Below are positions 1 through 64,000 of a DNA stretch of 64,000 nt, in pieces (the stretch's first letter is position 1; each line of letters begins with the position of its first letter). The stretch lies in contig NZ_KI911558.1 in assembly GCF_000515235.1 (NCBI RefSeq), positions 711,490-775,489 of the forward strand, written 5' to 3'. Source of the stretch: Synechococcus sp. CC9616 (lineage in GTDB: Bacteria; Cyanobacteriota; Cyanobacteriia; PCC-6307; Cyanobiaceae). The translations under genes and the position numbers were made by a program. The notes beneath the pieces were generated by a model. That model ran no database searches, had not been told where the DNA came from, and saw only the letters and a program-made list of their open reading frames with translations.

Positions 1-1212
1 GTGCCTGTTGATCAGGGAGGTCTGTACTTCGGCACGGTTCCTGCCACTTATGCCGTCGCTCCAACAGATGTTGATGAAATTGATTATCCAGAAGGTGATG
101 TCAACGTCTACACAAGCTATATGGGATCTGGCGGTATTCCCATTGGGATGTTGCCTCAGCGACTTGCCGCCTCCATTTATCTCGCCGAGCCGCGGTTGAT
201 GTTCTCGCCATCGGTTAATGCAAAAACCCGCGTGATGCTGCGCCGGGATGTTCGTGAACGCGTTGAGGCGTTGGCTCCTTTCCTTCAACTTCGTGGTGAT
301 CCATACCTCGTTTCTGTTCCATTGGATGAGTCGAATAAAGCTTTTTCCTCAAAACAGCATCAGTTTTGGATTGTGGAGGGTTATACAGATTCGATCACGT
401 ACCCCTACAGCTCCGCAGTGAATTCCGTAGACACCGATCGCTATCTACGGAATTCTGTAAAAGCAGTGGTCGATGCCTACAACGGCACAGTTCATCTGTA
501 TGTCAGTGAACCAGATGATCCCCTGATTCAAGGTTGGGCTCGTGTTTTTCCTGATTTGCTGGAACCCTTGGAAGCTATGCCTCAACAGTTAAGAGATCAT
601 CTTCGAGTGCCGGAGGATTTGTTCAGCGTGCAGGTTCAACAATTGCAGCGTTATCACGTAACAGACCCTCGAAAGTTTTATAGCAGTGATGATGTTTGGC
701 AGGTTCCTCTTGAAACCTATGGTCGAGATCAAGTACCCGTCAGGCCTTATCACATCACAGCTCAGGTGGGGACAAACAGTGCTTCCGAGTTTTTGTTGCT
801 GCAACCTTTAACACCATTGGCTCGTCCGAATCTCAATGCCTGGCTCGCAGCTCGAAATGACAATGAACATTACGGTGAATTGTTGTTGATCAATTTTCCT
901 CGCACATCTCCCATTCTCGGCCCTGAACAAGTGCAGGCTTTGATCAATCAGGAACCGGAGATCAGTAAACAATTTGGCTTATGGGATCGCGGTGGATCAG
1001 AGGTCCTGCAAGGGAATCTCCTGGTTGTTCCTATCGGTGATGCGTTGATTTACGTCGAACCTGTGTATCTGAAAGCCAGTCAGGGAGGTTTGCCGTCGTT
1101 GGCTCGTATCGTCGTCAGCAACGGCAAGGAAATCGCCATGGCAAAAACACTCGATGCAGCCATTGCTGAACTGCAACAAAAAACTCCGCCAGCAGTGAAG
1201 CCAGCGGAGTGA
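1..1212 (+). CDS. UPF0182 family membrane protein, C-terminal part (5' end outside window)
   Basis: The reading frame is open from base 1 and ends with TGA at 1210-1212. The 403 residues seen match the soluble C-terminal part of UPF0182 proteins, which are usually over 900 residues with several N-terminal membrane helices. Recognisable stretches are the early DQGGLYFGT and DEIDYPEGD region, the SPSVNAKTRVMLRRD region, and the late GGSEVLQGNLLVVPIGD region. The biochemical role of the family is not known. The GTG at base 1 is probably internal to the gene. The last codons also encode the terminator hairpin of the convergent peroxiredoxin gene, and only 24 bases separate the two stop codons. 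The family call is confident; the true start cannot be seen. Confidence 0.85.
   Translation: MPVDQGGLYFGTVPATYAVAPTDVDEIDYPEGDVNVYTSYMGSGGIPIGMLPQRLAASIYLAEPRLMFSPSVNAKTRVMLRRDVRERVEALAPFLQLRGDPYLVSVPLDESNKAFSSKQHQFWIVEGYTDSITYPYSSAVNSVDTDRYLRNSVKAVVDAYNGTVHLYVSEPDDPLIQGWARVFPDLLEPLEAMPQQLRDHLRVPEDLFSVQVQQLQRYHVTDPRKFYSSDDVWQVPLETYGRDQVPVRPYHITAQVGTNSASEFLLLQPLTPLARPNLNAWLAARNDNEHYGELLLINFPRTSPILGPEQVQALINQEPEISKQFGLWDRGGSEVLQGNLLVVPIGDALIYVEPVYLKASQGGLPSLARIVVSNGKEIAMAKTLDAAIAELQQKTPPAVKPAE
1178..1210 (-). terminator. Rho-independent terminator for the peroxiredoxin gene
   Basis: On the minus strand a 7-bp stem (ACTCCGC at 1204-1210 pairing with GCGGAGT at 1183-1189, 14-base loop) runs straight into six T residues (complement of 1178-1183). 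It begins 27 bases past the peroxiredoxin stop codon and lies within the last codons of the plus-strand UPF0182 gene. Confidence 0.7.
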
Positions 1213-1236
1213 ATAGATTGTATTGACTTTAAAGAA

Positions 1237-1836
1237 TCAGCCGATAGCGGAGAAATACTCCTTGCTTCCCTTGGGATCTTCTTTCATTGTTTTATCACCA
1301 GGTGTCCAGTTCGCGGGACAGACTTCATCAGGGTTGGCTTCGACATACTGATAAGCCTGAAGCACACGCAGCGTTTCATCAACATTGCGACCAACGGGTG
1401 CCTTGTTGATGGTCATGTGCATCACCATTCCCTGAGGATTGATGATAAACAAGCCGCGATCGGCTTCTCCGTCTTCGTTGAGAACGTTGTAAGCGGCGCA
1501 GATCTCTTTCTTGAGATCAGCAACGAGGGGGTATGTGATGTCACCGATTCCGCCTTGGTTGCGAGGGGTCTGAATCCAGGCAAGGTGGCTGAACTTGCTG
1601 TCAACGGACACAGCAAGGACTTCTGTATTTTTCGAGCTGAAATCTGCGTATCGGTCGCTGAATGCGGTGATCTCAGTAGGACAGACAAAGGTGAAGTCCA
1701 GCGGGTAGAAGAAGAGGACAACATATTTGCCCCTGTACTGGGACAGGCTGATCTCCTTGAATTCCTGATCCACCACTGCAGTGGCAGTGAAATCCGGGGC
1801 CATCTGGCCCACACGAAGGCAACCGTTTTCGGGCAT
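1237..1836 (-). CDS. 2-Cys peroxiredoxin (AhpC/TSA family)
   Basis: A thiol peroxidase that reduces H2O2 and organic peroxides, normally recycled by thioredoxin. The 199-residue length is standard for typical 2-Cys enzymes. The peroxidatic Cys52 lies in [10 protein letters not shown] and the resolving Cys173 in EVCPANW. A GGIG motif near residue 95 and a C-terminal YF in EYFSAIG are the two features linked to over-oxidation sensitivity in this family, so the enzyme may be inactivated and repaired rather than robust. The ATG at 1836 gives a standard N-terminus. The gene is monocistronic by context: convergent with the UPF0182 gene and with nearly 500 bases of non-coding DNA upstream. It is likely the main cytosolic peroxide scavenger of this phototroph. 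Confidence 0.96.
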
Positions 1837-2313
1837 GTTCTGAATGGCGGTGGTAATTAACCGGAACCGGTGAGCGACTTATGCGTAGTCGTACCGACTT
1901 CCAGTTCCGTCTGACAATTTATCACGATCGGCCTCCCTTCAGCTCATACACTCGATGCAGATGTGATCGCAAATGCACTGGGCCCCAACTCTGTTACGCA
2001 AGTTCAGCTCCACCGGTCATTTCAGACTTCTCAATCAGCTGCGGAGTGACCTGAGAAAGCGTCCTCTGGATCGTGATGCCGCCAGCGGCATGTTGAAAAT
2101 GCCAGGCTCCGGACGCTTTTCCCGGCAACCAGCCGTGCGCAGCACTCCTGTCGTCAGCGATTCCAATCTGCCGAAATCCCCCCAATACGAGGAATCTGCA
2201 GCATCACAGCAACAATCACACAGAACATTTCGTGACCGCTTGAATGCTATTGACATGCGCTGAACGTATCAGGAACGCGTCGATACGACATAACAACCAA
2301 ACGTGCACCTGAA
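1837..2313. other. Non-coding gap between peroxiredoxin and tRNA-Met
   Basis: About 480 bases. It must hold the peroxiredoxin promoter on the minus strand; a TTGTCA at 1915-1920 (read on the minus strand) is a possible -35 but no convincing -10 follows. Short ORFs of 63-96 codons exist on both strands in 1973-2263, but none resembles a known protein and they overlap one another. I see no other element. Confidence 0.4.
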
Positions 2314-2387
2314 TGGCTCGGGGGAGACTTGAACTCCCGACCTTGGGGTTATGAATCCCACGCTCTAACCAGCTGAGCTACCGAGCC
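2314..2387 (-). tRNA. tRNA-Met(CAU), elongator type
   Basis: Read on the minus strand, the 74-base sequence folds as a cloverleaf. The acceptor arm is GGCTCGG paired with CCGAGCC, followed by discriminator A. The D arm is GCTC/GAGC, the anticodon loop TTCATAA carries CAU, and the T loop reads TTCAAGT. Position 31-39 of the anticodon stem is an A-C mismatch. The fully paired first acceptor base pair argues for the elongator rather than the initiator tRNA, which has an unpaired 1-72. CCA is not encoded, as is common in cyanobacteria. Confidence 0.95.
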
Positions 2388-2418
2388 GTGGGGCTGATCT
2401 TAAACGATGATCAGTCCG

Positions 2419-3474
2419 TCAGGCACGAGCAGGGAGCTTGCCCAATGGGTTCACTGCTCCACCACTACTGCGACGGATTTCAAAATGAAGATGAGGGCCA
2501 GTACTTCGGCCAGTGCTGCCCATATTGGAGATGCGCGCACCCTGGGACACTCTCTGTCCTTCCTTCACCAACAACTGGCTGTTGTGGGCATAACGGGTTG
2601 ATTCGCCGTCTTCATGTGTGATTTCAACCAGATAGCCATATCCACTGCTCCATCCGGCGTAGGACACGATCCCGGCACGGGACGCATGAATCGATGTCCC
2701 CGTGTTGTTGGCGATATCAATTCCTTTGTGCATTCGGCCCCAACGCCAGCCAAAGCCTGAAGTGAAAACACCCTTGGTAGGCCAGATGTAAGTGGGCCCC
2801 ATGCTCTTGAAGGACTCCTTGACTGGGAGAGATGGCAGGGTCGGCCAGCTGGCACCGCCACTCACCGTGGGGCGAATGGCGAGCAACTTCTGACCACCAG
2901 CAGCCTTGGCAACGCGAACTTCGCGGCCAACACTTAATCGAGTGAGATCAAGGCCAGGGTTGTAGAGCTTCAGCTGATCTGAAGTGAGCCCATGCCGATT
3001 CAGAAACGATGCAAGGGAATCCCCACTTTTGATAGAAGCCTTGTCAGAGACCGGTGGAGGTGGTGTAAGTGGAGCCGACGTTGTCAGGGTGTCCGAATCG
3101 AGACCTGAGACCTGAATCGCACCCTCGGACGCACCTGCCGGCAAACGGATCCACTCACCTTTTCGGAACGTGTGACTGGTGAGGGTCTGGTTGGCCTTCG
3201 CCAGATCCCTCACATGGATACCAAGTTGGTCAGCGAGGGTCGCCAATTTGGTTGGTTGCGCAGCTCTCAGCCAAAACCACTCTGAAGAGAATGTCTGCTC
3301 TGAGGAGAATGTCAGCTCTGAAGACGATGTCTGCTTTGTGATGGCTTCGGCGGGAAGAGGTGGAAGTTGCGAAATTTCAAATGAACGACTGTCTGCCTGA
3401 CCAGGGAGCGCGGACCACAACGCTGCTGCAAGCAGTGGTGAGGTCGCAAGTACCAGGGCCGGAAGAGATTTCAT
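2419..3474 (-). CDS. LysM domain M23 family metallopeptidase (secreted murein hydrolase)
   Basis: A predicted exported peptidoglycan endopeptidase or an EnvC/NlpD-like activator. The 351 residues start with a signal peptide with likely cleavage after Ala27. Two LysM-like repeats follow, at about 67-113 and 148-190. The M23 domain lies at about 232-345 with zinc ligands visible as His249 and Asp253 (HKGID), His297 and the HLH at 328-330. All catalytic residues are present, so an active enzyme is expected. Residues 48-66, between signal peptide and first LysM, are encoded by an 18-bp tandem repeat. The gene has its own upstream space of about 100 bases before trmL and points toward tRNA-Met. 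Confidence 0.93.
   Translation of the reverse strand: MKSLPALVLATSPLLAAALWSALPGQADSRSFEISQLPPLPAEAITKQTSSSELTFSSEQTFSSEWFWLRAAQPTKLATLADQLGIHVRDLAKANQTLTSHTFRKGEWIRLPAGASEGAIQVSGLDSDTLTTSAPLTPPPPVSDKASIKSGDSLASFLNRHGLTSDQLKLYNPGLDLTRLSVGREVRVAKAAGGQKLLAIRPTVSGGASWPTLPSLPVKESFKSMGPTYIWPTKGVFTSGFGWRWGRMHKGIDIANNTGTSIHASRAGIVSYAGWSSGYGYLVEITHEDGESTRYAHNSQLLVKEGQRVSQGARISNMGSTGRSTGPHLHFEIRRSSGGAVNPLGKLPARA
3281..3334 (-). repeat. 18-bp coding minisatellite, three copies
   Basis: Three head-to-tail 18-bp units at 3281-3298, 3299-3316 and 3317-3334 differ by only a few substitutions. They sit inside the M23 peptidase gene and encode the Ser/Glu-rich repeat with motif TFSSEQ just after the signal peptide. 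The unit is a multiple of three, so copy-number change keeps the frame. Confidence 0.85.
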
Positions 3475-3575
3475 GAAAAACCAATATTCCGATTGCGTTC
3501 TGTCAAGGACAGCAATCGATCAGAAGGTAACGAGCTGTACATGCCTCCGCAAGCCTTCGTGGTGCAGTCAGCCGA

Positions 3576-4076
3576 TCACCACAATGACAACCGCACACCT
3601 GCTGTGTAGAGAACAAGCGCGCAGGCCACTGAAAGATTGAGGCTGCGAACACCTCCCTGCCCCTCGGAATCAGCAGCGCCAGGCATCGGGATTGTCACGA
3701 TCGCATCGCATTGCGCTCGAATGGAGTTCGGAAGCCCCATGTCCTCTCTCCCGAAGAGCAACACATCCCCGAACTGGAAGGGGAACGCCTGAAGTGGACG
3801 TCCACCGAAGCGGCTGCAACCGATTAGGCGGCGTTGTTCGGGAAGCTTGAGAAGAAGTTGGTCAAGATCCCGATGAACCGTCACATCAACATGGGGCCAG
3901 TAATCAAGGCCGGCCCGCTTGAGTTGACGATCATCAAGACTGAATCCGAGCGGCTCGATCAACTCGAGTGGTGTTCTGAACGCCGCGCAGGTTCTCGCCA
4001 CATTGCCCGTATTCGGTGGAATCCTCGGTTCGAACAACGCCACGCGAAGGGCTGCAGCTGCCAACGATTGGTTCAT
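3576..4076 (-). CDS. trmL: tRNA (cytidine/uridine-34 2'-O)-methyltransferase, TrmL family
   Basis: A SPOUT-fold methyltransferase that 2'-O-methylates the wobble base 34 of certain leucine tRNAs. The family N-terminus is LFEPRIPPNTGNVARTC and the SAM-knot region is visible as LLFGREDMGLP and VRSLNLSVACALVLY. The open frame runs further upstream, but ATG 4076 gives the usual 166-residue length and overlaps the cobU stop codon as ATGA, a translational-coupling arrangement. It is the last gene of the run TerB-TPM-pxcA-cobU-trmL. Function is confident from family motifs. Confidence 0.92.
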   Translation of the reverse strand: MNQSLAAAALRVALFEPRIPPNTGNVARTCAAFRTPLELIEPLGFSLDDRQLKRAGLDYWPHVDVTVHRDLDQLLLKLPEQRRLIGCSRFGGRPLQAFPFQFGDVLLFGREDMGLPNSIRAQCDAIVTIPMPGAADSEGQGGVRSLNLSVACALVLYTAGVRLSLW

Positions 4077-4633
4077 GGCACTGGCTGTCCAAAAGCCTGA
4101 AGATCCAGTGCTCGGCCCTGAATCACCAGCCAACTCTGGTCGGCATGTTGCTGAATCCGCTCGGACAGCTGACCAAGACGGTCTCGAAACAGCCCCCCGA
4201 CCTTGGTGGATGGCACGACCCCCCAGCCGGTTTCCTCGGCTACCAAGACACGGGTCTGCGGCATTGCAAGCAATTGCTTGATCAGAGCTTGAACCTGCTC
4301 TTGCCACTGCTGATCGGTCTGATCGAGATGCCAGGCGACAAATCCACCCAAGGCATCGATCAGAACGGACTGGGCGTGATCGATTGTTGCCAGTGCTGAA
4401 GCGAGATCAGCTCCGCATTCGATCAAATGCCAGTGTTGGGGTCGTCGCCGGCGATGCAGCTCCAGCCTTTGCTGCCAGGCGCTGTCGTCAGGCCGTTGCG
4501 CAGAAGTGGCGATGTAGGTCACACCAGCAGCTTTAGAAAGCAGAGATTCCGCCCAACGGCTCTTTCCCCCTCGGCTGGGGCCACTGACAAGAATCAGGGG
4601 AGACGCGTGTTGGGCCGACTCAACCTCCTCCAT
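4073..4633 (-). CDS. cobU: Bifunctional cobinamide kinase / cobinamide-phosphate guanylyltransferase
   Basis: Activates cobinamide to GDP-cobinamide in late cobalamin (in picocyanobacteria pseudocobalamin) assembly. The Walker A motif GPSRGGKS is at residues 18-25. The LELHRRRRPQHWHLIE segment carries the family's guanylylated histidine with the following RRP. VLIDALGGFVAW and LVAEETGWGVVP match later CobU/CobP motifs. At 186 residues it is full length. The start overlaps pxcA by 14 bases and the stop overlaps trmL by 4, suggesting one transcript. It is one of three B12-linked genes in the window, with metH and cobN. Confidence 0.93.
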   Translation of the reverse strand: MEEVESAQHASPLILVSGPSRGGKSRWAESLLSKAAGVTYIATSAQRPDDSAWQQRLELHRRRRPQHWHLIECGADLASALATIDHAQSVLIDALGGFVAWHLDQTDQQWQEQVQALIKQLLAMPQTRVLVAEETGWGVVPSTKVGGLFRDRLGQLSERIQQHADQSWLVIQGRALDLQAFGQPVP

Positions 4634-5768
4634 TCATCCCCTTCAACGTGGCCACAGACGATGGAGAAACGCGATTGAGATAGCGGAAAATCCAATATTT
4701 AAATATTGTCGCCAGAATCACTGGAAATGTGGCGATAAATAAAAGGATGAAATTTTCTTGCGCTGGTACACCAAAGTGATGGGCAATGCCATCAAGCAAC
4801 ACAGTCCAACCTTCAGGACTGTGATAGCCAACAAAAATATCTGTAAAGAGAATGATGGCAAACGCCTTGGCTGAGTCGCTTAACCCATAAATAGCTTCAT
4901 CGAGAAACCCTCGTAGAACACGCAATTCATCTCGACTAAACACACAAACAAGTACAAATGCGATCAGTGCCGATAGATCGGCAAGAACATTCTTGATCGC
5001 ATGCAGGCTCTCTTCCTCCGTCTGGCGGTTGAGATCATCAGCTTTTCGGCTGAGTTCAACACGTAGCTCTTCAGTTGTCGGTGGATCATCGCCTCGCAGC
5101 AAGGCTTCAAATTCCAACTCCTGTTTGTATTCACTGAGTTGTTTAACGGCTTCATCCTGCAGGACATCCTTCGGGTAACTCAACACTGTGAGATTTGGTG
5201 CGAAGCGGTCAACTGCCGGTGAAATCAGATAAGTCCTTGAGACCTGTTGAATCAAAAGGGGAACAAGGATCAGCAGCAGTAGAACCCTTAGGGAGATGAG
5301 TGTTGAATCCCGTCGCCTGCGAAACCCGGCAACAAGTGTCTCCTCAGATGTTGGATCCAGCTGGCGACGAACAGAATCGAAGACACCGAGAAGTGAGCGT
5401 GGCAGCGGATCGGGGGAGCGACTGATGCTGGCGCGGCTGGAACCTCGTCCAGTGGCGTATCGATTCACCACCGCTTCAATCAGCTGGAGTTGACGCAACT
5501 CCTGGGTATCCAGCTGCCCACGATTGCTACTGAGGTTCTCTAACGACGAACGACAGATCGTGAGAGCCGTGCGAAAACGACGCAGAATGGTGGCCTGAAC
5601 CGAACGGGGAACCGATAGTTCCAGTTCTGGTCGGATCGGACGATCGCTGTAGTACTCGAGTTCAAGACTCTGGATTAACAACGCCGATTCATAACCACGC
5701 TCCAGATCATTGGTGAGATCAAATGCCTGACTGCGTGCAAAAAATCCGATCCAGTTCCGACGGCTCAT
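4620..5768 (-). CDS. pxcA: Proton extrusion protein PxcA (CemA/CotA family)
   Basis: An integral membrane protein of the CemA family, involved in light-induced net proton extrusion and acclimation of photosynthesis. A long soluble N-terminal part (residues 1-155) precedes four hydrophobic segments at about 157-176, 261-279, 300-316 and 338-358. The C-terminal signature includes IILFTDIFVGYHSPEGWTVL and FKYWIFRYLNR, which are diagnostic of the family. At 382 residues it fits cyanobacterial PxcA, which has a longer N-terminus than chloroplast CemA. It starts 13 bases after the TPM gene stop and overlaps cobU. Confidence 0.94.
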   Translation of the reverse strand: MSRRNWIGFFARSQAFDLTNDLERGYESALLIQSLELEYYSDRPIRPELELSVPRSVQATILRRFRTALTICRSSLENLSSNRGQLDTQELRQLQLIEAVVNRYATGRGSSRASISRSPDPLPRSLLGVFDSVRRQLDPTSEETLVAGFRRRRDSTLISLRVLLLLILVPLLIQQVSRTYLISPAVDRFAPNLTVLSYPKDVLQDEAVKQLSEYKQELEFEALLRGDDPPTTEELRVELSRKADDLNRQTEEESLHAIKNVLADLSALIAFVLVCVFSRDELRVLRGFLDEAIYGLSDSAKAFAIILFTDIFVGYHSPEGWTVLLDGIAHHFGVPAQENFILLFIATFPVILATIFKYWIFRYLNRVSPSSVATLKGMNGGG

Positions 5769-5781
5769 TGTGATGAATGGG

Positions 5782-6462
5782 TCAGCGTGAGAAGACCCAC
5801 CAGGTGGCCATGGGGATGATGGTTCCTAGAACGAGGAGAACAACAATCCAGGTTGTGGCATTGCTGCTCTCTGTTTCCTCCTGGGTTGGAATATTGGTCG
5901 GCAGGGTGGTGCGGACGATCTCTTCGGGTGGGCCCGGATCCTCAGCGCCATTGAGGACCACCGTCAGTCTTGTCAGACCATCAACGGAGGCCTGACGGTA
6001 CCGGTCTCCCTCTCTTAGGGGGATTGCCATGGTGGTTCTGCCTGTGCTGGTGAGCAACGTCTGCGGTAACTGAGGCTGCAAGGCTTCATCTGCGATCACT
6101 GCAGCTCGCTTGTTCTGGGTCTCAATCAGGAGCAACAGCAGGGGAGATGAGGACTGCCCTTCGCTCGTCCAACGCGTGATCAGATCTCTCCCCAGGTCAT
6201 CAAGATTGACGCCGTAATCCAGTCGCTTCAGTGTGATCAGACGGGCATCAACGCGATCACTGCCAAAATCCTTCAGGAGTCGTTCCAGTTCGGAACGGCT
6301 GGCACGACTCAGCACATCGGCATCATCAAGGACCTGATTGGCTGGTCGAGCGACTGAGAAATCAGTCTGTGAAACAGCGAAGGCCGGCACGGTTGGAATT
6401 CCAAGCACCAGAACAACGACCGCAAAGCAGGTCAGAAATGCTGTGAGGAATGTCCGCTTCAT
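5782..6462 (-). CDS. TPM domain protein, Psb32-like
   Basis: A membrane-anchored TPM-domain protein of the Psb32/TLP18.3 type, linked in cyanobacteria and plants to photosystem II repair. The frame opens at 6507, but ATG 6462 places a clear signal sequence at the very N-terminus (Lys-Arg then about 25 hydrophobic residues ending in PAFA), giving 226 residues. The TPM domain follows (VLDDADVLSRASRSELERLL to about residue 150). A C-terminal membrane helix (WIVVLLVLGTIIPMATWWVF) ends in a short basic tail. Its neighbour pxcA is also a photosynthesis-acclimation gene. The Psb32 name is inference; the TPM domain is confident. Confidence 0.82.
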   Translation of the reverse strand: MKRTFLTAFLTCFAVVVLVLGIPTVPAFAVSQTDFSVARPANQVLDDADVLSRASRSELERLLKDFGSDRVDARLITLKRLDYGVNLDDLGRDLITRWTSEGQSSSPLLLLLIETQNKRAAVIADEALQPQLPQTLLTSTGRTTMAIPLREGDRYRQASVDGLTRLTVVLNGAEDPGPPEEIVRTTLPTNIPTQEETESSNATTWIVVLLVLGTIIPMATWWVFSR

Positions 6463-6496
6463 CCGGCTGAAGACTGTCAGTTGTCCCAGTCTGCCG

Positions 6497-6904
6497 CTAG
6501 TCGCCAAGACTGTCGCGATTGAGGGCCTCGATGGCTCGCACGATCATGCTGGCTTCACCATCGGGGAGATTGATCGATTCCGCCAGGTGTTGCAAAAAAT
6601 CCCGCTCATCACCGGTGACTTTCCGGTCGGCATGAACGAGATGGGCGGCAACCGCCAAGGCTGACTCCTTCTGAACAATGTTCAGCTTTGGCAAGGCCTG
6701 ATCAATCAGACCTTCAACTCCGCTTCCCCTCATGATGGTCAGCAACTGGTCAAACAGCTCTCCCATTTCCGCTTCGCTGCTGTCGCGGTATAGGGATCGA
6801 TACTCGAGCTGGCGACGCAGGGCATGCGCCTCTTCACGACCCAGGGTTCCATCACAGGCCACGGCAGCCAGTGCCACAGCCGCAAAAGCTTCTCGGTTGG
6901 TCAT
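6497..6904 (-). CDS. TerB-family (tellurite resistance-like) protein
   Basis: A 135-residue all-helical protein matching the TerB/DjlA-type fold: an N-terminal AVALAAVACDGTLGREEAHA helix with acidic DG motif and a second half AAHLVHADRKVTGDERDFL repeating the same D-x-x-(V/L)-x-x-x-E pattern typical of the TerB metal-binding motifs. Family members are widespread and mostly uncharacterised; tellurite resistance should not be assumed. It heads the minus-strand run leading to the TPM protein (34 bases to its chosen start) and pxcA. Confidence 0.75.
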   Translation of the reverse strand: MTNREAFAAVALAAVACDGTLGREEAHALRRQLEYRSLYRDSSEAEMGELFDQLLTIMRGSGVEGLIDQALPKLNIVQKESALAVAAHLVHADRKVTGDERDFLQHLAESINLPDGEASMIVRAIEALNRDSLGD

Positions 6905-6985
6905 GGTTTCAGCGTCCCTATGGATATTTGAGCAAGCCTGGGGGTGCTTGTCAGATCAAGGGTTGGTCAGTTTGTTGTTGCGATG

Positions 6986-7255
6986 TCACCTGAGCAACGG
7001 CACGACCTTGCTGGTTTGCAGACCGCTGAGCACCAGTCGTGTCGCCTCATCGGCATTCACCCAGCGAATGCGACCGTCATCGCAATCGGCCACCTGAAAC
7101 AGAGACGGGGCTGCAGGGTCTCTGGCGTTGCCTTCGCAGAACACAATCCACCCCATCCACCAGTCCGGCTGAGATGCACCTGGATCCTCTGGATCGGGCT
7201 GCACCAGAACCAAATCTCCGGGTTTGAAGCCAAGAAAAGGAGCAGTTTTAGACAT
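6986..7255 (-). CDS. DUF3104-like small protein
   Basis: An 89-residue protein with an SH3-like beta pattern (FKPGDLVLVQPD, WWMGWIVFCEGNARDP, LFQVADCDDGRIRWVNAD). It resembles the DUF3104 group found in marine Synechococcus and Prochlorococcus; function unknown. The ATG at 7255 is the only good start. It stands alone between the TerB gene and a small membrane protein. The family call comes from memory of the domain pattern and is moderate. Confidence 0.65.
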   Translation of the reverse strand: MSKTAPFLGFKPGDLVLVQPDPEDPGASQPDWWMGWIVFCEGNARDPAAPSLFQVADCDDGRIRWVNADEATRLVLSGLQTSKVVPLLR

Positions 7256-7335
7256 CCGCCTCGCATGCCAGTACGCCTGTTCTAGTTCGAACGTTGAAAG
7301 GTGGCATCAGTAGGTCTGCTCAATCGAAGATCCCC

Positions 7336-7671
7336 TTAGCCGCCAGCAGAGAGATGCTCAGAGATCGGCTTGAAGCCAGGGGCGAGTCGCGTATAGACAT
7401 AGAGACCAAACACAAAGCCATAGGCCAGGATGGCAATCGAGGATTGAATTCTCAGCCAGAACTTATCCCACTTGTACGCAAGCTGAAGCAACTGTTGAAC
7501 GCAAAAACCAAGTGCGTAAAGGGTGATTGACAGCTCAGCGGCAACTTTGAGCTTGACCAGCGTGATGGCGTGAATAACGAAGTTGGCGATGGCGGCATAG
7601 GCAATCACCGAGCCGACTTGAAAAAGGACTGATGTGAGTCTCTTTTGCTTCAGATCCTTGGCTGTATCCAT
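7336..7671 (-). CDS. Small hypothetical membrane protein
   Basis: The product has 111 residues. A short charged N-terminus (MDTAKDLKQKR) is followed by three hydrophobic stretches, at about 15-38, 44-62 and 72-93, so it is probably an inner or thylakoid membrane protein with three helices. No recognised domain. The coding probability is supported by a clean ATG start, good amphipathic composition and same-strand context, but I cannot name a family. Confidence 0.6.
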   Translation of the reverse strand: MDTAKDLKQKRLTSVLFQVGSVIAYAAIANFVIHAITLVKLKVAAELSITLYALGFCVQQLLQLAYKWDKFWLRIQSSIAILAYGFVFGLYVYTRLAPGFKPISEHLSAGG

Positions 7672-7745
7672 GGCTGGGAGGGGGGCTTGGCGATGTCCTG
7701 AACGCGATCAAGAGAGGATCGAATGCATAGGGGCGCAACAGACAT

Positions 7746-7779
7746 AAAAAAGTGCGACTGATGATTTCATCAGTCGCAC
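7746..7779 (-). terminator. Strong Rho-independent terminator after cyAbrB
   Basis: A perfect 13-bp inverted repeat (7752-7764 with 7767-7779, 2 unpaired bases at the tip) is followed on the minus strand by six T residues (complement of 7746-7751). It starts 22 bases past the cyAbrB stop codon and is the clearest intrinsic terminator in the window. Confidence 0.9.
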
Positions 7780-7801
7780 AAGACTGTTACCGAGCAGGCA
7801 A

Positions 7802-8173
7802 TCACTCCTCAGCGTCTTCAGATGCTCCCTCAGGGATCAAGCGAATGGCTTTTTTACCGAGCTTGATCTGGAAGTTGTCTCCGGGCTTGAGGTCCAGCAT
7901 GGCGGTATATGCCTTACCGATGAGCAAGTTTCCATTGCCTTGGACGGTTGCCACGTAGCTGAGCTTGCGACCACCTTTGCCAACACCAGCAGTGCCACCT
8001 GTGGCAAGACTGACGCCCTTGGCTTCAAGCAATGCCTCGTAAAAAGCGGTGAAGTTTAAGCGCTCACCACCGTCTTTCTTGCTGGAGACATAGCCACAGG
8101 CTTTGACAAGGTCGGATTTGGAGACATCACCAAGCTCCTTCACTTTATCCAAAAGGTCAGAACCGGTCAGCAT
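7802..8173 (-). CDS. cyAbrB family transcriptional regulator
   Basis: A cyanobacterial AbrB-like DNA-binding protein; family members regulate nitrogen and carbon metabolism genes. The frame opens at 8212, but ATG 8173 yields MLTGSDLLDKVKELGDVSKS, the canonical cyAbrB N-terminus, and a 123-residue product. The DNA-binding AbrB-like part is in the C-terminal half (GGRKLSYVATVQGNGNLLIG, then LKPGDNFQIKLGKKAIRLIP), as is characteristic of the cyanobacterial subgroup. It is monocistronic, with a strong terminator downstream and a dyad about 80 bases upstream of its start that could be an operator. Confidence 0.92.
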   Translation of the reverse strand: MLTGSDLLDKVKELGDVSKSDLVKACGYVSSKKDGGERLNFTAFYEALLEAKGVSLATGGTAGVGKGGRKLSYVATVQGNGNLLIGKAYTAMLDLKPGDNFQIKLGKKAIRLIPEGASEDAEE

Positions 8174-8253
8174 GACTTTTGCTTGAAAACAACTATCTAA
8201 TGATGCATTCAAAAAATCACACCGTCAATACGTTGGGCACAACAACTGTGATT

Positions 8254-8278
8254 GATCGACTGTTGAGATCAGTCGATC
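8254..8278. repeat. Inverted repeat upstream of cyAbrB
   Basis: A perfect 9-bp inverted repeat (GATCGACTG at 8254-8262, CAGTCGATC at 8270-8278, 7-base spacer) lies in the 222-base divergent gap between cyAbrB and the CCB-family gene. No T run follows on either strand, so an operator or processed hairpin is more likely than a terminator. Function is inferred only from position. Confidence 0.45.
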
Positions 8279-8395
8279 GAGATTGGGGTATGAGATGGTT
8301 GGCTAGGCCATAACGGGTTTTCTTTTATCATGTGAACCTCAATGGCCATGACAACATTAATCTTGAGCCTGAGGATCTGACCCAACCCGCTTCGA

Positions 8396-9073
8396 ATGCC
8401 CGGACCAGCCCGTTCAGTTCTTGCAGTTGGCGTGATCTTTCTTTTGCTTGGGTTGCTGAATGCTGGCCTGGCAACGACCATCACACCCGAACTTCAACGG
8501 GCCGAAGTCCTGAATGGATTAGCGGCCGTCGGACTGATGCTTGTGGCAGCTCTGTGGACACGGGCAGATCCAAAAACAGCAGAGCGAGTTGCCCTACCAG
8601 GTGAGCAGGGTCTTGTATTTGCTAATGGCCTGACGGAGCCACAACGTCAGGAGCTGGCGTGGGGCAGTCGGATGCTGCTGACGGCAACTCCTGCCTCAAC
8701 ACTCCTTGTGCATTGGAACGGTTCTGTGATTCTGAGGCGAGGTCTTCTGGGATCAGGGGAGTTTCAACCGGGAACCATCAGTCGCCGAGCAATGGAGCGA
8801 CAGTCCGTCATCTCACTTGTGAACACAACACTGTTTCCTGGTCGTACAGAATTTGATCCAGTCCTCGAGCAGTTGCCCGCCGTCATCGTTTGCCCGTTGG
8901 GCGGCAACGGTGTTGTCGTTCTCGGTGGATGGTCAGTGCGTTGTTTCAGTCAATCCGACGAACGTTGGCTGCAAGGGTGGGCTGAACGACTCAAAAGGTC
9001 ACTGCAGGAGTCGATGAGTCCGACGAACGTTTCTGATCATCCGAGGTTGAATTCGAATCCTGATCCAACCTGA
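8396..9073 (+). CDS. Cofactor assembly of complex C subunit B (CCB2/CCB4-like)
   Basis: Resembles the cyanobacterial/chloroplast CCB factors that attach the unusual heme c(i) to cytochrome b6 of the b6f complex. The 225 residues contain two N-terminal membrane helices (about 7-27 and 41-57) followed by a soluble domain that would face the stroma/cytoplasm (LAWGSRMLLTATPASTLLVH, FPGRTEFDPVLEQLP). The last 28 codons overlap antiparallel with the LptC-like gene (83 bases). Family assignment is from pattern recognition and is moderate to good. Confidence 0.72.
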   Translation: MPGPARSVLAVGVIFLLLGLLNAGLATTITPELQRAEVLNGLAAVGLMLVAALWTRADPKTAERVALPGEQGLVFANGLTEPQRQELAWGSRMLLTATPASTLLVHWNGSVILRRGLLGSGEFQPGTISRRAMERQSVISLVNTTLFPGRTEFDPVLEQLPAVIVCPLGGNGVVVLGGWSVRCFSQSDERWLQGWAERLKRSLQESMSPTNVSDHPRLNSNPDPT

Positions 9074-10166
9074 TCGTCGACTTCACCCGTTCACCATCCC
9101 GGCCAAAACGTACGAATCCATCATCACCGAGTTGACCCTCAAGTCGCTCAGCTGTTGTGATCTGGTTGAGGCTGTCACGTTTCAACTCCACCCCTCCATC
9201 AGCAATGACCACATCGGTCCGCCAGTTCCAACTGCAGCGTCTGGCACGCAGGCGTTGTTCAGGCTGTTGAAGACGGCAGTTCGCAGGAATGATCACGGTG
9301 TTGCTGCGCTCATCAACAACAAAACCGTTGCCGCTCGCTGACCCTTTATCCAGGACAGCCTGGAAAGGTTCTCCGCTTTTGAGCTGATTTGACTGGTAAT
9401 TCCAGCGTGTCACTCCAGCTTTCACCTCACCCTTGCTTTTCGGAATCGACAGGGTGACTGGAGCAAACAGATCGATGTATTGATCCTGCGTGTTGCCAAC
9501 CAGGCGTGCCGCCGTCAGGGTCCTCCCCTTGCTCTGCTCCGCACGAACAGGTCCTGCAGCCACCAATGTTCCATCCCTGAGGTTCCAGGTTCCCTCAGCC
9601 GTTGTCACGACGGTCTGCGGCGGGTTCTCGTCACTTCGTTTCCGTTCCCACCGCTGCAATGTTGTTGGTCCCTTGAAACGCAGTGTTTCGCGATCCTGTT
9701 GGAAGACGATTTCACGCACCGTCAATCGTGACTCAGCATCTTCAGCCTTGGGACGCTGGTCGATCAACATCCTCGAGCGTGAAGGCATCCACTGCAGTCG
9801 ATCTCCACTGATCAACAACTTGCGCTTGTCCAGCTGCTGGAGTCGGACCTGCCCTTCCAATACAACCAGATCTCCATCGTTGAGCACCGTCGCGAGATCA
9901 GCGCTGATGCGGTAGGCCGGTTTGTTGTTTTTGTAGAGAATTCCGCTTGGACCCAGGGCGCGGACCGTCCGACTGGTCAGGTCGTAACGCGCTTCAGGGC
10001 TGGTCAAATCCCAGTCCTTTGTTCCATCTGGGCGTCGCTGATTCAGATTCAGCGATCGGAACACAAACGGTCTGGACTCCTCAGGCACCACCGCCGGCGG
10101 TTGACGGCAACCGATCAGGCAGGTCAGCACCATGGCGGGTGGTGCCCATGACAAAAGGACGCGCAT
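8991..10166 (-). CDS. LptC-like LPS export periplasmic lipoprotein
   Basis: A predicted periplasmic component of the Lpt system that moves lipopolysaccharide to the outer membrane. A lipoprotein signal peptide ends in LIGC with Cys20 as the lipidation site. The body has repeated beta-jellyroll segments typical of LptC/OstA (LTSPEARYDLTSRTVRA, TVLNDGDLVVLEGQVRL, LRARRCSWNWRTDVVIADGG). At 391 residues it is about twice the E. coli LptC, as is usual for cyanobacterial members with duplicated OstA-like units. It lies 17 bases downstream of metG on the same strand and overlaps the convergent CCB gene by 83 bases. Confidence 0.82.
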   Translation of the reverse strand: MRVLLSWAPPAMVLTCLIGCRQPPAVVPEESRPFVFRSLNLNQRRPDGTKDWDLTSPEARYDLTSRTVRALGPSGILYKNNKPAYRISADLATVLNDGDLVVLEGQVRLQQLDKRKLLISGDRLQWMPSRSRMLIDQRPKAEDAESRLTVREIVFQQDRETLRFKGPTTLQRWERKRSDENPPQTVVTTAEGTWNLRDGTLVAAGPVRAEQSKGRTLTAARLVGNTQDQYIDLFAPVTLSIPKSKGEVKAGVTRWNYQSNQLKSGEPFQAVLDKGSASGNGFVVDERSNTVIIPANCRLQQPEQRLRARRCSWNWRTDVVIADGGVELKRDSLNQITTAERLEGQLGDDGFVRFGRDGERVKSTIRLDQDSNSTSDDQKRSSDSSTPAVTF

Positions 10167-10183
10167 TGGAGGCAGGATCGAGC

Positions 10184-11728
10184 TCAGAGCGATTCCTCCA
10201 ATTCGAGGCGCTGCATGACTGGATTTGGTTTGGGAAGCATGCTTCCTGGAGTCAGGCCACCCCAGCGCAGCTGATCCTCCCAGGGACCATTCACCGGATC
10301 GATGCCCAGCTGATCCAGAATCCTGGTGCTGAGATCCGGCAGGAGTGGACTGAGGAGAACACCAACAAGACGCGCAGCTTCGAGCACCACATAGAGATCA
10401 CCGGCAACCACAGCTTCCTGTCCGGGTTGTTTCATCCGGCTCCAGGGTGCGGTGTCGTTGAGATGGCCATTGGCAGCGATCGCGAGCTGGAGGATGGCTT
10501 CAGCGCCGGCCTTGAAGGCCAGGTCTGGCAGCTTGGCCAGCACGATGCCCACGGTCTGAGTGGCCTGCTGAGCAAGGGGGTGCTCGAGACCTGTCCCTGA
10601 TCCGGCGGGTGGAACGGCATCATCAAACCACTTTCGAGCCATTGAGGAAGTTCTGTTCAGCAGATTGCCGATGGTGTTGGCCAGATCGTTGTTAACCAGA
10701 TCGACGAATCGTTGCTGCTGAAAGTCACCGTCATCTCCGAACTGGATGTCGCGCAGCAGATACCAGCGAACGGCGTCCGTCCCACATCGCTCAAGCAAAA
10801 CCTCGGGATCCAGCACGTTGCCGAGGGATTTCCCCATTTTCTGCCCCTCCCGGGTCAGAAATCCATGGCCAAAGACCCGATCAGGCAGGGGAAGGCCGGC
10901 TGACATGAGCATCGCCGGCCAGTAGACGGCATGAAAGCGAAGGATGTCCTTGCCAATCACGTGGATGGAGGCAGGCCAGCCCGCATCCTTCAGCCGGTCG
11001 AGATCAATGCTTTGACCATCATCCAAAAGGGCGCTCAGGTAACCAAGCAACGCATCGAACCACACGTAGAAGGTGTGGCCTGGTTGGTCGGGGACGGGCA
11101 GGCCCCAGGCAACATTCGTCCGAGAGATTGAAAAATCTCTGAGGCCTTGCTGCACAAAGTTCCTGACCTCCTGACGACGGCTGGCAGGGGCGATGAAGTC
11201 GTCTCGGGCGACAAGTTCTTCGATTTGCTCCTGGTAGCGGGAAAGACGGAAGAACAGGTTCTCCTCATCCCGCCATTCCAGAGGGCGCTGATGGATAGGG
11301 CAGTGGGGTTCGGTCGCATCGGCGGGATCATCCTTGTATTCCTCACAGCCGACGCAGTACCAGCCTGTTTGCCTGCCGGTGATCACATCTCCCGAAGCTT
11401 TGACACGCCCATAGAACTGCTCAACCAACTGCAGATGCCTTGGCGTGGTTGTGCGGATGAATCGATCCTGGGAAATGTCCCAGCGCTGCCAGAGCTCCCG
11501 ATAACGCGCACTGATCTCATCACAGTGCAGCTGGGGACTCACCCCCCGAGCTTCTGCTGTTCGTTGAATTTTCTGACCATGCTCGTCCACCCCTGTGATG
11601 AACAACACGCCCTTGTCCTGGTGTCTCTGGAAACGAGCCAGCGCGTCGCAAGCAATCGTTGTGTACGTGCTGCCGAGGTGGGGGCGATCGTTGACGTAAT
11701 AGAGCGGAGTTGTGAGGGTGTAGTTCAT
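10184..11728 (-). CDS. metG: Methionyl-tRNA synthetase
   Basis: Class I aminoacyl-tRNA synthetase that charges tRNA-Met. The HIGH-type motif reads HLGS at residues 17-20 and the KMSKS-type motif KMGKS near residue 297. A zinc-knuckle insertion begins at C125-x2-C128 and continues with a later CPIH (Cys, His). At 514 residues it has the catalytic and anticodon-binding domains but no C-terminal dimerisation (Trbp111-like) domain, consistent with short bacterial forms. The ATG at 11728 gives the family N-terminus. It is probably cotranscribed with the LptC-like gene. Confidence 0.97.
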   Translation of the reverse strand: MNYTLTTPLYYVNDRPHLGSTYTTIACDALARFQRHQDKGVLFITGVDEHGQKIQRTAEARGVSPQLHCDEISARYRELWQRWDISQDRFIRTTTPRHLQLVEQFYGRVKASGDVITGRQTGWYCVGCEEYKDDPADATEPHCPIHQRPLEWRDEENLFFRLSRYQEQIEELVARDDFIAPASRRQEVRNFVQQGLRDFSISRTNVAWGLPVPDQPGHTFYVWFDALLGYLSALLDDGQSIDLDRLKDAGWPASIHVIGKDILRFHAVYWPAMLMSAGLPLPDRVFGHGFLTREGQKMGKSLGNVLDPEVLLERCGTDAVRWYLLRDIQFGDDGDFQQQRFVDLVNNDLANTIGNLLNRTSSMARKWFDDAVPPAGSGTGLEHPLAQQATQTVGIVLAKLPDLAFKAGAEAILQLAIAANGHLNDTAPWSRMKQPGQEAVVAGDLYVVLEAARLVGVLLSPLLPDLSTRILDQLGIDPVNGPWEDQLRWGGLTPGSMLPKPNPVMQRLELEESL

Positions 11729-11948
11729 CTTGAGGGCAGGAACTCCGCGGCTTCGCTGCGACGCCGGATCCTAACGACCACCTTTCATCCCGATCGATGA
11801 ACCCTGTCAGCCGTCTTGATGAGCGCACATCAATCGCTTGGCTTGGTGCCTTGCAGTGTCGCAATCGTCAGCACAGAAACACCGTCATTGACGGAGGCGT
11901 CATGCCCTTCACGGCAGTGGAGACATGTTGGTGACCTCGGACAACTTG

Positions 11949-13700
11949 ATGAACTGGGATGTTGTGGTCTGGGGCGGCGGAACCGGTGGGGTGGCTGCCG
12001 CCGTGCAGGCGGCACGCGCCGGAGCAAGCACCTTGCTTTTGACCCCAGCTGGCTGGCTTGGGGGAATGCTCAGCGCTGCTGGAGTCAGTGCGCCTGATGG
12101 AAGCGAATTGTCCTGTTGGCAGACCGGATTCTGGGGGGCGCTTCTGAGGGATCTGGAACGCAGCGTTGCGGACGGTCTTGATCACAACTGGGTGAGTTGT
12201 TTTGGCTTTCGCCCATCCCAGGCGGAAGCGATTCTGCAGCGATGGGTGGCTGAAGAGACCCGGCTCAGTTGGTGGTCTGATGTTGAGCTGTTGGACGTCC
12301 AGCGCGAAGTCGATCGCATTGTTTCGCTCACTGTTGAGCGTCGGGACGAAGCGATACGACTGGCGCCCACCGTCGTCATTGACGGGAGCGATCTCGGCGA
12401 TCTGATGGCGGCTGCAGAAGCCCCATTCCGCTTTGGCTGGGAAGCGGACACGCTCTGGTCGGAACCGAGTGCTCCCAGTTCGGAGCGTCTCGATCAGGAG
12501 CCTTTTTTCCAGCAGCAACCGATCCAGTCGCCGACCTGGGTGGTGATGGGACAACTCAGGGAGGCGGCTGGGCCGGACCTGCCCGTTGTTTCACCAGAAC
12601 CTCCCTTCCAACATTGTTTGGAGTCCTGCGGGCTCAGACGCACGCTCACCTACGGACGCCTCCCCGGCGGGTTGGTGATGCTCAACTGGCCCCTGAATGG
12701 CAATGACTGGCATCAAGGACTCGATCGCTGCATCAGCAACGATCGAGCTGAACGACAGGATCTGGCCGAGGCGATGAAGGCCCACAGCCTTCGGTTTCTG
12801 CACACCCTTCGAACCAGCAGTGACGGCTGGCTGCAGGCGGGGCGAGCCTTCCCAGGCCAGGATCCGTGTCTGGCCCTGATGCCCTACTGGCGGGAAGGGC
12901 GTCGACTGGTCGGATGCGATGTCGTCACGGAAAACGACCTGCTGCCGATCGGCCCCGACCAATCCCACGGTCCCCTTCCAATGGATGACAGCGGTCATTG
13001 CACCAGCATCGCTGTGGGGAACTACGCCAATGACCATCACTATCCAGGCGGTGACTGGCCGCTAGCACCGAAAAGCATCCCCTGGGGAGGGCGCTGGACC
13101 GGAACGCCGTTCTGCATTCCCTATGGCGCGCTGTTCGGGTCATCCGTGTCCAATCTGCTGATGGCCGATAAAGCCATCAGCGTCAGCCACATGGCCAATG
13201 GCGCCACCCGATTGCAACCCTTGATCATCAATATCGGACAGGCCGCTGGTATGGCGGCAGCCCTGTCGCTGAAACACCAGTGTCTTCCTCCCGAGCTACC
13301 GGTCCAGGAGCTGCAGACCGCCTTGCTGAACGATCCCATCGCACCGGCTGCCGTGATGCCGATCTGGACCATTCCCTTCTGGCATGACTCCTGGAGAAGC
13401 GCACAACACGAGGCCCTGCAAGATCCCTCGATCCTTCAGAACGCCTCGGCACAGACCGTTCCTGCGTCCAGCGCGGCACCAGTTGAACAATCAGCGATCC
13501 AGCTTGAAGGAGCCTTTCTGGCGAACTCGGAATCTGACTGGCAGCTGCAAACCTCACAGGGACCTCAGTCGCTGATGACGCTTGAGCCAGGTGTTCGCAA
13601 CCTGTTCTCCCAATGCAAGAACGGCACGCGAATCTCTCTGGTCGCTGTTGAGAACCGTTGGGGCCCGTGGCTGAGGGTTCTGCGGGCGGAGATCATCTGA
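11949..13700 (+). CDS. FAD-dependent oxidoreductase (FAD_oxidored type)
   Basis: A flavoprotein with an N-terminal Rossmann motif GGGTGGVAAAVQAARAG within the first 25 residues, a VVIDGSDLGDLMAAA stretch typical of the FAD_oxidored family, and a late YGALFGSSVSNLLMADKAIS plus NIGQAAGMAAALSLK segment that would contact FAD. The substrate is unknown. The frame also allows an ATG at 11925; I chose 11949 because it puts the nucleotide-binding strand at the N-terminus, as in relatives. The C-terminal 100 residues look like a separate small domain. It stands alone on the plus strand and its stop overlaps the RNase gene by 8 bases. Confidence 0.8.
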   Translation: MNWDVVVWGGGTGGVAAAVQAARAGASTLLLTPAGWLGGMLSAAGVSAPDGSELSCWQTGFWGALLRDLERSVADGLDHNWVSCFGFRPSQAEAILQRWVAEETRLSWWSDVELLDVQREVDRIVSLTVERRDEAIRLAPTVVIDGSDLGDLMAAAEAPFRFGWEADTLWSEPSAPSSERLDQEPFFQQQPIQSPTWVVMGQLREAAGPDLPVVSPEPPFQHCLESCGLRRTLTYGRLPGGLVMLNWPLNGNDWHQGLDRCISNDRAERQDLAEAMKAHSLRFLHTLRTSSDGWLQAGRAFPGQDPCLALMPYWREGRRLVGCDVVTENDLLPIGPDQSHGPLPMDDSGHCTSIAVGNYANDHHYPGGDWPLAPKSIPWGGRWTGTPFCIPYGALFGSSVSNLLMADKAISVSHMANGATRLQPLIINIGQAAGMAAALSLKHQCLPPELPVQELQTALLNDPIAPAAVMPIWTIPFWHDSWRSAQHEALQDPSILQNASAQTVPASSAAPVEQSAIQLEGAFLANSESDWQLQTSQGPQSLMTLEPGVRNLFSQCKNGTRISLVAVENRWGPWLRVLRAEII

Positions 13701-15696
13701 TCAGCATCGTGCTCTCGCTGTCCTCAGGGACCACGACTTCACACTGCAGGGCTTGACCCGGCTGAGGGTCCTCAAGTTCGAGCCGCCCAACAATGCCCAT
13801 GGCCAAATCGTTGACATGGAGCAGTGCCAGACGTTCCTGTTGCCTGAGCCAGCGCAGGAACTGCATTGACCAGACCTGACCGGCATGACCGGCGAACCAG
13901 ATTCTCTGCCAGTGACGTTGGTCTTCCCGACTGATCTGAATGGCCTGGCGCATCGGATTGTCCAGTTCATTGATGACGTCAGCGAGTTGATCGTTGGTCA
14001 GGGGTTCCTGTTGGTCAAGATTGGCGATCAGCTGGCGGTGGACCAAGAGATCCGAGTAGCGACGGATGGGCGATGTGGCCTGGACGTAAGCCTCAAGTCC
14101 GAGGCTGAAGTGGGGCAGGGGGGTCGTGCCTTGCACGCCGCGACTGAGGCAGCGCTGCACGGCAGCGTCGCGGGCTGGCCCATCGGGGATCTGCTCCAAC
14201 TCCGCCTTGGTCGGCAACTCCGCCCTGGCCTGGCTGCGAAAGGGAAGCGGCAGCTGATCGTCCCGGCCGATGCCGGCGACGACGGCTCCCATCAGCAACA
14301 TGGCTTCACTCACCATCTGCCGTGAGGCGGAGAAGTCGATCAGCTGCAGTTCCAACTGGCCGTCATTGCGGCGGAAACGGCCTTCCGGCCGATCGAAACT
14401 GACGGCTCCCTGCTCGAGACGCCACCGAGCACGTTGCTGCAGCAGGCTGGCCATCCGCGCCAAATCTTCATCTCCCGGAGGAGCCAGTTCGATCAGTTCG
14501 TCGGCGTCTTCGTAATTCAGCCGATAGCGGGGTTGAACCCAGCTTCGTGTGATTCGGTGTTGTGCGATCGACCCCTCGGGCTCGAGCAAAACTCCAACGC
14601 TCAACGCTGGACAGCGCTGGCCTGAGCGCAGGCTCAACACATCGGCCGCCAACTGCATCGGCAGCATGGGCTGGCAACCATCGGCCAAATAGAGACTGGT
14701 TGCGCGACGGCGAGCCTCCCGATCGAGCGGGCTGTCCGGGGCGATCAGCCGAGCGGGATCCGCGATGTGGATCCAAATCCAGTCGCCGTCCGGCTTGGGC
14801 TCAAGGGACAGACCATCATCAATTTCACGGGTGGTGATGTCGTCGACGGTGTAGGTCGTCAGAGCCGTCAGGTCTGCGCGGTGTTCATCGCCGGGGCAGG
14901 GTTGATCGGCCCTTGCAATCAGTTGTTCAGCAGCGTCCAGCTGGTCCTGCGTGAAACCACCCGACCAGACACTGCCGCGCAGTGCTCGTGGTTGATCAGG
15001 ATCCAGCAGCTGTCGTGTGATCAGCCAGGTCCGCACCTCGGAGCGCTCCGGTGAGATGCCCAACAGGCGGAGGGTGTTGTCCAGCCCAGGAACAGAAACA
15101 AGCGACAACGACTCGTCGCAGGCAACGTCAAGCAGCTGCTCAATCCGTTCTGTCCAGGTTCTGGAAAGGGTTGAACGCTCATCCGATGTCAGCGGCGCTT
15201 GGCGAAGCAGCAGGGCGATCTGTTGTTCTTCCCTCCAGGCCAGCTGCTGCTCACGACGCCTGGCCTGTCGTTGACGACGGATCTCTTCTCGACTGCGGGT
15301 CTGGACATCACGGTCGCGTCGAAGTCGGAACCAGAGCTGCGATCCATGCAGCCAGCGCCAGACAGAACCAAGCTCGTTCAGCCCGACTTCGGCAAACAGA
15401 AGATCGGCAAGATCGGCCACCGACAGACGGGGAAGGCGTTCAGAGTCCTGACAATCAGGCTCTTCCGACATCAACAGCCACCAGGCCGCCGCACAGTCCC
15501 GCGCTGTTGGAACGGCGGACGCTGTGGCGTCACGTTGCGGCAATGGAGCCTGCTTCGCCGCATCGGAAAGCCCCTTAATGGGAGTCATCTCCCGGTTCGG
15601 AAGTTCAAGGTCCTGGCGGGAAGCCAGGGCGATCAAAGCCCGGCTGCCCTTAACGACTTTGACGCGACCAATCAGCGGTTGCCCCTTCAGGAGCAC
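13693..15696 (-). CDS. RNase II/R family exoribonuclease (RNB domain)
   Basis: A 3'-5' exoribonuclease for RNA turnover and maturation. The 667 residues include the RNB catalytic core with TVDDITTREIDDGLSLE; the acidic residues D, E, D, D line up with the four metal-binding positions, with Glu in place of one Asp, as I recall for the cyanobacterial/chloroplast branch. A later VQATSPIRRYSDLLVHRQL segment is the RNB C-terminal signature. The start is uncertain: GTG 15696 is used here, but the frame remains open across an A9 run back to the rpsR stop codon. It follows rpsR and rpmG, suggesting a ribosomal protein-RNase operon. Confidence 0.9.
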   Translation of the reverse strand: MLLKGQPLIGRVKVVKGSRALIALASRQDLELPNREMTPIKGLSDAAKQAPLPQRDATASAVPTARDCAAAWWLLMSEEPDCQDSERLPRLSVADLADLLFAEVGLNELGSVWRWLHGSQLWFRLRRDRDVQTRSREEIRRQRQARRREQQLAWREEQQIALLLRQAPLTSDERSTLSRTWTERIEQLLDVACDESLSLVSVPGLDNTLRLLGISPERSEVRTWLITRQLLDPDQPRALRGSVWSGGFTQDQLDAAEQLIARADQPCPGDEHRADLTALTTYTVDDITTREIDDGLSLEPKPDGDWIWIHIADPARLIAPDSPLDREARRRATSLYLADGCQPMLPMQLAADVLSLRSGQRCPALSVGVLLEPEGSIAQHRITRSWVQPRYRLNYEDADELIELAPPGDEDLARMASLLQQRARWRLEQGAVSFDRPEGRFRRNDGQLELQLIDFSASRQMVSEAMLLMGAVVAGIGRDDQLPLPFRSQARAELPTKAELEQIPDGPARDAAVQRCLSRGVQGTTPLPHFSLGLEAYVQATSPIRRYSDLLVHRQLIANLDQQEPLTNDQLADVINELDNPMRQAIQISREDQRHWQRIWFAGHAGQVWSMQFLRWLRQQERLALLHVNDLAMGIVGRLELEDPQPGQALQCEVVVPEDSESTMLIR

Positions 15697-15743
15697 ACCA
15701 ACGATGGTCTCGGGCGTGATCTCAGGTTTTTTTTTGCCGGCGA

Positions 15744-15965
15744 TCAGCCTTCGGGGTTCACGAAGGGAAGCAGGGCAACGATGCGAGCTCGTTTCACAGC
15801 GTTGGTGAGATCGCGTTGCTGCTTGGCCGTCAAACCGGTGAGGCGACGGGGAAGGATCTTGCCGCGTTCAGTGATGAACTTCTTGAGAAGATCCACATCC
15901 TTGTAATCGATGGGATCGCCAGGCTTGATCGGAGAGAGACGCTTCTTGAAGAAGGAGCTGGACAT
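15744..15965 (-). CDS. rpsR: 30S ribosomal protein S18
   Basis: A small-subunit protein of 73 residues with the characteristic [20 protein letters not shown] and [19 protein letters not shown] segments. It binds the platform region with S6. The ATG at 15965 gives the expected length. It lies between rpmG (38 bases upstream) and the RNase gene (47 bases downstream to its GTG), the usual L33-S18 pair of cyanobacteria. Confidence 0.98.
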
Positions 15966-16003
15966 GAATTAGGAACAGTTGAAAGGCAGTGTGAGCAGCA
16001 GGC

Positions 16004-16204
16004 TCACTTGATCTCCTTGTGGAGCGTCATCTTGTTGAGCTGAGGGCAGAACTTCATCAGCTCAAGCCTTTCAGTTGTGTTCCGGCGGTTCTTCTCAGTC
16101 GTGTAACGGGACACGCCAGGGGAGCGCTTTTCGGAAGCGGGAACGGACCGGCATTCGGTGCACTCGAGGGTGACAACGATCCGGACGCCCTTGTTTTTGG
16201 CCAT
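16004..16204 (-). CDS. rpmG: 50S ribosomal protein L33
   Basis: A large-subunit protein. ATG 16204 gives [18 protein letters not shown] and 66 residues; the frame opens upstream at 16246 but the extra 14 residues are not family sequence. Only the CTEC cysteines of a zinc-ribbon pair are present (the second pair is replaced by CPQLN), so this may be a form with incomplete zinc binding. It is the first gene of the rpmG-rpsR-RNase run and is divergent from pheT with a 118-base gap. Confidence 0.97.
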
Positions 16205-16322
16205 AAAGGACGTAGCGCCGCAGGTGCGAAGCGAATTGACAAACAAGAAGTTTACCCGCTCGTGCTGCCAACTTCTGATGAGAGGTGCTTCCTAAGATCA
16301 CGCGCTTCGTTGACCTCGACCC

Positions 16323-18767
16323 ATGCGGGTGTCCCTCTCCTGGCTGAACCAATTGGTGCAGGTTGATGAAGGGGTTGAAGACCTGGCGGAACGTCTGTCC
16401 CTGGCTGGGTTCGAGGTGGATGAGATCGACGATCTCCGCGTCAAGGCTCAGGGCGTGGTGGTGGGGTATGTGCAGGCCTGCGGGAAGCATCCCAATGCGG
16501 ACAAGCTCAGTATCTGCCAGGTCGATGTCGGCTCCGATCAACCGCTGCAGATTGTTTGCGGAGCACCGAATGTGCGTGCCGGTCTGCATGTCCCTGTCGC
16601 CATGGTGGGGGCCGTTCTCCCCGCCGTGGGACTCACGATCAAGGCAGGAGAACTAAGGGGCGTCACCAGCGAAGGCATGATCTGTTCGCTGACTGAACTG
16701 GGGCTCGTCAGCGATGTTGATGGGATTGCCGAGCTGGATCGCCTCACGGACACAGTTCCGACGCCTGGAACTCCCGTGGCGGCTCTGCTGGGTCTTGATG
16801 ACACGATCCTGGATCTGGCGATCACGGCGAACCGGCCCGATGGATTGTCCATGGTGGGCATTGCGCGCGAGGTTGCAGCGCTCACGGGAGCACCGCTCTC
16901 CTTGCCATCCCTGCAGCTTCAACCACCCCATCAGCCCCTCGACTGTGATCAGGACAGCGCTGCAGCGTTCCTCAGAGGTGGGCTGTACAGCCTCACCTTG
17001 ATCAAAGGCGTGGATGGTTCGCGGTCGTCATCCAGCTGGTTGAAACAACGCCTTGATCGGGCCGGAATCAACAGCATCAACGCCATTGTTGATGTCACCA
17101 ACCACGTGATGGTTGAGCAGGGGCAACCGCTACATGCTTTCGATGCCGATGCTCTTGAGGCGCTGACCGGCAAGCCGGTTACAGCAGCCAGCTTTGGATT
17201 GCGTCAGGCACGCTCGGGTGAAGCCTTCACCGGCCTTGATGAGCGGCAGCTGACCCTCGACCCAAAGGCACAGGTGGTCACCTGTCACGACCTGCCGATT
17301 GCCCTTGCCGGCGTGATGGGGAGCAAAGACAGTGGCGTCAGCGCGTCGACAAACCGAATCTGGCTTGAGTCGGCGATGTTCTCTGCGTCCGCGGTGCGAA
17401 CCACCGCCCGGGCTGTCGGACTGCGAACCGATGCGAGCAGTCGATTTGAGAAGGGTCTGCCGGTCGATCTCACCCTTGCCTGTTCGGTTAAAGCGGTTGA
17501 GATGCTTTCGCAAGCCTTCGATCTGGAGGTGTGTGGACGCTGGGTCAGCGGTGATGTGCCAGAGGTCGGGGAAGCCGTGTTGCTGCGTCGTGTGGCGTTG
17601 CAGAGATTGCTTGGGCCCCTGCATACCAGCGAGGGACCTGCCGATCTCGATGATGCGTCCATCGAGCGCTGCCTGACAGCACTCGGTTGTTCCCTGACAG
17701 CCACTGCTGCTGGCTGGCAAGTGGTGGCACCACCGTCACGGCGGCAGGACCTGCATCGTGAGGTCGATCTGATCGAAGAGGTCGCCCGACTCACCGGATT
17801 TGATCGTTTCGGAGCTCATCTGCCCGACCCACTTGTTCCGGGTGCTTTGACCCCAAGACAACAGGCCGATCGACGCCTCCGTCACCTGTTCTCAGCCGCA
17901 GGCCTCCAGGAGATCACCACCCTTTCCCTGGTCGGTGCCTCGGAGCAGGAACCAGAGCGTGTCGCCCTGAGCAATCCTCTGTTGGCAGAAACCAGTTATC
18001 TCCGTACCAATCTCTGGGAGGAGTTGCTGCAGGTTTGTGTTCGCAATCTGAAAGCATCGAAGCCAGGCTGCTGGATGTTTGAAATCGGCAACGTCTTTCA
18101 GGGATCAACAGACGCCGTTCAACAACGAGGTCTGCTTGCCGGAATCATCTGCGGAGAACGCCGGCTGGAACGTTGGACCAGCAGTGGCAAACCTGTGATG
18201 CCGACGTATCACGATGCGCGGGGACGGCTCACGGAAGTGATGCAGGCGTTGCAGCTTGAGCTCGTGGATCAGCGCCTGACCTCTGATGAACGACTGCACC
18301 CTGGTCGGTCGTCCACTCTCGTACTGGAGGGCCGGCCCCTCGGCTGTTTCGGTCAGCTGCATCCAGTGCTTGCAGAGCATCACGACCTGCCGGATGCGAC
18401 GTATTTGTTTGAACTGGATTTGGATCGGCTTCTTGATGCCGCAACCCGCAGCAACCGTTGGGTCCCTGGATTCAAGGCTTTCCCCACGGTTCCATTCAGC
18501 GAACGAGATCTTGCCGTGGTGGTTGATCGTGACTGTCCGTCCGCTGATTTGATTCAGGCCATCCGCAAAGCGGGCAAACCCCTTTTGGAGACCGTTGAAC
18601 TGATCGATCGCTTTGAAGCGGATCAACTTGGAGATCACAAGGCCAGTCAGGCATTTCGGTTGCGATATCGGGGCAAAACCACCCTCAGGGAAGAGGACGT
18701 CCAACCCGTGCATGAGAAGGTGCGTCAGGCCCTCGAGAAACGCTTCAGCGCGGAACTTCGCAGCTGA
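16323..18767 (+). CDS. pheT: Phenylalanyl-tRNA synthetase beta subunit
   Basis: Forms the alpha2beta2 class II synthetase with PheS (not in the window). The 814 residues show the full bacterial layout: tRNA-binding EMAP-like domain (about 40-150, with KHPNADKLSICQVDVG), B3/B4 editing domain (about 210-370), B5 domain (about 400-475), catalytic-like core (about 490-690), and C-terminal anticodon-binding FDX-ACB domain (about 720-814, FPTVPFSERDLAVVVD). ATG 16323 gives the standard MRVSLSWLNQLV start. The stop overlaps the convergent RNA methyltransferase gene by 23 bases. Confidence 0.98.
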   Translation: MRVSLSWLNQLVQVDEGVEDLAERLSLAGFEVDEIDDLRVKAQGVVVGYVQACGKHPNADKLSICQVDVGSDQPLQIVCGAPNVRAGLHVPVAMVGAVLPAVGLTIKAGELRGVTSEGMICSLTELGLVSDVDGIAELDRLTDTVPTPGTPVAALLGLDDTILDLAITANRPDGLSMVGIAREVAALTGAPLSLPSLQLQPPHQPLDCDQDSAAAFLRGGLYSLTLIKGVDGSRSSSSWLKQRLDRAGINSINAIVDVTNHVMVEQGQPLHAFDADALEALTGKPVTAASFGLRQARSGEAFTGLDERQLTLDPKAQVVTCHDLPIALAGVMGSKDSGVSASTNRIWLESAMFSASAVRTTARAVGLRTDASSRFEKGLPVDLTLACSVKAVEMLSQAFDLEVCGRWVSGDVPEVGEAVLLRRVALQRLLGPLHTSEGPADLDDASIERCLTALGCSLTATAAGWQVVAPPSRRQDLHREVDLIEEVARLTGFDRFGAHLPDPLVPGALTPRQQADRRLRHLFSAAGLQEITTLSLVGASEQEPERVALSNPLLAETSYLRTNLWEELLQVCVRNLKASKPGCWMFEIGNVFQGSTDAVQQRGLLAGIICGERRLERWTSSGKPVMPTYHDARGRLTEVMQALQLELVDQRLTSDERLHPGRSSTLVLEGRPLGCFGQLHPVLAEHHDLPDATYLFELDLDRLLDAATRSNRWVPGFKAFPTVPFSERDLAVVVDRDCPSADLIQAIRKAGKPLLETVELIDRFEADQLGDHKASQAFRLRYRGKTTLREEDVQPVHEKVRQALEKRFSAELRS

Positions 18768-20139
18768 CGCGTCTCAGCAGCACCAGCGATTCAAGGTGGC
18801 TGGTCTGCGGAAAAAAATCCACCGGATGCAACCCGTCGCTGGTGTACGGCCCCTGCTGAGAAGCAAGTTGTTTCAAGTCCCTGGCCTGGGTAGCGGGGTC
18901 ACAACTCAGATACGCCAGATAGGGGGGAGGACAGGCCAGCAGGGTGTTGAGAACGGCTTGATCGAGTCCACGTCGTGGCGGATCCACCACGACGGCATCA
19001 CAACGGCGGAGTTCAGAAGCCAACAAACCATCGACATCGCCATGGAGGAAAAGACAACGCTTGGAAAGACCATTGCGTTCCGCGTTCTGAATCGCCTGGT
19101 TGATGGACGTGGGGTGACGCTCAATGCCGACCACCTCAAATCCCTGAGCAGCCAGAGGCAGGCTGATGGTTCCGATTCCGCAGTAGGCGTCGAGGATGCG
19201 TCCATGACCAACGACCGATTTCATCCAGTTGCAGATCACCGTGATGATCGCTTCAGCCTGTGGGGTGTTCACCTGAAAGAAGGTGCTCGTGTCGAGTTCG
19301 AGGTCTAGACCGCACACCGTCTCGCGAATGCTGTCCTGTCCAGCAATGACACGCGTTTCTTTCCCAAGGATCAGATTGCTGCGGATCGGTTGGAGATTGA
19401 GGGTCACCCCACGAAGGTTGGGCCAGCGATCCATCCATCGCTCGGCCCACGTCTGCAAATCCTTCAATCGGTCATGGCTGGAAACGAGGGTGATCAGCAG
19501 GTCGCCTGAATGGTGGCCGACGCGCAGCCCTAGGTGACGCAGCCCTTGGTCATCACGGAGGTCGTGATCAGCAGACCAGCCGGCACGATCAAGATCAAGT
19601 TTGAGAGGCTCAATCAATGCATCCAGCCGTGGATCCAGAACTGGACAGTGGTTGAGATTGATGATCCGATGACTTCCTCGCTTGTAATACCCGAGACGGA
19701 TGGATCCCTTTGATTCGCGTTTCAGCGGAATCAGGGCTCGATTGCGGTAGCCGAGTGATCGCTGATGATTGAAATGGGACTCAGTGATCGATCGGCTGAC
19801 GCCTCCAAGCCGGCTCAGGGTCTCGATGAGCTGACGTTCCTTCCAGTGCTGCTGGCCTTTGGCGGCGACGTGTTGAAGCGTGCAACCACCACAATCGGAG
19901 GCAAGGATGCAGGTTGGGCGTTTGCGATCCTCGGAGGCATGGATCAGGTCCAGCCGCCGGCTTCTCCAACGGGACCGTTGCCGCTGAAGTAACTGAATCT
20001 TGGCGACTTCGCCGGGGAGTAGATCGGGGACGACGATGACCCACCCCTGCCAGCGCGCCAGACCACATCCGTCGCGATCAAGGTCTGTTGCCTGCACCTC
20101 AAGGGTCAGGCCTGGGCGTGGTGCGTCGTCTCTCGGCAT
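18745..20139 (-). CDS. rlmD: 23S rRNA (uracil-5)-methyltransferase, RlmD/RumA family
   Basis: A SAM-dependent methyltransferase that makes m5U in 23S rRNA (or tRNA in some branches). An N-terminal TRAM domain (about 8-65) is followed by Fe-S cluster cysteines Cys77, Cys83, Cys86 and Cys165. The SAM motif LDAYCGIGTISLPLA, the DPPRRGLD loop and the catalytic SCDP cysteine near residue 415 are all present. At 464 residues it is full length. Exact target (U747, U1939 or tRNA U54) cannot be told from sequence alone. It is divergent from apcD and overlaps pheT at the 3' end. Confidence 0.9.
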   Translation of the reverse strand: MPRDDAPRPGLTLEVQATDLDRDGCGLARWQGWVIVVPDLLPGEVAKIQLLQRQRSRWRSRRLDLIHASEDRKRPTCILASDCGGCTLQHVAAKGQQHWKERQLIETLSRLGGVSRSITESHFNHQRSLGYRNRALIPLKRESKGSIRLGYYKRGSHRIINLNHCPVLDPRLDALIEPLKLDLDRAGWSADHDLRDDQGLRHLGLRVGHHSGDLLITLVSSHDRLKDLQTWAERWMDRWPNLRGVTLNLQPIRSNLILGKETRVIAGQDSIRETVCGLDLELDTSTFFQVNTPQAEAIITVICNWMKSVVGHGRILDAYCGIGTISLPLAAQGFEVVGIERHPTSINQAIQNAERNGLSKRCLFLHGDVDGLLASELRRCDAVVVDPPRRGLDQAVLNTLLACPPPYLAYLSCDPATQARDLKQLASQQGPYTSDGLHPVDFFPQTSHLESLVLLRRVSCEVPR

Positions 20140-20193
20140 TGCAAAGGCGTAACACGCGAGCTGGTCGCCGACGGCTCAAGGGCTTGTGACCAC

Positions 20194-20199
20194 TAAAAT
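20194..20199 (+). promoter_or_regulatory. Possible -10 element of apcD
   Basis: TAAAAT lies 22 bases before the apcD ATG in the short divergent gap. No convincing -35 is seen at 17 bases upstream, so this rests on a -10 match only. Confidence 0.3.
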
Positions 20200-20220
20200 C
20201 TCGTCAGCCTGTTCAGTTCT

Positions 20221-20715
20221 ATGAGTGTCGTCCGGGATCTCATCCTCCAGGCCGATGAAGATCTGCGGTACCCCACCAGTGGCGAACTGCGAACAATCGT
20301 CGACTTCCTCGACCAAGGGGCACTCAGGGTGAGTGTTGTGCGTGTGCTCACGGACAACGAGAAAAAGATCGTGGATGAGTCGGCCAGACAACTCTTTTCC
20401 CGCAGACCGGAGTATGTCGCTCCCGGCGGCAATGCTTACGGTCAGCGCCAACGTGCGCAGTGCCTGCGTGACTACAGCTGGTATCTGCGCCTGGTGACTT
20501 ACGGAGTTCTTGCCGGAAGCACCGAGATGATCCAGGACATTGGTCTGATCGGGGCCCGCGAGATGTACAACAGCCTTGGCGTTCCCATGCCCGGCATGGT
20601 GGAAGCGATGAAAACGATGAAAGACGCTTCGATCGCCTTGTTGTCTGATCAGCAAGTCAAGGTTGCTGCTCCCTATTTCGACTTTCTGATCCAGGGAATG
20701 CAGACCTCGACCTGA
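20221..20715 (+). CDS. apcD: Allophycocyanin B alpha subunit
   Basis: A red-shifted phycobilisome core subunit that passes energy to photosystem I/II. The start MSVVRDLILQADEDLRYPTS and the segment RRPEYVAPGGNAYGQRQ match ApcD rather than ApcA or ApcF. Cys81 in QCLRDYSWYLRL is the phycocyanobilin attachment site. At 164 residues it is slightly longer than the common 161. As in other cyanobacteria it is a stand-alone gene, away from the apcAB operon. About 900 bases of unexplained sequence follow. Confidence 0.96.
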   Translation: MSVVRDLILQADEDLRYPTSGELRTIVDFLDQGALRVSVVRVLTDNEKKIVDESARQLFSRRPEYVAPGGNAYGQRQRAQCLRDYSWYLRLVTYGVLAGSTEMIQDIGLIGAREMYNSLGVPMPGMVEAMKTMKDASIALLSDQQVKVAAPYFDFLIQGMQTST

Positions 20716-20729
20716 GCCTCCTGATGAGG

Positions 20730-20966
20730 TCACTGTTGCCTCAAACGAATCTCGAGCTTGGACTCGAGTTGTGTCTCGACTGACCGCAGCAAGACTGATT
20801 GTTTCTTCTTAAATCCCTTAATCAGTCTTCCGGCCTTGATTCGGGGGAGGTCCTTGCTCTTGGCCTCATTGTTCTTTGTCCTTGCGATTTGTTCGAGCGC
20901 CGATAGCCGGAAAGGTGCTCGGCGCTCGGCGGGAGTGGAACACCGACAGAAATGCGTATTGAGCAA
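20730..20966 (-). CDS. Possible small basic protein (low confidence)
   Basis: A 78-codon frame with a TTG start, no good Shine-Dalgarno and no ATG. The product is strongly basic in its second half (IKAGRLIKGFKKKQSVLLRS) and ends in a charged helix (QLESKLEIRLRQQ). I do not recognise it. Its first codon abuts one of the AAGAC/GTCTT dyads. It may be chance coding, a degraded gene or a small nucleic-acid-binding protein. Confidence 0.25.
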   Translation of the reverse strand: MLNTHFCRCSTPAERRAPFRLSALEQIARTKNNEAKSKDLPRIKAGRLIKGFKKKQSVLLRSVETQLESKLEIRLRQQ

Positions 20967-20998
20967 GACTCATCAAAGTCTTGCTTTGAGTCTTTTTC
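20965..20998 (+). terminator. Weak terminator-like hairpin
   Basis: AAGACTC/GAGTCTT arms with a second AAAG/CTTT pairing, interrupted by a small bulge, are followed on the plus strand by a T-rich tract (20993-20997). It lies about 250 bases after apcD, so it could end a long apcD transcript or a separate small RNA. Low GC in the stem makes it weak. Confidence 0.35.
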
Positions 20999-21132
20999 TT
21001 GGACCCATACTAGAAACATAAGGCGCTCTCGTCGTGAGATTAAAACGGCACTGAAGTGCTCGACCTGGCCAAATGTGTGTTTCGATCATGCGCCAATTGA
21101 ACGTTTTCAGCGCACAAATACTCCGCAAAGTT

Positions 21133-21161
21133 TGCGTACCTGTGTTTGACACAGGTACGCA
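21133..21161. repeat. Perfect 12-bp hairpin
   Basis: TGCGTACCTGTG (21133-21144) pairs exactly with CACAGGTACGCA (21150-21161) around a TTTGA loop. No T run follows on either strand, so it is not a simple intrinsic terminator. It may be part of a structured RNA or a binding site. Confidence 0.7.
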
Positions 21162-21614
21162 TCTCTAAAAATCCAGTTCTGGTAACTATTTCCCGTGGGC
21201 AATCAGGATCCTGGACTGGACATGGACGGCGCAAACTGAGATCTGCAGGGTTTAGGGAGCCGGTGACCTCCCGCATGCCGACGCCTTTCAATTACGCAAC
21301 GAAGCCTTGAAGACTTTTGTATTTATGACGTCACCGCAAATAAAATGGTCGAAAAACTATTTGTTGTTATTTAGCAAGGGTCTCGCCTGGGACAAGACAC
21401 GAGTCCATAAACGGGTCTTATCTAAGAACAACAAGAGGCGGATGTGGGTCGGCTTTGCGGCACCTTGAAAAACGGCGATGCCCAAAAAGGCGGCTCAACC
21501 AACCAATGCTCGCTCGTGCTTCATCCCCCGCAAAACAGCCATGTGACTATTTGCATGTATCTCAGCTAAGACTTGATATGAGTCTTGTGAATCGTCCAAC
21601 ATGAGATAAACGAT

Positions 21615-22610
21615 TCAGCGTCGGTAAACTCCGCTGAGAAGCTGATAAGCCTCCGAAACGCGTCGCATCGACTCAGGGGACCCTCCCGTATCCGGGTGTG
21701 CATTCCTGGCACTGGTGCGATACGCCTCCTTGATCGATGACAGCGTCACTTCAGCGCCGGGTTGGGTTGACAGCCCCAAAAGCTTGAGTGCTCCGTGAAC
21801 GGTCATCGTTGATTCCAGCGTCTCGAACGATGTCACCTTGCGACTACGCCTGAATCGATTCACAAAGCGACGAATCATGGTGGGCATCCGCTCCGCCAGA
21901 TTGGCCGTTGCAAAGGGATCTTCCAGGGTTCCGGCCACGACCATCACCCGTCCAAGCGTCGGTGATTCCGTTGTCCATTGCTGGCAAAGATCGTGTACAG
22001 CGGCATTGGCTCCTGTCCAGGTGAATGGCCTGCCTTCACTGACATCAACGCTGTTCCAAAGATCTCTGGAAAGCCATGTGATGGCCGCCTCGACAACCGT
22101 TCCACCTGGAGGCTGACCGTACAAAGAGATCCAGTGATCATCAGCAGCCTTCAAGGCCTCCTGCAGGTCGTCATGGCTGACGGCAGCAACAACTGGATCT
22201 GACTCGGCGTTGCTAGAGCTGACCGCCGGAGCGCGCAGGGTTTGTTTGAGCTGGCGGCCACGTGTCCGCACAAATCCAGGCAAGTCGATGCCACCTGATT
22301 CAGGCGGCGGGGACTCCTGGGTTGCTGCTGCCTGGGGAGCCAAAGCACTTTCAGCCGGTTCGGCATCGTTTTGATCTAGTCGCCGGATCAGCACAAGACT
22401 GCTGGCTTCCTCGATCGGCTTTGAGGTTTCCGGTTGTTCCGGCTCGTTGTTCTCCTCTTCATCCTGATCAAGGAGATACTCCAGCAGCTGTTCGACAACA
22501 GCTCCTCGAGACCTCACCCCATAAACCGATTTGAGATTGTCGAGAGCGCTGATCAGCGCATCCGACAAAGCAAATGATGTTGTCCGCTTTCTGGATCCCT
22601 CGCCTGACAA
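21615..22610 (-). CDS. Ribbon-helix-helix-like and J-domain fusion protein
   Basis: A 331-residue protein with a J domain at the C-terminus (about 270-331; SSIKEAYRTSARNAHPDTGG carries the HPD motif needed to stimulate DnaK ATPase). The N-terminal 45 residues (TTSFALSDALISALDNLKSV then RSRGAVVEQLLEYLL) look like a ribbon-helix-helix DNA-binding unit. A long acidic Pro/Glu/Ser linker and an unassigned middle domain (about 140-250) lie between. The start codon is TTG at 22610, supported by a perfect AAGGAGG eight bases upstream. It is 24 bases after the DUF3370 stop and in the same frame. J domain is confident; RHH is inference. Confidence 0.82.
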   Translation of the reverse strand: MSGEGSRKRTTSFALSDALISALDNLKSVYGVRSRGAVVEQLLEYLLDQDEEENNEPEQPETSKPIEEASSLVLIRRLDQNDAEPAESALAPQAAATQESPPPESGGIDLPGFVRTRGRQLKQTLRAPAVSSSNAESDPVVAAVSHDDLQEALKAADDHWISLYGQPPGGTVVEAAITWLSRDLWNSVDVSEGRPFTWTGANAAVHDLCQQWTTESPTLGRVMVVAGTLEDPFATANLAERMPTMIRRFVNRFRRSRKVTSFETLESTMTVHGALKLLGLSTQPGAEVTLSSIKEAYRTSARNAHPDTGGSPESMRRVSEAYQLLSGVYRR

Positions 22611-22618
22611 AGGTTCGA

Positions 22619-22625
22619 CCTCCTT
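22619..22625 (-). promoter_or_regulatory. Ribosome binding site for the J-domain gene
   Basis: AAGGAGG on the minus strand, eight bases before TTG 22610. It is an exact anti-16S complement and decides the non-ATG start of the J-domain fusion protein; no ATG lies between it and the conserved N-terminus. Confidence 0.75.
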
Positions 22626-22634
22626 GCGAGACGC

Positions 22635-24179
22635 TTATCGAAGTTGCATCTCACGCAACCACTCCTGCTGGGTCTGGATCGCTTCCTGATAACGAGGAGA
22701 CGTGACAGGAGACGGGGTAGGACTTGTTAGAGGAGCCATCTGCATGGATGGAACAATCTTCGGCAAAGCCGGTTGATTGATCGGGAGTGCCTGAGTCACC
22801 GGCGGTGGAGCATTCGGTGAGATGGTCCGTCCCTTTTTACTGTCCAAACGTTTGCGGGCCTCCTGGAGTTGATTCTCTTGGCGCCGGAGCATCGCCAGCT
22901 GCTGCACAGGCACGACACTCAGCAAGTGCCCTGGCGTGGCATCAGCTGGATACACAAGGCTCAATTTGACGGGATTGGTCTGGCCTGGAATGAGATTCAG
23001 ATCGGCAAGAGTCAGGCTTTCTCCGGAACGAAGGCCAACATGCACCTCCCGGTAGCCCTCAACCGTTTCAATCCTGATCGAGCCACGGAAAGCTGTGAAC
23101 TGTTTTTTCCCGGAGACAACGGGATGACTCATCACCAATTGATGCGCACCGGACCCGCTGAGATTGAGGGTGACGTCGTAACGAACGCCATAGGTGCCGA
23201 TATTGTTGAGAGCCGAATCCGCCATGCGGGTTGAAAGAGGATTCACCTGCACATCTCGTGTGCCGAAATTGTGCCGGGAGGTGCTGGTGAGTGGCACGTG
23301 CAGGGGACCCTGTCGCAGGTCGTGCTGAATGTTGGCGTTGTAGGTGTCGCCCAGAGCCACACCGGCCACACGCGAAAACACGCGACCGAGCTGAATGTCT
23401 CGAATGCGATTGAGGTAGATCCTGCCGGGAGCCAGTCTTCCGGAATTCAACACTGAGATCAGCCGACCTGGATCGTTGGTTTCCTCAGCCGCGACCACCG
23501 CCATCGTGAAGGGACCGTCGCTGCGGCCATGAAGCAGGCCGTTGGCGATTCCGCGAGCTGGCAGCACCGTGCTCACTACGATGGCCTTCCCGCCGGGGGG
23601 GATGGTGATCGAAGGCTTCAGTTTTCGATCAAGTTCCTTTCGGAGCATCTGGACGGCCGTGGCATCTCCCGGGCCGGTGTTCCAGGGACGTTTTCCTAGG
23701 GGTTTCACCCCCATCAGGTTGTTGGGCAGATATGGGGCTTCAAAGCTGTTTTTGACGGATCCCTTGTCGAAACGGAGGGTGACGGGTTGTCTTCCAGGGT
23801 TACTGGCAATCAGAGCCAGAGTGAGCAGACCACGATCACGCCGCCCACCCATCTTTCTCTTGTCATCCGGGTAGTACTTGTGGTGCATGTGAACACCAAA
23901 CTCACCGTTGAAGGTGTAAGCCGGATTTCGTAGTGGCCGATTGGTTTCTGCGGCAAGGGCAGAGCCACTGGCTGTGTTCACCAGAATTCCGGGCCCCGTA
24001 ACGATCTCCGGTTGATTGGAGTGGAGTACGGGCACATTGTTGAACGTGCCATTGAGACCGCGCGCTCGTTGCCCTGCCATCAGCGCCACGTAGGCAGAGG
24101 CCATCGACGGGAGCCCAATCTCAAGGGTCGCAATGGAGACAATGCTCACGACCAGAATTGGGACTCGTCTGAGCATCAT
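22635..24179 (-). CDS. DUF3370 family exported protein
   Basis: A 514-residue secreted or outer-envelope protein of the cyanobacterial DUF3370 family; function unknown. The frame opens at 24353, but the tandem ATG-ATG at 24179 and 24176 precedes a clear signal peptide (Leu-Arg-Arg then a hydrophobic run to SMASA), so I start it there. The mature part has a His-rich HMHHKYYPDDKRK segment and beta-rich stretches. The last 80 residues are Pro/Gln-rich, with a helical QENQLQEARKRLDSKK before them. It is followed at 24 bases by the J-domain gene on the same strand. Confidence 0.8.
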   Translation of the reverse strand: MMLRRVPILVVSIVSIATLEIGLPSMASAYVALMAGQRARGLNGTFNNVPVLHSNQPEIVTGPGILVNTASGSALAAETNRPLRNPAYTFNGEFGVHMHHKYYPDDKRKMGGRRDRGLLTLALIASNPGRQPVTLRFDKGSVKNSFEAPYLPNNLMGVKPLGKRPWNTGPGDATAVQMLRKELDRKLKPSITIPPGGKAIVVSTVLPARGIANGLLHGRSDGPFTMAVVAAEETNDPGRLISVLNSGRLAPGRIYLNRIRDIQLGRVFSRVAGVALGDTYNANIQHDLRQGPLHVPLTSTSRHNFGTRDVQVNPLSTRMADSALNNIGTYGVRYDVTLNLSGSGAHQLVMSHPVVSGKKQFTAFRGSIRIETVEGYREVHVGLRSGESLTLADLNLIPGQTNPVKLSLVYPADATPGHLLSVVPVQQLAMLRRQENQLQEARKRLDSKKGRTISPNAPPPVTQALPINQPALPKIVPSMQMAPLTSPTPSPVTSPRYQEAIQTQQEWLREMQLR

Positions 24180-24396
24180 GAGGGGCTGTTGGACCGTTGC
24201 CAGGCGACCGGAGCGTGGTGCTTTGGCGAGGCCACAACCTAATCCGAGGATCGTTCTGCGCCAAGCACAAATCCGCCGATGACCCTCGGATTCCGCCAGG
24301 ATTAAAAGATAATCTGCGCCCAACATGCTCCCTCCCTTCTGCTGTAACAGCACCTCCGATTACGACTCACAGCTGCGCCATCACCAGCAACGAAAA

Positions 24397-24510
24397 ATGG
24401 CAATGCTCAGCTTCTGGCGTGATGGTCTTGAGAGGCAGCTGTCGGCCATCAATGCGGCGATCGGCACCCTGGAGCAACAGATCGAACGTGATTCTCAGAG
24501 CATGGGCTGA
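24397..24510 (+). CDS. Small conserved-looking helical protein
   Basis: A 37-residue product starting at ATG 24397 (MAMLSFWRDGLERQLSAINA) with a second half AIGTLEQQIERDSQ, forming one amphipathic helix. The frame is open from 24325, but the upstream codons give low-complexity sequence. Similar short 'FWRDGLERQL' proteins are familiar to me from picocyanobacteria, though I cannot confirm this here. The last 16 bases overlap the convergent sigma factor gene. Confidence 0.5.
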   Translation: MAMLSFWRDGLERQLSAINAAIGTLEQQIERDSQSMG

Positions 24511-25127
24511 AGCTCGTCAGCCGTTCTCGCGAGTTTGGTCAGTCCACGTTTGACACGTCGTTGGACGGTCATGGCTGAAACGCTGAATTTGCGTCCGGCC
24601 TGCCTCAGGCTTTTGCCTTCAAGGATCACCGCCTTGATTGCGACGCTTTCTTCTTTGGGCAGTTTGGTCAACGCCAGCATCAGCTCACGTTGATTCCCCC
24701 TCTGCTCAATGGCCTGGATGTCCTGGGTTTCACCAACCCAGTGATCCTCCTCCAGTGATGACCATCTCCCTTTGCTTTGGTAAAGCATCAGGATCTGACG
24801 ATCCTTGGGTGACAGGTCATTGCTGTTGCAACGCGTCAATCGTTGTCCCTTCTCCTCAACTCCTCGAGGCAATCGGATGATGCCGCTGCAGTCCCGCAGA
24901 TAGTGGAGGATTGCCCCTCGGATGTGGGGACGTGCGAAAGCGTTGAAAGGGGTCGAACGCTGTGCGCTGAATTGACGCGATGCCCGAATCAGGCCGAGTC
25001 TCCCGACTTGGGTGAGGTCATCAACATCTTCCCTGGTGCGGCTGGCGTAATGACGCGCAATGGGCGTTACAAGCTGCAGGTGCTGTTCAACAATCCTGTT
25101 GCGATGGTTGGTTCGTCGTTGTGTCAT
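24495..25127 (-). CDS. Small sigma-70 family factor (group 3-like)
   Basis: An alternative RNA polymerase sigma factor of 210 residues. Region 2 is visible as DVDDLTQVGRLGLIRASRQF and AFARPHIRGAILHYLRD (the -10 recognition helix). Region 4 is the C-terminal LPKEESVAIKAVILEGKSLR plus VSAMTVQRRVKRGLTKL helix-turn-helix. It lacks region 1 and has a shortened region 3, so it is closest to SigF/group 3 in overall form. Regulon unknown. It sits in a minus-strand run with SpoIID, the Ap4A phosphorylase and DUF3370 genes. Confidence 0.87.
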   Translation of the reverse strand: MTQRRTNHRNRIVEQHLQLVTPIARHYASRTREDVDDLTQVGRLGLIRASRQFSAQRSTPFNAFARPHIRGAILHYLRDCSGIIRLPRGVEEKGQRLTRCNSNDLSPKDRQILMLYQSKGRWSSLEEDHWVGETQDIQAIEQRGNQRELMLALTKLPKEESVAIKAVILEGKSLRQAGRKFSVSAMTVQRRVKRGLTKLARTADELQPML

Positions 25128-25205
25128 GGAGCTGATCAGTCGATTCCTTGGAGATCGTTCTGTTCCAAGCGATGCACAGATCGGTCAGGCGCTGCATCTG
25201 TGAGA

Positions 25206-26069
25206 TCACGGAACCAATGGCACAACATCCCTGAGAAGTGACTCAGGACCGACGCGCTTCAGCCAGCTTCGGTCTGATGCGTCCGTACTCAGGAGATAGC
25301 CGGCAAACCCGAGAGCATTGACGCTGAACCCTTTCACGCCTTCGCAGCGCCGTCGAATCAAGGCAAGCCATCGTCGGCTCAGCAACAGGTTGTAAGGCTG
25401 GCCTGGCTTTTCAGAATTGGCAGGTGACCCCATTCCGGCGCGTTCACAGAGTTGCTCGTAGTGCTGGCACAGCTTTCTGGCCTCGGGTAATCGTCCGGGC
25501 AATGGCTGAATGAAGCAGTGGTGACGCAGCGGTGCGTCTCGATCGTTCAATGAACGCGGTGCTGAGGTCGTACCCCCTGCTTCAAACCAGGCCTCACGAG
25601 GACAGAGCTGTTCATGCTCATGACGCGGAAGCAACTGCAGATGGCGGTGAGGCTGACTAGCACCGGCCGCGGGCCCGCTGTTGAAGAACCACAATCCGGT
25701 TGTGTCGTTGTCGACATGAGTCACAGATTGCCAGTCCTCCAGGGTGAGCCAGCCTGCCTGGGGTGCCCAGTCCCGAGTGATCAGCAACATGTGACCGATC
25801 TGCACGGGATATTTGTTCAGGATCAGGACATGCCTGTCGCGCACCAGTGACACCTGAAGTTCATTGTTCCAAGGCCGGAATGGATTCGGTTTCGGTCCCG
25901 ATGCACGCAGGTGCCGGGGTGGCAAGCCTGTGAGATGTCGAAGCTCGTAGGCGATGCCGGACTCTCCAGAGATGCGCTCGAGCTCGGTCGACAGTGGCAC
26001 AAGCGCCGAGCTCGAAAGGGCTGCCTTACTGCGCTGCAGAGCCTTGGTCCAGTACGTCTCAGCCGCCAT
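25206..26069 (-). CDS. apa: ATP adenylyltransferase (Ap4A phosphorylase)
   Basis: Degrades diadenosine tetraphosphate to ADP and ATP. The HIT-like active site GASQPHRHLQLLP has histidines 141 and 143. The ILNKYPVQIGHMLLITRDW segment and the C-terminal PYNLLLSRRWLALIRRR match the APA1/2 family. The frame opens at 26123; ATG 26069 gives the standard 287-residue length and leaves an 11-base overlap with the SpoIID gene, consistent with coupling. The fold is a tandem of HIT-type units, and length is normal for the family. Confidence 0.9.
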   Translation of the reverse strand: MAAETYWTKALQRSKAALSSSALVPLSTELERISGESGIAYELRHLTGLPPRHLRASGPKPNPFRPWNNELQVSLVRDRHVLILNKYPVQIGHMLLITRDWAPQAGWLTLEDWQSVTHVDNDTTGLWFFNSGPAAGASQPHRHLQLLPRHEHEQLCPREAWFEAGGTTSAPRSLNDRDAPLRHHCFIQPLPGRLPEARKLCQHYEQLCERAGMGSPANSEKPGQPYNLLLSRRWLALIRRRCEGVKGFSVNALGFAGYLLSTDASDRSWLKRVGPESLLRDVVPLVP

Positions 26070-27009
26070 CGTGCTGCAGCCGTGCCAGTGATGCCCCCCG
26101 GTAGTAGTTGCCGAGGATTTCATTGAACTGAAGACCGTTCTGTGCCAGTTGCTGTGCGCCCTGTTGGCTCATGCTGGCCCCCAGATGACCGTGCGCTTCA
26201 GCACTGATGGAACTGGTCGCCGCATAGAGGCTCTCAACAATTCCACCCTTGTAGATGAGGACGATTCCACGGGTGCTTGCAGTGGCATCCCGGCTTCGCT
26301 GGCTTCTCGATCGATCGCCGCCATAGACCTGCCATCGGGTTGTGTCTCCAAGATGAAAATCCCTTGATGCGGGCCTTGCCAGATGGGCCAGGGCGTAGGA
26401 GCGAGCAGCCACAGCCTGGGCTTTGAGAGCTTCCAGATTCCAGCCACTCGGCATTTCAGCACCAACCACAGACGCCACGTACTGCTCGAGATCGAGTTCG
26501 TTCACAGCCATCCAACCCTGATCACGGAGCAAGAAGTCGATGTTGTGCCGATAAGGCACCTGATTGATCAGGATCGTGCCTCCTTTGCAACGGACAAACC
26601 CACGGCGTTCTCCCTGCAACATTGCGAGAAGAGCCTGATCTTTGATCCTTGGTCCAGTGTTGTTCACACGGCAGACCATTCCAGGGCTGGTCTGGAGACT
26701 GTTGATCGGCAAGCGACTCATCAATGCCACACGGATCGGCAGGTTGACCGATTCCCCTTGGGGAGGAACGTCAGGCACCATGAGGGCCGATACACGGGCA
26801 TCTGCCGATGGTGGCGGTGTCTTGCCTCTCGTCGGGGTCGCTTCTGCCTGGGGCTCTTCCAGGAGCTCCAGTAACGACTTGGTCGCTTGTTCAGCTGCAG
26901 GCTGAGTGTCCTGGGATGAATCGGAGATCATCTGGCTCGATCCAAGACTGATCGCCGCCACCATCAGGATCGGAACCACAACTACAGCCGCACGAACAAG
27001 CGAGGCCAC
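26059..27009 (-). CDS. SpoIID/LytB domain protein
   Basis: A membrane-anchored peptidoglycan-associated protein. An N-terminal hydrophobic segment (residues 4-24) is followed by a Pro/Thr-rich linker to about residue 80. The SpoIID domain proper runs from about 90 to 316 with ELDLEQYVASVVGAEMPSGW and LEALKAQAVAARSYALAHL as its hallmark motifs. In other bacteria such proteins are lytic transglycosylases acting on denuded glycan. The start is GTG 27009. It leads the run into apa, and both overlap by 11 bases. Confidence 0.88.
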   Translation of the reverse strand: MASLVRAAVVVVPILMVAAISLGSSQMISDSSQDTQPAAEQATKSLLELLEEPQAEATPTRGKTPPPSADARVSALMVPDVPPQGESVNLPIRVALMSRLPINSLQTSPGMVCRVNNTGPRIKDQALLAMLQGERRGFVRCKGGTILINQVPYRHNIDFLLRDQGWMAVNELDLEQYVASVVGAEMPSGWNLEALKAQAVAARSYALAHLARPASRDFHLGDTTRWQVYGGDRSRSQRSRDATASTRGIVLIYKGGIVESLYAATSSISAEAHGHLGASMSQQGAQQLAQNGLQFNEILGNYYRGASLARLQHDGG

Positions 27010-27038
27010 CCACGAATCCGTTCAGAACACACGGAATC

Positions 27039-27818
27039 ATGGCCGACGTCAACGGGACGATGGTGAAGATCTGTTCACATGTCGTGTCTTCAGCAGAAAC
27101 CTCCGATCAATCCTGGGTGGGCACAGCCTTAGTCGTTGGCGCCGGTGGTATCGGCGCTGCCGTCGCTGAGGAGCTCAGCCAACGTTTTTCAGAACTGACC
27201 GTGCTCACCTGTGGGCGTCAGGGCCCCCCCGATCAAGCCCTTCAGGTGGATCTGGAAGACGATGCGTCTCTTGATCAATTCATGAGTGAGCTGCAGGGCC
27301 GTGGGGCTCCTCTGCGCCTTTTGTTCAACTGCAGCGGTCGACTGCATGGACCCGAGCTTCAGCCGGAAAAACGACTGAAGCAGGTGAATCGCAGGCAGCT
27401 GGAGCAACAGTTCGCGATTAATGCCATTGCTCCGGTTTTGCTGGCGAAAGCTGTGGAACCTCTGCTGAAGCGCGATCAACCCTTCCATTTCGCCAGTCTC
27501 AGTGCACGGGTCGGAAGCATTGGGGACAACAGAAGCGGTGGCTGGTATGGCTATCGAGCGGCCAAAGCCGCCCAGAACCAACTGCTCCGCTGCCTCAGTC
27601 TGGAATGGGCCCGTCGCTGGCCTCAGGCCACCGTCACGCTGCTGCATCCGGGAACCACGGATACGGAACTCTCCAAGCCGTTTCAATCGTTCGTACCTGC
27701 CGAAAAGCTGTTTTCACCAAAGCGCGCAGCCGGACATCTGGTCGATGTTCTGGTTCAGCAGACCCCTGACAGAACTGGACGATTCCTGGCCTGGGATGGT
27801 CAGGAGATCGCCTGGTGA
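27039..27818 (+). CDS. Short-chain dehydrogenase/reductase
   Basis: A classic SDR fold of 259 residues: cofactor motif VVGAGGIGAAVAEEL near residue 32, LFNCSG, and the catalytic YGYRAAK (Tyr and Lys four apart) with the Ser of SLSARVGS upstream. The product resembles the csgA/C-factor group of cell-envelope SDRs. Substrate unknown. ATG 27039 is used; an ATG at 27057 is also possible and would shorten the N-terminus by six residues. The gene is divergent from SpoIID (29 bases) and overlaps DUF2237 at the 3' end by 19 bases. Confidence 0.88.
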   Translation: MADVNGTMVKICSHVVSSAETSDQSWVGTALVVGAGGIGAAVAEELSQRFSELTVLTCGRQGPPDQALQVDLEDDASLDQFMSELQGRGAPLRLLFNCSGRLHGPELQPEKRLKQVNRRQLEQQFAINAIAPVLLAKAVEPLLKRDQPFHFASLSARVGSIGDNRSGGWYGYRAAKAAQNQLLRCLSLEWARRWPQATVTLLHPGTTDTELSKPFQSFVPAEKLFSPKRAAGHLVDVLVQQTPDRTGRFLAWDGQEIAW

Positions 27819-28195
27819 GCATGTTCCTTGAGCTGCTCAAGGGACACCACATCCAGAGCTGTGTCTTCCGTGGATTCCAGACAAACCTTCGGAGCCATTC
27901 CATCTTCGTAGGCCTGTTTCCAGCGAGGAGCACAGACGCACCAGTGGTCTCCGGGCTTCAGGCCAGGGAACTGAAAGGCCGGCACAGGTGTGGAGAGATC
28001 ATTCCCCTGAGCCTTGCTGTACCGAAGAAAGGATTCCGTCATCACGCAGCAAATGCTGTGCTGCCCTTGATCTGAAGGGTCGGTTTCGCAGAAACCGTTT
28101 CGGTACCAGCCCGTCATTGGCTGGCAACCACAGACTTTCAGAGGTGCCCCGAGCACATTTCGGGAATTGGATCTAGCCGGAGTGCTGGCAGTCAT
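27800..28195 (-). CDS. DUF2237 family protein
   Basis: A 131-residue protein of the DUF2237 family, function unknown. Family motifs include NVLGAPLKVCGCQPMTGWYR, the C-rich SICCVMTESFLRYSKAQGND and the late PGDHWCVCAPRWKQAYEDG, with several conserved cysteines that could bind a metal. The frame opens at 28237; ATG 28195 fits the usual start. The stop overlaps the convergent SDR gene by 19 bases. Confidence 0.88.
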   Translation of the reverse strand: MTASTPARSNSRNVLGAPLKVCGCQPMTGWYRNGFCETDPSDQGQHSICCVMTESFLRYSKAQGNDLSTPVPAFQFPGLKPGDHWCVCAPRWKQAYEDGMAPKVCLESTEDTALDVVSLEQLKEHAHQAIS

Positions 28196-28306
28196 CCTGA
28201 GGCTTTCGATGTGAGGAGTCTGACGAAGGACTGGCACATTTTGACGACAGATGGTTGACGGACCCCTAGGGGAGCGCGTTAAAGGTCAGACAGTCATGTC
28301 CCCTCG

Positions 28307-28537
28307 ATGGATTGGGAGTTCACCGAAGACGCTGCCTTTCTCGCACTCTGCGACGCCTTCCGCGAAAGCGGTGAAAGTTCGGCCATCGAATTTCTGGCAA
28401 ATGGCGAAGGAGCTTTTCATTTCCAGGATCTGGCCCAGAACGCGGCTGGTGAGGGGCTTGACCTAAGTGAGTCGAATGCCCTCGACGCGTTTCAGCAGGA
28501 CGTGATCGACACAATGGAAAAGCTCTGCAAGGACTGA
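28307..28537 (+). CDS. Small acidic conserved hypothetical protein
   Basis: The product has 76 residues, strongly acidic and helical (FTEDAAFLALCDAFRESGES, LDLSESNALDAFQQDVIDTM). It has no known domain and no signal or membrane segment. The clean ATG and codon pattern favour a real gene; antisense frames here look like shadows. It is isolated on the plus strand between two minus-strand genes and is followed by a possible terminator hairpin. Confidence 0.6.
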   Translation: MDWEFTEDAAFLALCDAFRESGESSAIEFLANGEGAFHFQDLAQNAAGEGLDLSESNALDAFQQDVIDTMEKLCKD

Positions 28538-28552
28538 GCTGACCTCAAGGAT

Positions 28553-28577
28553 TGCTGCTTTTTAGGCAGCACTTTTC
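28553..28577 (+). terminator. Possible terminator after the small acidic gene
   Basis: TGCTGC (28553-28558) pairs with GCAGCA (28566-28571) around a short T-rich loop, followed by CTTTTC. It lies 15 bases past the stop codon. The T run is short, so strength is doubtful. Confidence 0.4.
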
Positions 28578-28593
28578 AGATCGCAGCGTCAGC

Positions 28594-28866
28594 TCAACTG
28601 AAGAAGAAGGCGATCTCCTTGTCTTTGAGACCATCCCAGCCGGCCTCGATCAAGCGTGTGTTCAGGGATTCTTGATCAAAGTGTTTGGCACCGGTCTTCA
28701 CCACTCGGTTGCGCATCGACTTGAGGACCCCACTGCGCGCCCGTTTGCTCTCAAGGTCCATCACCTCCTGATAAAGCGCGAGCATGGATTCAGGAATCGG
28801 GGTGCCATCGAGGTCGACACCCGCCTGGATCGCGGCGTCAACGCCATCAGGTCCAGCAATCGCCAT
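28594..28866 (-). CDS. Small conserved hypothetical protein
   Basis: A 90-residue soluble protein with a Gly/Asp-rich start (MAIAGPDGVDAAIQAGVDLD) and a helical centre (MLALYQEVMDLESKRARSGV). It ends in KEIAFFFS. Not recognised at domain level, though small proteins of this shape are common in picocyanobacteria. It lies 30 bases downstream of the metH start-to-stop run on the same strand order (metH is downstream of ilvE, this gene follows metH), so it may be read from the same transcript. Confidence 0.65.
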   Translation of the reverse strand: MAIAGPDGVDAAIQAGVDLDGTPIPESMLALYQEVMDLESKRARSGVLKSMRNRVVKTGAKHFDQESLNTRLIEAGWDGLKDKEIAFFFS

Positions 28867-28896
28867 GGTTGATCTTCAAATCAGAGGCGGCTCAGA

Positions 28897-31800
28897 TTAC
28901 GCACTGAAGTAACGAGCCTTGCTGTGGATCGCCACCAGAGCCGTGGTGCTTTGTTCGGGTTCCAGTTGATCGCTGGCATCCATGCTCAGCCCGATGCGGT
29001 TGGCTTCGAGCCAGTCGAGCTGTTGGCGCGAATCGGACACGTTGGGACAAGCCGGGTAACCGAAGGAATAGCGACTGCCCCGGTATCGCTGGGCGAGCAC
29101 ATCACGCAAGGGCATGGTTTCGGGATCAGGGAAGCCGAGTTCATTGCGGATACGCGCATGCACCCATTCAGCAAGGGCCTCAGCCATCTGCACGGCCAAC
29201 CCGTGGAAATACAGATAATCGCTGTAGTGATCGCCTTTAAACAGCTTCTGAGCGAATTCACTGGCCTTTTCACCCATGGTGACCGCCTGCATGGGCAGCA
29301 CGTCGCTGGGGCGACCATCACCATCAAGGTCTCTGAAGAAATCAGCAATGCAGTAGCGATTGCCTGAGCGTTGACGAGGCAGGTCGAAGCGTCCGAGTTC
29401 GTTCTCGCGGTTGGAATCGAAAACCCGTAAGCAATTTCCGTCTCGCCCGACGGGGAAGTAGCCGTAGGCCACACGCGGGGTCAGCAGTTGTTCATTCAGG
29501 CAGCGTTCAATCCACTGCTGCAACACAGGCTCAGCTTTTTCGGCCAGCATCGCGTCATAGTCCTCCCTGGACTGCTGCTTGGTTTTGCGGATCTGCCACT
29601 GGCCGGCAAACAGGGCATTGCGATCCAGAAAATTGAAAACCTGATCAAGGGCGATGTCCTGCTCCGTGAGGATCGCTGCGCCATCAAAGGGTGGATGGAC
29701 GGCGGGTTCTGCTGGAACAGCCTCTGAACGATCCGTCGTCACCGCTGCTGCTGTCACGTCCGACGCCGCGGATGTGTCGTTGTCCTTAACGACAGCAGGA
29801 GTTGCGCTCTCGTCACTGTCGTCGAGACCAACACCATGAGGTGTGCCGTTGAGAAAGCCTCGACTGTTGCTCCAGGTGTCCTGGACCTTGGCATCCATCA
29901 GGGCATCCATGAAGCGCAGATCGGCAAAGGCATCACGGCCGTAGACAACCTTGCCGTTGTAGACATCACGACAATCCTTCTGCACAAAACGAGGGGTGAG
30001 TGCAGCACCGCCGAGAATCACAGGAACATCGATTCCAGCCTCATTGAAAGCACTCAGGTTGTCTTTCATGAAGGCAGTCGATTTCACCAGCAGTCCGCTC
30101 ATTGCAATGCAATCCGCCTGATGCTCGTGCTGGGCTTCGATAATCGCCTCACAGCTCTGTTTGATGCCGAGGTTGACAACCTCGTAGCCGTTGTTGGTGA
30201 GGATGATGTCGACGAGATTCTTGCCGATGTCATGAACATCTCCCTTCACGGTGGCGATCAAGAACTTTCCTTTGCTGCTGCTTTCCCCTTCTGTTTTCTC
30301 CATGTGAGGTTCGAGGTAAGCCACGGCTGACTTCATCGTTTCGGCGCTCTGAAGCACGAAAGGCAGCTGCATTTGTCCACTGCCGAACAATTCGCCAACC
30401 ACTTTCATGCCATCGAGCAGATAGATGTTGACGATCTCCAGAGGCTTGTATGTCCTGAGGCCCTCCTCCAGTGCCGGTTCAAGACCGATACGTTCTCCAT
30501 CAATGATGTGCTGCTTGAGTCGTTCCTCAACAGGCAGATCAGCCAAGGAAGGTCCGGACGCTCTGGCTTCCTTGGTGCTGACACCCTCGAAGAGTTTTGT
30601 CAGTTCGGTCAGCGGGTCATAGGTGCAGATGCCGTTGTCGAATGTGCGCTTGTCGTTGATCAGATCCCGACAGATCTTTTGATGCTCCTCGTTGATCTTG
30701 ATCAGGGGCAGGATTTTTGCAGGACTGACGATGGCTGCGTCCATGCCGGCTTGGCAGCAGTCGTGCAGAAAAACGGAATTGAGATTGATGCGGGCCGCTG
30801 GAGACAACCCAAAACTCACATTGCTCACGCCAAGCACAACGTGAACACCTGGGAGGTTGTCCCGGATCAGTCGGATGGAATCGACCGTTGCCTTGCCGTT
30901 GAGACGATCTTCCTCGATGCCGGTGGAGATTGGTAACGCGAGCGGGTCGTAGAAGATTTCGTGCGCTGGCAGACCGAATTCGAGGGCGTCTCGATAAGCA
31001 CGCTGAGCGATGCTGAATTTCTTTTCAGCAGTACGAGCCATTCCGTCTTCGTCAATGGTGCCAACGACAACGGCTGCTCCATAGCGGCGCGCCAGCTCAA
31101 GAACATTGAAGAAGCGCTCGTCACCGTCCTCGTAATTGGTGGAATTCAGGATGCATTTTCCACCTGCAACCTTGAGGCCCGCCTCCATCTTTTGCCACTC
31201 GGTGGAGTCGAGCATTAGGGGCAGGTTGACGTTCGTGACAAGCCGACTCACCAGCTCGTGCATATCCCGTTCACCATCACGGCCGACATAGTCGACATTG
31301 ACGTCGAGAACATGGGCGTTCTCCTTCACCTGCCCACGGGCGACGGAGACGAGTCCGTCCCAGTCCTCCTCAGCAAGCAGTTCACGAACCTTACGGCTGC
31401 CACTGGCGTTGAGGCGTTCACCGATGATCAGAAAAGAGTTGTCCTGGTAATAGGGCGTGATGCCATAGATCGACGACGCAGCGGGTTCGATCTTGCTGAG
31501 TGTGCGCTCGGCGGGCTTCAGCTGGGTTGAGATCTCAGAAAGAGCTCCGATGTGTGCCGGCGTGGTGCCGCAACAACCGCCGATGACCTGTACGCCGAGA
31601 TCCTCGACGAAATGCATCAGCTGCATCTTCAGTTCCGTCGGCGTCAGACGGTAATGGGCAACACCGCCAATATTCTCCGGCAACCCGGCATTGGGAATGC
31701 AACTCACCGTGAATGGCGAATGTTCGGAGAGATAGCGGATGTGCTCCTTCATCTGTTCCGGGCCTGTCGCACAATTCAGGCCGAGAATGTCAATCGGAAA

Positions 31801-32484
31801 CGGTTCCAGAATCGAGACCACCGCTGCGATATCGGATCCAACCAACATGGTTCCGGTCGTCTCCATGGTCACGGAAACCATCAGTGGACGCCGTTGTCCC
31901 GTGCGGTCGAAGGCCTGCTCAATCCCCTGTAGAGCCGCCTTGATCTGGAGGACGTCTTGACACGTTTCGACGATGAACAGGTCAACGTCTCCGGCGATGA
32001 GACCTTCCGCCTGCTCACGAAATGACCCACACATCGAATCAAAGTCGATGTGTCCGAGCGTGGGCAGTTTCGTGGTGGGTCCCATTGAGCCAGCCACGAA
32101 ACGAGGCTTCTCCTCGGTGCTGAAGCGGTCTGCCATTTCACGGGCGAGTTCTGCAGCCTTTTTGTTCAGGGCGAAGGCTTCGTTCTCCAGTCCGTATTCA
32201 GCGAGAACGATTGAAGCGGCACCGAAGGTATCGGTTTCGATCACATCGCATCCAGCTTCAAGAAATTGCTGATGAACGGCTTGAACGGCATCGGGCCTGG
32301 TCATCACCAGGTTTTCGTTGCAGCCCTCCAGATCTGCCCCACCGAAATCCTCAGACGTGAGTTCCATCTGCTGGAGGCTGGTGCCCGTGGCTCCATCAAA
32401 GACAAGAACCGGTCGTTCCGGACTGTGCAAGCGACGGAGGAAGCGTGATGTCACAGCAGCTTTGGTTGTCGTGCTGGCTGCCAT
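28897..32484 (-). CDS. metH: B12-dependent methionine synthase
   Basis: Transfers methyl from methyltetrahydrofolate to homocysteine using a cobalamin cofactor. The 1195 residues contain the full module set. The homocysteine-binding barrel (about 10-330) has zinc cysteines in GLNCATGP and [11 protein letters not shown]. It is followed by the pterin-binding domain (about 350-625), B12 cap (about 650-735), B12 domain with [11 protein letters not shown] near 745, and the SAM-dependent reactivation domain (about 940-1195). The connection at about 872-935 is unusually long and rich in Ala, Ser, Thr and Asp. It lies 58 bases after ilvE on the same strand. No metE is seen in the window, in line with a B12-dependent lifestyle. 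Confidence 0.98.
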
Positions 32485-32542
32485 GACCCTGTTCTCGATC
32501 CACCGATCCTAAGAAAAGTGTTGGCAGTTCTCTTACTCAGGG

Positions 32543-33454
32543 TCAGACACTGATGCGCGTGACCCAGTGCTCAAAGTCAGGGTCTCTGCCTTCCGTGATG
32601 GCCACAAGACGCCGCTTCAGCTCATCCATCACCGGTCTGTGGGTGTTCAAGGTGGTGGACTCGATCTGACGGATCGGTGTGATCTTGGCCGCAGTTCCTG
32701 TGAGGAAGACTTCATCGGCAATGAACAGCTCTGTCTTGTCCACAGGGCGTTCAATCACACGCAGGCCCATGGTTATCGCCAGCTCGATCACGCTGGCGCG
32801 GGTGATGCCCTCAAGAATGTCCTGGTCAACGCCGGGGGTCACCAGGGCACCGTCGCGGACGAGGAAAAGATTCATTCCGCTGGCTTCACTCACCTTGCCG
32901 CGACTGTTGAGCAGCAGTGCTTCATCAAAGCCACTCTTCACCGCTTCCGTTTTGGCCAGGGAACTCGTGATGTAGGCGCCGCTGATCTTGCCTCTCAGGG
33001 GCAGGGAACGATCCTCCTGACGTGTCCAGCTGCTGATGCGACAACTCACACCCTCTGGCGACAGGTAGTCACCGAGAGGCAAGCCGTAGATGAGGAAATC
33101 GGTTTCAATCTCATGGAGGCGCGGGGCAATCCCGAGATCACTGGTGTAAACGAACGGCCGCAGGTAGATCGGCTGTTCGGGTTTGTTGGCCTGCAGCATC
33201 GCCGTCAGAGCGGCAAGGATCTCCTCCTCGCGGAGCTCGGTCAGCAGGAGGCGAGCGCTCTGGCTGAGTCGTCGGGCATGCCGGTCTGCTCGAAACAGCA
33301 GCATCGTGTTGGCGCTAGCAGGGTCTGGAATGGCCCGCATTCCACCGAACGCTCCGGTCCCGTAGTGGAGGGCGTGGGTGGCAATGGAAATCCTTGCCTC
33401 CTCAAAGGGCACGCACGTCCCCTGGAACCAGGCATAGGGCAGGAACTGATGCAT
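32543..33454 (-). CDS. ilvE: Branched-chain amino acid aminotransferase
   Basis: A PLP enzyme (fold type IV) that makes Val, Leu and Ile from keto acids and glutamate. Catalytic Lys156 lies in RGKISGAYITS. The start MHQFLPYAWFQGTCVPFEEA, HALHYGTGAFGGMR and the GKVSEASGMNLFLV and GITRASVIELA segments are typical. The frame opens at 33634, but ATG 33454 gives 303 residues and the family N-terminus. It is divergent from cobN (67 bases) and probably cotranscribed with metH. Confidence 0.96.
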   Translation of the reverse strand: MHQFLPYAWFQGTCVPFEEARISIATHALHYGTGAFGGMRAIPDPASANTMLLFRADRHARRLSQSARLLLTELREEEILAALTAMLQANKPEQPIYLRPFVYTSDLGIAPRLHEIETDFLIYGLPLGDYLSPEGVSCRISSWTRQEDRSLPLRGKISGAYITSSLAKTEAVKSGFDEALLLNSRGKVSEASGMNLFLVRDGALVTPGVDQDILEGITRASVIELAITMGLRVIERPVDKTELFIADEVFLTGTAAKITPIRQIESTTLNTHRPVMDELKRRLVAITEGRDPDFEHWVTRISV

Positions 33455-33521
33455 CGCAGACGAAGCCCGATCGATGAATCTTCTCACCCGTTCATGACCA
33501 GCCAGGCATGACAATGGCGGG

Positions 33522-36500
33522 ATGCATCGCCTGGCCAGTTGTCCGGGGCTCGACCCTCCAGAGGACGTGGTGCTGGTGGAGCAGCCGCCGGCCGATGTTC
33601 TGCTGCTCAGCAGCGCAGGGACAGACCTCAGCACGCTGGCCGCCTGTCTTGAAGATTCAGGACTGCACAGCTGGCGGGAGAGGATCCGTGCTCTCGATCT
33701 AAGTCAGCTGCAGCATCCCGCTCAGGTGGATCACTACCTGCGCAGCACGGCAGCCAAAGCCAGGCTCGTGGTGGTTCGTCTGCTCGGAGGTCGAGGGCAC
33801 TGGAGCTATGGGCTTGAGCAATTCCAGCTCTGGCAACAGACCGCTCAAGATCGCCAACTCGTGATCCTCTCCGGCACCCAGGATCAACAGAGTGCGTTGC
33901 ATCCTCTGAGTTCGATCGGAACCGCGCTGGCTGATCGTTTGGCCTCGCTGCTGCGTGAGGGCGGCACCCGGAACATGACCGAGCTCCTCAGTGTTCTCGA
34001 TCGTGTTCTGGAGGGTTTGGAACCCGAACCGGAATCCGTCAGCATCCAGCCGCTTCCCGATCCATTGCCTTGGGACTGGGAACAGGACAACGGAGCCAGG
34101 GTCGGCGTTGTTCTCTACCGCTCCCTTCTGCAGGCCGACGATCTGGCGCTGGCCAGGCAACTCATCCTGACTCTTCGTCTAGCCGGTCTCTGCCCGCGGC
34201 TGCTCTGGGTGAGCAGCCTCAGGGATGCGGCTGTACAGGCCGGTGTTGTCGACCTTTTCTCGTCAGAAGCGGTGGAACTCGTGATCACGGGAACCGCTTT
34301 TGCCTCCGTGCGTTCGGAGGAGGCTGGATTGGGCAGTCCGATCTGGGATCAACTGGACTGTCCAGTGCTGCAGCTGCTCACAGGATCCCGCTCCAAGGAG
34401 GCCTGGAAAGCCAGCAGCCGAGGGCTGGATCCCCTTGACCTCTCCCTGCAGGTGGTGATGCCAGAGCTGGATGGTCGGGTGACCACAAGGCCCTGTGGCT
34501 TTCGGCAGCTGTCCATGGATGAGGGAAAACTTGCAACCGCGTTGCCGACCCTGATTCCCGATTCGGTTGGCATTCAGTGGCTGGTTGAGCACGCCGCCCG
34601 ATGGATCGAGCTGAGGCGGACTCCGGCGAAGGAACGCCAACTGGCTCTTGTTCTCGCCAACTATCCAGTGCGGGATGGTCGTCTGGCGAACGGGGTTGGG
34701 CTGGATACGCCCTGCAGCTGTGTCTCGATCCTGCGCTGGCTTGCAGAGGCTGGATACGACCTGGGCGACTGTCCTCTTCCAGAGGATGGAGATGCGCTGA
34801 TGCGCTTTCTGCTCAGCGGACGCACCAACGCGCCTGAGAGCAAGGTGCGGCCACCGTTGGCTCATTTGCCGCAGGGGAACTACCTGGCCTGGTGGGACCA
34901 GCTTCCCGCAGCCGCCAGGCAGCCGATCGCCCAGCGCTGGGGGCATCCAACGCACGCCTGCGATCAAGAGGTAGTCGGGTTCCCCATTCATGGGGTGCGC
35001 TTTGGCCGGATCGTTGTGGTGATCCAACCCGACCGGGGCTATGACCCCGAGCAGATTGCTGATCTCCATTCACCTGACCTGCCACCTCCCCATCGCTATC
35101 TGGCGCAGTACCTCTGGCTGAAACAGATCCATCGCAGTCAGCTGATGGTGCATGTGGGAAAACACGGGAGTGCGGAATGGCTCCCGGGCAAAGCCGTTGG
35201 GCTCAGTGACGCCTGCGGGCCCAATCTGGCTCTTGGTGCGATCCCCCACCTCTACCCCTTCATCGTTAACGATCCAGGCGAGGGATCACAGGCCAAACGG
35301 CGCGGTCAGGCCGTGATCCTGGATCACCTCACACCACCGCTTGGTCGTGCCGGGCTGTACGGACCGCTCCAGACGCTTGAAAACCTCCTGGATGAACTTG
35401 TGGAGGCGCGTCAGCTTGGTTCGGAGCGCGTTGATCTACTGCAGAGGTCGATTGTGAAGAGCCTGGAAGCCATGGACTGGCCTGGGATTGCCGATCTATC
35501 TGGGAACGATCAGGAGACTGACGACCTTGAAAGCCGTCTGGATGCGGTTGAGACCTACCTCTGCGAGCTCAAGGAGTCCCAGATCCGTATCGGACTGCAT
35601 CGACTGGGTGAACGACCAGCCGCATCGATCGAGCGTGAGCTGCTGATGGCCATCGCACGATCTCCATCGGGAGGTCTTCCAGGATTGACGCAGGCGATGG
35701 CGATCGAACTCGGGCTGGAATTCGATCCCTGGCAACAGGAGGATGGCGTGCTGTTGACAGCCTCTGATCAACAGCGACTGGCCGTGCTCGGCTGTCCAGG
35801 GGCACAGCGTGTTGGCGATGGAACCGCCTGGTTGGAGACCCAGGGATTGCTGCTTCTCGACATCCTGATCGATGCCACTGCTGAGGCGGAGGGTCTGCAA
35901 CCACTGTTGCTGCAATGGATCGAGCAACGATCAGGAGACACTGTTCTGTCGAAGGTTCGCGACGGCCTCTGGCCCCGCCTTGTTCAATGCGCTGCCTCTG
36001 AACGGGAAGGATTCCTCAGGGGGGCCTGCGGAAGTCGCATTGCGGCCGGACCATCCGGCGCTCCCAGCCGCGGTCGGCCGGATGTGCTTCCAACAGGCCG
36101 CAATTTCTACTCCGTCGATCTTCGAGGCCTGCCGACGGAAGCGGCCTGGGACCTCGGGAGGCGTTCGGCGGAGCGTTTGCTGGATCTGCATCTGCTCGAA
36201 CAGGGGGAACCGCTGCACCATCTCGCCATCTCGGTCTGGGGCACCGCCACCATGCGAAACGGAGGGGAAGACATCGCTCAGGTGTTGGCCTTGATGGGTG
36301 TTCGCCCTGTCTGGGATGGGCCCACACGCCGAATGGTGGATCTGGAGGTGATCCCCTCATCGCTGCTGGGGCGATCAAGGGTCGACGTTGTGCTGAGAAT
36401 CTCGGGCCTGTTTCGAGATGCCTTTCCGCATCTGGTGGGCTGGGTGGATCAGGCAACCCAGCGAATTGCGTCGCTGACTGAGGACGACTGCATTAACCCC

Positions 36501-37265
36501 CTGGCAGCCCTGACGAGGACTGAGGGGCCCCAGAGCAGGATCTTTGGGTCGGCACCAGGAGCCTATGGAGCGGGGTTGCAGGCGTTGATCGATCACGGAA
36601 GCTGGGAGAGCCGATCCGACCTTGCCGAGGCTTATCTGCAGTGGAGCAGTTGGCGGTACGACGGCAGTGATGTGGTTGTGGCTGATCGTGGCGGGCTTGA
36701 GCAGGCCCTTCACCGGGTCCAGGTGGTGCTTCACAACCAGGACAACCGCGAACATGACCTGCTCGATTCGGACGATTACTACCAGTTCCACGGCGGCCTA
36801 TCAGCAGCCGTTGAGCAAAGTTCAGGTCTGCGCCCCCAGCTCTGGTTTGGTGACCATTCGCGCGCCGAACGCCCTCGGATTCACCGTCTCGAGAAAGAGC
36901 TGGACAAGGTCATGCGCAGCCGTCTGCTCAATCCACGCTGGATCAATGGCATGAAGCAGCACGGTTACAAGGGGGCCTTTGAGATGGGGGCGAGCCTGGA
37001 TTATCTGTTTGCCTACGACGCCGCGACCGACCGTGTTCCCGACTGGTGTTACGGAGCACTTTGCGATCAGTGGCTCGCCGATGAAGACACACTGGCGTTT
37101 CTCAACCGACGCAATCCCTGGATTCTCAGGGACATGGCCGAACGCCTCCTGGAGGCCTCCAATCGAGGACTCTGGGAACAGCCCCGCGCTGATCAACTTG
37201 ATCAGCTGCGCGATCTGGTGATCAGCAGTGAAGCCCGGATTGAGCGGGGAGAGTTCACTTGTTGA
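33522..37265 (+). CDS. cobN: Cobaltochelatase subunit CobN
   Basis: The large substrate-binding subunit of aerobic-type cobaltochelatase, which inserts cobalt into hydrogenobyrinate diamide; it is related to ChlH. At 1247 residues it is full length. Family hallmarks are HVGKHGSAEWLPGKA near residue 543, YPFIVNDPGEGSQAKRR, GRNFYSVDLRGLPTEAAWDL and NQDNREHDLLDSDDYYQFHG. CobS/CobT-type partners are not in the window; in cyanobacteria ChlI/ChlD may substitute. The stop overlaps the convergent 185-residue gene by 11 bases. Proximity to metH, the main B12 user, is suggestive. Confidence 0.97.
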   Translation: MHRLASCPGLDPPEDVVLVEQPPADVLLLSSAGTDLSTLAACLEDSGLHSWRERIRALDLSQLQHPAQVDHYLRSTAAKARLVVVRLLGGRGHWSYGLEQFQLWQQTAQDRQLVILSGTQDQQSALHPLSSIGTALADRLASLLREGGTRNMTELLSVLDRVLEGLEPEPESVSIQPLPDPLPWDWEQDNGARVGVVLYRSLLQADDLALARQLILTLRLAGLCPRLLWVSSLRDAAVQAGVVDLFSSEAVELVITGTAFASVRSEEAGLGSPIWDQLDCPVLQLLTGSRSKEAWKASSRGLDPLDLSLQVVMPELDGRVTTRPCGFRQLSMDEGKLATALPTLIPDSVGIQWLVEHAARWIELRRTPAKERQLALVLANYPVRDGRLANGVGLDTPCSCVSILRWLAEAGYDLGDCPLPEDGDALMRFLLSGRTNAPESKVRPPLAHLPQGNYLAWWDQLPAAARQPIAQRWGHPTHACDQEVVGFPIHGVRFGRIVVVIQPDRGYDPEQIADLHSPDLPPPHRYLAQYLWLKQIHRSQLMVHVGKHGSAEWLPGKAVGLSDACGPNLALGAIPHLYPFIVNDPGEGSQAKRRGQAVILDHLTPPLGRAGLYGPLQTLENLLDELVEARQLGSERVDLLQRSIVKSLEAMDWPGIADLSGNDQETDDLESRLDAVETYLCELKESQIRIGLHRLGERPAASIERELLMAIARSPSGGLPGLTQAMAIELGLEFDPWQQEDGVLLTASDQQRLAVLGCPGAQRVGDGTAWLETQGLLLLDILIDATAEAEGLQPLLLQWIEQRSGDTVLSKVRDGLWPRLVQCAASEREGFLRGACGSRIAAGPSGAPSRGRPDVLPTGRNFYSVDLRGLPTEAAWDLGRRSAERLLDLHLLEQGEPLHHLAISVWGTATMRNGGEDIAQVLALMGVRPVWDGPTRRMVDLEVIPSSLLGRSRVDVVLRISGLFRDAFPHLVGWVDQATQRIASLTEDDCINPLAALTRTEGPQSRIFGSAPGAYGAGLQALIDHGSWESRSDLAEAYLQWSSWRYDGSDVVVADRGGLEQALHRVQVVLHNQDNREHDLLDSDDYYQFHGGLSAAVEQSSGLRPQLWFGDHSRAERPRIHRLEKELDKVMRSRLLNPRWINGMKQHGYKGAFEMGASLDYLFAYDAATDRVPDWCYGALCDQWLADEDTLAFLNRRNPWILRDMAERLLEASNRGLWEQPRADQLDQLRDLVISSEARIERGEFTC

Positions 37266-37812
37266 GATCGCGCACCATCTGACGGAACGGATCGATCGAA
37301 CCAGGCTTCTCTGACGGGGCGACGCTGGACGCCGTCTCCTCAACCTCCTTGGGTTTGAGTTCCTCTTTTCGACCCACCGGGGCGGCATTGGAGGGAATCT
37401 GAGCGTTAACTCCGGTTACGGCGGTCCCCCGAAGCCTCTGTTTCATTTCCTTGGTGCTCACCTGCTCGGCGAATGTCTTCTTCACCGGCTTGGGAATCCC
37501 AGTCGCCAGTGTTGTGGTCTCCTCCTTAATTTGTGTGCCACCGAGTCCGTCGGTTCTCTTTGTGAGCTGCTCGGTTTCTGCAGCAACCTCGATCACACGT
37601 TCTTTGTTTCCCGGTGAATCAACCGTGCCAGGGAAGGTTCTGCGAATCGTTTTCGATTCCCTCATGTAATCGACATTGCCGAGGGATGAGGAGGAATCGG
37701 CGTCCAGGTAGTAAGCCTCCGGTTGCTCTTTCTTCGGAGCGCGGGGCTCGATCGGTTTGGCCTCATCTGACCCCTTCGTGACGTTGCTCAGCAGACGATC
37801 AAAGAAGCCCAT
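37255..37812 (-). CDS. Hypothetical low-complexity soluble protein
   Basis: The product has 185 residues with MGFFDRLLSNV at the start, an acidic/Ser region (AYYLDADSSSSLGNVDYMRE), a KTIRRTFPGTVDSPGNKE segment, and a C-terminal half rich in Lys, Glu and Pro. Mostly disordered by composition; the short N-terminal amphipathic helix could touch membrane. No domain recognised. It is the last gene of the minus-strand run from the flavin reductase and overlaps cobN by 11 bases. Confidence 0.7.
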   Translation of the reverse strand: MGFFDRLLSNVTKGSDEAKPIEPRAPKKEQPEAYYLDADSSSSLGNVDYMRESKTIRRTFPGTVDSPGNKERVIEVAAETEQLTKRTDGLGGTQIKEETTTLATGIPKPVKKTFAEQVSTKEMKQRLRGTAVTGVNAQIPSNAAPVGRKEELKPKEVEETASSVAPSEKPGSIDPFRQMVRDLNK

Positions 37813-37839
37813 GCCGACCGAACCTGAAATGTGATGAAT

Positions 37840-38496
37840 TTAGCGGCCACTCAGGTCGATTCCATGGCTGTCGGTGCCACACGTACGCAAAAGGCCAAGA
37901 TTCGACAGCTGGCGATCGATCGCTTCACATACGAAAGGGCTGGGCTGCCAGCTGGGCTGCATGTCGTAGTCGTACCAGGCTTCGCCACCGTCGATTCCAA
38001 TGCTGGCTGCGGCGTCGATCAGTTCGGCGTGGCCCAGTCGGTATCGGGCAGGGTGGGCCAAGACGGCGAGCCCTCCGGCGGCATGAATGGCCTTGACCAC
38101 GGCCTCGGCTCGAAGCGGTTCACCGACGACCGCATCACCGCGGTTGTAGGGCTGAAGCGAGGGGTGATCGAGCTCGAAGCCAAGGGCGAGCACATGCACC
38201 AGGCACCCCCGCAGCAAACAGCTGATTTCCATGCCGCTCCAGAGTGTTGGCACGGGCTCCCCAGCATCGCGGCGCTGCTGGAGCCAGGTTTGCATCGGTG
38301 GATGGGCCCGACTGCTGTGGTGGTCCGTGACGGCGAGATGCTGCAAGCCGAGACGCGTGGCCTGTTCAATCAGAGCCTCGGGTTCCAGGCTTCCGTCACT
38401 GCAAACGGTGTGACAGTGAAAATTCAGTTGTCCAGGACAGCTGTCAGGGCCGACCTGGTCGAGAACCGCACGCAGTGGGTGGTCAGCTAAGGGCAT
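37840..38496 (-). CDS. PHP domain phosphoesterase
   Basis: A predicted metal-dependent phosphoesterase of the polymerase-and-histidinol-phosphatase family. Metal-binding motifs are visible as FHCHTVCSDGSLEPE, AVTDHHS, the GMEI following SG, VLAHPARYR and the late CGTDSHG. At 218 residues it is close to the stand-alone PHP proteins (YciV/RNase AM type), but the substrate cannot be assigned. The frame opens at 38544; ATG 38496 is one base after the hemJ stop and is preferred, giving tight coupling. Confidence 0.85.
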   Translation of the reverse strand: MPLADHPLRAVLDQVGPDSCPGQLNFHCHTVCSDGSLEPEALIEQATRLGLQHLAVTDHHSSRAHPPMQTWLQQRRDAGEPVPTLWSGMEISCLLRGCLVHVLALGFELDHPSLQPYNRGDAVVGEPLRAEAVVKAIHAAGGLAVLAHPARYRLGHAELIDAAASIGIDGGEAWYDYDMQPSWQPSPFVCEAIDRQLSNLGLLRTCGTDSHGIDLSGR

Positions 38497-38497
38497 C

Positions 38498-39070
38498 TCA
38501 GGCTCCAGCGGCGGCTTCCTTACGGAGACGTCTCCAGCGTGCATAAAACTGAATCGAGGCAGCCATGAAGATCACGAGAGCAACCAGGAACCAGGTTGCG
38601 GCGCTGGTTGGAAACTGATTCTTGAACACCACCAACATCACCACGAGCACCAGCATCAGGGTGGGCAGTTCATTGAGGGCACGCAGCTGTCGGCCACTCC
38701 AGTTGCATGTTCCCGACTGCAATTGCCCCATCAGTCGGTAGCAAAGCCAGTGGTACCCAAGCAGAGCCAACACCACCGCCAATTTGGCGTGCATCCAGCT
38801 CTGGTGGAGCCAACCCGGCTGACACACCAGGAGGCCGACAGCCATGCTCACTGCTACCACCATGCCCGGAGTGGTGATGATGTTGGCCAAACGTTTCTCC
38901 ATCAGGCCGTACTGCTCCTGAAAAGGACCCTGCAAGGCAGGGTCCAGCTCAGCGGTCTCCACGTGATAAATGAAGAGCCGCACCAGATAGAACAAGCCAG
39001 CGAACCACACCACCACTCCAACGATGTGAAGCGTCTTGAACCAGAGGTAAGCCTCAGGGGGCAAGGTCAT
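38498..39070 (-). CDS. hemJ: Protoporphyrinogen oxidase HemJ
   Basis: An oxygen- or quinone-linked membrane oxidase that converts protoporphyrinogen IX to protoporphyrin IX for heme and chlorophyll. The 190 residues have four or five membrane helices. Conserved residues are His15 in TLHIVGVVVWFAGLFYL, the MHAK at 93-96, and the RALNELPTLMLVLVV segment. It also resembles CopD. It is between the PHP gene (1 base) and the photolyase gene (35 bases). Confidence 0.92.
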   Translation of the reverse strand: MTLPPEAYLWFKTLHIVGVVVWFAGLFYLVRLFIYHVETAELDPALQGPFQEQYGLMEKRLANIITTPGMVVAVSMAVGLLVCQPGWLHQSWMHAKLAVVLALLGYHWLCYRLMGQLQSGTCNWSGRQLRALNELPTLMLVLVVMLVVFKNQFPTSAATWFLVALVIFMAASIQFYARWRRLRKEAAAGA

Positions 39071-39105
39071 GGTGCAAAGCCTGATACAGCGACCCTACGA
39101 AGCGT

Positions 39106-40593
39106 TCAACCCAACGCGTCAAGAAACTGCTGGGCGCGTCGTTGATGGCCGAGGAGTGTGTCTGGGGACATGCGATCCAGATTTCTGGCCATCATCGCCA
39201 GGCGGTACTGACCACGAAAAAACGTTTCATGCCGTTTGATGAAACTCCAGAACAGGCCATCCCAGATCTCACACCAATCACCCTTGCGGTAATCAGACAT
39301 TTTGCGGACGTAATTGGAGCCCGATAAGTAAGGCTTTGTGGTGAAGATGCCGCCATCGGCGAACTGACTCATTCCGTAAACGTTGGGCACCATCACCCAG
39401 TCGTAGGCGTCAACAAACAGCTCCATGAACCAGGTGTAAACCCGCGTCGGGTGGAACCCGCAGAGCAGCATCATGTTTCCAACCAGCATCAGCCGTTCGA
39501 TGTGATGGCAGTACCCCGTATCGAGAGCGTGCTGGATAGCGTCATCGATCGGAGGCAGACCAGTGGTTGCGGTGTAGAAGGCCTGTGGAATCGGTCTGTT
39601 GTCGAAATTCCAGAAATTTCCCTGCCGCATCTCCACGCCATGGCGTCTGTACATCGCTGCCATGAATTCACGCCATCCAACGATCTGTCGTACGAATCCC
39701 TCCAGTGAATTGAGGGGAACATCACCGGCATCGGCGCGTTCCAAGGTGCGCTTGAGGATGTGCTGTGGCGTCAGCAGTCCGCAGTTCAGCATGGGTGTGA
39801 GCACGCCATGCCACATCACTCGGTGCTGGCTGCTGATGGCATCTTCGTAGGCGCCGAACTGGATCAGACGCTGGTCAAGAAATTGATCCAGCCATGCTTC
39901 GGCAGCTTCGTGGGTCACTGGATAGGCAAAGGCATCGCTGGATCCAATGCCGGGAAGTGATTCGGAGTTCAGTTGTTGACGCTGGGCCTGAAGCGTCGCT
40001 GGAACAGCCTGTGCGGGTTCAGGCGGAACAAGGATCCCCTTCGGCAGCTTCTTCCTGTTATCGGCATCGAAGCTCCAATGCCCCCCGAGCGGTCCGCCAT
40101 CGGGCTCAAGCAACAGGTCGAGGCGCCGCCGCTGCATCTCATAAAAACGCGCCATGAATGGCTTTTTGCCCGTGCCGAAGTGGTCATCGATCACCGACTG
40201 GGGGGTCAGCAACATCGGGGTGGGGGCGATGACCGCAGTGCCACCAAGCGCCTCGAGGACGGCGTGGAGGCGCCGTTCCAGCACGTGATCCACCGGATCG
40301 GCGAGGAAAAAGCGGCGATATCCCTGTTGCAGCAACAACTGCAGGTGGGCGGTGGTGTCTCGGGCCTTGTGATGCTCCTGGAGAGAAACGTCGAAACCCT
40401 GTGATCGCAGGCTCTCCGCGTAGGCCTGCATCGACGCTCTGTGCAGCAGAAGCTTCTGGCGATGAACCAGTTGTGGCCACTCAGGGTCGGTCCCGAAAAA
40501 CAGAGGGTCCTCGATCAGGGCCACGGAGCGCCCCAACTGGATGGAGGGATGATCCGCGAACAGCTGGTGCGGATAAACGAGGGTGATCTCCAT
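39106..40593 (-). CDS. FeS-BCP type cryptochrome/(6-4) photolyase-like protein, cluster-less
   Basis: A flavoprotein of the prokaryotic cryptochrome/(6-4) photolyase family (PhrB/CryB type). The frame opens at 40674, but ATG 40593 gives 495 residues starting at MEITLVYPHQLF and leaves a four-base gap to the upstream gene. FAD-binding and catalytic regions are present (YCHHIERLMLVGNMMLL at 361-377, ADGGIFTTKPYLSGSNY at 412-428). The four Cys ligands of the usual [4Fe-4S] cluster are missing: Pro348 and Arg436 replace the first two, and the loop holding the others is about 10 residues shorter. It shares a run with uvrC. Activity on (6-4) products is inferred. Confidence 0.85.
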   Translation of the reverse strand: MEITLVYPHQLFADHPSIQLGRSVALIEDPLFFGTDPEWPQLVHRQKLLLHRASMQAYAESLRSQGFDVSLQEHHKARDTTAHLQLLLQQGYRRFFLADPVDHVLERRLHAVLEALGGTAVIAPTPMLLTPQSVIDDHFGTGKKPFMARFYEMQRRRLDLLLEPDGGPLGGHWSFDADNRKKLPKGILVPPEPAQAVPATLQAQRQQLNSESLPGIGSSDAFAYPVTHEAAEAWLDQFLDQRLIQFGAYEDAISSQHRVMWHGVLTPMLNCGLLTPQHILKRTLERADAGDVPLNSLEGFVRQIVGWREFMAAMYRRHGVEMRQGNFWNFDNRPIPQAFYTATTGLPPIDDAIQHALDTGYCHHIERLMLVGNMMLLCGFHPTRVYTWFMELFVDAYDWVMVPNVYGMSQFADGGIFTTKPYLSGSNYVRKMSDYRKGDWCEIWDGLFWSFIKRHETFFRGQYRLAMMARNLDRMSPDTLLGHQRRAQQFLDALG

Positions 40594-40597
40594 GCGA

Positions 40598-40888
40598 TCA
40601 GGCGTTTTCTCCGGCCAAACGACAGGCCCGCTGCCCCAGAGCAGTGGCGTAACCCCGATCAACCAGTCCTGCACGAGGACTGAGAACTCCCGCCCTGCAA
40701 TCCATCACAACTTTTTCTCGATGTCCCTGTTGATCGTTGAGACGCAACACGAGTTGCCAATGGTTCTTGGCACTACGGGTGATGCCGTCGGCACAGACAG
40801 GACCGGTACAAAGGCCAGGTGAAGCTTGTACTGGTGGGGTCAGCCAGACCATGCACAGCATCACGATGGCCAGTAAGAGGCGGAACAC
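40598..40888 (-). CDS. Small secreted four-cysteine protein
   Basis: The product has 96 residues with a signal peptide (MFRLLLAIVMLCMVWL, cleavage near QAS). The mature part has four cysteines (LCTGPVC, VVMDCRAG, QRACRLAG) and a predicted beta strand WQLVLRLND. Start is GTG 40888. Function unknown. It sits 34 bases after uvrC and 4 bases before the photolyase ATG, which supports both start choices. Confidence 0.7.
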   Translation of the reverse strand: MFRLLLAIVMLCMVWLTPPVQASPGLCTGPVCADGITRSAKNHWQLVLRLNDQQGHREKVVMDCRAGVLSPRAGLVDRGYATALGQRACRLAGENA

Positions 40889-40921
40889 CGTGAATCAATC
40901 GATGCCACCACTTTGGTCAGA

Positions 40922-42907
40922 TCACAGAGGATCTGTGGACGGAGCGTCCGGGCTGTTGTCAGGCATGTCTTCAGGACTGTCGTCCTGAGGATGAAAAAAG
41001 GCATGGATCTGGTCCGCCAGGGAGGGCCCCACCCCTGGTGCCTCGGACAGTTGCTCAGCAGTGGCCAGCTGAATGGCATCGATGGAATGGAAATGGGCCA
41101 GAAGTTCCTTGACCCGTTTTGGCCCAAGCCCCGGAATGTCCGACAGCCGGGACCGCTTCATCCGCTGCCCCCGCTGTTGGCGATGGAACGTCACCGCAAA
41201 GCGGTGCGCCTCATCCCTGAGACGACGCAGTAGCGCTACACCGAGCTGATCTGGCTCACTCTCGAGAGGCTTGCTTTCACCGGGTAGAAAAACCTCTTCG
41301 CGTTGCTTGGCGAGGGAGCAGACGTTGAGATCCTCATGCAGATCAAGCTCACGCAGTGCCTCCATCACGGCGGAGAGCTGTCCTTTGCCGCCGTCGATCA
41401 TCACCACATCGGGCCAATCGTTGAGGCCGTCGGTCTGAAGGGCACTGCCCCCTTTGTGGCGCAGAGCACCCACATCAATCCCCTCAGCCTTTGCACGGGA
41501 CCAGCGACGGAAACGGCGGCGCATGATTTCCGCCATCGCCATGAAGTCGTCGCTGTGGCCGGCGACGATGCTGCTGCTCCGGATCTTGTATTTGCGGTAG
41601 TGCTGCTTGGCTGGCAATCCATCAACGAACACCACCTGGGAGGCAACTGCATCGCTGCCCTGGATATGGCTGATGTCGTACCCCTCGATGCGACGCGGCG
41701 GGGTCGGCAACTCCAGCAGTTGCGCCAGATCTTCGGTTGCCATGGCCTGCTGCTCCTGGCCTTGCTTGGCACGCAGCAGCTCGAACTCAGCATTTCTCTG
41801 AAGCAGTTCGATCAGATCTGCTTTCTGACGCTGTTTGGGGCAGTGAATCTGCACCCGCCGCTCGCGCTGTTCCGTCAGCCATTCTTCCAACAGATCCTGC
41901 TGAGGCAGCGGATGTTGAACCAGTAGCTCGGGGGGAATCTCCACCGCATCCACCTGGCTGTAGTGCTCCTCGATCACCCGCTGAAGGATCAGACCTGGAT
42001 CCAGGCCCTCGGCATCGGCCATGTATCCCAGACGACCCACCAGCTTCCCGGCCCGCATCTGGAACAGCTGAACGGCCGCAAGGCGTTCGTCGCAGGCCAG
42101 AGCAACAACATCCCGGCTCACGGATGAATCGGGAAGACTCATTTTCTGATCCGCGGTCAGCTGATCAAGCCCCTGAAGCTGGTCACGCACCCGGGCGGCC
42201 GCCTCGAAATCCAGGCGCTCGGCGTATCGCTCCATCTGTTCAGAAAGCAGCCGCTGCAGTTCATCACTGCGGCCTTGAAACACCATCGCCACCTTGCGGA
42301 GCGTGCGGTGGTAGTCCTCGGAGCTGATCTTCTGCTGGCACACCCCTGGACAGCGCCCGATGCTGTAGTTGAGGCAGGTCCGATCCGGGTACATCGGACG
42401 GGGGCGCTGACGCAGGGGAAACACCCGTTTCACAAGAAACAGCGTGCGGCGCAACAGACCGACGTCCACATAGGGTCCGTAGAAACGATCCAGGGGACTG
42501 CGGAAGCGCCGGCGACGCGTGATGAAAATGCGCGGATAGGCCTCGCTCCAGGTGATGCAGAGGTAGGGGTACTTCTTGTCGTCCTTGAGCAGAACGTTGA
42601 AGTGAGGCTGATGGTTCTTGATCAGATTTGATTCAAGAGCCAGAGCCTCGGCTTCGCTGTCGGTGACGATGAATTCGATCTCACACACCTGCCTGGTCAT
42701 CAGGCGGATGCGGGGGGAGAGATCGTGCCGGCTACGGAAATAGCTGCGAACGCGACTGCGGAGACTCTTCGACTTGCCGACGTAGAGGATCCGATCCTCT
42801 CCATCACGCATGAGATAGCAACCTGGCTCAGCGGGAATCTCCTTCAATCGCTGTTCGAGACGATCCGGCTGCATCAGCAGCGCCGTCGTCGATCCAGGGG
42901 AGGCCAA
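40922..42907 (-). CDS. uvrC: Excinuclease ABC subunit C
   Basis: The dual-incision nuclease of nucleotide excision repair. The N-terminal GIY-YIG domain reads [20 protein letters not shown] (about 28-48), then the UVR motif (RVRDQL region near 220), the RNase H-like endonuclease core (GYDISHIQG and [14 protein letters not shown]) and a C-terminal helix-hairpin-helix ([16 protein letters not shown]). At 661 residues it is standard. The TTG at 42907 is seven bases after the flavin reductase stop; ATG 42874 (residue 12) is an equally plausible start. It is in the same run as the photolyase. Confidence 0.97.
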
Positions 42908-42914
42908 TGCTCGT

Positions 42915-43397
42915 TCAGCCGCCGTAGTTCCAGCCGGTGCTGGCCAAGTTCAGAGCCTCACCATCGGCCAGCAAACGGGCGGATTTCACTTCAGCAACAA
43001 ACACGGTGTGGTCGCCATGCTTCACCTTTCCGATCACGCTGCATTCAACGCCGCCGATGGCATCGTCCAGCAGGGGAAGTCCAAGTTCACCTTCCTGAAA
43101 CGGAGCAGCTTCGAAACGGCCTCCCATGGCCTTCTGAGGCTTGAAGAACACCGCGGCAAGATCCTTCTGATCAGCCCGAAGAACATTGAGTGAGAAACAG
43201 CCAGTGCGTTCGATGATTCCGTGGCTGGTGCTGTCTGCCCGCACGCCCATCACAACCATGGGTGGCTCAAAGGACCCCTGGGTGACCCAGGAGGCGGTGA
43301 ACCCGTTCACCTCATCGCCTTCGCGAACACCACAGATGAACAAACCATGCGGGATCTTGCGCAGCAGGGTTTTCTTGGCGTCCAGATCCAGGCTCAT
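42915..43397 (-). CDS. Flavin reductase-like domain protein
   Basis: A 160-residue FMN-binding split-barrel protein (DIM6/NTAB type). The [20 protein letters not shown] segment carries the flavin phosphate-binding loop, and [14 protein letters not shown] and GVECSVIG match the barrel strands. The frame opens at 43472, but ATG 43397 gives the family length and avoids overlap with the divergent coaD start. It may be linked to flavodiiron or oxygen-handling chemistry, but no partner is encoded here. It starts the long minus-strand run toward uvrC. Confidence 0.85.
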
Positions 43398-43470
43398 CTC
43401 ATAGAACTTCAACTGAATGAAATCTAGGCAGAGCCTCACTGCATAGGATTTCGCCACTGCTGCATCGGCC

Positions 43471-43959
43471 ATGCGGGCGCTTTATCCCGGAAGCTTCGAT
43501 CCACTCACGAACGGACACATGGATCTGATCGAGAGGGCGTCATCCCTCTTCGGCGAAGTAGTTGTGGCTGTTCTGGGCAACCCCAGCAAGCGCCCGGCAT
43601 TCAGCATTGATGATCGTCTCAGCCAGATCCGCAAGGCCACTGCCCATCTCAACGGGATTGAGGTGATCAGTTTCGATGGCCTGACCGTTCACTGCGCAGA
43701 AACCCATCGCGCCGATCTGATCCTGCGAGGACTGCGGGCGATGAGCGATTTCGAATATGAGCTGCAGATCGCTCACACCAATCGTTCACTGGCGGATCGT
43801 CTCGAGACCGTCTTTCTGGCAACGACGGCCAGACACAGTTTTTTAAGCAGTTCGGTTGTCAAGGAAGTCGCCCGTTTTGGTGGGCCGGTCGATCACATGG
43901 TCCCCTCGGAGGTTGCGAAGGACCTCAACAGGCTCTTCAATTCGGCTTTATCGCCCTAG
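43471..43959 (+). CDS. coaD: Phosphopantetheine adenylyltransferase
   Basis: Adenylates 4'-phosphopantetheine in CoA synthesis. The nucleotidyltransferase motif [10 protein letters not shown] is at residues 7-16 and the ISSSVVKE-like motif reads [11 protein letters not shown] near the C-terminus. It is 162 residues, standard. Five bases separate it from the coiled-coil gene downstream. Confidence 0.97.
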
Positions 43960-43964
43960 CAGCC

Positions 43965-44894
43965 ATGAGCGAAGCTCGGCTCACCGTGCTCGATCAACTG
44001 GATCAGCTGGAAGAGATTGTCCTGGAGGGCAGCCGAGTTCCCTTTACGGGCGGGCGTTTGGTGAATGAATGCGAGGCCGTCGATGTTCTGGACGCAGTCC
44101 GCGAGGTTCTGCCGAAGGAACTGGAGAGGGCAGAACAACTGCTCTTGAAGCGCGATGAATTCATCAGTACGGCCCGTCAGCAGGCTGAGGAGATTGTTCA
44201 GCAGGCGCAGCGCCAACGGGAGCAACTCGTCAACAACGCGGCGATCCGCCAGGAAGCGGAGCGTCAGGTGAACGAACTGCGTGAACAGACTCGGCAGCAA
44301 TGCGAAAAGCTGCTGCAGACCACGCGCCAGCAGAACGCCTCCTTGGAACAGGAGATTCAGGCCAAGATTGTCCAGCAGGAGCAGCAGTTTGCTGCGCGTC
44401 GGTCCCAGCTCGAGCAGGAAGCACTGCAGCGTCGTCAACAACTCGAACAGGAGTCTGTTGAACTCAAGCGACAGCACATGGAGCAGCACGAAGCCAACCG
44501 TCAGCAGGGGCTTCAGGAGATGGAAACCATTCGCAGAGAGGGTCTGCGACTCCAGAAAGAGGCAAGAGATGAGGCTGAGCGGCTACATAACGATGCACTC
44601 CAGTTCCGTCAGCAAACCCAGCAGCAGTGCGAAGCCCTGATTCAACGCAGCCGTCAGGAAGCGGCATCGGTGCAGGACGGAGCCAACCGCTACGCAGAAC
44701 AAACTCTCGGCGAACTTGAGGTGCGCCTGAAGGAGATGGCTCAGGTGGTCATGGCTGGACGCCAGGAACTTGTGAAAATCCAGACCATCCGTCCCGCGAA
44801 CGAGTCACAGAAGGAGCCCGATGGAAAAACCGTGCCGATCAGCCGGGGACGGCGGGCTGCGACACGCTTGCGCTCAATGAAAGGCACCGGCTGA
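43965..44894 (+). CDS. Coiled-coil, DivIVA/Cdv3-like cell-division protein
   Basis: A 309-residue protein that is almost all coiled coil from about 50 to 270 and very rich in Gln, Glu and Arg. The N-terminal 45 residues (LTVLDQLDQLEEIVLEGSRV, GGRLVNECEAVDVLDAVR) resemble the short conserved domain of cyanobacterial Cdv3/DivIVA-like proteins. A basic tail ends the protein. In other cyanobacteria a Cdv3-type gene follows coaD in this order, supporting the name, but I rate it as moderate. The last 56 bases overlap the convergent dacB gene. Confidence 0.75.
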   Translation: MSEARLTVLDQLDQLEEIVLEGSRVPFTGGRLVNECEAVDVLDAVREVLPKELERAEQLLLKRDEFISTARQQAEEIVQQAQRQREQLVNNAAIRQEAERQVNELREQTRQQCEKLLQTTRQQNASLEQEIQAKIVQQEQQFAARRSQLEQEALQRRQQLEQESVELKRQHMEQHEANRQQGLQEMETIRREGLRLQKEARDEAERLHNDALQFRQQTQQQCEALIQRSRQEAASVQDGANRYAEQTLGELEVRLKEMAQVVMAGRQELVKIQTIRPANESQKEPDGKTVPISRGRRAATRLRSMKGTG

Positions 44895-46146
44895 GACTCT
44901 GGGTCGCTCTGAGCACCCGTCCCATGACGCTGTTTGGAGCTGACCCTCCATTGCTGATCATGCTCACGTAACGAGGCCCTGTCGCGGTATCCAGAATTCC
45001 TGAAATCGAGCGAACGCCACTGAGGGTTCCCGTCTTGCCCCAGAAGCGCCCCTGGAGAGGCGTGCCTCGATAGAGATATCTCAGCGTGCCCCGCTGCCCA
45101 GCAATCGCCATTGATGCCTGGTAGTAGGAGGCGAGCGGGTGTCGCCCCATGCGCAACAACAGTGCCGCAATGGTGCGGCTGGTGACCCGGTTGGCGCGGG
45201 AGAGTCCACTGCCATCACGAATCCGCATCCCTTGAATCGGTAGACCCTGCTGCTGCATCCACTGGGTATTGGCCATCGATGCGCGGCCCACATCCCAATC
45301 ATCAGCGGCTTCGCGCATCAGCACTTCAGCGGTGAAGTTGTGGCTTTCGGTGTTCGCCAAACTCAGCAGAGCATGCATTGGGGCTGAGTCCTCGCTGTGC
45401 AGGACCACGGGGTCCTGATCTTCCCGTGACATCGCTTGCTGCCGCTGCTCCGGATTCACCATCACCATCTGAAGGGAGCCACCCTGCTGACGCACGCTGG
45501 TATCGAGCACGCGTTGCAACCTGGCGGCAGGGTTCTGCACAGCCATGTGCAGAGCGTTACTGGTGAGAGCCAGCCGGGTGATCGGAGCGCCATAGGCATA
45601 ACTACGATCTGCTGGATGCCAATCGCTTGGCCACCAGCGCTGAGGTGGCTCCTCGCGCACCATCAAGCGGATCGGACCAGAACCAGGTTGTTCTCCGCGA
45701 GAGCCTCCCTGGCCGAGGACGACCATGGCGAATTTCTGCATCTCAGCGATGCTGAGATCGGGGTCCCCCTCCCCGACGATCTCGAGGGATCCATCGGAAT
45801 GACGCAGAAGCTGGGTCTTGAGACGGAAATCAGGACCGAGCCGATCAAGGGCAAAGGCTGTGCTGATCAGCTTCTGATTCGACGCCGGAATGCGGGGTGT
45901 TGACCCGTTCACATCCGCAAGAAGCTGCCCGCGGGCATCGACCACGCTGATGCTCCAGGCTGATGCCTGTCCACCAACGGCAGAACGGATGGCCGTTTGA
46001 AGCTCAGGACAGGTCCGACCCAGCTGAAGAGCGGGCAGACCCTGTTGCTGCAACGGAGGAGGCGGACTGAGCAGTGGTTGTGCAGCAACCAACGTCGGCG
46101 ATGAGAGCCCCAAGCCAAAGGCAAACAGAACGTTGAGCCGCTTCAT
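44839..46146 (-). CDS. dacB: D-alanyl-D-alanine carboxypeptidase/endopeptidase (PBP4 type, S13)
   Basis: A periplasmic low-molecular-weight penicillin-binding protein. A signal peptide ends near residue 22. The catalytic SxxK is Ser89-Lys92 (ASNQKLIST), the second motif DGSGLSRANRV near 290 and KTGTLSGV near 369. At 435 residues it is the normal S13 length with an inserted domain. The ATG overlaps the DUF4330 stop by four bases, so translation may be coupled. The 3' end overlaps the convergent coiled-coil gene by 56 bases. Confidence 0.94.
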   Translation of the reverse strand: MKRLNVLFAFGLGLSSPTLVAAQPLLSPPPPLQQQGLPALQLGRTCPELQTAIRSAVGGQASAWSISVVDARGQLLADVNGSTPRIPASNQKLISTAFALDRLGPDFRLKTQLLRHSDGSLEIVGEGDPDLSIAEMQKFAMVVLGQGGSRGEQPGSGPIRLMVREEPPQRWWPSDWHPADRSYAYGAPITRLALTSNALHMAVQNPAARLQRVLDTSVRQQGGSLQMVMVNPEQRQQAMSREDQDPVVLHSEDSAPMHALLSLANTESHNFTAEVLMREAADDWDVGRASMANTQWMQQQGLPIQGMRIRDGSGLSRANRVTSRTIAALLLRMGRHPLASYYQASMAIAGQRGTLRYLYRGTPLQGRFWGKTGTLSGVRSISGILDTATGPRYVSMISNGGSAPNSVMGRVLRATQSLSRCLSLSASVSQPAVPG

Positions 46147-46652
46147 GACTGGGCAACTCCGCTCACAACACCATTGACGCGATACATGTTGCCTTCAAGT
46201 TCAACGGGTACGCCGATTTTGAGTTTGGTCCCACCAATCACCACGCCGGACTCTCCCTTTTCAGCGTCTGCTTCCAGGTCAAAGCGGGCATAAAGAAGGG
46301 CGGCAGCACTGGGATTGTCGGCCTGAATCACGCTGCCGTCGGGCATCACCGACACAAGTTTGGGGCTGATGTTCTGCGCGCTGAGAACGCGAACGCTGCC
46401 GGCGGGTTGATTACGGATCACAAAACTGAGCCGGCCCTCGTCTCGGATTGATTGCAGGAAACCCTCTGGATCTGCCATCGGCAGGTTGCGGACATCAACA
46501 CTGATCTGAACCGGTTGAATCGATCCCGTTGCGCGAGCGACGGCGTTGGTGAGTTTTGGCGACCAAACAACACCGGCCAATGCCGTTAAGGCGATCAAAC
46601 CAGCAACAGCATCGACAGGGGTGGGATGTTGCAGCCAGGACGGGCGCCTCAT
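46143..46652 (-). CDS. DUF4330 domain membrane protein
   Basis: The product has 169 residues. A membrane helix (PVDAVAGLIALTALAGVVWS) near the N-terminus is followed by a periplasmic beta-rich domain (VQISVDVRNLPMADPEGFLQ, KLKIGVPVELEGNMYRVNGV) matching DUF4330. Function unknown; position next to dacB suggests an envelope role. The stop and dacB ATG overlap. Confidence 0.85.
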   Translation of the reverse strand: MRRPSWLQHPTPVDAVAGLIALTALAGVVWSPKLTNAVARATGSIQPVQISVDVRNLPMADPEGFLQSIRDEGRLSFVIRNQPAGSVRVLSAQNISPKLVSVMPDGSVIQADNPSAAALLYARFDLEADAEKGESGVVIGGTKLKIGVPVELEGNMYRVNGVVSGVAQS

Positions 46653-46712
46653 GGGTCACAACCGGGGACACGAACCATACGGATTGTTTGATCTGTGATC
46701 AAGAAGCCATCA

Positions 46713-47429
46713 CTAGTTGCGCAGTCCATCCAGAAAGCGATCAACGGTGTCGAGCTGTTGCTTGAGTCCATCCGATGACTCCCCCGCAAGCGAGGCAGCA
46801 AGGGTTTCAGGGTCTGGTCGAGTCTCCTGAATACTCACCTGTCGGTAGCCATCCGAATCGGATCGGTAGATGTGCCAGTCACCAGGGAAACAACGCATCA
46901 AGGCGCCGCCCTCCAGCGGTTGCAGCCAAAACGCCTGTTGCCACGAGGCGACGAAGCCACGACGACGTTCGCGGGCCACGCTGCCGATTCCCACGGCGGC
47001 GTCCTCAAGCCTGCCGTTGAGCATGACGATCGAACCGCTGTGGGATTCGCAGACGTCCAGGAATTCCTCGTAGTCGGCTGGTTGAGGCATCACAGCAAGG
47101 AGCAGGTCAACCGGCGCTGCGTCGTCCGTGCGAGCCATCCACTGACGGAAATCAAGAATGCTCTCCGCCAGATCTGGCCCGTCACGCCTAGCCAGAGCAG
47201 CAGCTCCCGCATCAGGCCAGATCATCGTGAGGCAGCGTCCCCCGGCGATCAAGGACCGTGCCAAGCGGAACGCCACGGGCAGCAGACGCAGATTCTCAAA
47301 CCGCAGCGATGCGCCCCAGCGCTTGCTGAGCCCCGAGCAAAGGGCTTCCTCAACCGCCTCCTGAAGCAGCGTTTCAGCGGTTGCCAGATCAGCTGGCAAG
47401 GGCTGCAAAGGAACCGAAGGGTTGGTCAT
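46713..47429 (-). CDS. DUF1995 domain protein
   Basis: A 238-residue soluble protein of the DUF1995 family found in cyanobacteria and plastids; a link to chlorophyll/photosystem assembly is known for some plastid members but the role is not clear. Visible features include the nucleotide-fold-like LLLAVMPQPADYEEFLDVCE, GSIVMLNGRLED, and RRRGFVASWQQAFWLQPLEG. It is 10 bases downstream of the cysteine desulfurase. Confidence 0.85.
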   Translation of the reverse strand: MTNPSVPLQPLPADLATAETLLQEAVEEALCSGLSKRWGASLRFENLRLLPVAFRLARSLIAGGRCLTMIWPDAGAAALARRDGPDLAESILDFRQWMARTDDAAPVDLLLAVMPQPADYEEFLDVCESHSGSIVMLNGRLEDAAVGIGSVARERRRGFVASWQQAFWLQPLEGGALMRCFPGDWHIYRSDSDGYRQVSIQETRPDPETLAASLAGESSDGLKQQLDTVDRFLDGLRN

Positions 47430-47439
47430 GGAATGCGTT

Positions 47440-48627
47440 TCAAGCGGAGGAATCGACAGATGCCATCGCTTCTGCGAAACGCTCCTGAATCAATGCCAAA
47501 TGATCATCTCCGATCCATCCACCCAACGTGAGGCGCAAACCTGATTGGCGACGGGAGGGATCAACCCCCATGGCCGTCAGCACAGAACTATCTGAACTCT
47601 GTCCGGAACTGCAGGCGCTGCCACTGCTCACGGCAATGCCACGGCGGGAGAGCTCACGCACCATGTGCCGTCCCGACAGAGGTTGACCCTCTCTGTTGGT
47701 GAGCAGGAGAGCAATGTGGTTCGGAAGACGATCGTCAGGGCAAGGACCGCACAACTCCACTCCAGGGAGTTGCAGCAAAGCGGAAAGCAAACGATCCCTC
47801 TGCAAACGAAGGCGCGAAGTTGCTCCTGGCGGTGCCGTGGTCTTGCTGGCATCGAAGGATGGCAACGGTTGCAATGCAGCCGCCAGACCAGCCAACAGAG
47901 CTACGGGTTCTGTGCCACTGCGAAAACCTTGCTCCTGTCCTCCTCCACCCTGCAGAGGGCGGAGCTCCACATGCTCCTGTTTCAACAGCAGACCAACACC
48001 ACGCGGGCCCTGCAGCTTGTGAGCAGAGAGGCTCAGCAGATCGATCGGCAGTTGATGCCAGCTGATCCTGCCTTGGGGCAACAGTTGTGTTGCATCGGTG
48101 TGAAACAGGATTCCACGATTTCTGCAGGCCTCCCCGATCTCAACGACAGGCTGAATCGCACCCACTTCGCTCTGCCCCCAGATCACAGAGACCATCCGGG
48201 TGGGAGGTTCCAACAAACGCTCAAGCTGATCCAAGCGAATCACCCCTTCGTGATTCACAGGCCAGAGCTCCACAGACCATCCAAGAGATGTCAACTGTGC
48301 AGCGGCCGCTGTCACCGCCGGATGTTCCACAGCAGACATCACAAACCGGCCAGGTGAACGGTTGGAACAACAGCCCAGCAGTGCCAGGTGAACCGATTCC
48401 GTGGCCCCGGATGTACAGATCAGATCTGCGGTGCCGGCACCGAGATGCTGGGCAATGGATACTCGGGAACGTTCCAAGGTTTCTGCAGCCACAAGGCCGC
48501 TGCGATGCAGGCTGCTCGGATTCCCCCACGCCGATAGCTGAACCTGCTGAATCGCCTCAACCACTGATGGAAGCGGTGGGGTGGTTGCCGCTGCATCGAG
48601 GTAAATCTCAGCGGGTATCACGTTCAA
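47440..48627 (-). CDS. Cysteine desulfurase (NifS/IscS-like)
   Basis: A PLP enzyme that mobilises sulfur from cysteine. PLP-Lys204 lies in SLSAHKLQGPRG, with His102 and His203 positioned as in IscS. The active Cys340 is in SSGSACSSG. At 395 residues it is standard. The TTG at 48627 is used; GTG 48621 is a possible alternative. It overlaps dapF by 20 bases. Partner scaffold proteins are not in the window, so the destination of sulfur (Fe-S cluster or tRNA thiolation) is unclear. Confidence 0.93.
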   Translation of the reverse strand: MNVIPAEIYLDAAATTPPLPSVVEAIQQVQLSAWGNPSSLHRSGLVAAETLERSRVSIAQHLGAGTADLICTSGATESVHLALLGCCSNRSPGRFVMSAVEHPAVTAAAAQLTSLGWSVELWPVNHEGVIRLDQLERLLEPPTRMVSVIWGQSEVGAIQPVVEIGEACRNRGILFHTDATQLLPQGRISWHQLPIDLLSLSAHKLQGPRGVGLLLKQEHVELRPLQGGGGQEQGFRSGTEPVALLAGLAAALQPLPSFDASKTTAPPGATSRLRLQRDRLLSALLQLPGVELCGPCPDDRLPNHIALLLTNREGQPLSGRHMVRELSRRGIAVSSGSACSSGQSSDSSVLTAMGVDPSRRQSGLRLTLGGWIGDDHLALIQERFAEAMASVDSSA

Positions 48628-49708
48628 AGCGGGCCCGCGTTCGCTGCTCGAGGGATTCGCTCGCGAGGTTCAGCATTGAATCCAGTGATGTGTTCTTGAG
48701 AAATTTCATCACCTTCTGCTGTGCTTCATCTTGCTCACAATCATCCTGCTGGGCACTGTCGCTGACGGAATCATCGATGTCCGGTGAGGTTTGTGGCTCT
48801 GCCTGGACCGAGTCGACAGAGACATTGGAGCTGATGGCGCCATTGCCTGGCATCAGATCAGGGCTCAGAACACCATCGAACACTGCTTCGGCAGGACCGG
48901 TCATCAACACAGGACCCTGTAAATCAGGCCAACTGATTTGAAGCGGACCACCTGGGAGCATCACCTCAGCGCTGTCGTCGCAAAGGCCAAGCAGGGATGC
49001 GGCGACCAGCGTGGCGCAGGCGCCGGTACCGCAAGCCAAAGTTGGGCCAGCACCCCGTTCCCAAACACGAATCTCTAATGAGCGAGAAGAGTGGATCTGG
49101 AGGAAGTGGACATTGGTTTTCGCTGGAAACAACGGATGTTGTTCAAGCTCATGCCCCCAGCGATCAAATGGGATGGACTGAAGATCCTGCACTGGCACAA
49201 CCACATGGGGATTACCCATGCCAACGGCAGCAATCTCAAGTTCGTCGTCTCCGACGACAGCAGCCCCCTGAGGACATCCACGGGGCCCCATCTCCAACGT
49301 TGTTGGAATGTCACCCGGCTGAAGGAAGGGGGGGCCCATATCCACACAGAGTTGACCGTCGCTCTGCAGCTGGGGTCTGATCACGCCAGCCAGGGTCTCA
49401 ATAGACCAGATGGTTCCAGGCGGATTGCCATCACTATCTGCGAGGTAACGAGCCAGGCAACGAATGCCGTTGCCACACATCTCGGCTTCAGATCCATCAG
49501 CATTCAGGATTCGCATGCGTAAATCCACTTCCCCTTCAGCTGGCAACGCCAGGATGAGTCCATCCGCCCCTACGCCAAAACGACGGTCACAGATCAAACG
49601 CACCCAATCCGAATCGGGCTGCGTAATCGATGACGGGAGCTGGCCTGACCGACCCTCCACGATCAGGAAGTCATTGCCAAGTCCCTGATATTTGCTGAAG
49701 TGCAGCAT
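48608..49708 (-). CDS. dapF: Diaminopimelate epimerase with C-terminal extension
   Basis: Interconverts LL- and meso-diaminopimelate for lysine and peptidoglycan. The two active cysteines are Cys78 (MCGNGIRC) and Cys226 (LACGTGAC), as in the canonical enzyme. The normal fold ends near residue 285. An additional tail of about 80 residues follows: a Ser-rich part, an acidic patch (DIDDSVSDSAQQDDCEQDEA), then a basic helix (KVMKFLKNTSLDSM, EQRTRARFERD). The tail ends in the overlap with the cysteine desulfurase start. Its role is unknown. ATG 49708 is 26 bases from the divergent hfq. Confidence 0.95.
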   Translation of the reverse strand: MLHFSKYQGLGNDFLIVEGRSGQLPSSITQPDSDWVRLICDRRFGVGADGLILALPAEGEVDLRMRILNADGSEAEMCGNGIRCLARYLADSDGNPPGTIWSIETLAGVIRPQLQSDGQLCVDMGPPFLQPGDIPTTLEMGPRGCPQGAAVVGDDELEIAAVGMGNPHVVVPVQDLQSIPFDRWGHELEQHPLFPAKTNVHFLQIHSSRSLEIRVWERGAGPTLACGTGACATLVAASLLGLCDDSAEVMLPGGPLQISWPDLQGPVLMTGPAEAVFDGVLSPDLMPGNGAISSNVSVDSVQAEPQTSPDIDDSVSDSAQQDDCEQDEAQQKVMKFLKNTSLDSMLNLASESLEQRTRARFERDTR

Positions 49709-49734
49709 GGTCGCTTTAAAGGTCCCTAGATCCT

Positions 49735-49956
49735 ATGGAGACAACGCCACTTGATCCAAGCCTCCCAGGAATACGACTACTCCAGTGCTGGATACGCGAT
49801 AAGTGCCCTCTGAGCATTGATGTTGTTGGACAAGAACGTATCGAGGGACGACTAGTTTGGCAGGATCCAGAATTTCTTGCGATTGAAGCCAACTCCGTTC
49901 AAAAAATTATTTTAATCAATAGAAAGCATGTTGTACTTATTCGTTCATTGGCATAG
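49735..49956 (+). CDS. hfq: Cyanobacterial Hfq (Sm-like RNA-binding protein)
   Basis: A 73-residue Sm-fold protein of the cyanobacterial Hfq type (Ssr3341-like). The Sm1 part is LPGIRLLQCWIRDKCPLSID and the Sm2-like end INRKHVVLIR lacks the YKHAI seen in proteobacterial Hfq, as expected for cyanobacteria. In Synechocystis this protein is needed for type IV pilus motility through PilB1; whether that applies here is unknown. It is divergent from dapF, the usual neighbour, and is followed by an AT-rich desert. Confidence 0.92.
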   Translation: METTPLDPSLPGIRLLQCWIRDKCPLSIDVVGQERIEGRLVWQDPEFLAIEANSVQKIILINRKHVVLIRSLA

Positions 49957-50804
49957 AAACAAGCAAATCGAAATACCTGCATCTACTAAAACATCATTTT
50001 GTCTCTAGACGTCGACAAGTGCGCAAAACATAGTTATAAGGCAAGAATCAGAACGAGAAACGACTGGAGGAAGTGAGGATAGAATAAAAAATTACAACAC
50101 CAAATGGTATCGTCGCTGACGATCATGCAAGAAAATAAGTATTTAGAACAAAATATTTGTCAAGAAAAAAACGGGATTCGACTAAAAAAAACCGGTGATC
50201 ATCTATTGTCAATTCACTCTTATTGTTGAAATCAATGGCTGCATTAAAATTTCCATCATAAGCAGGGATCGGCAGGGCAAAGATAAATAATAAATTTATA
50301 ATCCAAGATTAAACTAAATATAGAAATTAATTTCCAAAGCACTCAAATTTAAAATGCTGGAGGCGGTCAGCCGATAGCCATGAAACAGCAGGGTGACTAC
50401 TAAATTCAAATTATGAAGATAAATATTTCAAATGAATTACTTTGAATGTGAACACTTACTAAATGTATAAGAACCACGATCGGATCGCGATGTTACCGAA
50501 AATTAAAAAGTCCAAAGGAGAATTTGTATCATACTAAATCCAATTAAACTGGTTCATCAGTCATATGCCTAGATCAAAGCAATTAAAAACCAAAAGACAA
50601 TATGATATTTCCTTCAAAAACCAATGCTGCATATTTCCAACACAAGACCTAAAAACAATATGAATTAATATGCATATACGCTAGACAGAAAGAGAAAACT
50701 AATGAAATAAATAATTTCTACGGCAAATACAAAAGAATGGAGCCCAAACGCTTTGGAAAAAATTATAATAGCAAGAAGATTTACAAGAATATAAAATTTT
50801 AGGA
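49957..50804. other. AT-rich non-coding flank between hfq and the giant gene
   Basis: About 850 bases, far richer in A+T than the preceding genes. No ORF above 60 codons and no recognisable RNA gene. A small GC-richer island at about 50352-50399 could be a relic. The giant gene points into it from the right, so it holds that gene's 3' UTR; no GC-rich terminator hairpin is visible, only AT palindromes. Confidence 0.5.
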
Positions 50805-53800
50805 TTATGCCATGCTGTTGTTCAAAATGTCTAAAAGTTCTTTGTCATTTTTATTGTATATAGAAGTGCCTACGTTATTAAATTGAAGCGAGTCACGATC
50901 ATTAAAGCTCAACAAGATTGTGTGCCGAGAAGAGGTGTCTAGAGTAGGCCTAGAGATTTCAGCATCAGACACATTATATTTAGTTTCCAACTTATCGCTT
51001 ATGAAATCTAATGATTGATTATTGCCAAAGGAGAAACCAATCAAAACATCATGACCACCAGTATAAACGTAAGTATCGGCCCCCGATGCTCCCTGCAAAG
51101 TATCGTCCGACTGGCCTCCATCCAACCGATCATCGCCTGGGCCGCCATTAAGTGAATCCGAGCCTTCATTTCCAGTCAAAGTATCGTCGCCATTACCGCC
51201 TCTTAATAGATCAGATTTTGGTCCGCCGATTAAATAATCTGAGCCATTTTCACCCCATAAATTATCATTTCTGTGACCACCAAGAAGTAGGTCATTACCA
51301 TCATCACCGTAGATACGACTCTTACTATCAAATCTAGACAGGAAATCATCATTACTAGTCCCGACAAAATCTCTAGGCTCACGCAGAGCAAATACAGGAT
51401 TTCTGTTGATCAAATCACTCTTGAATCGCTCGTCAATAAGAGAGATATTCGAGGAGAGAAGATTTAAGTCGTCAAAATATTGGCGCTTGATCGGCAAAAT
51501 CTCAGAGACAAAATCAAGCGCAGAATCACTATCTGATTGTTCAAGGCGCCGATCCAGCTTCCGCCACAAGCTCTGAGACAGTTCTGCGGCTTGTTCAACA
51601 AGTGAGGCGACAAACTTGGTGGTTTTGTCAGTTTCTTCAAAATTATTGTTCAGGTTTTCCACACCCAAGAGCTCTCTAGCGATGTACTCATGATCCTTTG
51701 AAAGTGGATCTCTCCCATTCGAAAGATCATTGAAGATATGAGTTGAGATGGCAGAGATTCTTTCAAAACGAGATTGAAGATCATTACTAAAGTGATCAGG
51801 CAAACCGTGTTGCAGTAGATTTTCAACTGCTGAATAGAGAAAATTTAATTTAATATGTGCCAAGTAGTCATATGCCGCTGACCGAACAACCTTATTGCTA
51901 AGTGACTTCTCAGTGGCAAGAAATTGCGTCGACTCAATTGCAGTGTAATCAAAATTTTTGATATTAAAATTTCTACGAATAAATTCGTCAACAGCTTCAG
52001 AGCTCTCAAATCCCTTCTTCTTTGCCTTAATGTTAATACTACCTTGTTGTGAGTTCAACTCGTCAAAATAGCTTATCATTAGCGATCGAAATGTCGTCAA
52101 TGGCGTCAATGGTGTGCCAACGGGCGCAGTAAATGGGATTGATTGCAATCGGTTGGTGGCTGTATCAACACCTGCAAAGGCAATCAGCTGACCATTCTTG
52201 ATGTCCTCCTCAGTAAAGAAGTTCATATCAACCTCCATAGAGAAAGAGCCATCGAGAGTTGTGTTGGTTGTAGGCTCCCCAGAGTCCGGCGAATAATTTG
52301 TGTTGGTGTCAAAGAATACGGTTGCATTTCTATAGGGGTCGTTACCAACAGCTGAAGACGAGGAGCGATCCACCGTGGAAAACTCAGCAAGTGTGAGACG
52401 CGCCAACTCAGCGCTCCACAGGTCATGCCACTCATTGATAAAGCCAAGATCTATGCCGATCTGAATAGCCGCTTGAAGGAAGAAATGAATACCTCCACCA
52501 AATGCAATCGCCTCAGTTGGATTACGGAACATTTTTTCCATTTCATATCCTCTGATCCGTCCGTCGCTCTTTCCTTGAAGTTCACCAACATCTACAAAAT
52601 CGAATCCAACATCAGCAAACACTCCACCTTCTACATTCCCCCTGATAACTCCTAAATTTCCTTCTAAGCCAACACCAATACGTCCTTCTATAGCAAGTTC
52701 ACGCATATCTCGGCCAAAAGGATTGGCTAGCCAACGTCCTGCCGCAGCGTTGTAGGACCAACGGTCAGCAATGTAAAAACCATCCATTATCATTTCTAGA
52801 TTATCTGAACGTGATCCCGCATCTCTCCAGCGCGTAAAGCCCGAACTATCCATTCCGAAGCCAAAACGTGAATAAAGTCCTAATGAACCACTTAAACGTG
52901 GACGTACAGCTCCCAGTGGTTTAGAGATATCAATACCAGCCTCGGCTTGCAAAGTTGGAAGAGTATACGTCATAAGATCTACATCAGAGCCACCTAAAAT
53001 AATATCTATAAGCGCTTGTTTATCTTGAAATAGAGGGAAATAGAAGCCTGCAGAATTTGCACCTTCAAGTACGCGCATCATCCTTTGCCCTAAATTAGAT
53101 ATAGGATTTGATGAGCGGGCAAGAGGACCAGAAGACAAAGATGATTGTTCTGATGATGATTGAGTGCTTAAAAGCCTAGACTCGGTGGAATTATCTTCAC
53201 TGAAGAATGACGGATTACCCGCAAACGCTGCAAGTTGATTGAAATCCACGCCGGGGCGTACACCTTTGAGATCGTTGGCAATGGATTGGGAATCGCAAAG
53301 ACTCCTGATACCAGCGATATTAGCCGAAGTATTTCGAACATTTTGGACGGGAGTCGAACTTGTCTGTACTGGGCTAACTGCCGAACCAAGAACATATTCC
53401 TCAAGAAGCTGTAATTTAAAGGAAGACCTTTGGAAATCATTGACTTCAATTTCATTAGAAATTTTGCCGGGTAGGTCATCGCGTATAGAGTGAATCGTTA
53501 GTGAATTATTATCCGAATCCTTGGTCTGCAAAGTCTCGACGGTTCGGCGAACATCACGAAGAATATGATCTAAATATTCATATTTATTTTCTCTAAGCAG
53601 GATATCCAGATCATCCTCGTCCGAGAGCTGAAGTCGAGCCCGTATTTCATTGTATATTACCTGTGTAGAAGTCTGCCCAGGAGTATTGGGCGCCTGCATA
53701 AGATCACTCAAATATAAATACAAGTCGTCGTAATCCTTGAACATTCGTGTTACAACCTGCGGCTGAGAACCAACAAACTCTCCGACACTAAAGCTATTTA

Positions 53801-56800
53801 ATTCGCTTCTATTAAATTCATCTAATAGAATTTTAGCAATGCTACTCCAAGTATAGTGTTTTCTTAGCGGCAACATCTCGGCGCCTTTCAGAGAAAAACG
53901 ACTATTAATCAATTGTTGATTACTATCAAGTTGATTACTATCAAATTGATCAAGATGTGATTGATCAAACTCTGAAAAACCTTTTATTTCAATCTGCCTA
54001 ACAAATTCCTGTTCATTCTTCGTCAAAACACCCGCAAAAGAGCCATTGGGAACTTGCAAGGACCTAAACCGATTTAAGTTGCGAAAGTATTTATTTTCAA
54101 GTCCTCCTTCATTGGCAGGCTTTCTTCTTAGAATTAAATCAACTTCTGCCTGGTTAGATATGTTTTGCCTTAAAGTATTAGCATTATCTTCTAAAAGAAT
54201 AGAGAAATCAAATGCCTGATTAATTCTGTCTAGTCCCTCATTTTGTCGAGAAACATCGCTCATCTGTCGAACAAGATTTGAAAACTGATTTAGTTTGGAA
54301 CCTAGAACATTCAAAGCTTGAACAGCAAGGCATAGACCTCGTCCTTTAGCACCACCTACCTTTGCCGCTACGCGCGCAGAATTCATGACAATATCCATAA
54401 TAGTAACATTGCCGTCACTATCTGTATCCATCGCTTGTGCAATAGATCGATCAAAAGCTCGGAAGAAAGCTATATCTCCATACAGAACATCAAGAACTGG
54501 ATAAATATCCTTAATAGCATCGTCAATATTACGAACTGTCGGATTCATCGCATTGGTGAGAAAATCACCAAGCTTCATATTGACTCCAAATAAAACGGGA
54601 GAATTTGAATTATTGTTGGAGTTGTTGTTTGAGGAATTATTGCCTGAAGAGTTGGAGTTCGTTCGTCTAGGTGGAATCCCACCACCACTACTACTATTCG
54701 TCAGGTCGATATCAAAATCATCATTCTCAAATCCTCCGTTATTAATAGTACCGCTTCTGTAAGTTTCTCTAGCGGTAGAGCTAGCTGTATTGATCAGGTT
54801 ATTAAACGTTTGACGGGTAGAGGCATTCTCAATGTCCAAACTTTGTGGTCCGGGTTCGAGTGAACTCGAAACTTGATCCACAGGTCCCAAACCACCTGTT
54901 CCCCGAACCAAACTCTGCGGACCCGTATCGGGTGAACTCGGCTCTTGAGCAACTTCAGGTTCTCCAGAGTTGATCGTGCTTGGTAGATCTTGCTCTTTCG
55001 TGTTGCCAGAACTAAAACTATTCCTGGCACCTTGTATCGCGTCTGGAAACTTATGGGCCAGTCCAAAGTCAAAGCTTGGCCACCAGGAGCCTCCAGCTAA
55101 CGCGTTAGTTGCAAGCTCGTCAGCTGTTTGAATTCCCAGTGACGTCACTACAGATAAGGCTGAATCCAGAGTGACCCCCATTGAGAAGGAATCCCTGAAA
55201 CCTCTTTGAGTGATTTGAGTAAGATCTAAGCGATTTGTTCCAGCAGCCTGCTCTTTGGGCCTTGCGAAAGCAGATAATTCCAACTTTGTCGAAATCCCTT
55301 CAGCATCACCATCTGCTAATTTCTTAACACAATGTTCTGTTGTACAAGGGACATTATTAAATCTCACTGTTGCACCGTTTAATGATGCAAGGAAACTTCC
55401 AGTAGGTTCAGAAGAAATATTAAATTTTATTCCTGAATTCTCAGTATTAATCCAACCTTGCGAACCAATATTCTGTAAACTCTGAAGCGCATTCATAATT
55501 GCGCCAGGAACCATATAGTCAGGACCACTAGGATTTGAATAGTGCTTAATTATCTGATCAATTTGTCTTGATTTGGCATTTTTAAATTTACGAATAGCCT
55601 TAGAAGTTGGAATATCGGGATCCGATGAACTTGACACTTGATTCACTGACCCCAAACCAGGCGAAGTGGATCCAGTTGTTTGTGAGACTGATCCCCCGCT
55701 AGAAGGAGCATTGCCGTTACCACTTAGATCTGCAATTGGAAAATTTAGATCAAGTGCAATTTCTAAATTTAAGAACGTATCTATACCAAGATCAGATTTT
55801 GATGCAAACGTCATACCTCCTTCTGAGCCACCACCTTCATTGTGTCTAAAGTCAAGTGGTAAGGCAGCTATTTGTTGCTTTGCGTTCCACGTTACATTTG
55901 CATTTAAGACAACTTGGCCACTAGAAGTAGTTGTCATCTTGGATGTAACTTTAAAGTCTGGCTCCATATCCCAGCCGATTGTCGGTCGATTCACGATCGT
56001 CAACTGGTGTTCACTAGGCCATGAATTAATGGCTTCAACAACCGAGACTTCCGTATTCGAGGTAATTAACGATGATTGAGTGTCCGTATTTCTACTAACT
56101 TGAATTGTCTTTTTTTCGCCATCACGAACTCGACGAATCAGGCTAGTTAATCGAATACGGTCGGTTCTATTAAGAGGCACAGTAAACTTATAATTTGAGT
56201 AGACAATATTGTTATCCTCTCGAAACGATACAGGTTGGATTCTTCTATCCGTTTCCAAAGTAATACTATCATTTTTAGGATCATTGGGGTTGCTAAATTG
56301 AAGTCCTTTAGGGTTCATTAGAAGACGACTACCATTCCCACCAAGATTCAGGCCTTCAACTGTAAGGCTATCGACGTGTTCATTGACAATAATTTTAAAT
56401 GGATAATTTATTATATTTCCTTCTGAACGATATTTTCCAGATGGCATCTTACTTTCGCCTGCATTAAGTGATTCAGGAAGATTGTCACCATGTGCATTTT
56501 CAAAAGCATCTGATACCGTTAGCAATGTTGAGTTAGGGCTTCCCTCATATGCAGACCGAAAGTCATTCATTATATTAAATGTTTCGTTTAGATCATCGCT
56601 ATCAAGTTTTCCAAATAAGGGATAATCGATCGATGTTACGAGACCTTCAATACCGGCCAATGAAGCATCAATATTATCAATAAAGTTGTCGGGAAGTTGT
56701 GCATCAATGACAATTACATCTAAGACAGGGTCCCCAATAACATCATCATCGTATGCTTGACCATCGCCATCAATTGACAGCTCAAGCTGTGCCTTATGCC

Positions 56801-59800
56801 GGCCAGTATTACTGATGACCCCCTCAGAGACAATTAAATCCTCAAAAGTACCGTCATCAACAGCTTGGCGAAGCACGAGATAATTACTTACAGCATCGTC
56901 ATCTTCGTCTTTAAAAATTGATTGCTGTGTATCTGCATAAATATATTCATCCGTTTTAATATGATGATCCTCTACAAAAGTATCTAACTTCGCAGGAATG
57001 GTGAACACCTGCGGAATAAACCAGTTTTCCGGATTAAAAGTTAAGCGTGGGCGTTTATTGGGAGGCAGATCAGGATCAAGATTATCGGCAAGCTGCGCAC
57101 GATCATCAAACAAGGGATTTCTTTTTTCTTTTAAATCAATAGATACATCCCCTCTTGGTTGACTCGTAAGCATCACGAACATCTGCGCCCCTCTTTCTCC
57201 TTCCGCAACAACTAATTGATCCCCAGGAAAGATCAAAAGTACTCCTGCTTTGTCATTATCAACAAATTGCATTGATGCTTGTCTATTATCTTCATCTGTA
57301 ACTTGGTAAGTAGGCTTAGGATTTGGCAGATTTAACTTTGCCTTTTTGGATGACGTCTGAGGATCATCGATGATACTAATATTAATTTTATTGTAGTTTG
57401 CCTGAACATCAAAATCATCAATTGCAACAACAATTTCATCACTATACAATTGTCCTGGCGGTATTCGAACAGATCCTCTTCTCGTTGGGTGTTGAATAAT
57501 TGATGACAATCGATCATCACCTTTTATCACTTCTCCATTCTCGTCTCCATATGGAATATTTTTGTCAACATGCTTAATTTTAATCTCATAATGTACTTCA
57601 ATTCCCTTTGAATTTGCAGATACATCAGGATTACTGTCGAGCTCTACTCTAAATCGTCCAGGTTCTGCGTGCTCTGTCCCATCTGTTAAAACTGAAAGAG
57701 AAGCTACTGGTAGATCATCATCAATTATTTCTACGTTAATTGAGTTGTCATCTAATTTGGCGTACTGTCGGTCATTGGAATTTACTGAGACATTTATAGG
57801 TTGTACTACATCACCATTAAAAGTTCGATCATCATATGGATTGATATGAACATATTGTTCCTGATCCCAATCCTCAGGTGTAAACGTAAGCTGAAACAAT
57901 TCAGGAATAATTTGACTGGCTAATTTAAAGCGAGGCTTTGTATTATATATTGAATTAAAGCCATTAACGGCAGTGAGCTTAGAATTATTCAAACTACTTT
58001 TTATCTTGCCCAAATGGGATTCTCCAACAATCATTTCCACAGGTATATTGGCAATAGTCTCACCACGCTCAATAAGAATTTCTTCGCTGATCGGTTCTCC
58101 ATCACTATCAAATTCAGGAGGGCGTGTAACATCTAGATTCTCAGGCTTGATAAGAATTTGCTTCTTATTTGAAAACCGCACAAGATGTCCCTTGTTATCG
58201 TAAAAACTTAAAACTGAGTGCGCAGGGATAATCGTTGTCTTTTGTTTTTTGCTTTCACTATCTTCCCTCCATTCATCTAATCGTGATGCTCTAAGCGATA
58301 TCTGTGTTGAGCTTTGATCTGTACCGTGATTGATATTAGCAAGAGATAAAAGTAAATTTGTCTCCTCGGGAGGAGTAAAATTGATAGTCACATCCTGTTT
58401 GGGTTTTGTGCCTAACTTAACTGCATAATAGGCATCATTTTCATCCTCAATTATTTGCCCATTGTTACTCGAACGAATATCAACTGATGGCTTATCATTA
58501 TCTTTAATCTTTAGTTTGATCGGCTGGTTCGATGGAACAATATAATGATTATCTCCTGATAATCTTTCAAGTTGCCTGAGTTCCTTTCGAACAGCTTTTA
58601 TAGGTGGCGTTTTGCCTCCCACGCCATCGCGCGTCCAACGATCCGGTGAACACCCTTCCTCAGGGCAGAACGTTTCAAGCTCTTCCCCTCCTACTCCAAG
58701 CAGATTTGTCTCGTTATATTTCCTGTCTAAACTTTGAGATGTAAATGATATGAGAGAGGTATTAATCTGATTGATTTTTCTGAGATCATCAACTGGCGTA
58801 ATACTAAATTTTTGAGGTTTATAATAGTTGTCCTGATTAAAGTTGAATTCAACCCTTCCAATTTCATTGCTAAGTTTAAAAGCATCATCTGAACTGACAT
58901 GGACAAAATCAGTATCGAGTTCACCTATTAATTTAACAAAATTTGTTGGCTCTGTTCGCAATCGAACGTAAAAATCCGTTGATTGATCAAATTCATCCTC
59001 GAAAAGATCAACAGAAGACTCAAGCGGTTGAAATTGACTATCAAGAATTTCATATCCGGATTGTTCATCATCGCTAATTTTAATCTTTAGCGGGCTAGAG
59101 ATTGGCAATTTTGTTGAAAGAGTACTAATGCCCTGATTAATTATTCTTTGGTCAAGTTCATAGTTTGCAATTAGCCTTACCTTCCCTTTGTTAAATGTTT
59201 CAGATCGGCCTAATGCCCCAAGATCAAGATCATCCGCCAAGTCGAAAAAGAGTTGCTCATCTGTTTTATCTGAGTCAATAATTGGTATTCGTGTTAATTT
59301 ATCCAATTTATAATCGGAATATTCAATTGATGAGTTAGCAGTGAGGTTAGCTATATATGTTCTGGCATCTTTATCAACTTTTTGACCCTTAAAATTCTCA
59401 AGTATCTCTATATTCTCAATTTTTATGTCGATTGAATAATCAGGTGCTTGATAAGCTGATTTGGCTGATCTAGGAATTCCATCCTTATTAGTCTTAACTT
59501 TGTGTGCATTTTCAATAATCTTGATATCATATTTAAAATCCCCTTGATTGATATTGTCGTCATATGATTCTACATAAAACTCTTCGCTTCTGTTGCCTTC
59601 TTTAATGACTACACTATTTGCTTCTTCCCTGCTTTTATATAACTGTGAAATCTCAATAGGCTCAAATGATTGGATATTTGATGGGGATTGTCTATCACTA
59701 CCCCAACCAATTTCAAAGCCAGCATTTACTTTTGAATTTCGCCCTGTCGTTTCATAAATGATTTGGATTGGAATTAACGTACCTGCATCAAAATAATATG

Positions 59801-62423
59801 GATCACTTTTAAAATGTCCCTTTATGCTGTGGTTAGTGTTAGCAATTAATTGATTATTTACACGCAGCTTAAAACTGCCGTTTGCTACGTCGTATGCAAA
59901 TATATAATACCCACTTTCAGGGATCTCAATAAAACCTTGGCCCTCGACGGCCCAATCGTCCTCTTTTTTTGTTGAAAGCGAATCAATACCCCAGTTTAAA
60001 TTTGATTCTGCTTTTCGTGTATTGCCTTGGTTATATGTCGATAAAAGAATACCATTAAGTTGACTCTCTGAGCGAATTCTTGGAAGTCTTGCGGGATGTA
60101 AATTTTTATCCTTGTCAACTTCGTCAGTTTTGATCACAATTCGATAGTCTCGTTCCGCCGCTCGTTGAAATGGCAAATGAACCTCAAATTTTTCAAATTT
60201 TGTTGAACCTTCTTTCTGTTTTATTAGAGCTTCATTATTAGCTGAAGCAGCAACACGGACATCGACCAGCGGACCTTCCGCACGCTCTTTCCATTCCAAT
60301 ACGTCTTCTTCAGGAGTAAAGACGCTATTTATTCTGATCGATTTTGTTTCGTTAAACTTTTTATCACTGGACGATGAGATAAGAGGTATATTCCAATTTC
60401 CTTCGTAATAGCGATCATTATCAATCAGCTCTTGGCCTACATAAATTGATTGTTGTTTATCCCAATTCTTAGGTGTAAAAGTAAATTCTACTAAATTAGA
60501 AGATTCCGGTCCTTTCAAATCGACTGATTCCTTTCCAGTACTATTATCTAGTAATAAATAAGCACGTTTGGAGTGTAATCGGTTTGGAATAGTAACTTTT
60601 ACATCACTGGTTGGCTTGCTTTTTAGCGCAATTTTTATCTCTTTTCTACCATCGGTTGCTTTGATAGCATCCATTGGGATAACATTATCGCTCGGATAAG
60701 ATGTTTCTTCGAACCCTGCAGTTGCTGTTAATGACGAAGACAGAAGATTAGTTCCCGTTTGTTGCCTATCAATAATTTCAGCTTGTTGATCTGTTCCATA
60801 AACAACTGAGGGATTGTCAATTGTTACGGGTATTAGATGATCCCTAACATTGCGTTCTTTTGTATAGTGAAGAATTTTTGCATCATTCTTTAGGGTAATT
60901 TTAAATGGCTGACCGTCTTTCTCAAGATTTAAAACATAGCCTTTCTTAAGTTCAAATGTTTGATCACTTGGCTCGCCATAGTCAGAATCATAGTCATATT
61001 TATCATGATTATGAACACCAAAAAACGAGAAAGAAGCCAATAAGGAATTTTTATCCGTTCCGCTTTGAGGCTGAAGCTCTTCGACGAGAATAACTTCTGA
61101 TTTGTCTATAACTGAACTTACACTGATGCCTGAAACATCATTGTCAACATATTCATCAGATGATTTACCAGCGTTTATCTTGTATTTTTTATTAGGCTGT
61201 AATGTAGCCTCAATCGTTGTATTTTCTTGTCTTTGATTATCAAAATTAATTGGTGGGTAAATGGTTGCGTATGATTGGCCTTCCTTGATAAATGCTTTAT
61301 ATATTTTAGTGCGTGTACGCTTCTGTTCTTGATCGACTATCGATGTCTTGTATTTGAAATACGCGGTTGTGTCTTCCGTCACTGCCGAATCGCTTGAAAT
61401 CCTCACTTTGGGAGTGTTAACTCCTTCAGTACCACCAATTACTTCAATAGAAAGAAGTGGTTTTTCCGGCTTCGCATCGAACGTAGCGTCTTCACGGACA
61501 ACAACTGTTTGCGTGTGGCCCGATAATTTAACGAATCCATCTTCGCTTACGGAAATCTTTTGTTTGAGCAGTTTATTGTTATAATTTCTATCAAGGGAAC
61601 GTGTCTTTAAAAAAAGATCAATCGGCTTATTGAATTTAGAATCAGTTTCAATGATCAACCTGACTGGATTGTCCCAGTTTTCTTTTGAAATCTTAAATCC
61701 ATCCTGGTTGATATCAATTAATTGTGCTCTATCATCTTCCTGCACTAATAGCTTGATTGATTGTCTACTGAGACTGCCGGATGTGGGCAGTATCTTCACA
61801 TTGTTAGACGGTTTGCTTGTTAAATGCAGGTCTAGGAAAACCTGTTTGCTGGTTGTCGTAATATGTAGCGGTCGTGGGTTTGGTGCACCAGCAGGTGTTA
61901 AAAAGATTCCAGGGGAAAATGTATTATCGTCTTTTATCTCAAGTTTTACTTCTTCTGTAGAATGACTATAAAATTGAAATTCTTGGCTATCGTCCTTTTC
62001 TTCATTGTCGACAATGATTTTATCAGGAACAAGGCGAATTGTAATTTCTTCATTTTTTTCACTAATAGCGTCTTTAAGAGCTGATATGTAGAGTCGACCC
62101 TTACCATCTTGTAGGGGAACTACAATTATTGGTAATTTATCAAATCTTGTCGTTGTTATAAGAGCTTGTGGGGCCGTAAAATCCTCGCCTAATGTCGCAC
62201 TTACAGTATTTTTATCTTCATTATCTTTAAGTATTTCGTATCTGACGATTAGTGACGAAAGTGCCCGATTGTTCGGCCTCTCAGCTGTTAGCTCAGATTG
62301 ATCTGAAGAATTATCCGCATTTAGAGCACTATTAATGTCGACGTCTACCCAACCAGATTTTCCCTCCTCAATGACCTTGCCAATCTGAAAAATTTCACTA
62401 TTGAATTTAATTTTTTTTGTCAT
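50805..62423 (-). CDS. Giant RTX surface/secreted protein (SwmB-like or adhesin class)
   Basis: A single frame of 3872 codons, about 11.6 kb. No N-terminal signal peptide. At least five beta-sandwich-like modules share an F-x-F/N-x-(N/D)-W/Y-x-x-x-Q pattern, near residues 244, 651, 1198, 1514 and 1801. A PA14-like domain lies at about 785-915. Duplicated Ser-rich linkers (about 2250 and 2510), an Asn/Ser tract (about 2590), a perfect EF-hand-type loop at 2666-2677 (DTDSDGNVTIMD) and a VFFDTNTNYSPDSGEP segment follow. Nine RTX nonapeptides occupy 3704-3784, then a type I-like tail. The gene is AT-rich and Asn/Asp/Ser-rich, unlike its neighbours. Secretion by a type I system and calcium-dependent folding are inferred. 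No ABC/TolC genes are here; SwmB likeness is by general form only. Confidence 0.9.
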   Translation of the reverse strand: MTKKIKFNSEIFQIGKVIEEGKSGWVDVDINSALNADNSSDQSELTAERPNNRALSSLIVRYEILKDNEDKNTVSATLGEDFTAPQALITTTRFDKLPIIVVPLQDGKGRLYISALKDAISEKNEEITIRLVPDKIIVDNEEKDDSQEFQFYSHSTEEVKLEIKDDNTFSPGIFLTPAGAPNPRPLHITTTSKQVFLDLHLTSKPSNNVKILPTSGSLSRQSIKLLVQEDDRAQLIDINQDGFKISKENWDNPVRLIIETDSKFNKPIDLFLKTRSLDRNYNNKLLKQKISVSEDGFVKLSGHTQTVVVREDATFDAKPEKPLLSIEVIGGTEGVNTPKVRISSDSAVTEDTTAYFKYKTSIVDQEQKRTRTKIYKAFIKEGQSYATIYPPINFDNQRQENTTIEATLQPNKKYKINAGKSSDEYVDNDVSGISVSSVIDKSEVILVEELQPQSGTDKNSLLASFSFFGVHNHDKYDYDSDYGEPSDQTFELKKGYVLNLEKDGQPFKITLKNDAKILHYTKERNVRDHLIPVTIDNPSVVYGTDQQAEIIDRQQTGTNLLSSSLTATAGFEETSYPSDNVIPMDAIKATDGRKEIKIALKSKPTSDVKVTIPNRLHSKRAYLLLDNSTGKESVDLKGPESSNLVEFTFTPKNWDKQQSIYVGQELIDNDRYYEGNWNIPLISSSSDKKFNETKSIRINSVFTPEEDVLEWKERAEGPLVDVRVAASANNEALIKQKEGSTKFEKFEVHLPFQRAAERDYRIVIKTDEVDKDKNLHPARLPRIRSESQLNGILLSTYNQGNTRKAESNLNWGIDSLSTKKEDDWAVEGQGFIEIPESGYYIFAYDVANGSFKLRVNNQLIANTNHSIKGHFKSDPYYFDAGTLIPIQIIYETTGRNSKVNAGFEIGWGSDRQSPSNIQSFEPIEISQLYKSREEANSVVIKEGNRSEEFYVESYDDNINQGDFKYDIKIIENAHKVKTNKDGIPRSAKSAYQAPDYSIDIKIENIEILENFKGQKVDKDARTYIANLTANSSIEYSDYKLDKLTRIPIIDSDKTDEQLFFDLADDLDLGALGRSETFNKGKVRLIANYELDQRIINQGISTLSTKLPISSPLKIKISDDEQSGYEILDSQFQPLESSVDLFEDEFDQSTDFYVRLRTEPTNFVKLIGELDTDFVHVSSDDAFKLSNEIGRVEFNFNQDNYYKPQKFSITPVDDLRKINQINTSLISFTSQSLDRKYNETNLLGVGGEELETFCPEEGCSPDRWTRDGVGGKTPPIKAVRKELRQLERLSGDNHYIVPSNQPIKLKIKDNDKPSVDIRSSNNGQIIEDENDAYYAVKLGTKPKQDVTINFTPPEETNLLLSLANINHGTDQSSTQISLRASRLDEWREDSESKKQKTTIIPAHSVLSFYDNKGHLVRFSNKKQILIKPENLDVTRPPEFDSDGEPISEEILIERGETIANIPVEMIVGESHLGKIKSSLNNSKLTAVNGFNSIYNTKPRFKLASQIIPELFQLTFTPEDWDQEQYVHINPYDDRTFNGDVVQPINVSVNSNDRQYAKLDDNSINVEIIDDDLPVASLSVLTDGTEHAEPGRFRVELDSNPDVSANSKGIEVHYEIKIKHVDKNIPYGDENGEVIKGDDRLSSIIQHPTRRGSVRIPPGQLYSDEIVVAIDDFDVQANYNKINISIIDDPQTSSKKAKLNLPNPKPTYQVTDEDNRQASMQFVDNDKAGVLLIFPGDQLVVAEGERGAQMFVMLTSQPRGDVSIDLKEKRNPLFDDRAQLADNLDPDLPPNKRPRLTFNPENWFIPQVFTIPAKLDTFVEDHHIKTDEYIYADTQQSIFKDEDDDAVSNYLVLRQAVDDGTFEDLIVSEGVISNTGRHKAQLELSIDGDGQAYDDDVIGDPVLDVIVIDAQLPDNFIDNIDASLAGIEGLVTSIDYPLFGKLDSDDLNETFNIMNDFRSAYEGSPNSTLLTVSDAFENAHGDNLPESLNAGESKMPSGKYRSEGNIINYPFKIIVNEHVDSLTVEGLNLGGNGSRLLMNPKGLQFSNPNDPKNDSITLETDRRIQPVSFREDNNIVYSNYKFTVPLNRTDRIRLTSLIRRVRDGEKKTIQVSRNTDTQSSLITSNTEVSVVEAINSWPSEHQLTIVNRPTIGWDMEPDFKVTSKMTTTSSGQVVLNANVTWNAKQQIAALPLDFRHNEGGGSEGGMTFASKSDLGIDTFLNLEIALDLNFPIADLSGNGNAPSSGGSVSQTTGSTSPGLGSVNQVSSSSDPDIPTSKAIRKFKNAKSRQIDQIIKHYSNPSGPDYMVPGAIMNALQSLQNIGSQGWINTENSGIKFNISSEPTGSFLASLNGATVRFNNVPCTTEHCVKKLADGDAEGISTKLELSAFARPKEQAAGTNRLDLTQITQRGFRDSFSMGVTLDSALSVVTSLGIQTADELATNALAGGSWWPSFDFGLAHKFPDAIQGARNSFSSGNTKEQDLPSTINSGEPEVAQEPSSPDTGPQSLVRGTGGLGPVDQVSSSLEPGPQSLDIENASTRQTFNNLINTASSTARETYRSGTINNGGFENDDFDIDLTNSSSGGGIPPRRTNSNSSGNNSSNNNSNNNSNSPVLFGVNMKLGDFLTNAMNPTVRNIDDAIKDIYPVLDVLYGDIAFFRAFDRSIAQAMDTDSDGNVTIMDIVMNSARVAAKVGGAKGRGLCLAVQALNVLGSKLNQFSNLVRQMSDVSRQNEGLDRINQAFDFSILLEDNANTLRQNISNQAEVDLILRRKPANEGGLENKYFRNLNRFRSLQVPNGSFAGVLTKNEQEFVRQIEIKGFSEFDQSHLDQFDSNQLDSNQQLINSRFSLKGAEMLPLRKHYTWSSIAKILLDEFNRSELNSFSVGEFVGSQPQVVTRMFKDYDDLYLYLSDLMQAPNTPGQTSTQVIYNEIRARLQLSDEDDLDILLRENKYEYLDHILRDVRRTVETLQTKDSDNNSLTIHSIRDDLPGKISNEIEVNDFQRSSFKLQLLEEYVLGSAVSPVQTSSTPVQNVRNTSANIAGIRSLCDSQSIANDLKGVRPGVDFNQLAAFAGNPSFFSEDNSTESRLLSTQSSSEQSSLSSGPLARSSNPISNLGQRMMRVLEGANSAGFYFPLFQDKQALIDIILGGSDVDLMTYTLPTLQAEAGIDISKPLGAVRPRLSGSLGLYSRFGFGMDSSGFTRWRDAGSRSDNLEMIMDGFYIADRWSYNAAAGRWLANPFGRDMRELAIEGRIGVGLEGNLGVIRGNVEGGVFADVGFDFVDVGELQGKSDGRIRGYEMEKMFRNPTEAIAFGGGIHFFLQAAIQIGIDLGFINEWHDLWSAELARLTLAEFSTVDRSSSSAVGNDPYRNATVFFDTNTNYSPDSGEPTTNTTLDGSFSMEVDMNFFTEEDIKNGQLIAFAGVDTATNRLQSIPFTAPVGTPLTPLTTFRSLMISYFDELNSQQGSINIKAKKKGFESSEAVDEFIRRNFNIKNFDYTAIESTQFLATEKSLSNKVVRSAAYDYLAHIKLNFLYSAVENLLQHGLPDHFSNDLQSRFERISAISTHIFNDLSNGRDPLSKDHEYIARELLGVENLNNNFEETDKTTKFVASLVEQAAELSQSLWRKLDRRLEQSDSDSALDFVSEILPIKRQYFDDLNLLSSNISLIDERFKSDLINRNPVFALREPRDFVGTSNDDFLSRFDSKSRIYGDDGNDLLLGGHRNDNLWGENGSDYLIGGPKSDLLRGGNGDDTLTGNEGSDSLNGGPGDDRLDGGQSDDTLQGASGADTYVYTGGHDVLIGFSFGNNQSLDFISDKLETKYNVSDAEISRPTLDTSSRHTILLSFNDRDSLQFNNVGTSIYNKNDKELLDILNNSMA
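51060..51314 (-). repeat. RTX calcium-binding nonapeptide block
   Basis: Nine consecutive G-G-x-G-x-D-x-(L/Y)-type units near the 3' end of the giant gene, residues 3704-3784 (for example RGGNGDDTL, NGGPGDDRL). Some units are degenerate (LGGHRNDNL, IGGPKSDLL). Such blocks form calcium-loaded beta rolls and mark type I secretion substrates. Confidence 0.92.
53916..53960 (-). repeat. 15-bp tandem repeat within the giant gene
   Basis: Two near-identical 15-bp units (53916-53930, 53931-53945) and a third degenerate one (53946-53960) encode the SNQLD/DSNQ repeat. It is in frame and sits in a helical, Gln/Asn-rich stretch. Confidence 0.7.
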
Positions 62424-63019
62424 TGATGATTCTGTAATAACGTATTATTGGCAACCGAATAGCAGAACCGGCGTATCAGCTGCTACATATTTGTCATGGT
62501 TTCTGTTTTGGCCTCTTTTTTAAAAGAATAGAGTTCAATTCTGTTTTTATCCGTTAATTTCTTCTATTAAACCATCAGATTATAATTATTAAACTACTCG
62601 CTTACTATAGCCAATTAGGCATTATTTTTTATTCTTTTAATCAATGGCACCAGTATGACTCCAGTTTTTTTTAACATTGATTTATTGATCAATCACATCA
62701 TGATTGGAATTGCCTTAATTATTCCATTAGTTGAGATGTGATTGTTTATTTATCAGATGATTCTTGATTGCGCGTAATTGAATAATTACAACGTCAGTTG
62801 ACATTACCCAGATTATAGAATACATTTTATTCGCAAATTATATCTACAAAAATACTTCGATACCTGTGGTAGTTTTGTCAGAAAATTTAGTTTCCTCGAA
62901 CAGAATCTGATAGACGTTTTATGTCTCTCTTGCACTTTTTCTGCCCGGCTTGTAGAAATGAATTTGGGCTTTACGGAGGTGCTGTGTCACGATCACAATC
63001 CGCTGTCTCTTAGCCGCAC
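62424..63019. other. AT-rich divergent gap between the giant gene and leuS
   Basis: About 600 bases. It must carry the promoters of both the giant gene (minus) and leuS (plus). AT-rich up to about 62880 and normal GC after that, so the composition boundary lies about 140 bases before leuS. Contains a nested inverted repeat at 62691-62743. No Shine-Dalgarno is evident before the giant ATG. No ORF of interest. Confidence 0.5.
62691..62743. repeat. Nested inverted repeat upstream of the giant gene
   Basis: Outer arms AATCACATC (62691-62699) and GATGTGATT (62735-62743) are exact 9-bp complements, with an inner TGGAAT/ATTCCA pair (62704-62709, 62721-62726). It lies about 270 bases upstream of the giant gene start and could be an operator or hairpin; no T run marks it as a terminator. 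Confidence 0.55.
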
Positions 63020-64000
63020 GTGAACAGTCGCTATGACCCCTCCTCACTGGAGAAGCGCTGGCAGAGGCTCTGGAATGAGAAGCAGATCGACCAAACACCC
63101 GATGGGAACACCGATCAAGCCTTTTATGCGCTCTCCATGTTCCCGTACCCATCGGGAAGCCTGCACATGGGCCATGTTCGCAACTATGTGATCACCGATG
63201 TGATCGCCCGTGTGCGTCGGATGCAGGGTTTTGCCGTGCTGCACCCCATGGGATGGGATGCCTTCGGATTACCAGCAGAAAATGCTGCGATCGAACGCAA
63301 TGTGGATCCCGGCGACTGGACGGATCAGAACATCGCCCAGATGCGGGCTCAACTCGATCGCCTAGGCCTCTCGATTGATTGGGATCGTGAGCAGGCGACC
63401 TGCCACAGCGACTACTACCGCTGGACCCAGTGGCTGTTCCTTGAATTGCTTGAAGGAGGGCTGGCCTATCGCAAAAACGCCACTGTCAACTGGGATCCAA
63501 TTGATCAAACCGTTCTGGCTAATGAACAGGTCGACGCTGATGGCAAGTCATGGCGATCTGGAGCCCTGGTGGAGCAACGCCAACTGAATCAATGGTTCCT
63601 GCGCATCACCGATTACGCCGAGGCTCTTCTCAAGGATCTCGATCAGCTCGACGGCTGGCCTGAACGGGTTCGCACCATGCAGGCGAACTGGATCGGACGT
63701 TCAGAAGGTGCCGAAATCAACTTTGCGGTTCGCGGGCACGACAGCGCCTCAATCACGGTGTTCACCACCAGACCAGACACCCTGGCTGGAGCAAGTTATG
63801 TGGTTTTGGCGCCAGAGCATCCACTTGTCGATGCTCTGCTGGATCCTGCACAGGAGGCTGCTGTTCGGACATTTCAAAAGGATGTCGCACGCCTGAGCAG
63901 CCTGGAACGCACCAGCGACGACAGACCTAAGCATGGCGTTCCGATTGGTGCCTCAGTCACCAATCCACTCAACGGTGATGAACTTCCCGTTTGGATTGCC
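63020..64000 (+). CDS. leuS: Leucyl-tRNA synthetase, N-terminal part (3' end outside window)
   Basis: Class Ia synthetase charging tRNA-Leu. GTG 63020 starts a frame open to the window end (327 codons). Residues 5-14 ([10 protein letters not shown]) and [16 protein letters not shown] with the HIGH-type motif HMGH at 49-52 are diagnostic. The editing (CP1) domain begins near residue 225 with the conserved [21 protein letters not shown] stretch visible in part. The gene would normally be over 850 residues. GC content is back to the level of the core genome. Confidence 0.96.

Follow-up and report, generated by a model that had tools for sequence, protein, structure and literature searches.

A ribbon-helix-helix (RHH) domain, a conserved helical domain and an intact C-terminal J domain are kept together in one protein, here called RHH-J, across a family of relatives, as judged by sequence or by model. 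In Synechococcus sp. CC9616 its gene lies on the minus strand at 21615..22610 of the window, which is the whole 64,000-nucleotide stretch of DNA analysed here, and encodes 331 aa from a TTG start in the order RHH, linker, helical domain and J domain. The three-part protein is nearly universal and syntenic in one cyanobacterial family, and searches of the rest of the phylum did not find it. RHH-J is very probably a specialised DnaK recruiter. On balance we somewhat favour a more specific reading, that it is an RHH-dimerised class C (type III) co-chaperone, specific to this family, which delivers DnaK to a single specific client, possibly at DNA.

Both the RHH and the J domain are folds found in textbooks, and mixed architectures are well known among J proteins, which determine the sites at which DnaK acts. 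One that carries a dimer module of the DNA-binding type would give a direct handle on the role of Hsp70 at the chromosome in these photosynthetic bacteria. No description of an RHH-J fusion was found in the literature, in a search that was thin on subscription papers, so that its absence is not proven. In addition, the analysis has brought to light a conserved helical middle domain of about 110 residues without an assigned family.

The gene, its family and its domains

The open reading frame proposed in an earlier note on this DNA is present with the position, strand, length and start codon given above. The TTG is at 22608-22610 (-), and a Shine-Dalgarno-like AAGGAGG can be read from the sequence ahead of it at 22619..22625 (-), where the plus strand has CCTCCTT. 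A chance or artefactual reading frame was considered and rejected: the family is found in 190 of 200 genomes, and both its synteny and its reading frame are conserved. Start codons other than ATG are assigned to 31 of 37 loci of the family (GTG 22, TTG 9, ATG 6), a count made by a biased nearest-start rule and on which no conclusion is built. In neighbouring families, by a cruder rule, ATG starts account for 29 of 36 loci of a PheT-like gene and about half of the others.

Relatives were located in 70 fetched loci and 46 sequences, including that of the window, were aligned (alignment A1), leaving out near-duplicates and those whose start could not be placed by the start rule. When the whole window protein is compared with Pfam at E<=10, only two families are matched, and there is no canonical DnaJ region. 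These are DnaJ (residues 288-327, E 4.4e-6, 27.1 bits) and RHH_1 (residues 11-49, E 0.0056, 17.0 bits), both just below their cut-offs of 27.8 and 20.5 bits. Scanned as single stretches across the genome, both are over the cut-off here. The RHH_1 match reaches 20.5 bits, the sole one to do so among six RHH_1 places (E<=1), and the DnaJ match reaches 30.8 bits at one of the seven DnaJ places in the genome. In single scans of ten members, the RHH_1 cut-off is passed by L062 and L063, with the other eight below it, and the DnaJ cut-off by four (L029, L044, L048 and L062). Across the aligned family the DnaJ profile matches 46/46 members and RHH_1 matches 37/46 (E<=1). The whole-protein Pfam scores alone are marginal, and the family-level profile evidence is beyond chance.

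The full-length AlphaFold2 model, made with the 46-row alignment, has a mean pLDDT of 78.2 and a pTM of 0.48. The RHH, middle and J domains are each mostly confident in it and the linkers between them are of low confidence, which leaves the placement of the domains undefined. Foldseek comparison of the whole model with the PDB gave no match at E<=0.001. The division made in the earlier note, an N-terminal RHH, a C-terminal J domain and an unassigned middle, is supported by the profiles, the conservation and the structure model.

The RHH domain covers residues 8-50 (22461..22589 (-)), with helices at 17-30 and 35-48, and its N-terminus is modelled with confidence, with block-mean pLDDT of 93-96 over residues 11-40 and 86-96 in the blocks of the RHH helices. 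By VIA, residues 7-51 superpose on NikR 2wvd (Z 6.6, 1.3 A over 45 residues) and residues 7-50 on the DNA-bound CopG 1b01 (Z 6.2, 1.3 A over 43), with NikR chains generally at 1.3-1.9 A over 44-47 residues. A VIA Z below 8 may arise from a widely shared arrangement, yet all eight proteins that align at the N-terminus are RHH proteins; six are NikR or CopG by title, and the other two are, we assume, the RHH antitoxins MazE-mt1 and ParD. The earlier note had inferred the RHH from its pattern alone, and the predicted N-terminal fold is indeed an RHH.

In the model, which is of a single chain, no strand is assigned to the ribbon itself (residues 9-15, 22566..22586 (-)); the strand of an RHH pairs only in the dimer. 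The column counts of the ribbon show the expected alternation, with hydrophobic positions 11 (Ile 39/46), 13 (Leu/Val/Ile 43/46) and 15 (Leu 43/46) between outward positions 10 (Arg 36/46), 12 (Ser/Thr 44/46) and 14 (Glu/Asp 34/46). The outward residues of the window protein are Thr10, Ser12 and Ala14, where other members commonly have R-S-E/D. Five residues of the domain are invariant in all 46 members: D24, R33, R35, G36 and L43. RHH-J thus shares with the CopG/NikR/MetJ/Arc superfamily (RHH_1, PF01402) the strand-helix-helix order, the alternating hydrophobic ribbon and a basic start to helix 2, as well as the superposition of the window protein's model on NikR and DNA-bound CopG. It differs in the acidic third ribbon residue of most members and in the helical and J domains that follow.

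Behind the RHH is an acidic linker, residues 51-107 (22290..22460 (-)), which is modelled with low confidence (block-mean pLDDT about 41-54) and is of negative net charge in 45/46 members. It carries one short conserved motif, (S/A)(L/I)V(L/I), at about residues 71-75, in which V73 is invariant. The middle domain then occupies residues 108-262 (21825..22289 (-); alignment A2). It is entered through an I-x-L-P-x-F motif, and five helices follow at 146-164, 170-187, 198-208, 219-230 and 232-255, so that the conserved five-helix part is residues 146-255, or about 110 residues. Modelled alone, the domain has a pLDDT of 83.2 and a pTM of 0.73, again with five helices. Mean column identity is 58 % in the middle domain (A2) as against 43 % in the whole protein (A1), and Trp, Phe, Arg and Asp-Pro residues are invariant in it. 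We read this higher conservation, together with the invariant residues, as that of a specific partner-binding module, which would make the protein a dedicated DnaK recruiter for one client.

No family could be assigned to the middle domain. At E<=1, Pfam gives scattered weak matches to unrelated families, each in one or two members, and comparison with the PDB by sequence gives one match at E 0.91. By fold, the best matches are at E 0.25 in the PDB with Foldseek, Z 4.6 with VIA and E 0.32 in a viral library; such weak matches do not amount to proof of a new fold.

The J domain (residues 268-331, 21618..21809 (-)) is identified by Pfam DnaJ and by fold. Residues 269-331 match 2guz_B best by VIA (Z 10.6, 1.8 A over 62 residues). 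The DnaK-bound J domain 5nro_B is matched too (Z 7.3), as are many other J domains at Z 5-8. The HPD motif (residues 305-307, 21690..21698 (-)) lies between model helices 290-304 and 312-330, ends 24 residues before the C-terminus and is invariant in 46/46 members, which bears out the HPD-bearing C-terminal J domain of the earlier note. In helix II, position 294 is Arg or Lys, 297 is Tyr or Phe and 298 is Lys or Arg, each in 46/46 members. These positions presumably correspond to R22, Y25 and K26 of E. coli DnaJ, which contact DnaK. With the HPD and these helix II residues, the J domain has what a DnaK partner needs.

How unusual is a J domain at the C-terminus? RHH-J does not have the canonical class A/B DnaJ layout of an N-terminal J domain, a G/F region and zinc-finger/DnaJ C-terminal domains, and in comparison with canonical DnaJ the position is unusual, as the earlier note had said. 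Within cyanobacteria it is not, since other proteins there also end in a J domain: eight fetched proteins from eight genomes (L149-L156) have the domain at the C-terminus with an HPDxGGS motif. One of them (L149, 2521-3879 (-)) combines an N-terminal Rho_N domain (E 2.9e-6) with the C-terminal J domain (E 2.5e-9), so that a nucleic-acid-type domain joined to a C-terminal J domain is found in a second architecture. Four others (L150-L153), from one other cyanobacterial family (f24), are roughly 475-540 aa long, with the J domain at the end and no clear other Pfam domain. Like these five, RHH-J has a single J domain at its extreme C-terminus; unlike RHH-J, they have no RHH match.

Other J proteins provide further comparisons. 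The HPD, the basic residues of helix II and the HPDxGG loop are shared with class C (type III) J proteins of the short-loop HPD-x-GGS type (Tim14/Pam18), from which RHH-J differs by its RHH N-terminus and lineage-specific middle domain. CbpA (curved DNA-binding protein A) is a DNA-binding DnaJ homologue that begins with its J domain and has C-terminal domains of the DnaJ type. RHH-J differs from it in having the J domain C-terminal, and matches the CbpA model NF007618 in the J region only (E 0.042).

Neighbourhood, distribution and losses

Upstream of RHH-J on the same strand are genes for a DUF3370 protein (22635..24353 (-), Pfam PF11850 E 9e-95, with the true start probably near 24176), a sigma-70 family factor with regions 2 and 4 (24495..25127 (-)) and an Ap4A phosphorylase (25206..26123 (-)), each recognised by domain profile and synteny. 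The other two of the five neighbours that were profiled encode a protein of the phycobilisome and one of the uracil methyltransferase type. In 41 loci, including that of the window, the typical order is Ap4A phosphorylase, sigma-70 type factor, DUF3370, RHH-J, phycobilisome protein (opposite strand), uracil methyltransferase type protein and PheT (opposite strand), the last being a name we assume from its sequence. Four of the 41 lack an RHH-J call in the automatic table, the likely cause being that the script kept a longer overlapping reading frame. The DUF3370 gene ends 24 nt ahead of the RHH-J start, a gap that makes co-transcription of the two likely. In compact-genome loci the Ap4A phosphorylase gene is the nearest upstream family gene and the sigma factor and DUF3370 are not seen in the neighbourhood; RHH-J stays.

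Some minor features of this region were also observed. Inside the reading frame at 24325-24510 is a small frame of about 37 codons at 24397-24510 (+) (MAMLSFWRDGLERQLSAINAAIGTLEQQIERDSQSMG), convergent with the sigma-factor gene and overlapping its 3' end, which looks conserved in five genomes with mostly third-position changes. Between the sigma-factor gene and DUF3370, at about 24300-24390 (-), the leader has a GGGAGG followed by an ATG-like start and a TGCTTGGC block, all conserved in five genomes; this may be a short reading frame upstream of DUF3370 or part of a leader. On the other side of RHH-J, the approximately 900 bp at 20716-21614, between the phycobilisome gene (20221-20715) and RHH-J, have no Rfam or tRNA match.

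In a search of the order, 191 of 200 genomes have a match at E<=1e-5. After checking, the count is 190, with G141 dropped as it has a different J protein only and with G193 included although its gene is cut by the contig start. Among the ten non-carriers, G036 has a remnant with 13 stops and G168 a broken RHH remnant; the rest (G105, G115, G141, G191, G192, G195, G196 and G199) have only other J proteins. All five genomes examined from one genus, g21 (G115, G192, G195, G196 and G199), are without the gene despite listed completeness of at least 95 %. Two of the non-carriers, G191 and G036, retain the flanking Ap4A phosphorylase and PheT genes 1.6-1.7 kb apart, which indicates that RHH-J has been lost from an otherwise kept place. 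Since it is absent or broken in several lineages, the gene is dispensable and its process is not essential everywhere.

The middle-domain profile matches 57 of 386 genomes of the phylum, all 57 in the window's own family. Outside the family, 20 of the 291 genomes of the class match, all towards the J end only. A scan of genome contigs found a single full-length relative, in Synechococcus sp. AG-670-F04 (L035); the other eight matches are confined to the J end. An origin from a phage or a plasmid was considered and rejected. There is no plasmid match, the phage matches (15 Aeromonas phage records) are at the J end only, and a viral-contig scan gave 32 pattern matches and no confirmed relative. 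In PHROGs the strongest matches are in the J region only, and those at the N-terminus (phrog_5354, phrog_16979, phrog_4738 and phrog_18767) are weak, at E 0.006 or worse.

DnaK recruitment and contact with DNA

How might RHH-J work? The RHH fold is an intertwined obligate dimer in known cases. By analogy, the RHH of this protein would form such a dimer, and each assembly would display at least two J domains, tethered by long, flexible acidic linkers. The middle domain would bind one particular client or partner, and the J domain would dock on DnaK, trigger ATP hydrolysis and load DnaK on the client. Less certainly, the RHH may hold the assembly at a DNA site or at a DNA-bound protein, in which case the target that DnaK remodels might be a nucleoprotein complex and not misfolded protein in bulk. 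The broadest form of this idea, a lineage-wide nucleoid- or operator-bound DnaK recruiter in picocyanobacteria, has the RHH-tethered J domain remodelling a particular DNA-bound complex, the middle domain acting as a new client-recognition domain and the whole being retained in compact genomes; we hold it tentatively, as possible rather than probable.

That RHH-J acts on DNA at all is close to an even question, tilting slightly to the negative, and the RHH domain itself gives evidence in both directions. The start of helix 2 is where RHH proteins clamp the DNA backbone, and the invariance there of R33, R35 and G36, together with the common Arg at position 10, points to DNA contact. Against contact are a net charge of the RHH domain of only -3 to +2, which is not basic, and the acidic third outward ribbon position of 34/46 members as against 0/30 other RHH domains, a comparison set from 59 phylum genomes in which about 20 are close copies, leaving an independent sample of about a dozen, with the position read by eye. 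Nor does the DNA upstream of the gene show a conserved operator-like repeat. An acidic residue can contact cytosine, so that an acidic position 14 does not exclude DNA binding. The same observations bear on an alternative in which the RHH serves as a dimerisation module only, DNA contact having been lost, and RHH-J is a dimeric, client-specific DnaK co-chaperone that works off DNA with its client on the middle domain. The acidic ribbon residue, the near-neutral charge and the different outward ribbon of the window protein (T10, S12 and A14) argue for it, the invariant helix 2 start and Arg10 argue against it, and we consider it rather unlikely.

Is RHH-J instead a transcription factor that regulates itself, its J domain allowing DnaK to adjust how far it occupies DNA, as a stress-sensing repressor of the Ap4A phosphorylase - sigma - DUF3370 - RHH-J cluster? 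RHH proteins are typically autoregulatory, and the gene lies close behind DUF3370 in a conserved cluster that also contains a sigma factor. However, RHH-J stays in compact-genome loci from whose neighbourhood the sigma factor and DUF3370 are missing, and no shared palindrome or inverted repeat could be seen by eye when 14 loci with long gaps upstream were aligned. Repeats near the cluster are only two-arm, chance-like pairs, and in an alignment of five genomes one such pair, at 24241-24292, is shared with the closest relative at most. There is no CIRCE-like element in the window, where the only Rfam match is a tRNA at 2314-2387. This makes autoregulation improbable. More improbable still is that the J domain, like the J folds of the Pam16 type, has degenerated or is only a structural remnant and does not partner DnaK: its closest VIA fold, 2guz_B, is from the Tim14-Tim16 complex, in which Tim16 is presumably a J-like subunit without HPD, but degenerate J domains lose the HPD and here it is kept in 46/46 members along with the helix II residues. 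Nothing points to the partition-like factor that the earlier note had also suggested, and there is no ParA-like gene among the five profiled neighbours.

Of the readings above, a co-chaperone dimerised by its RHH and dedicated to one client remains the one we prefer. Its nearest functional precedent found is in Myxococcus xanthus. In the part of the source available (PMC10313047), the RHH and the chaperones of that species are separate proteins and no J-RHH fusion is described; the RHH nucleoid protein CdbA is there functionally linked to the PilZ-DnaK chaperones (CdbA/CdbS/PilZ-DnaK).
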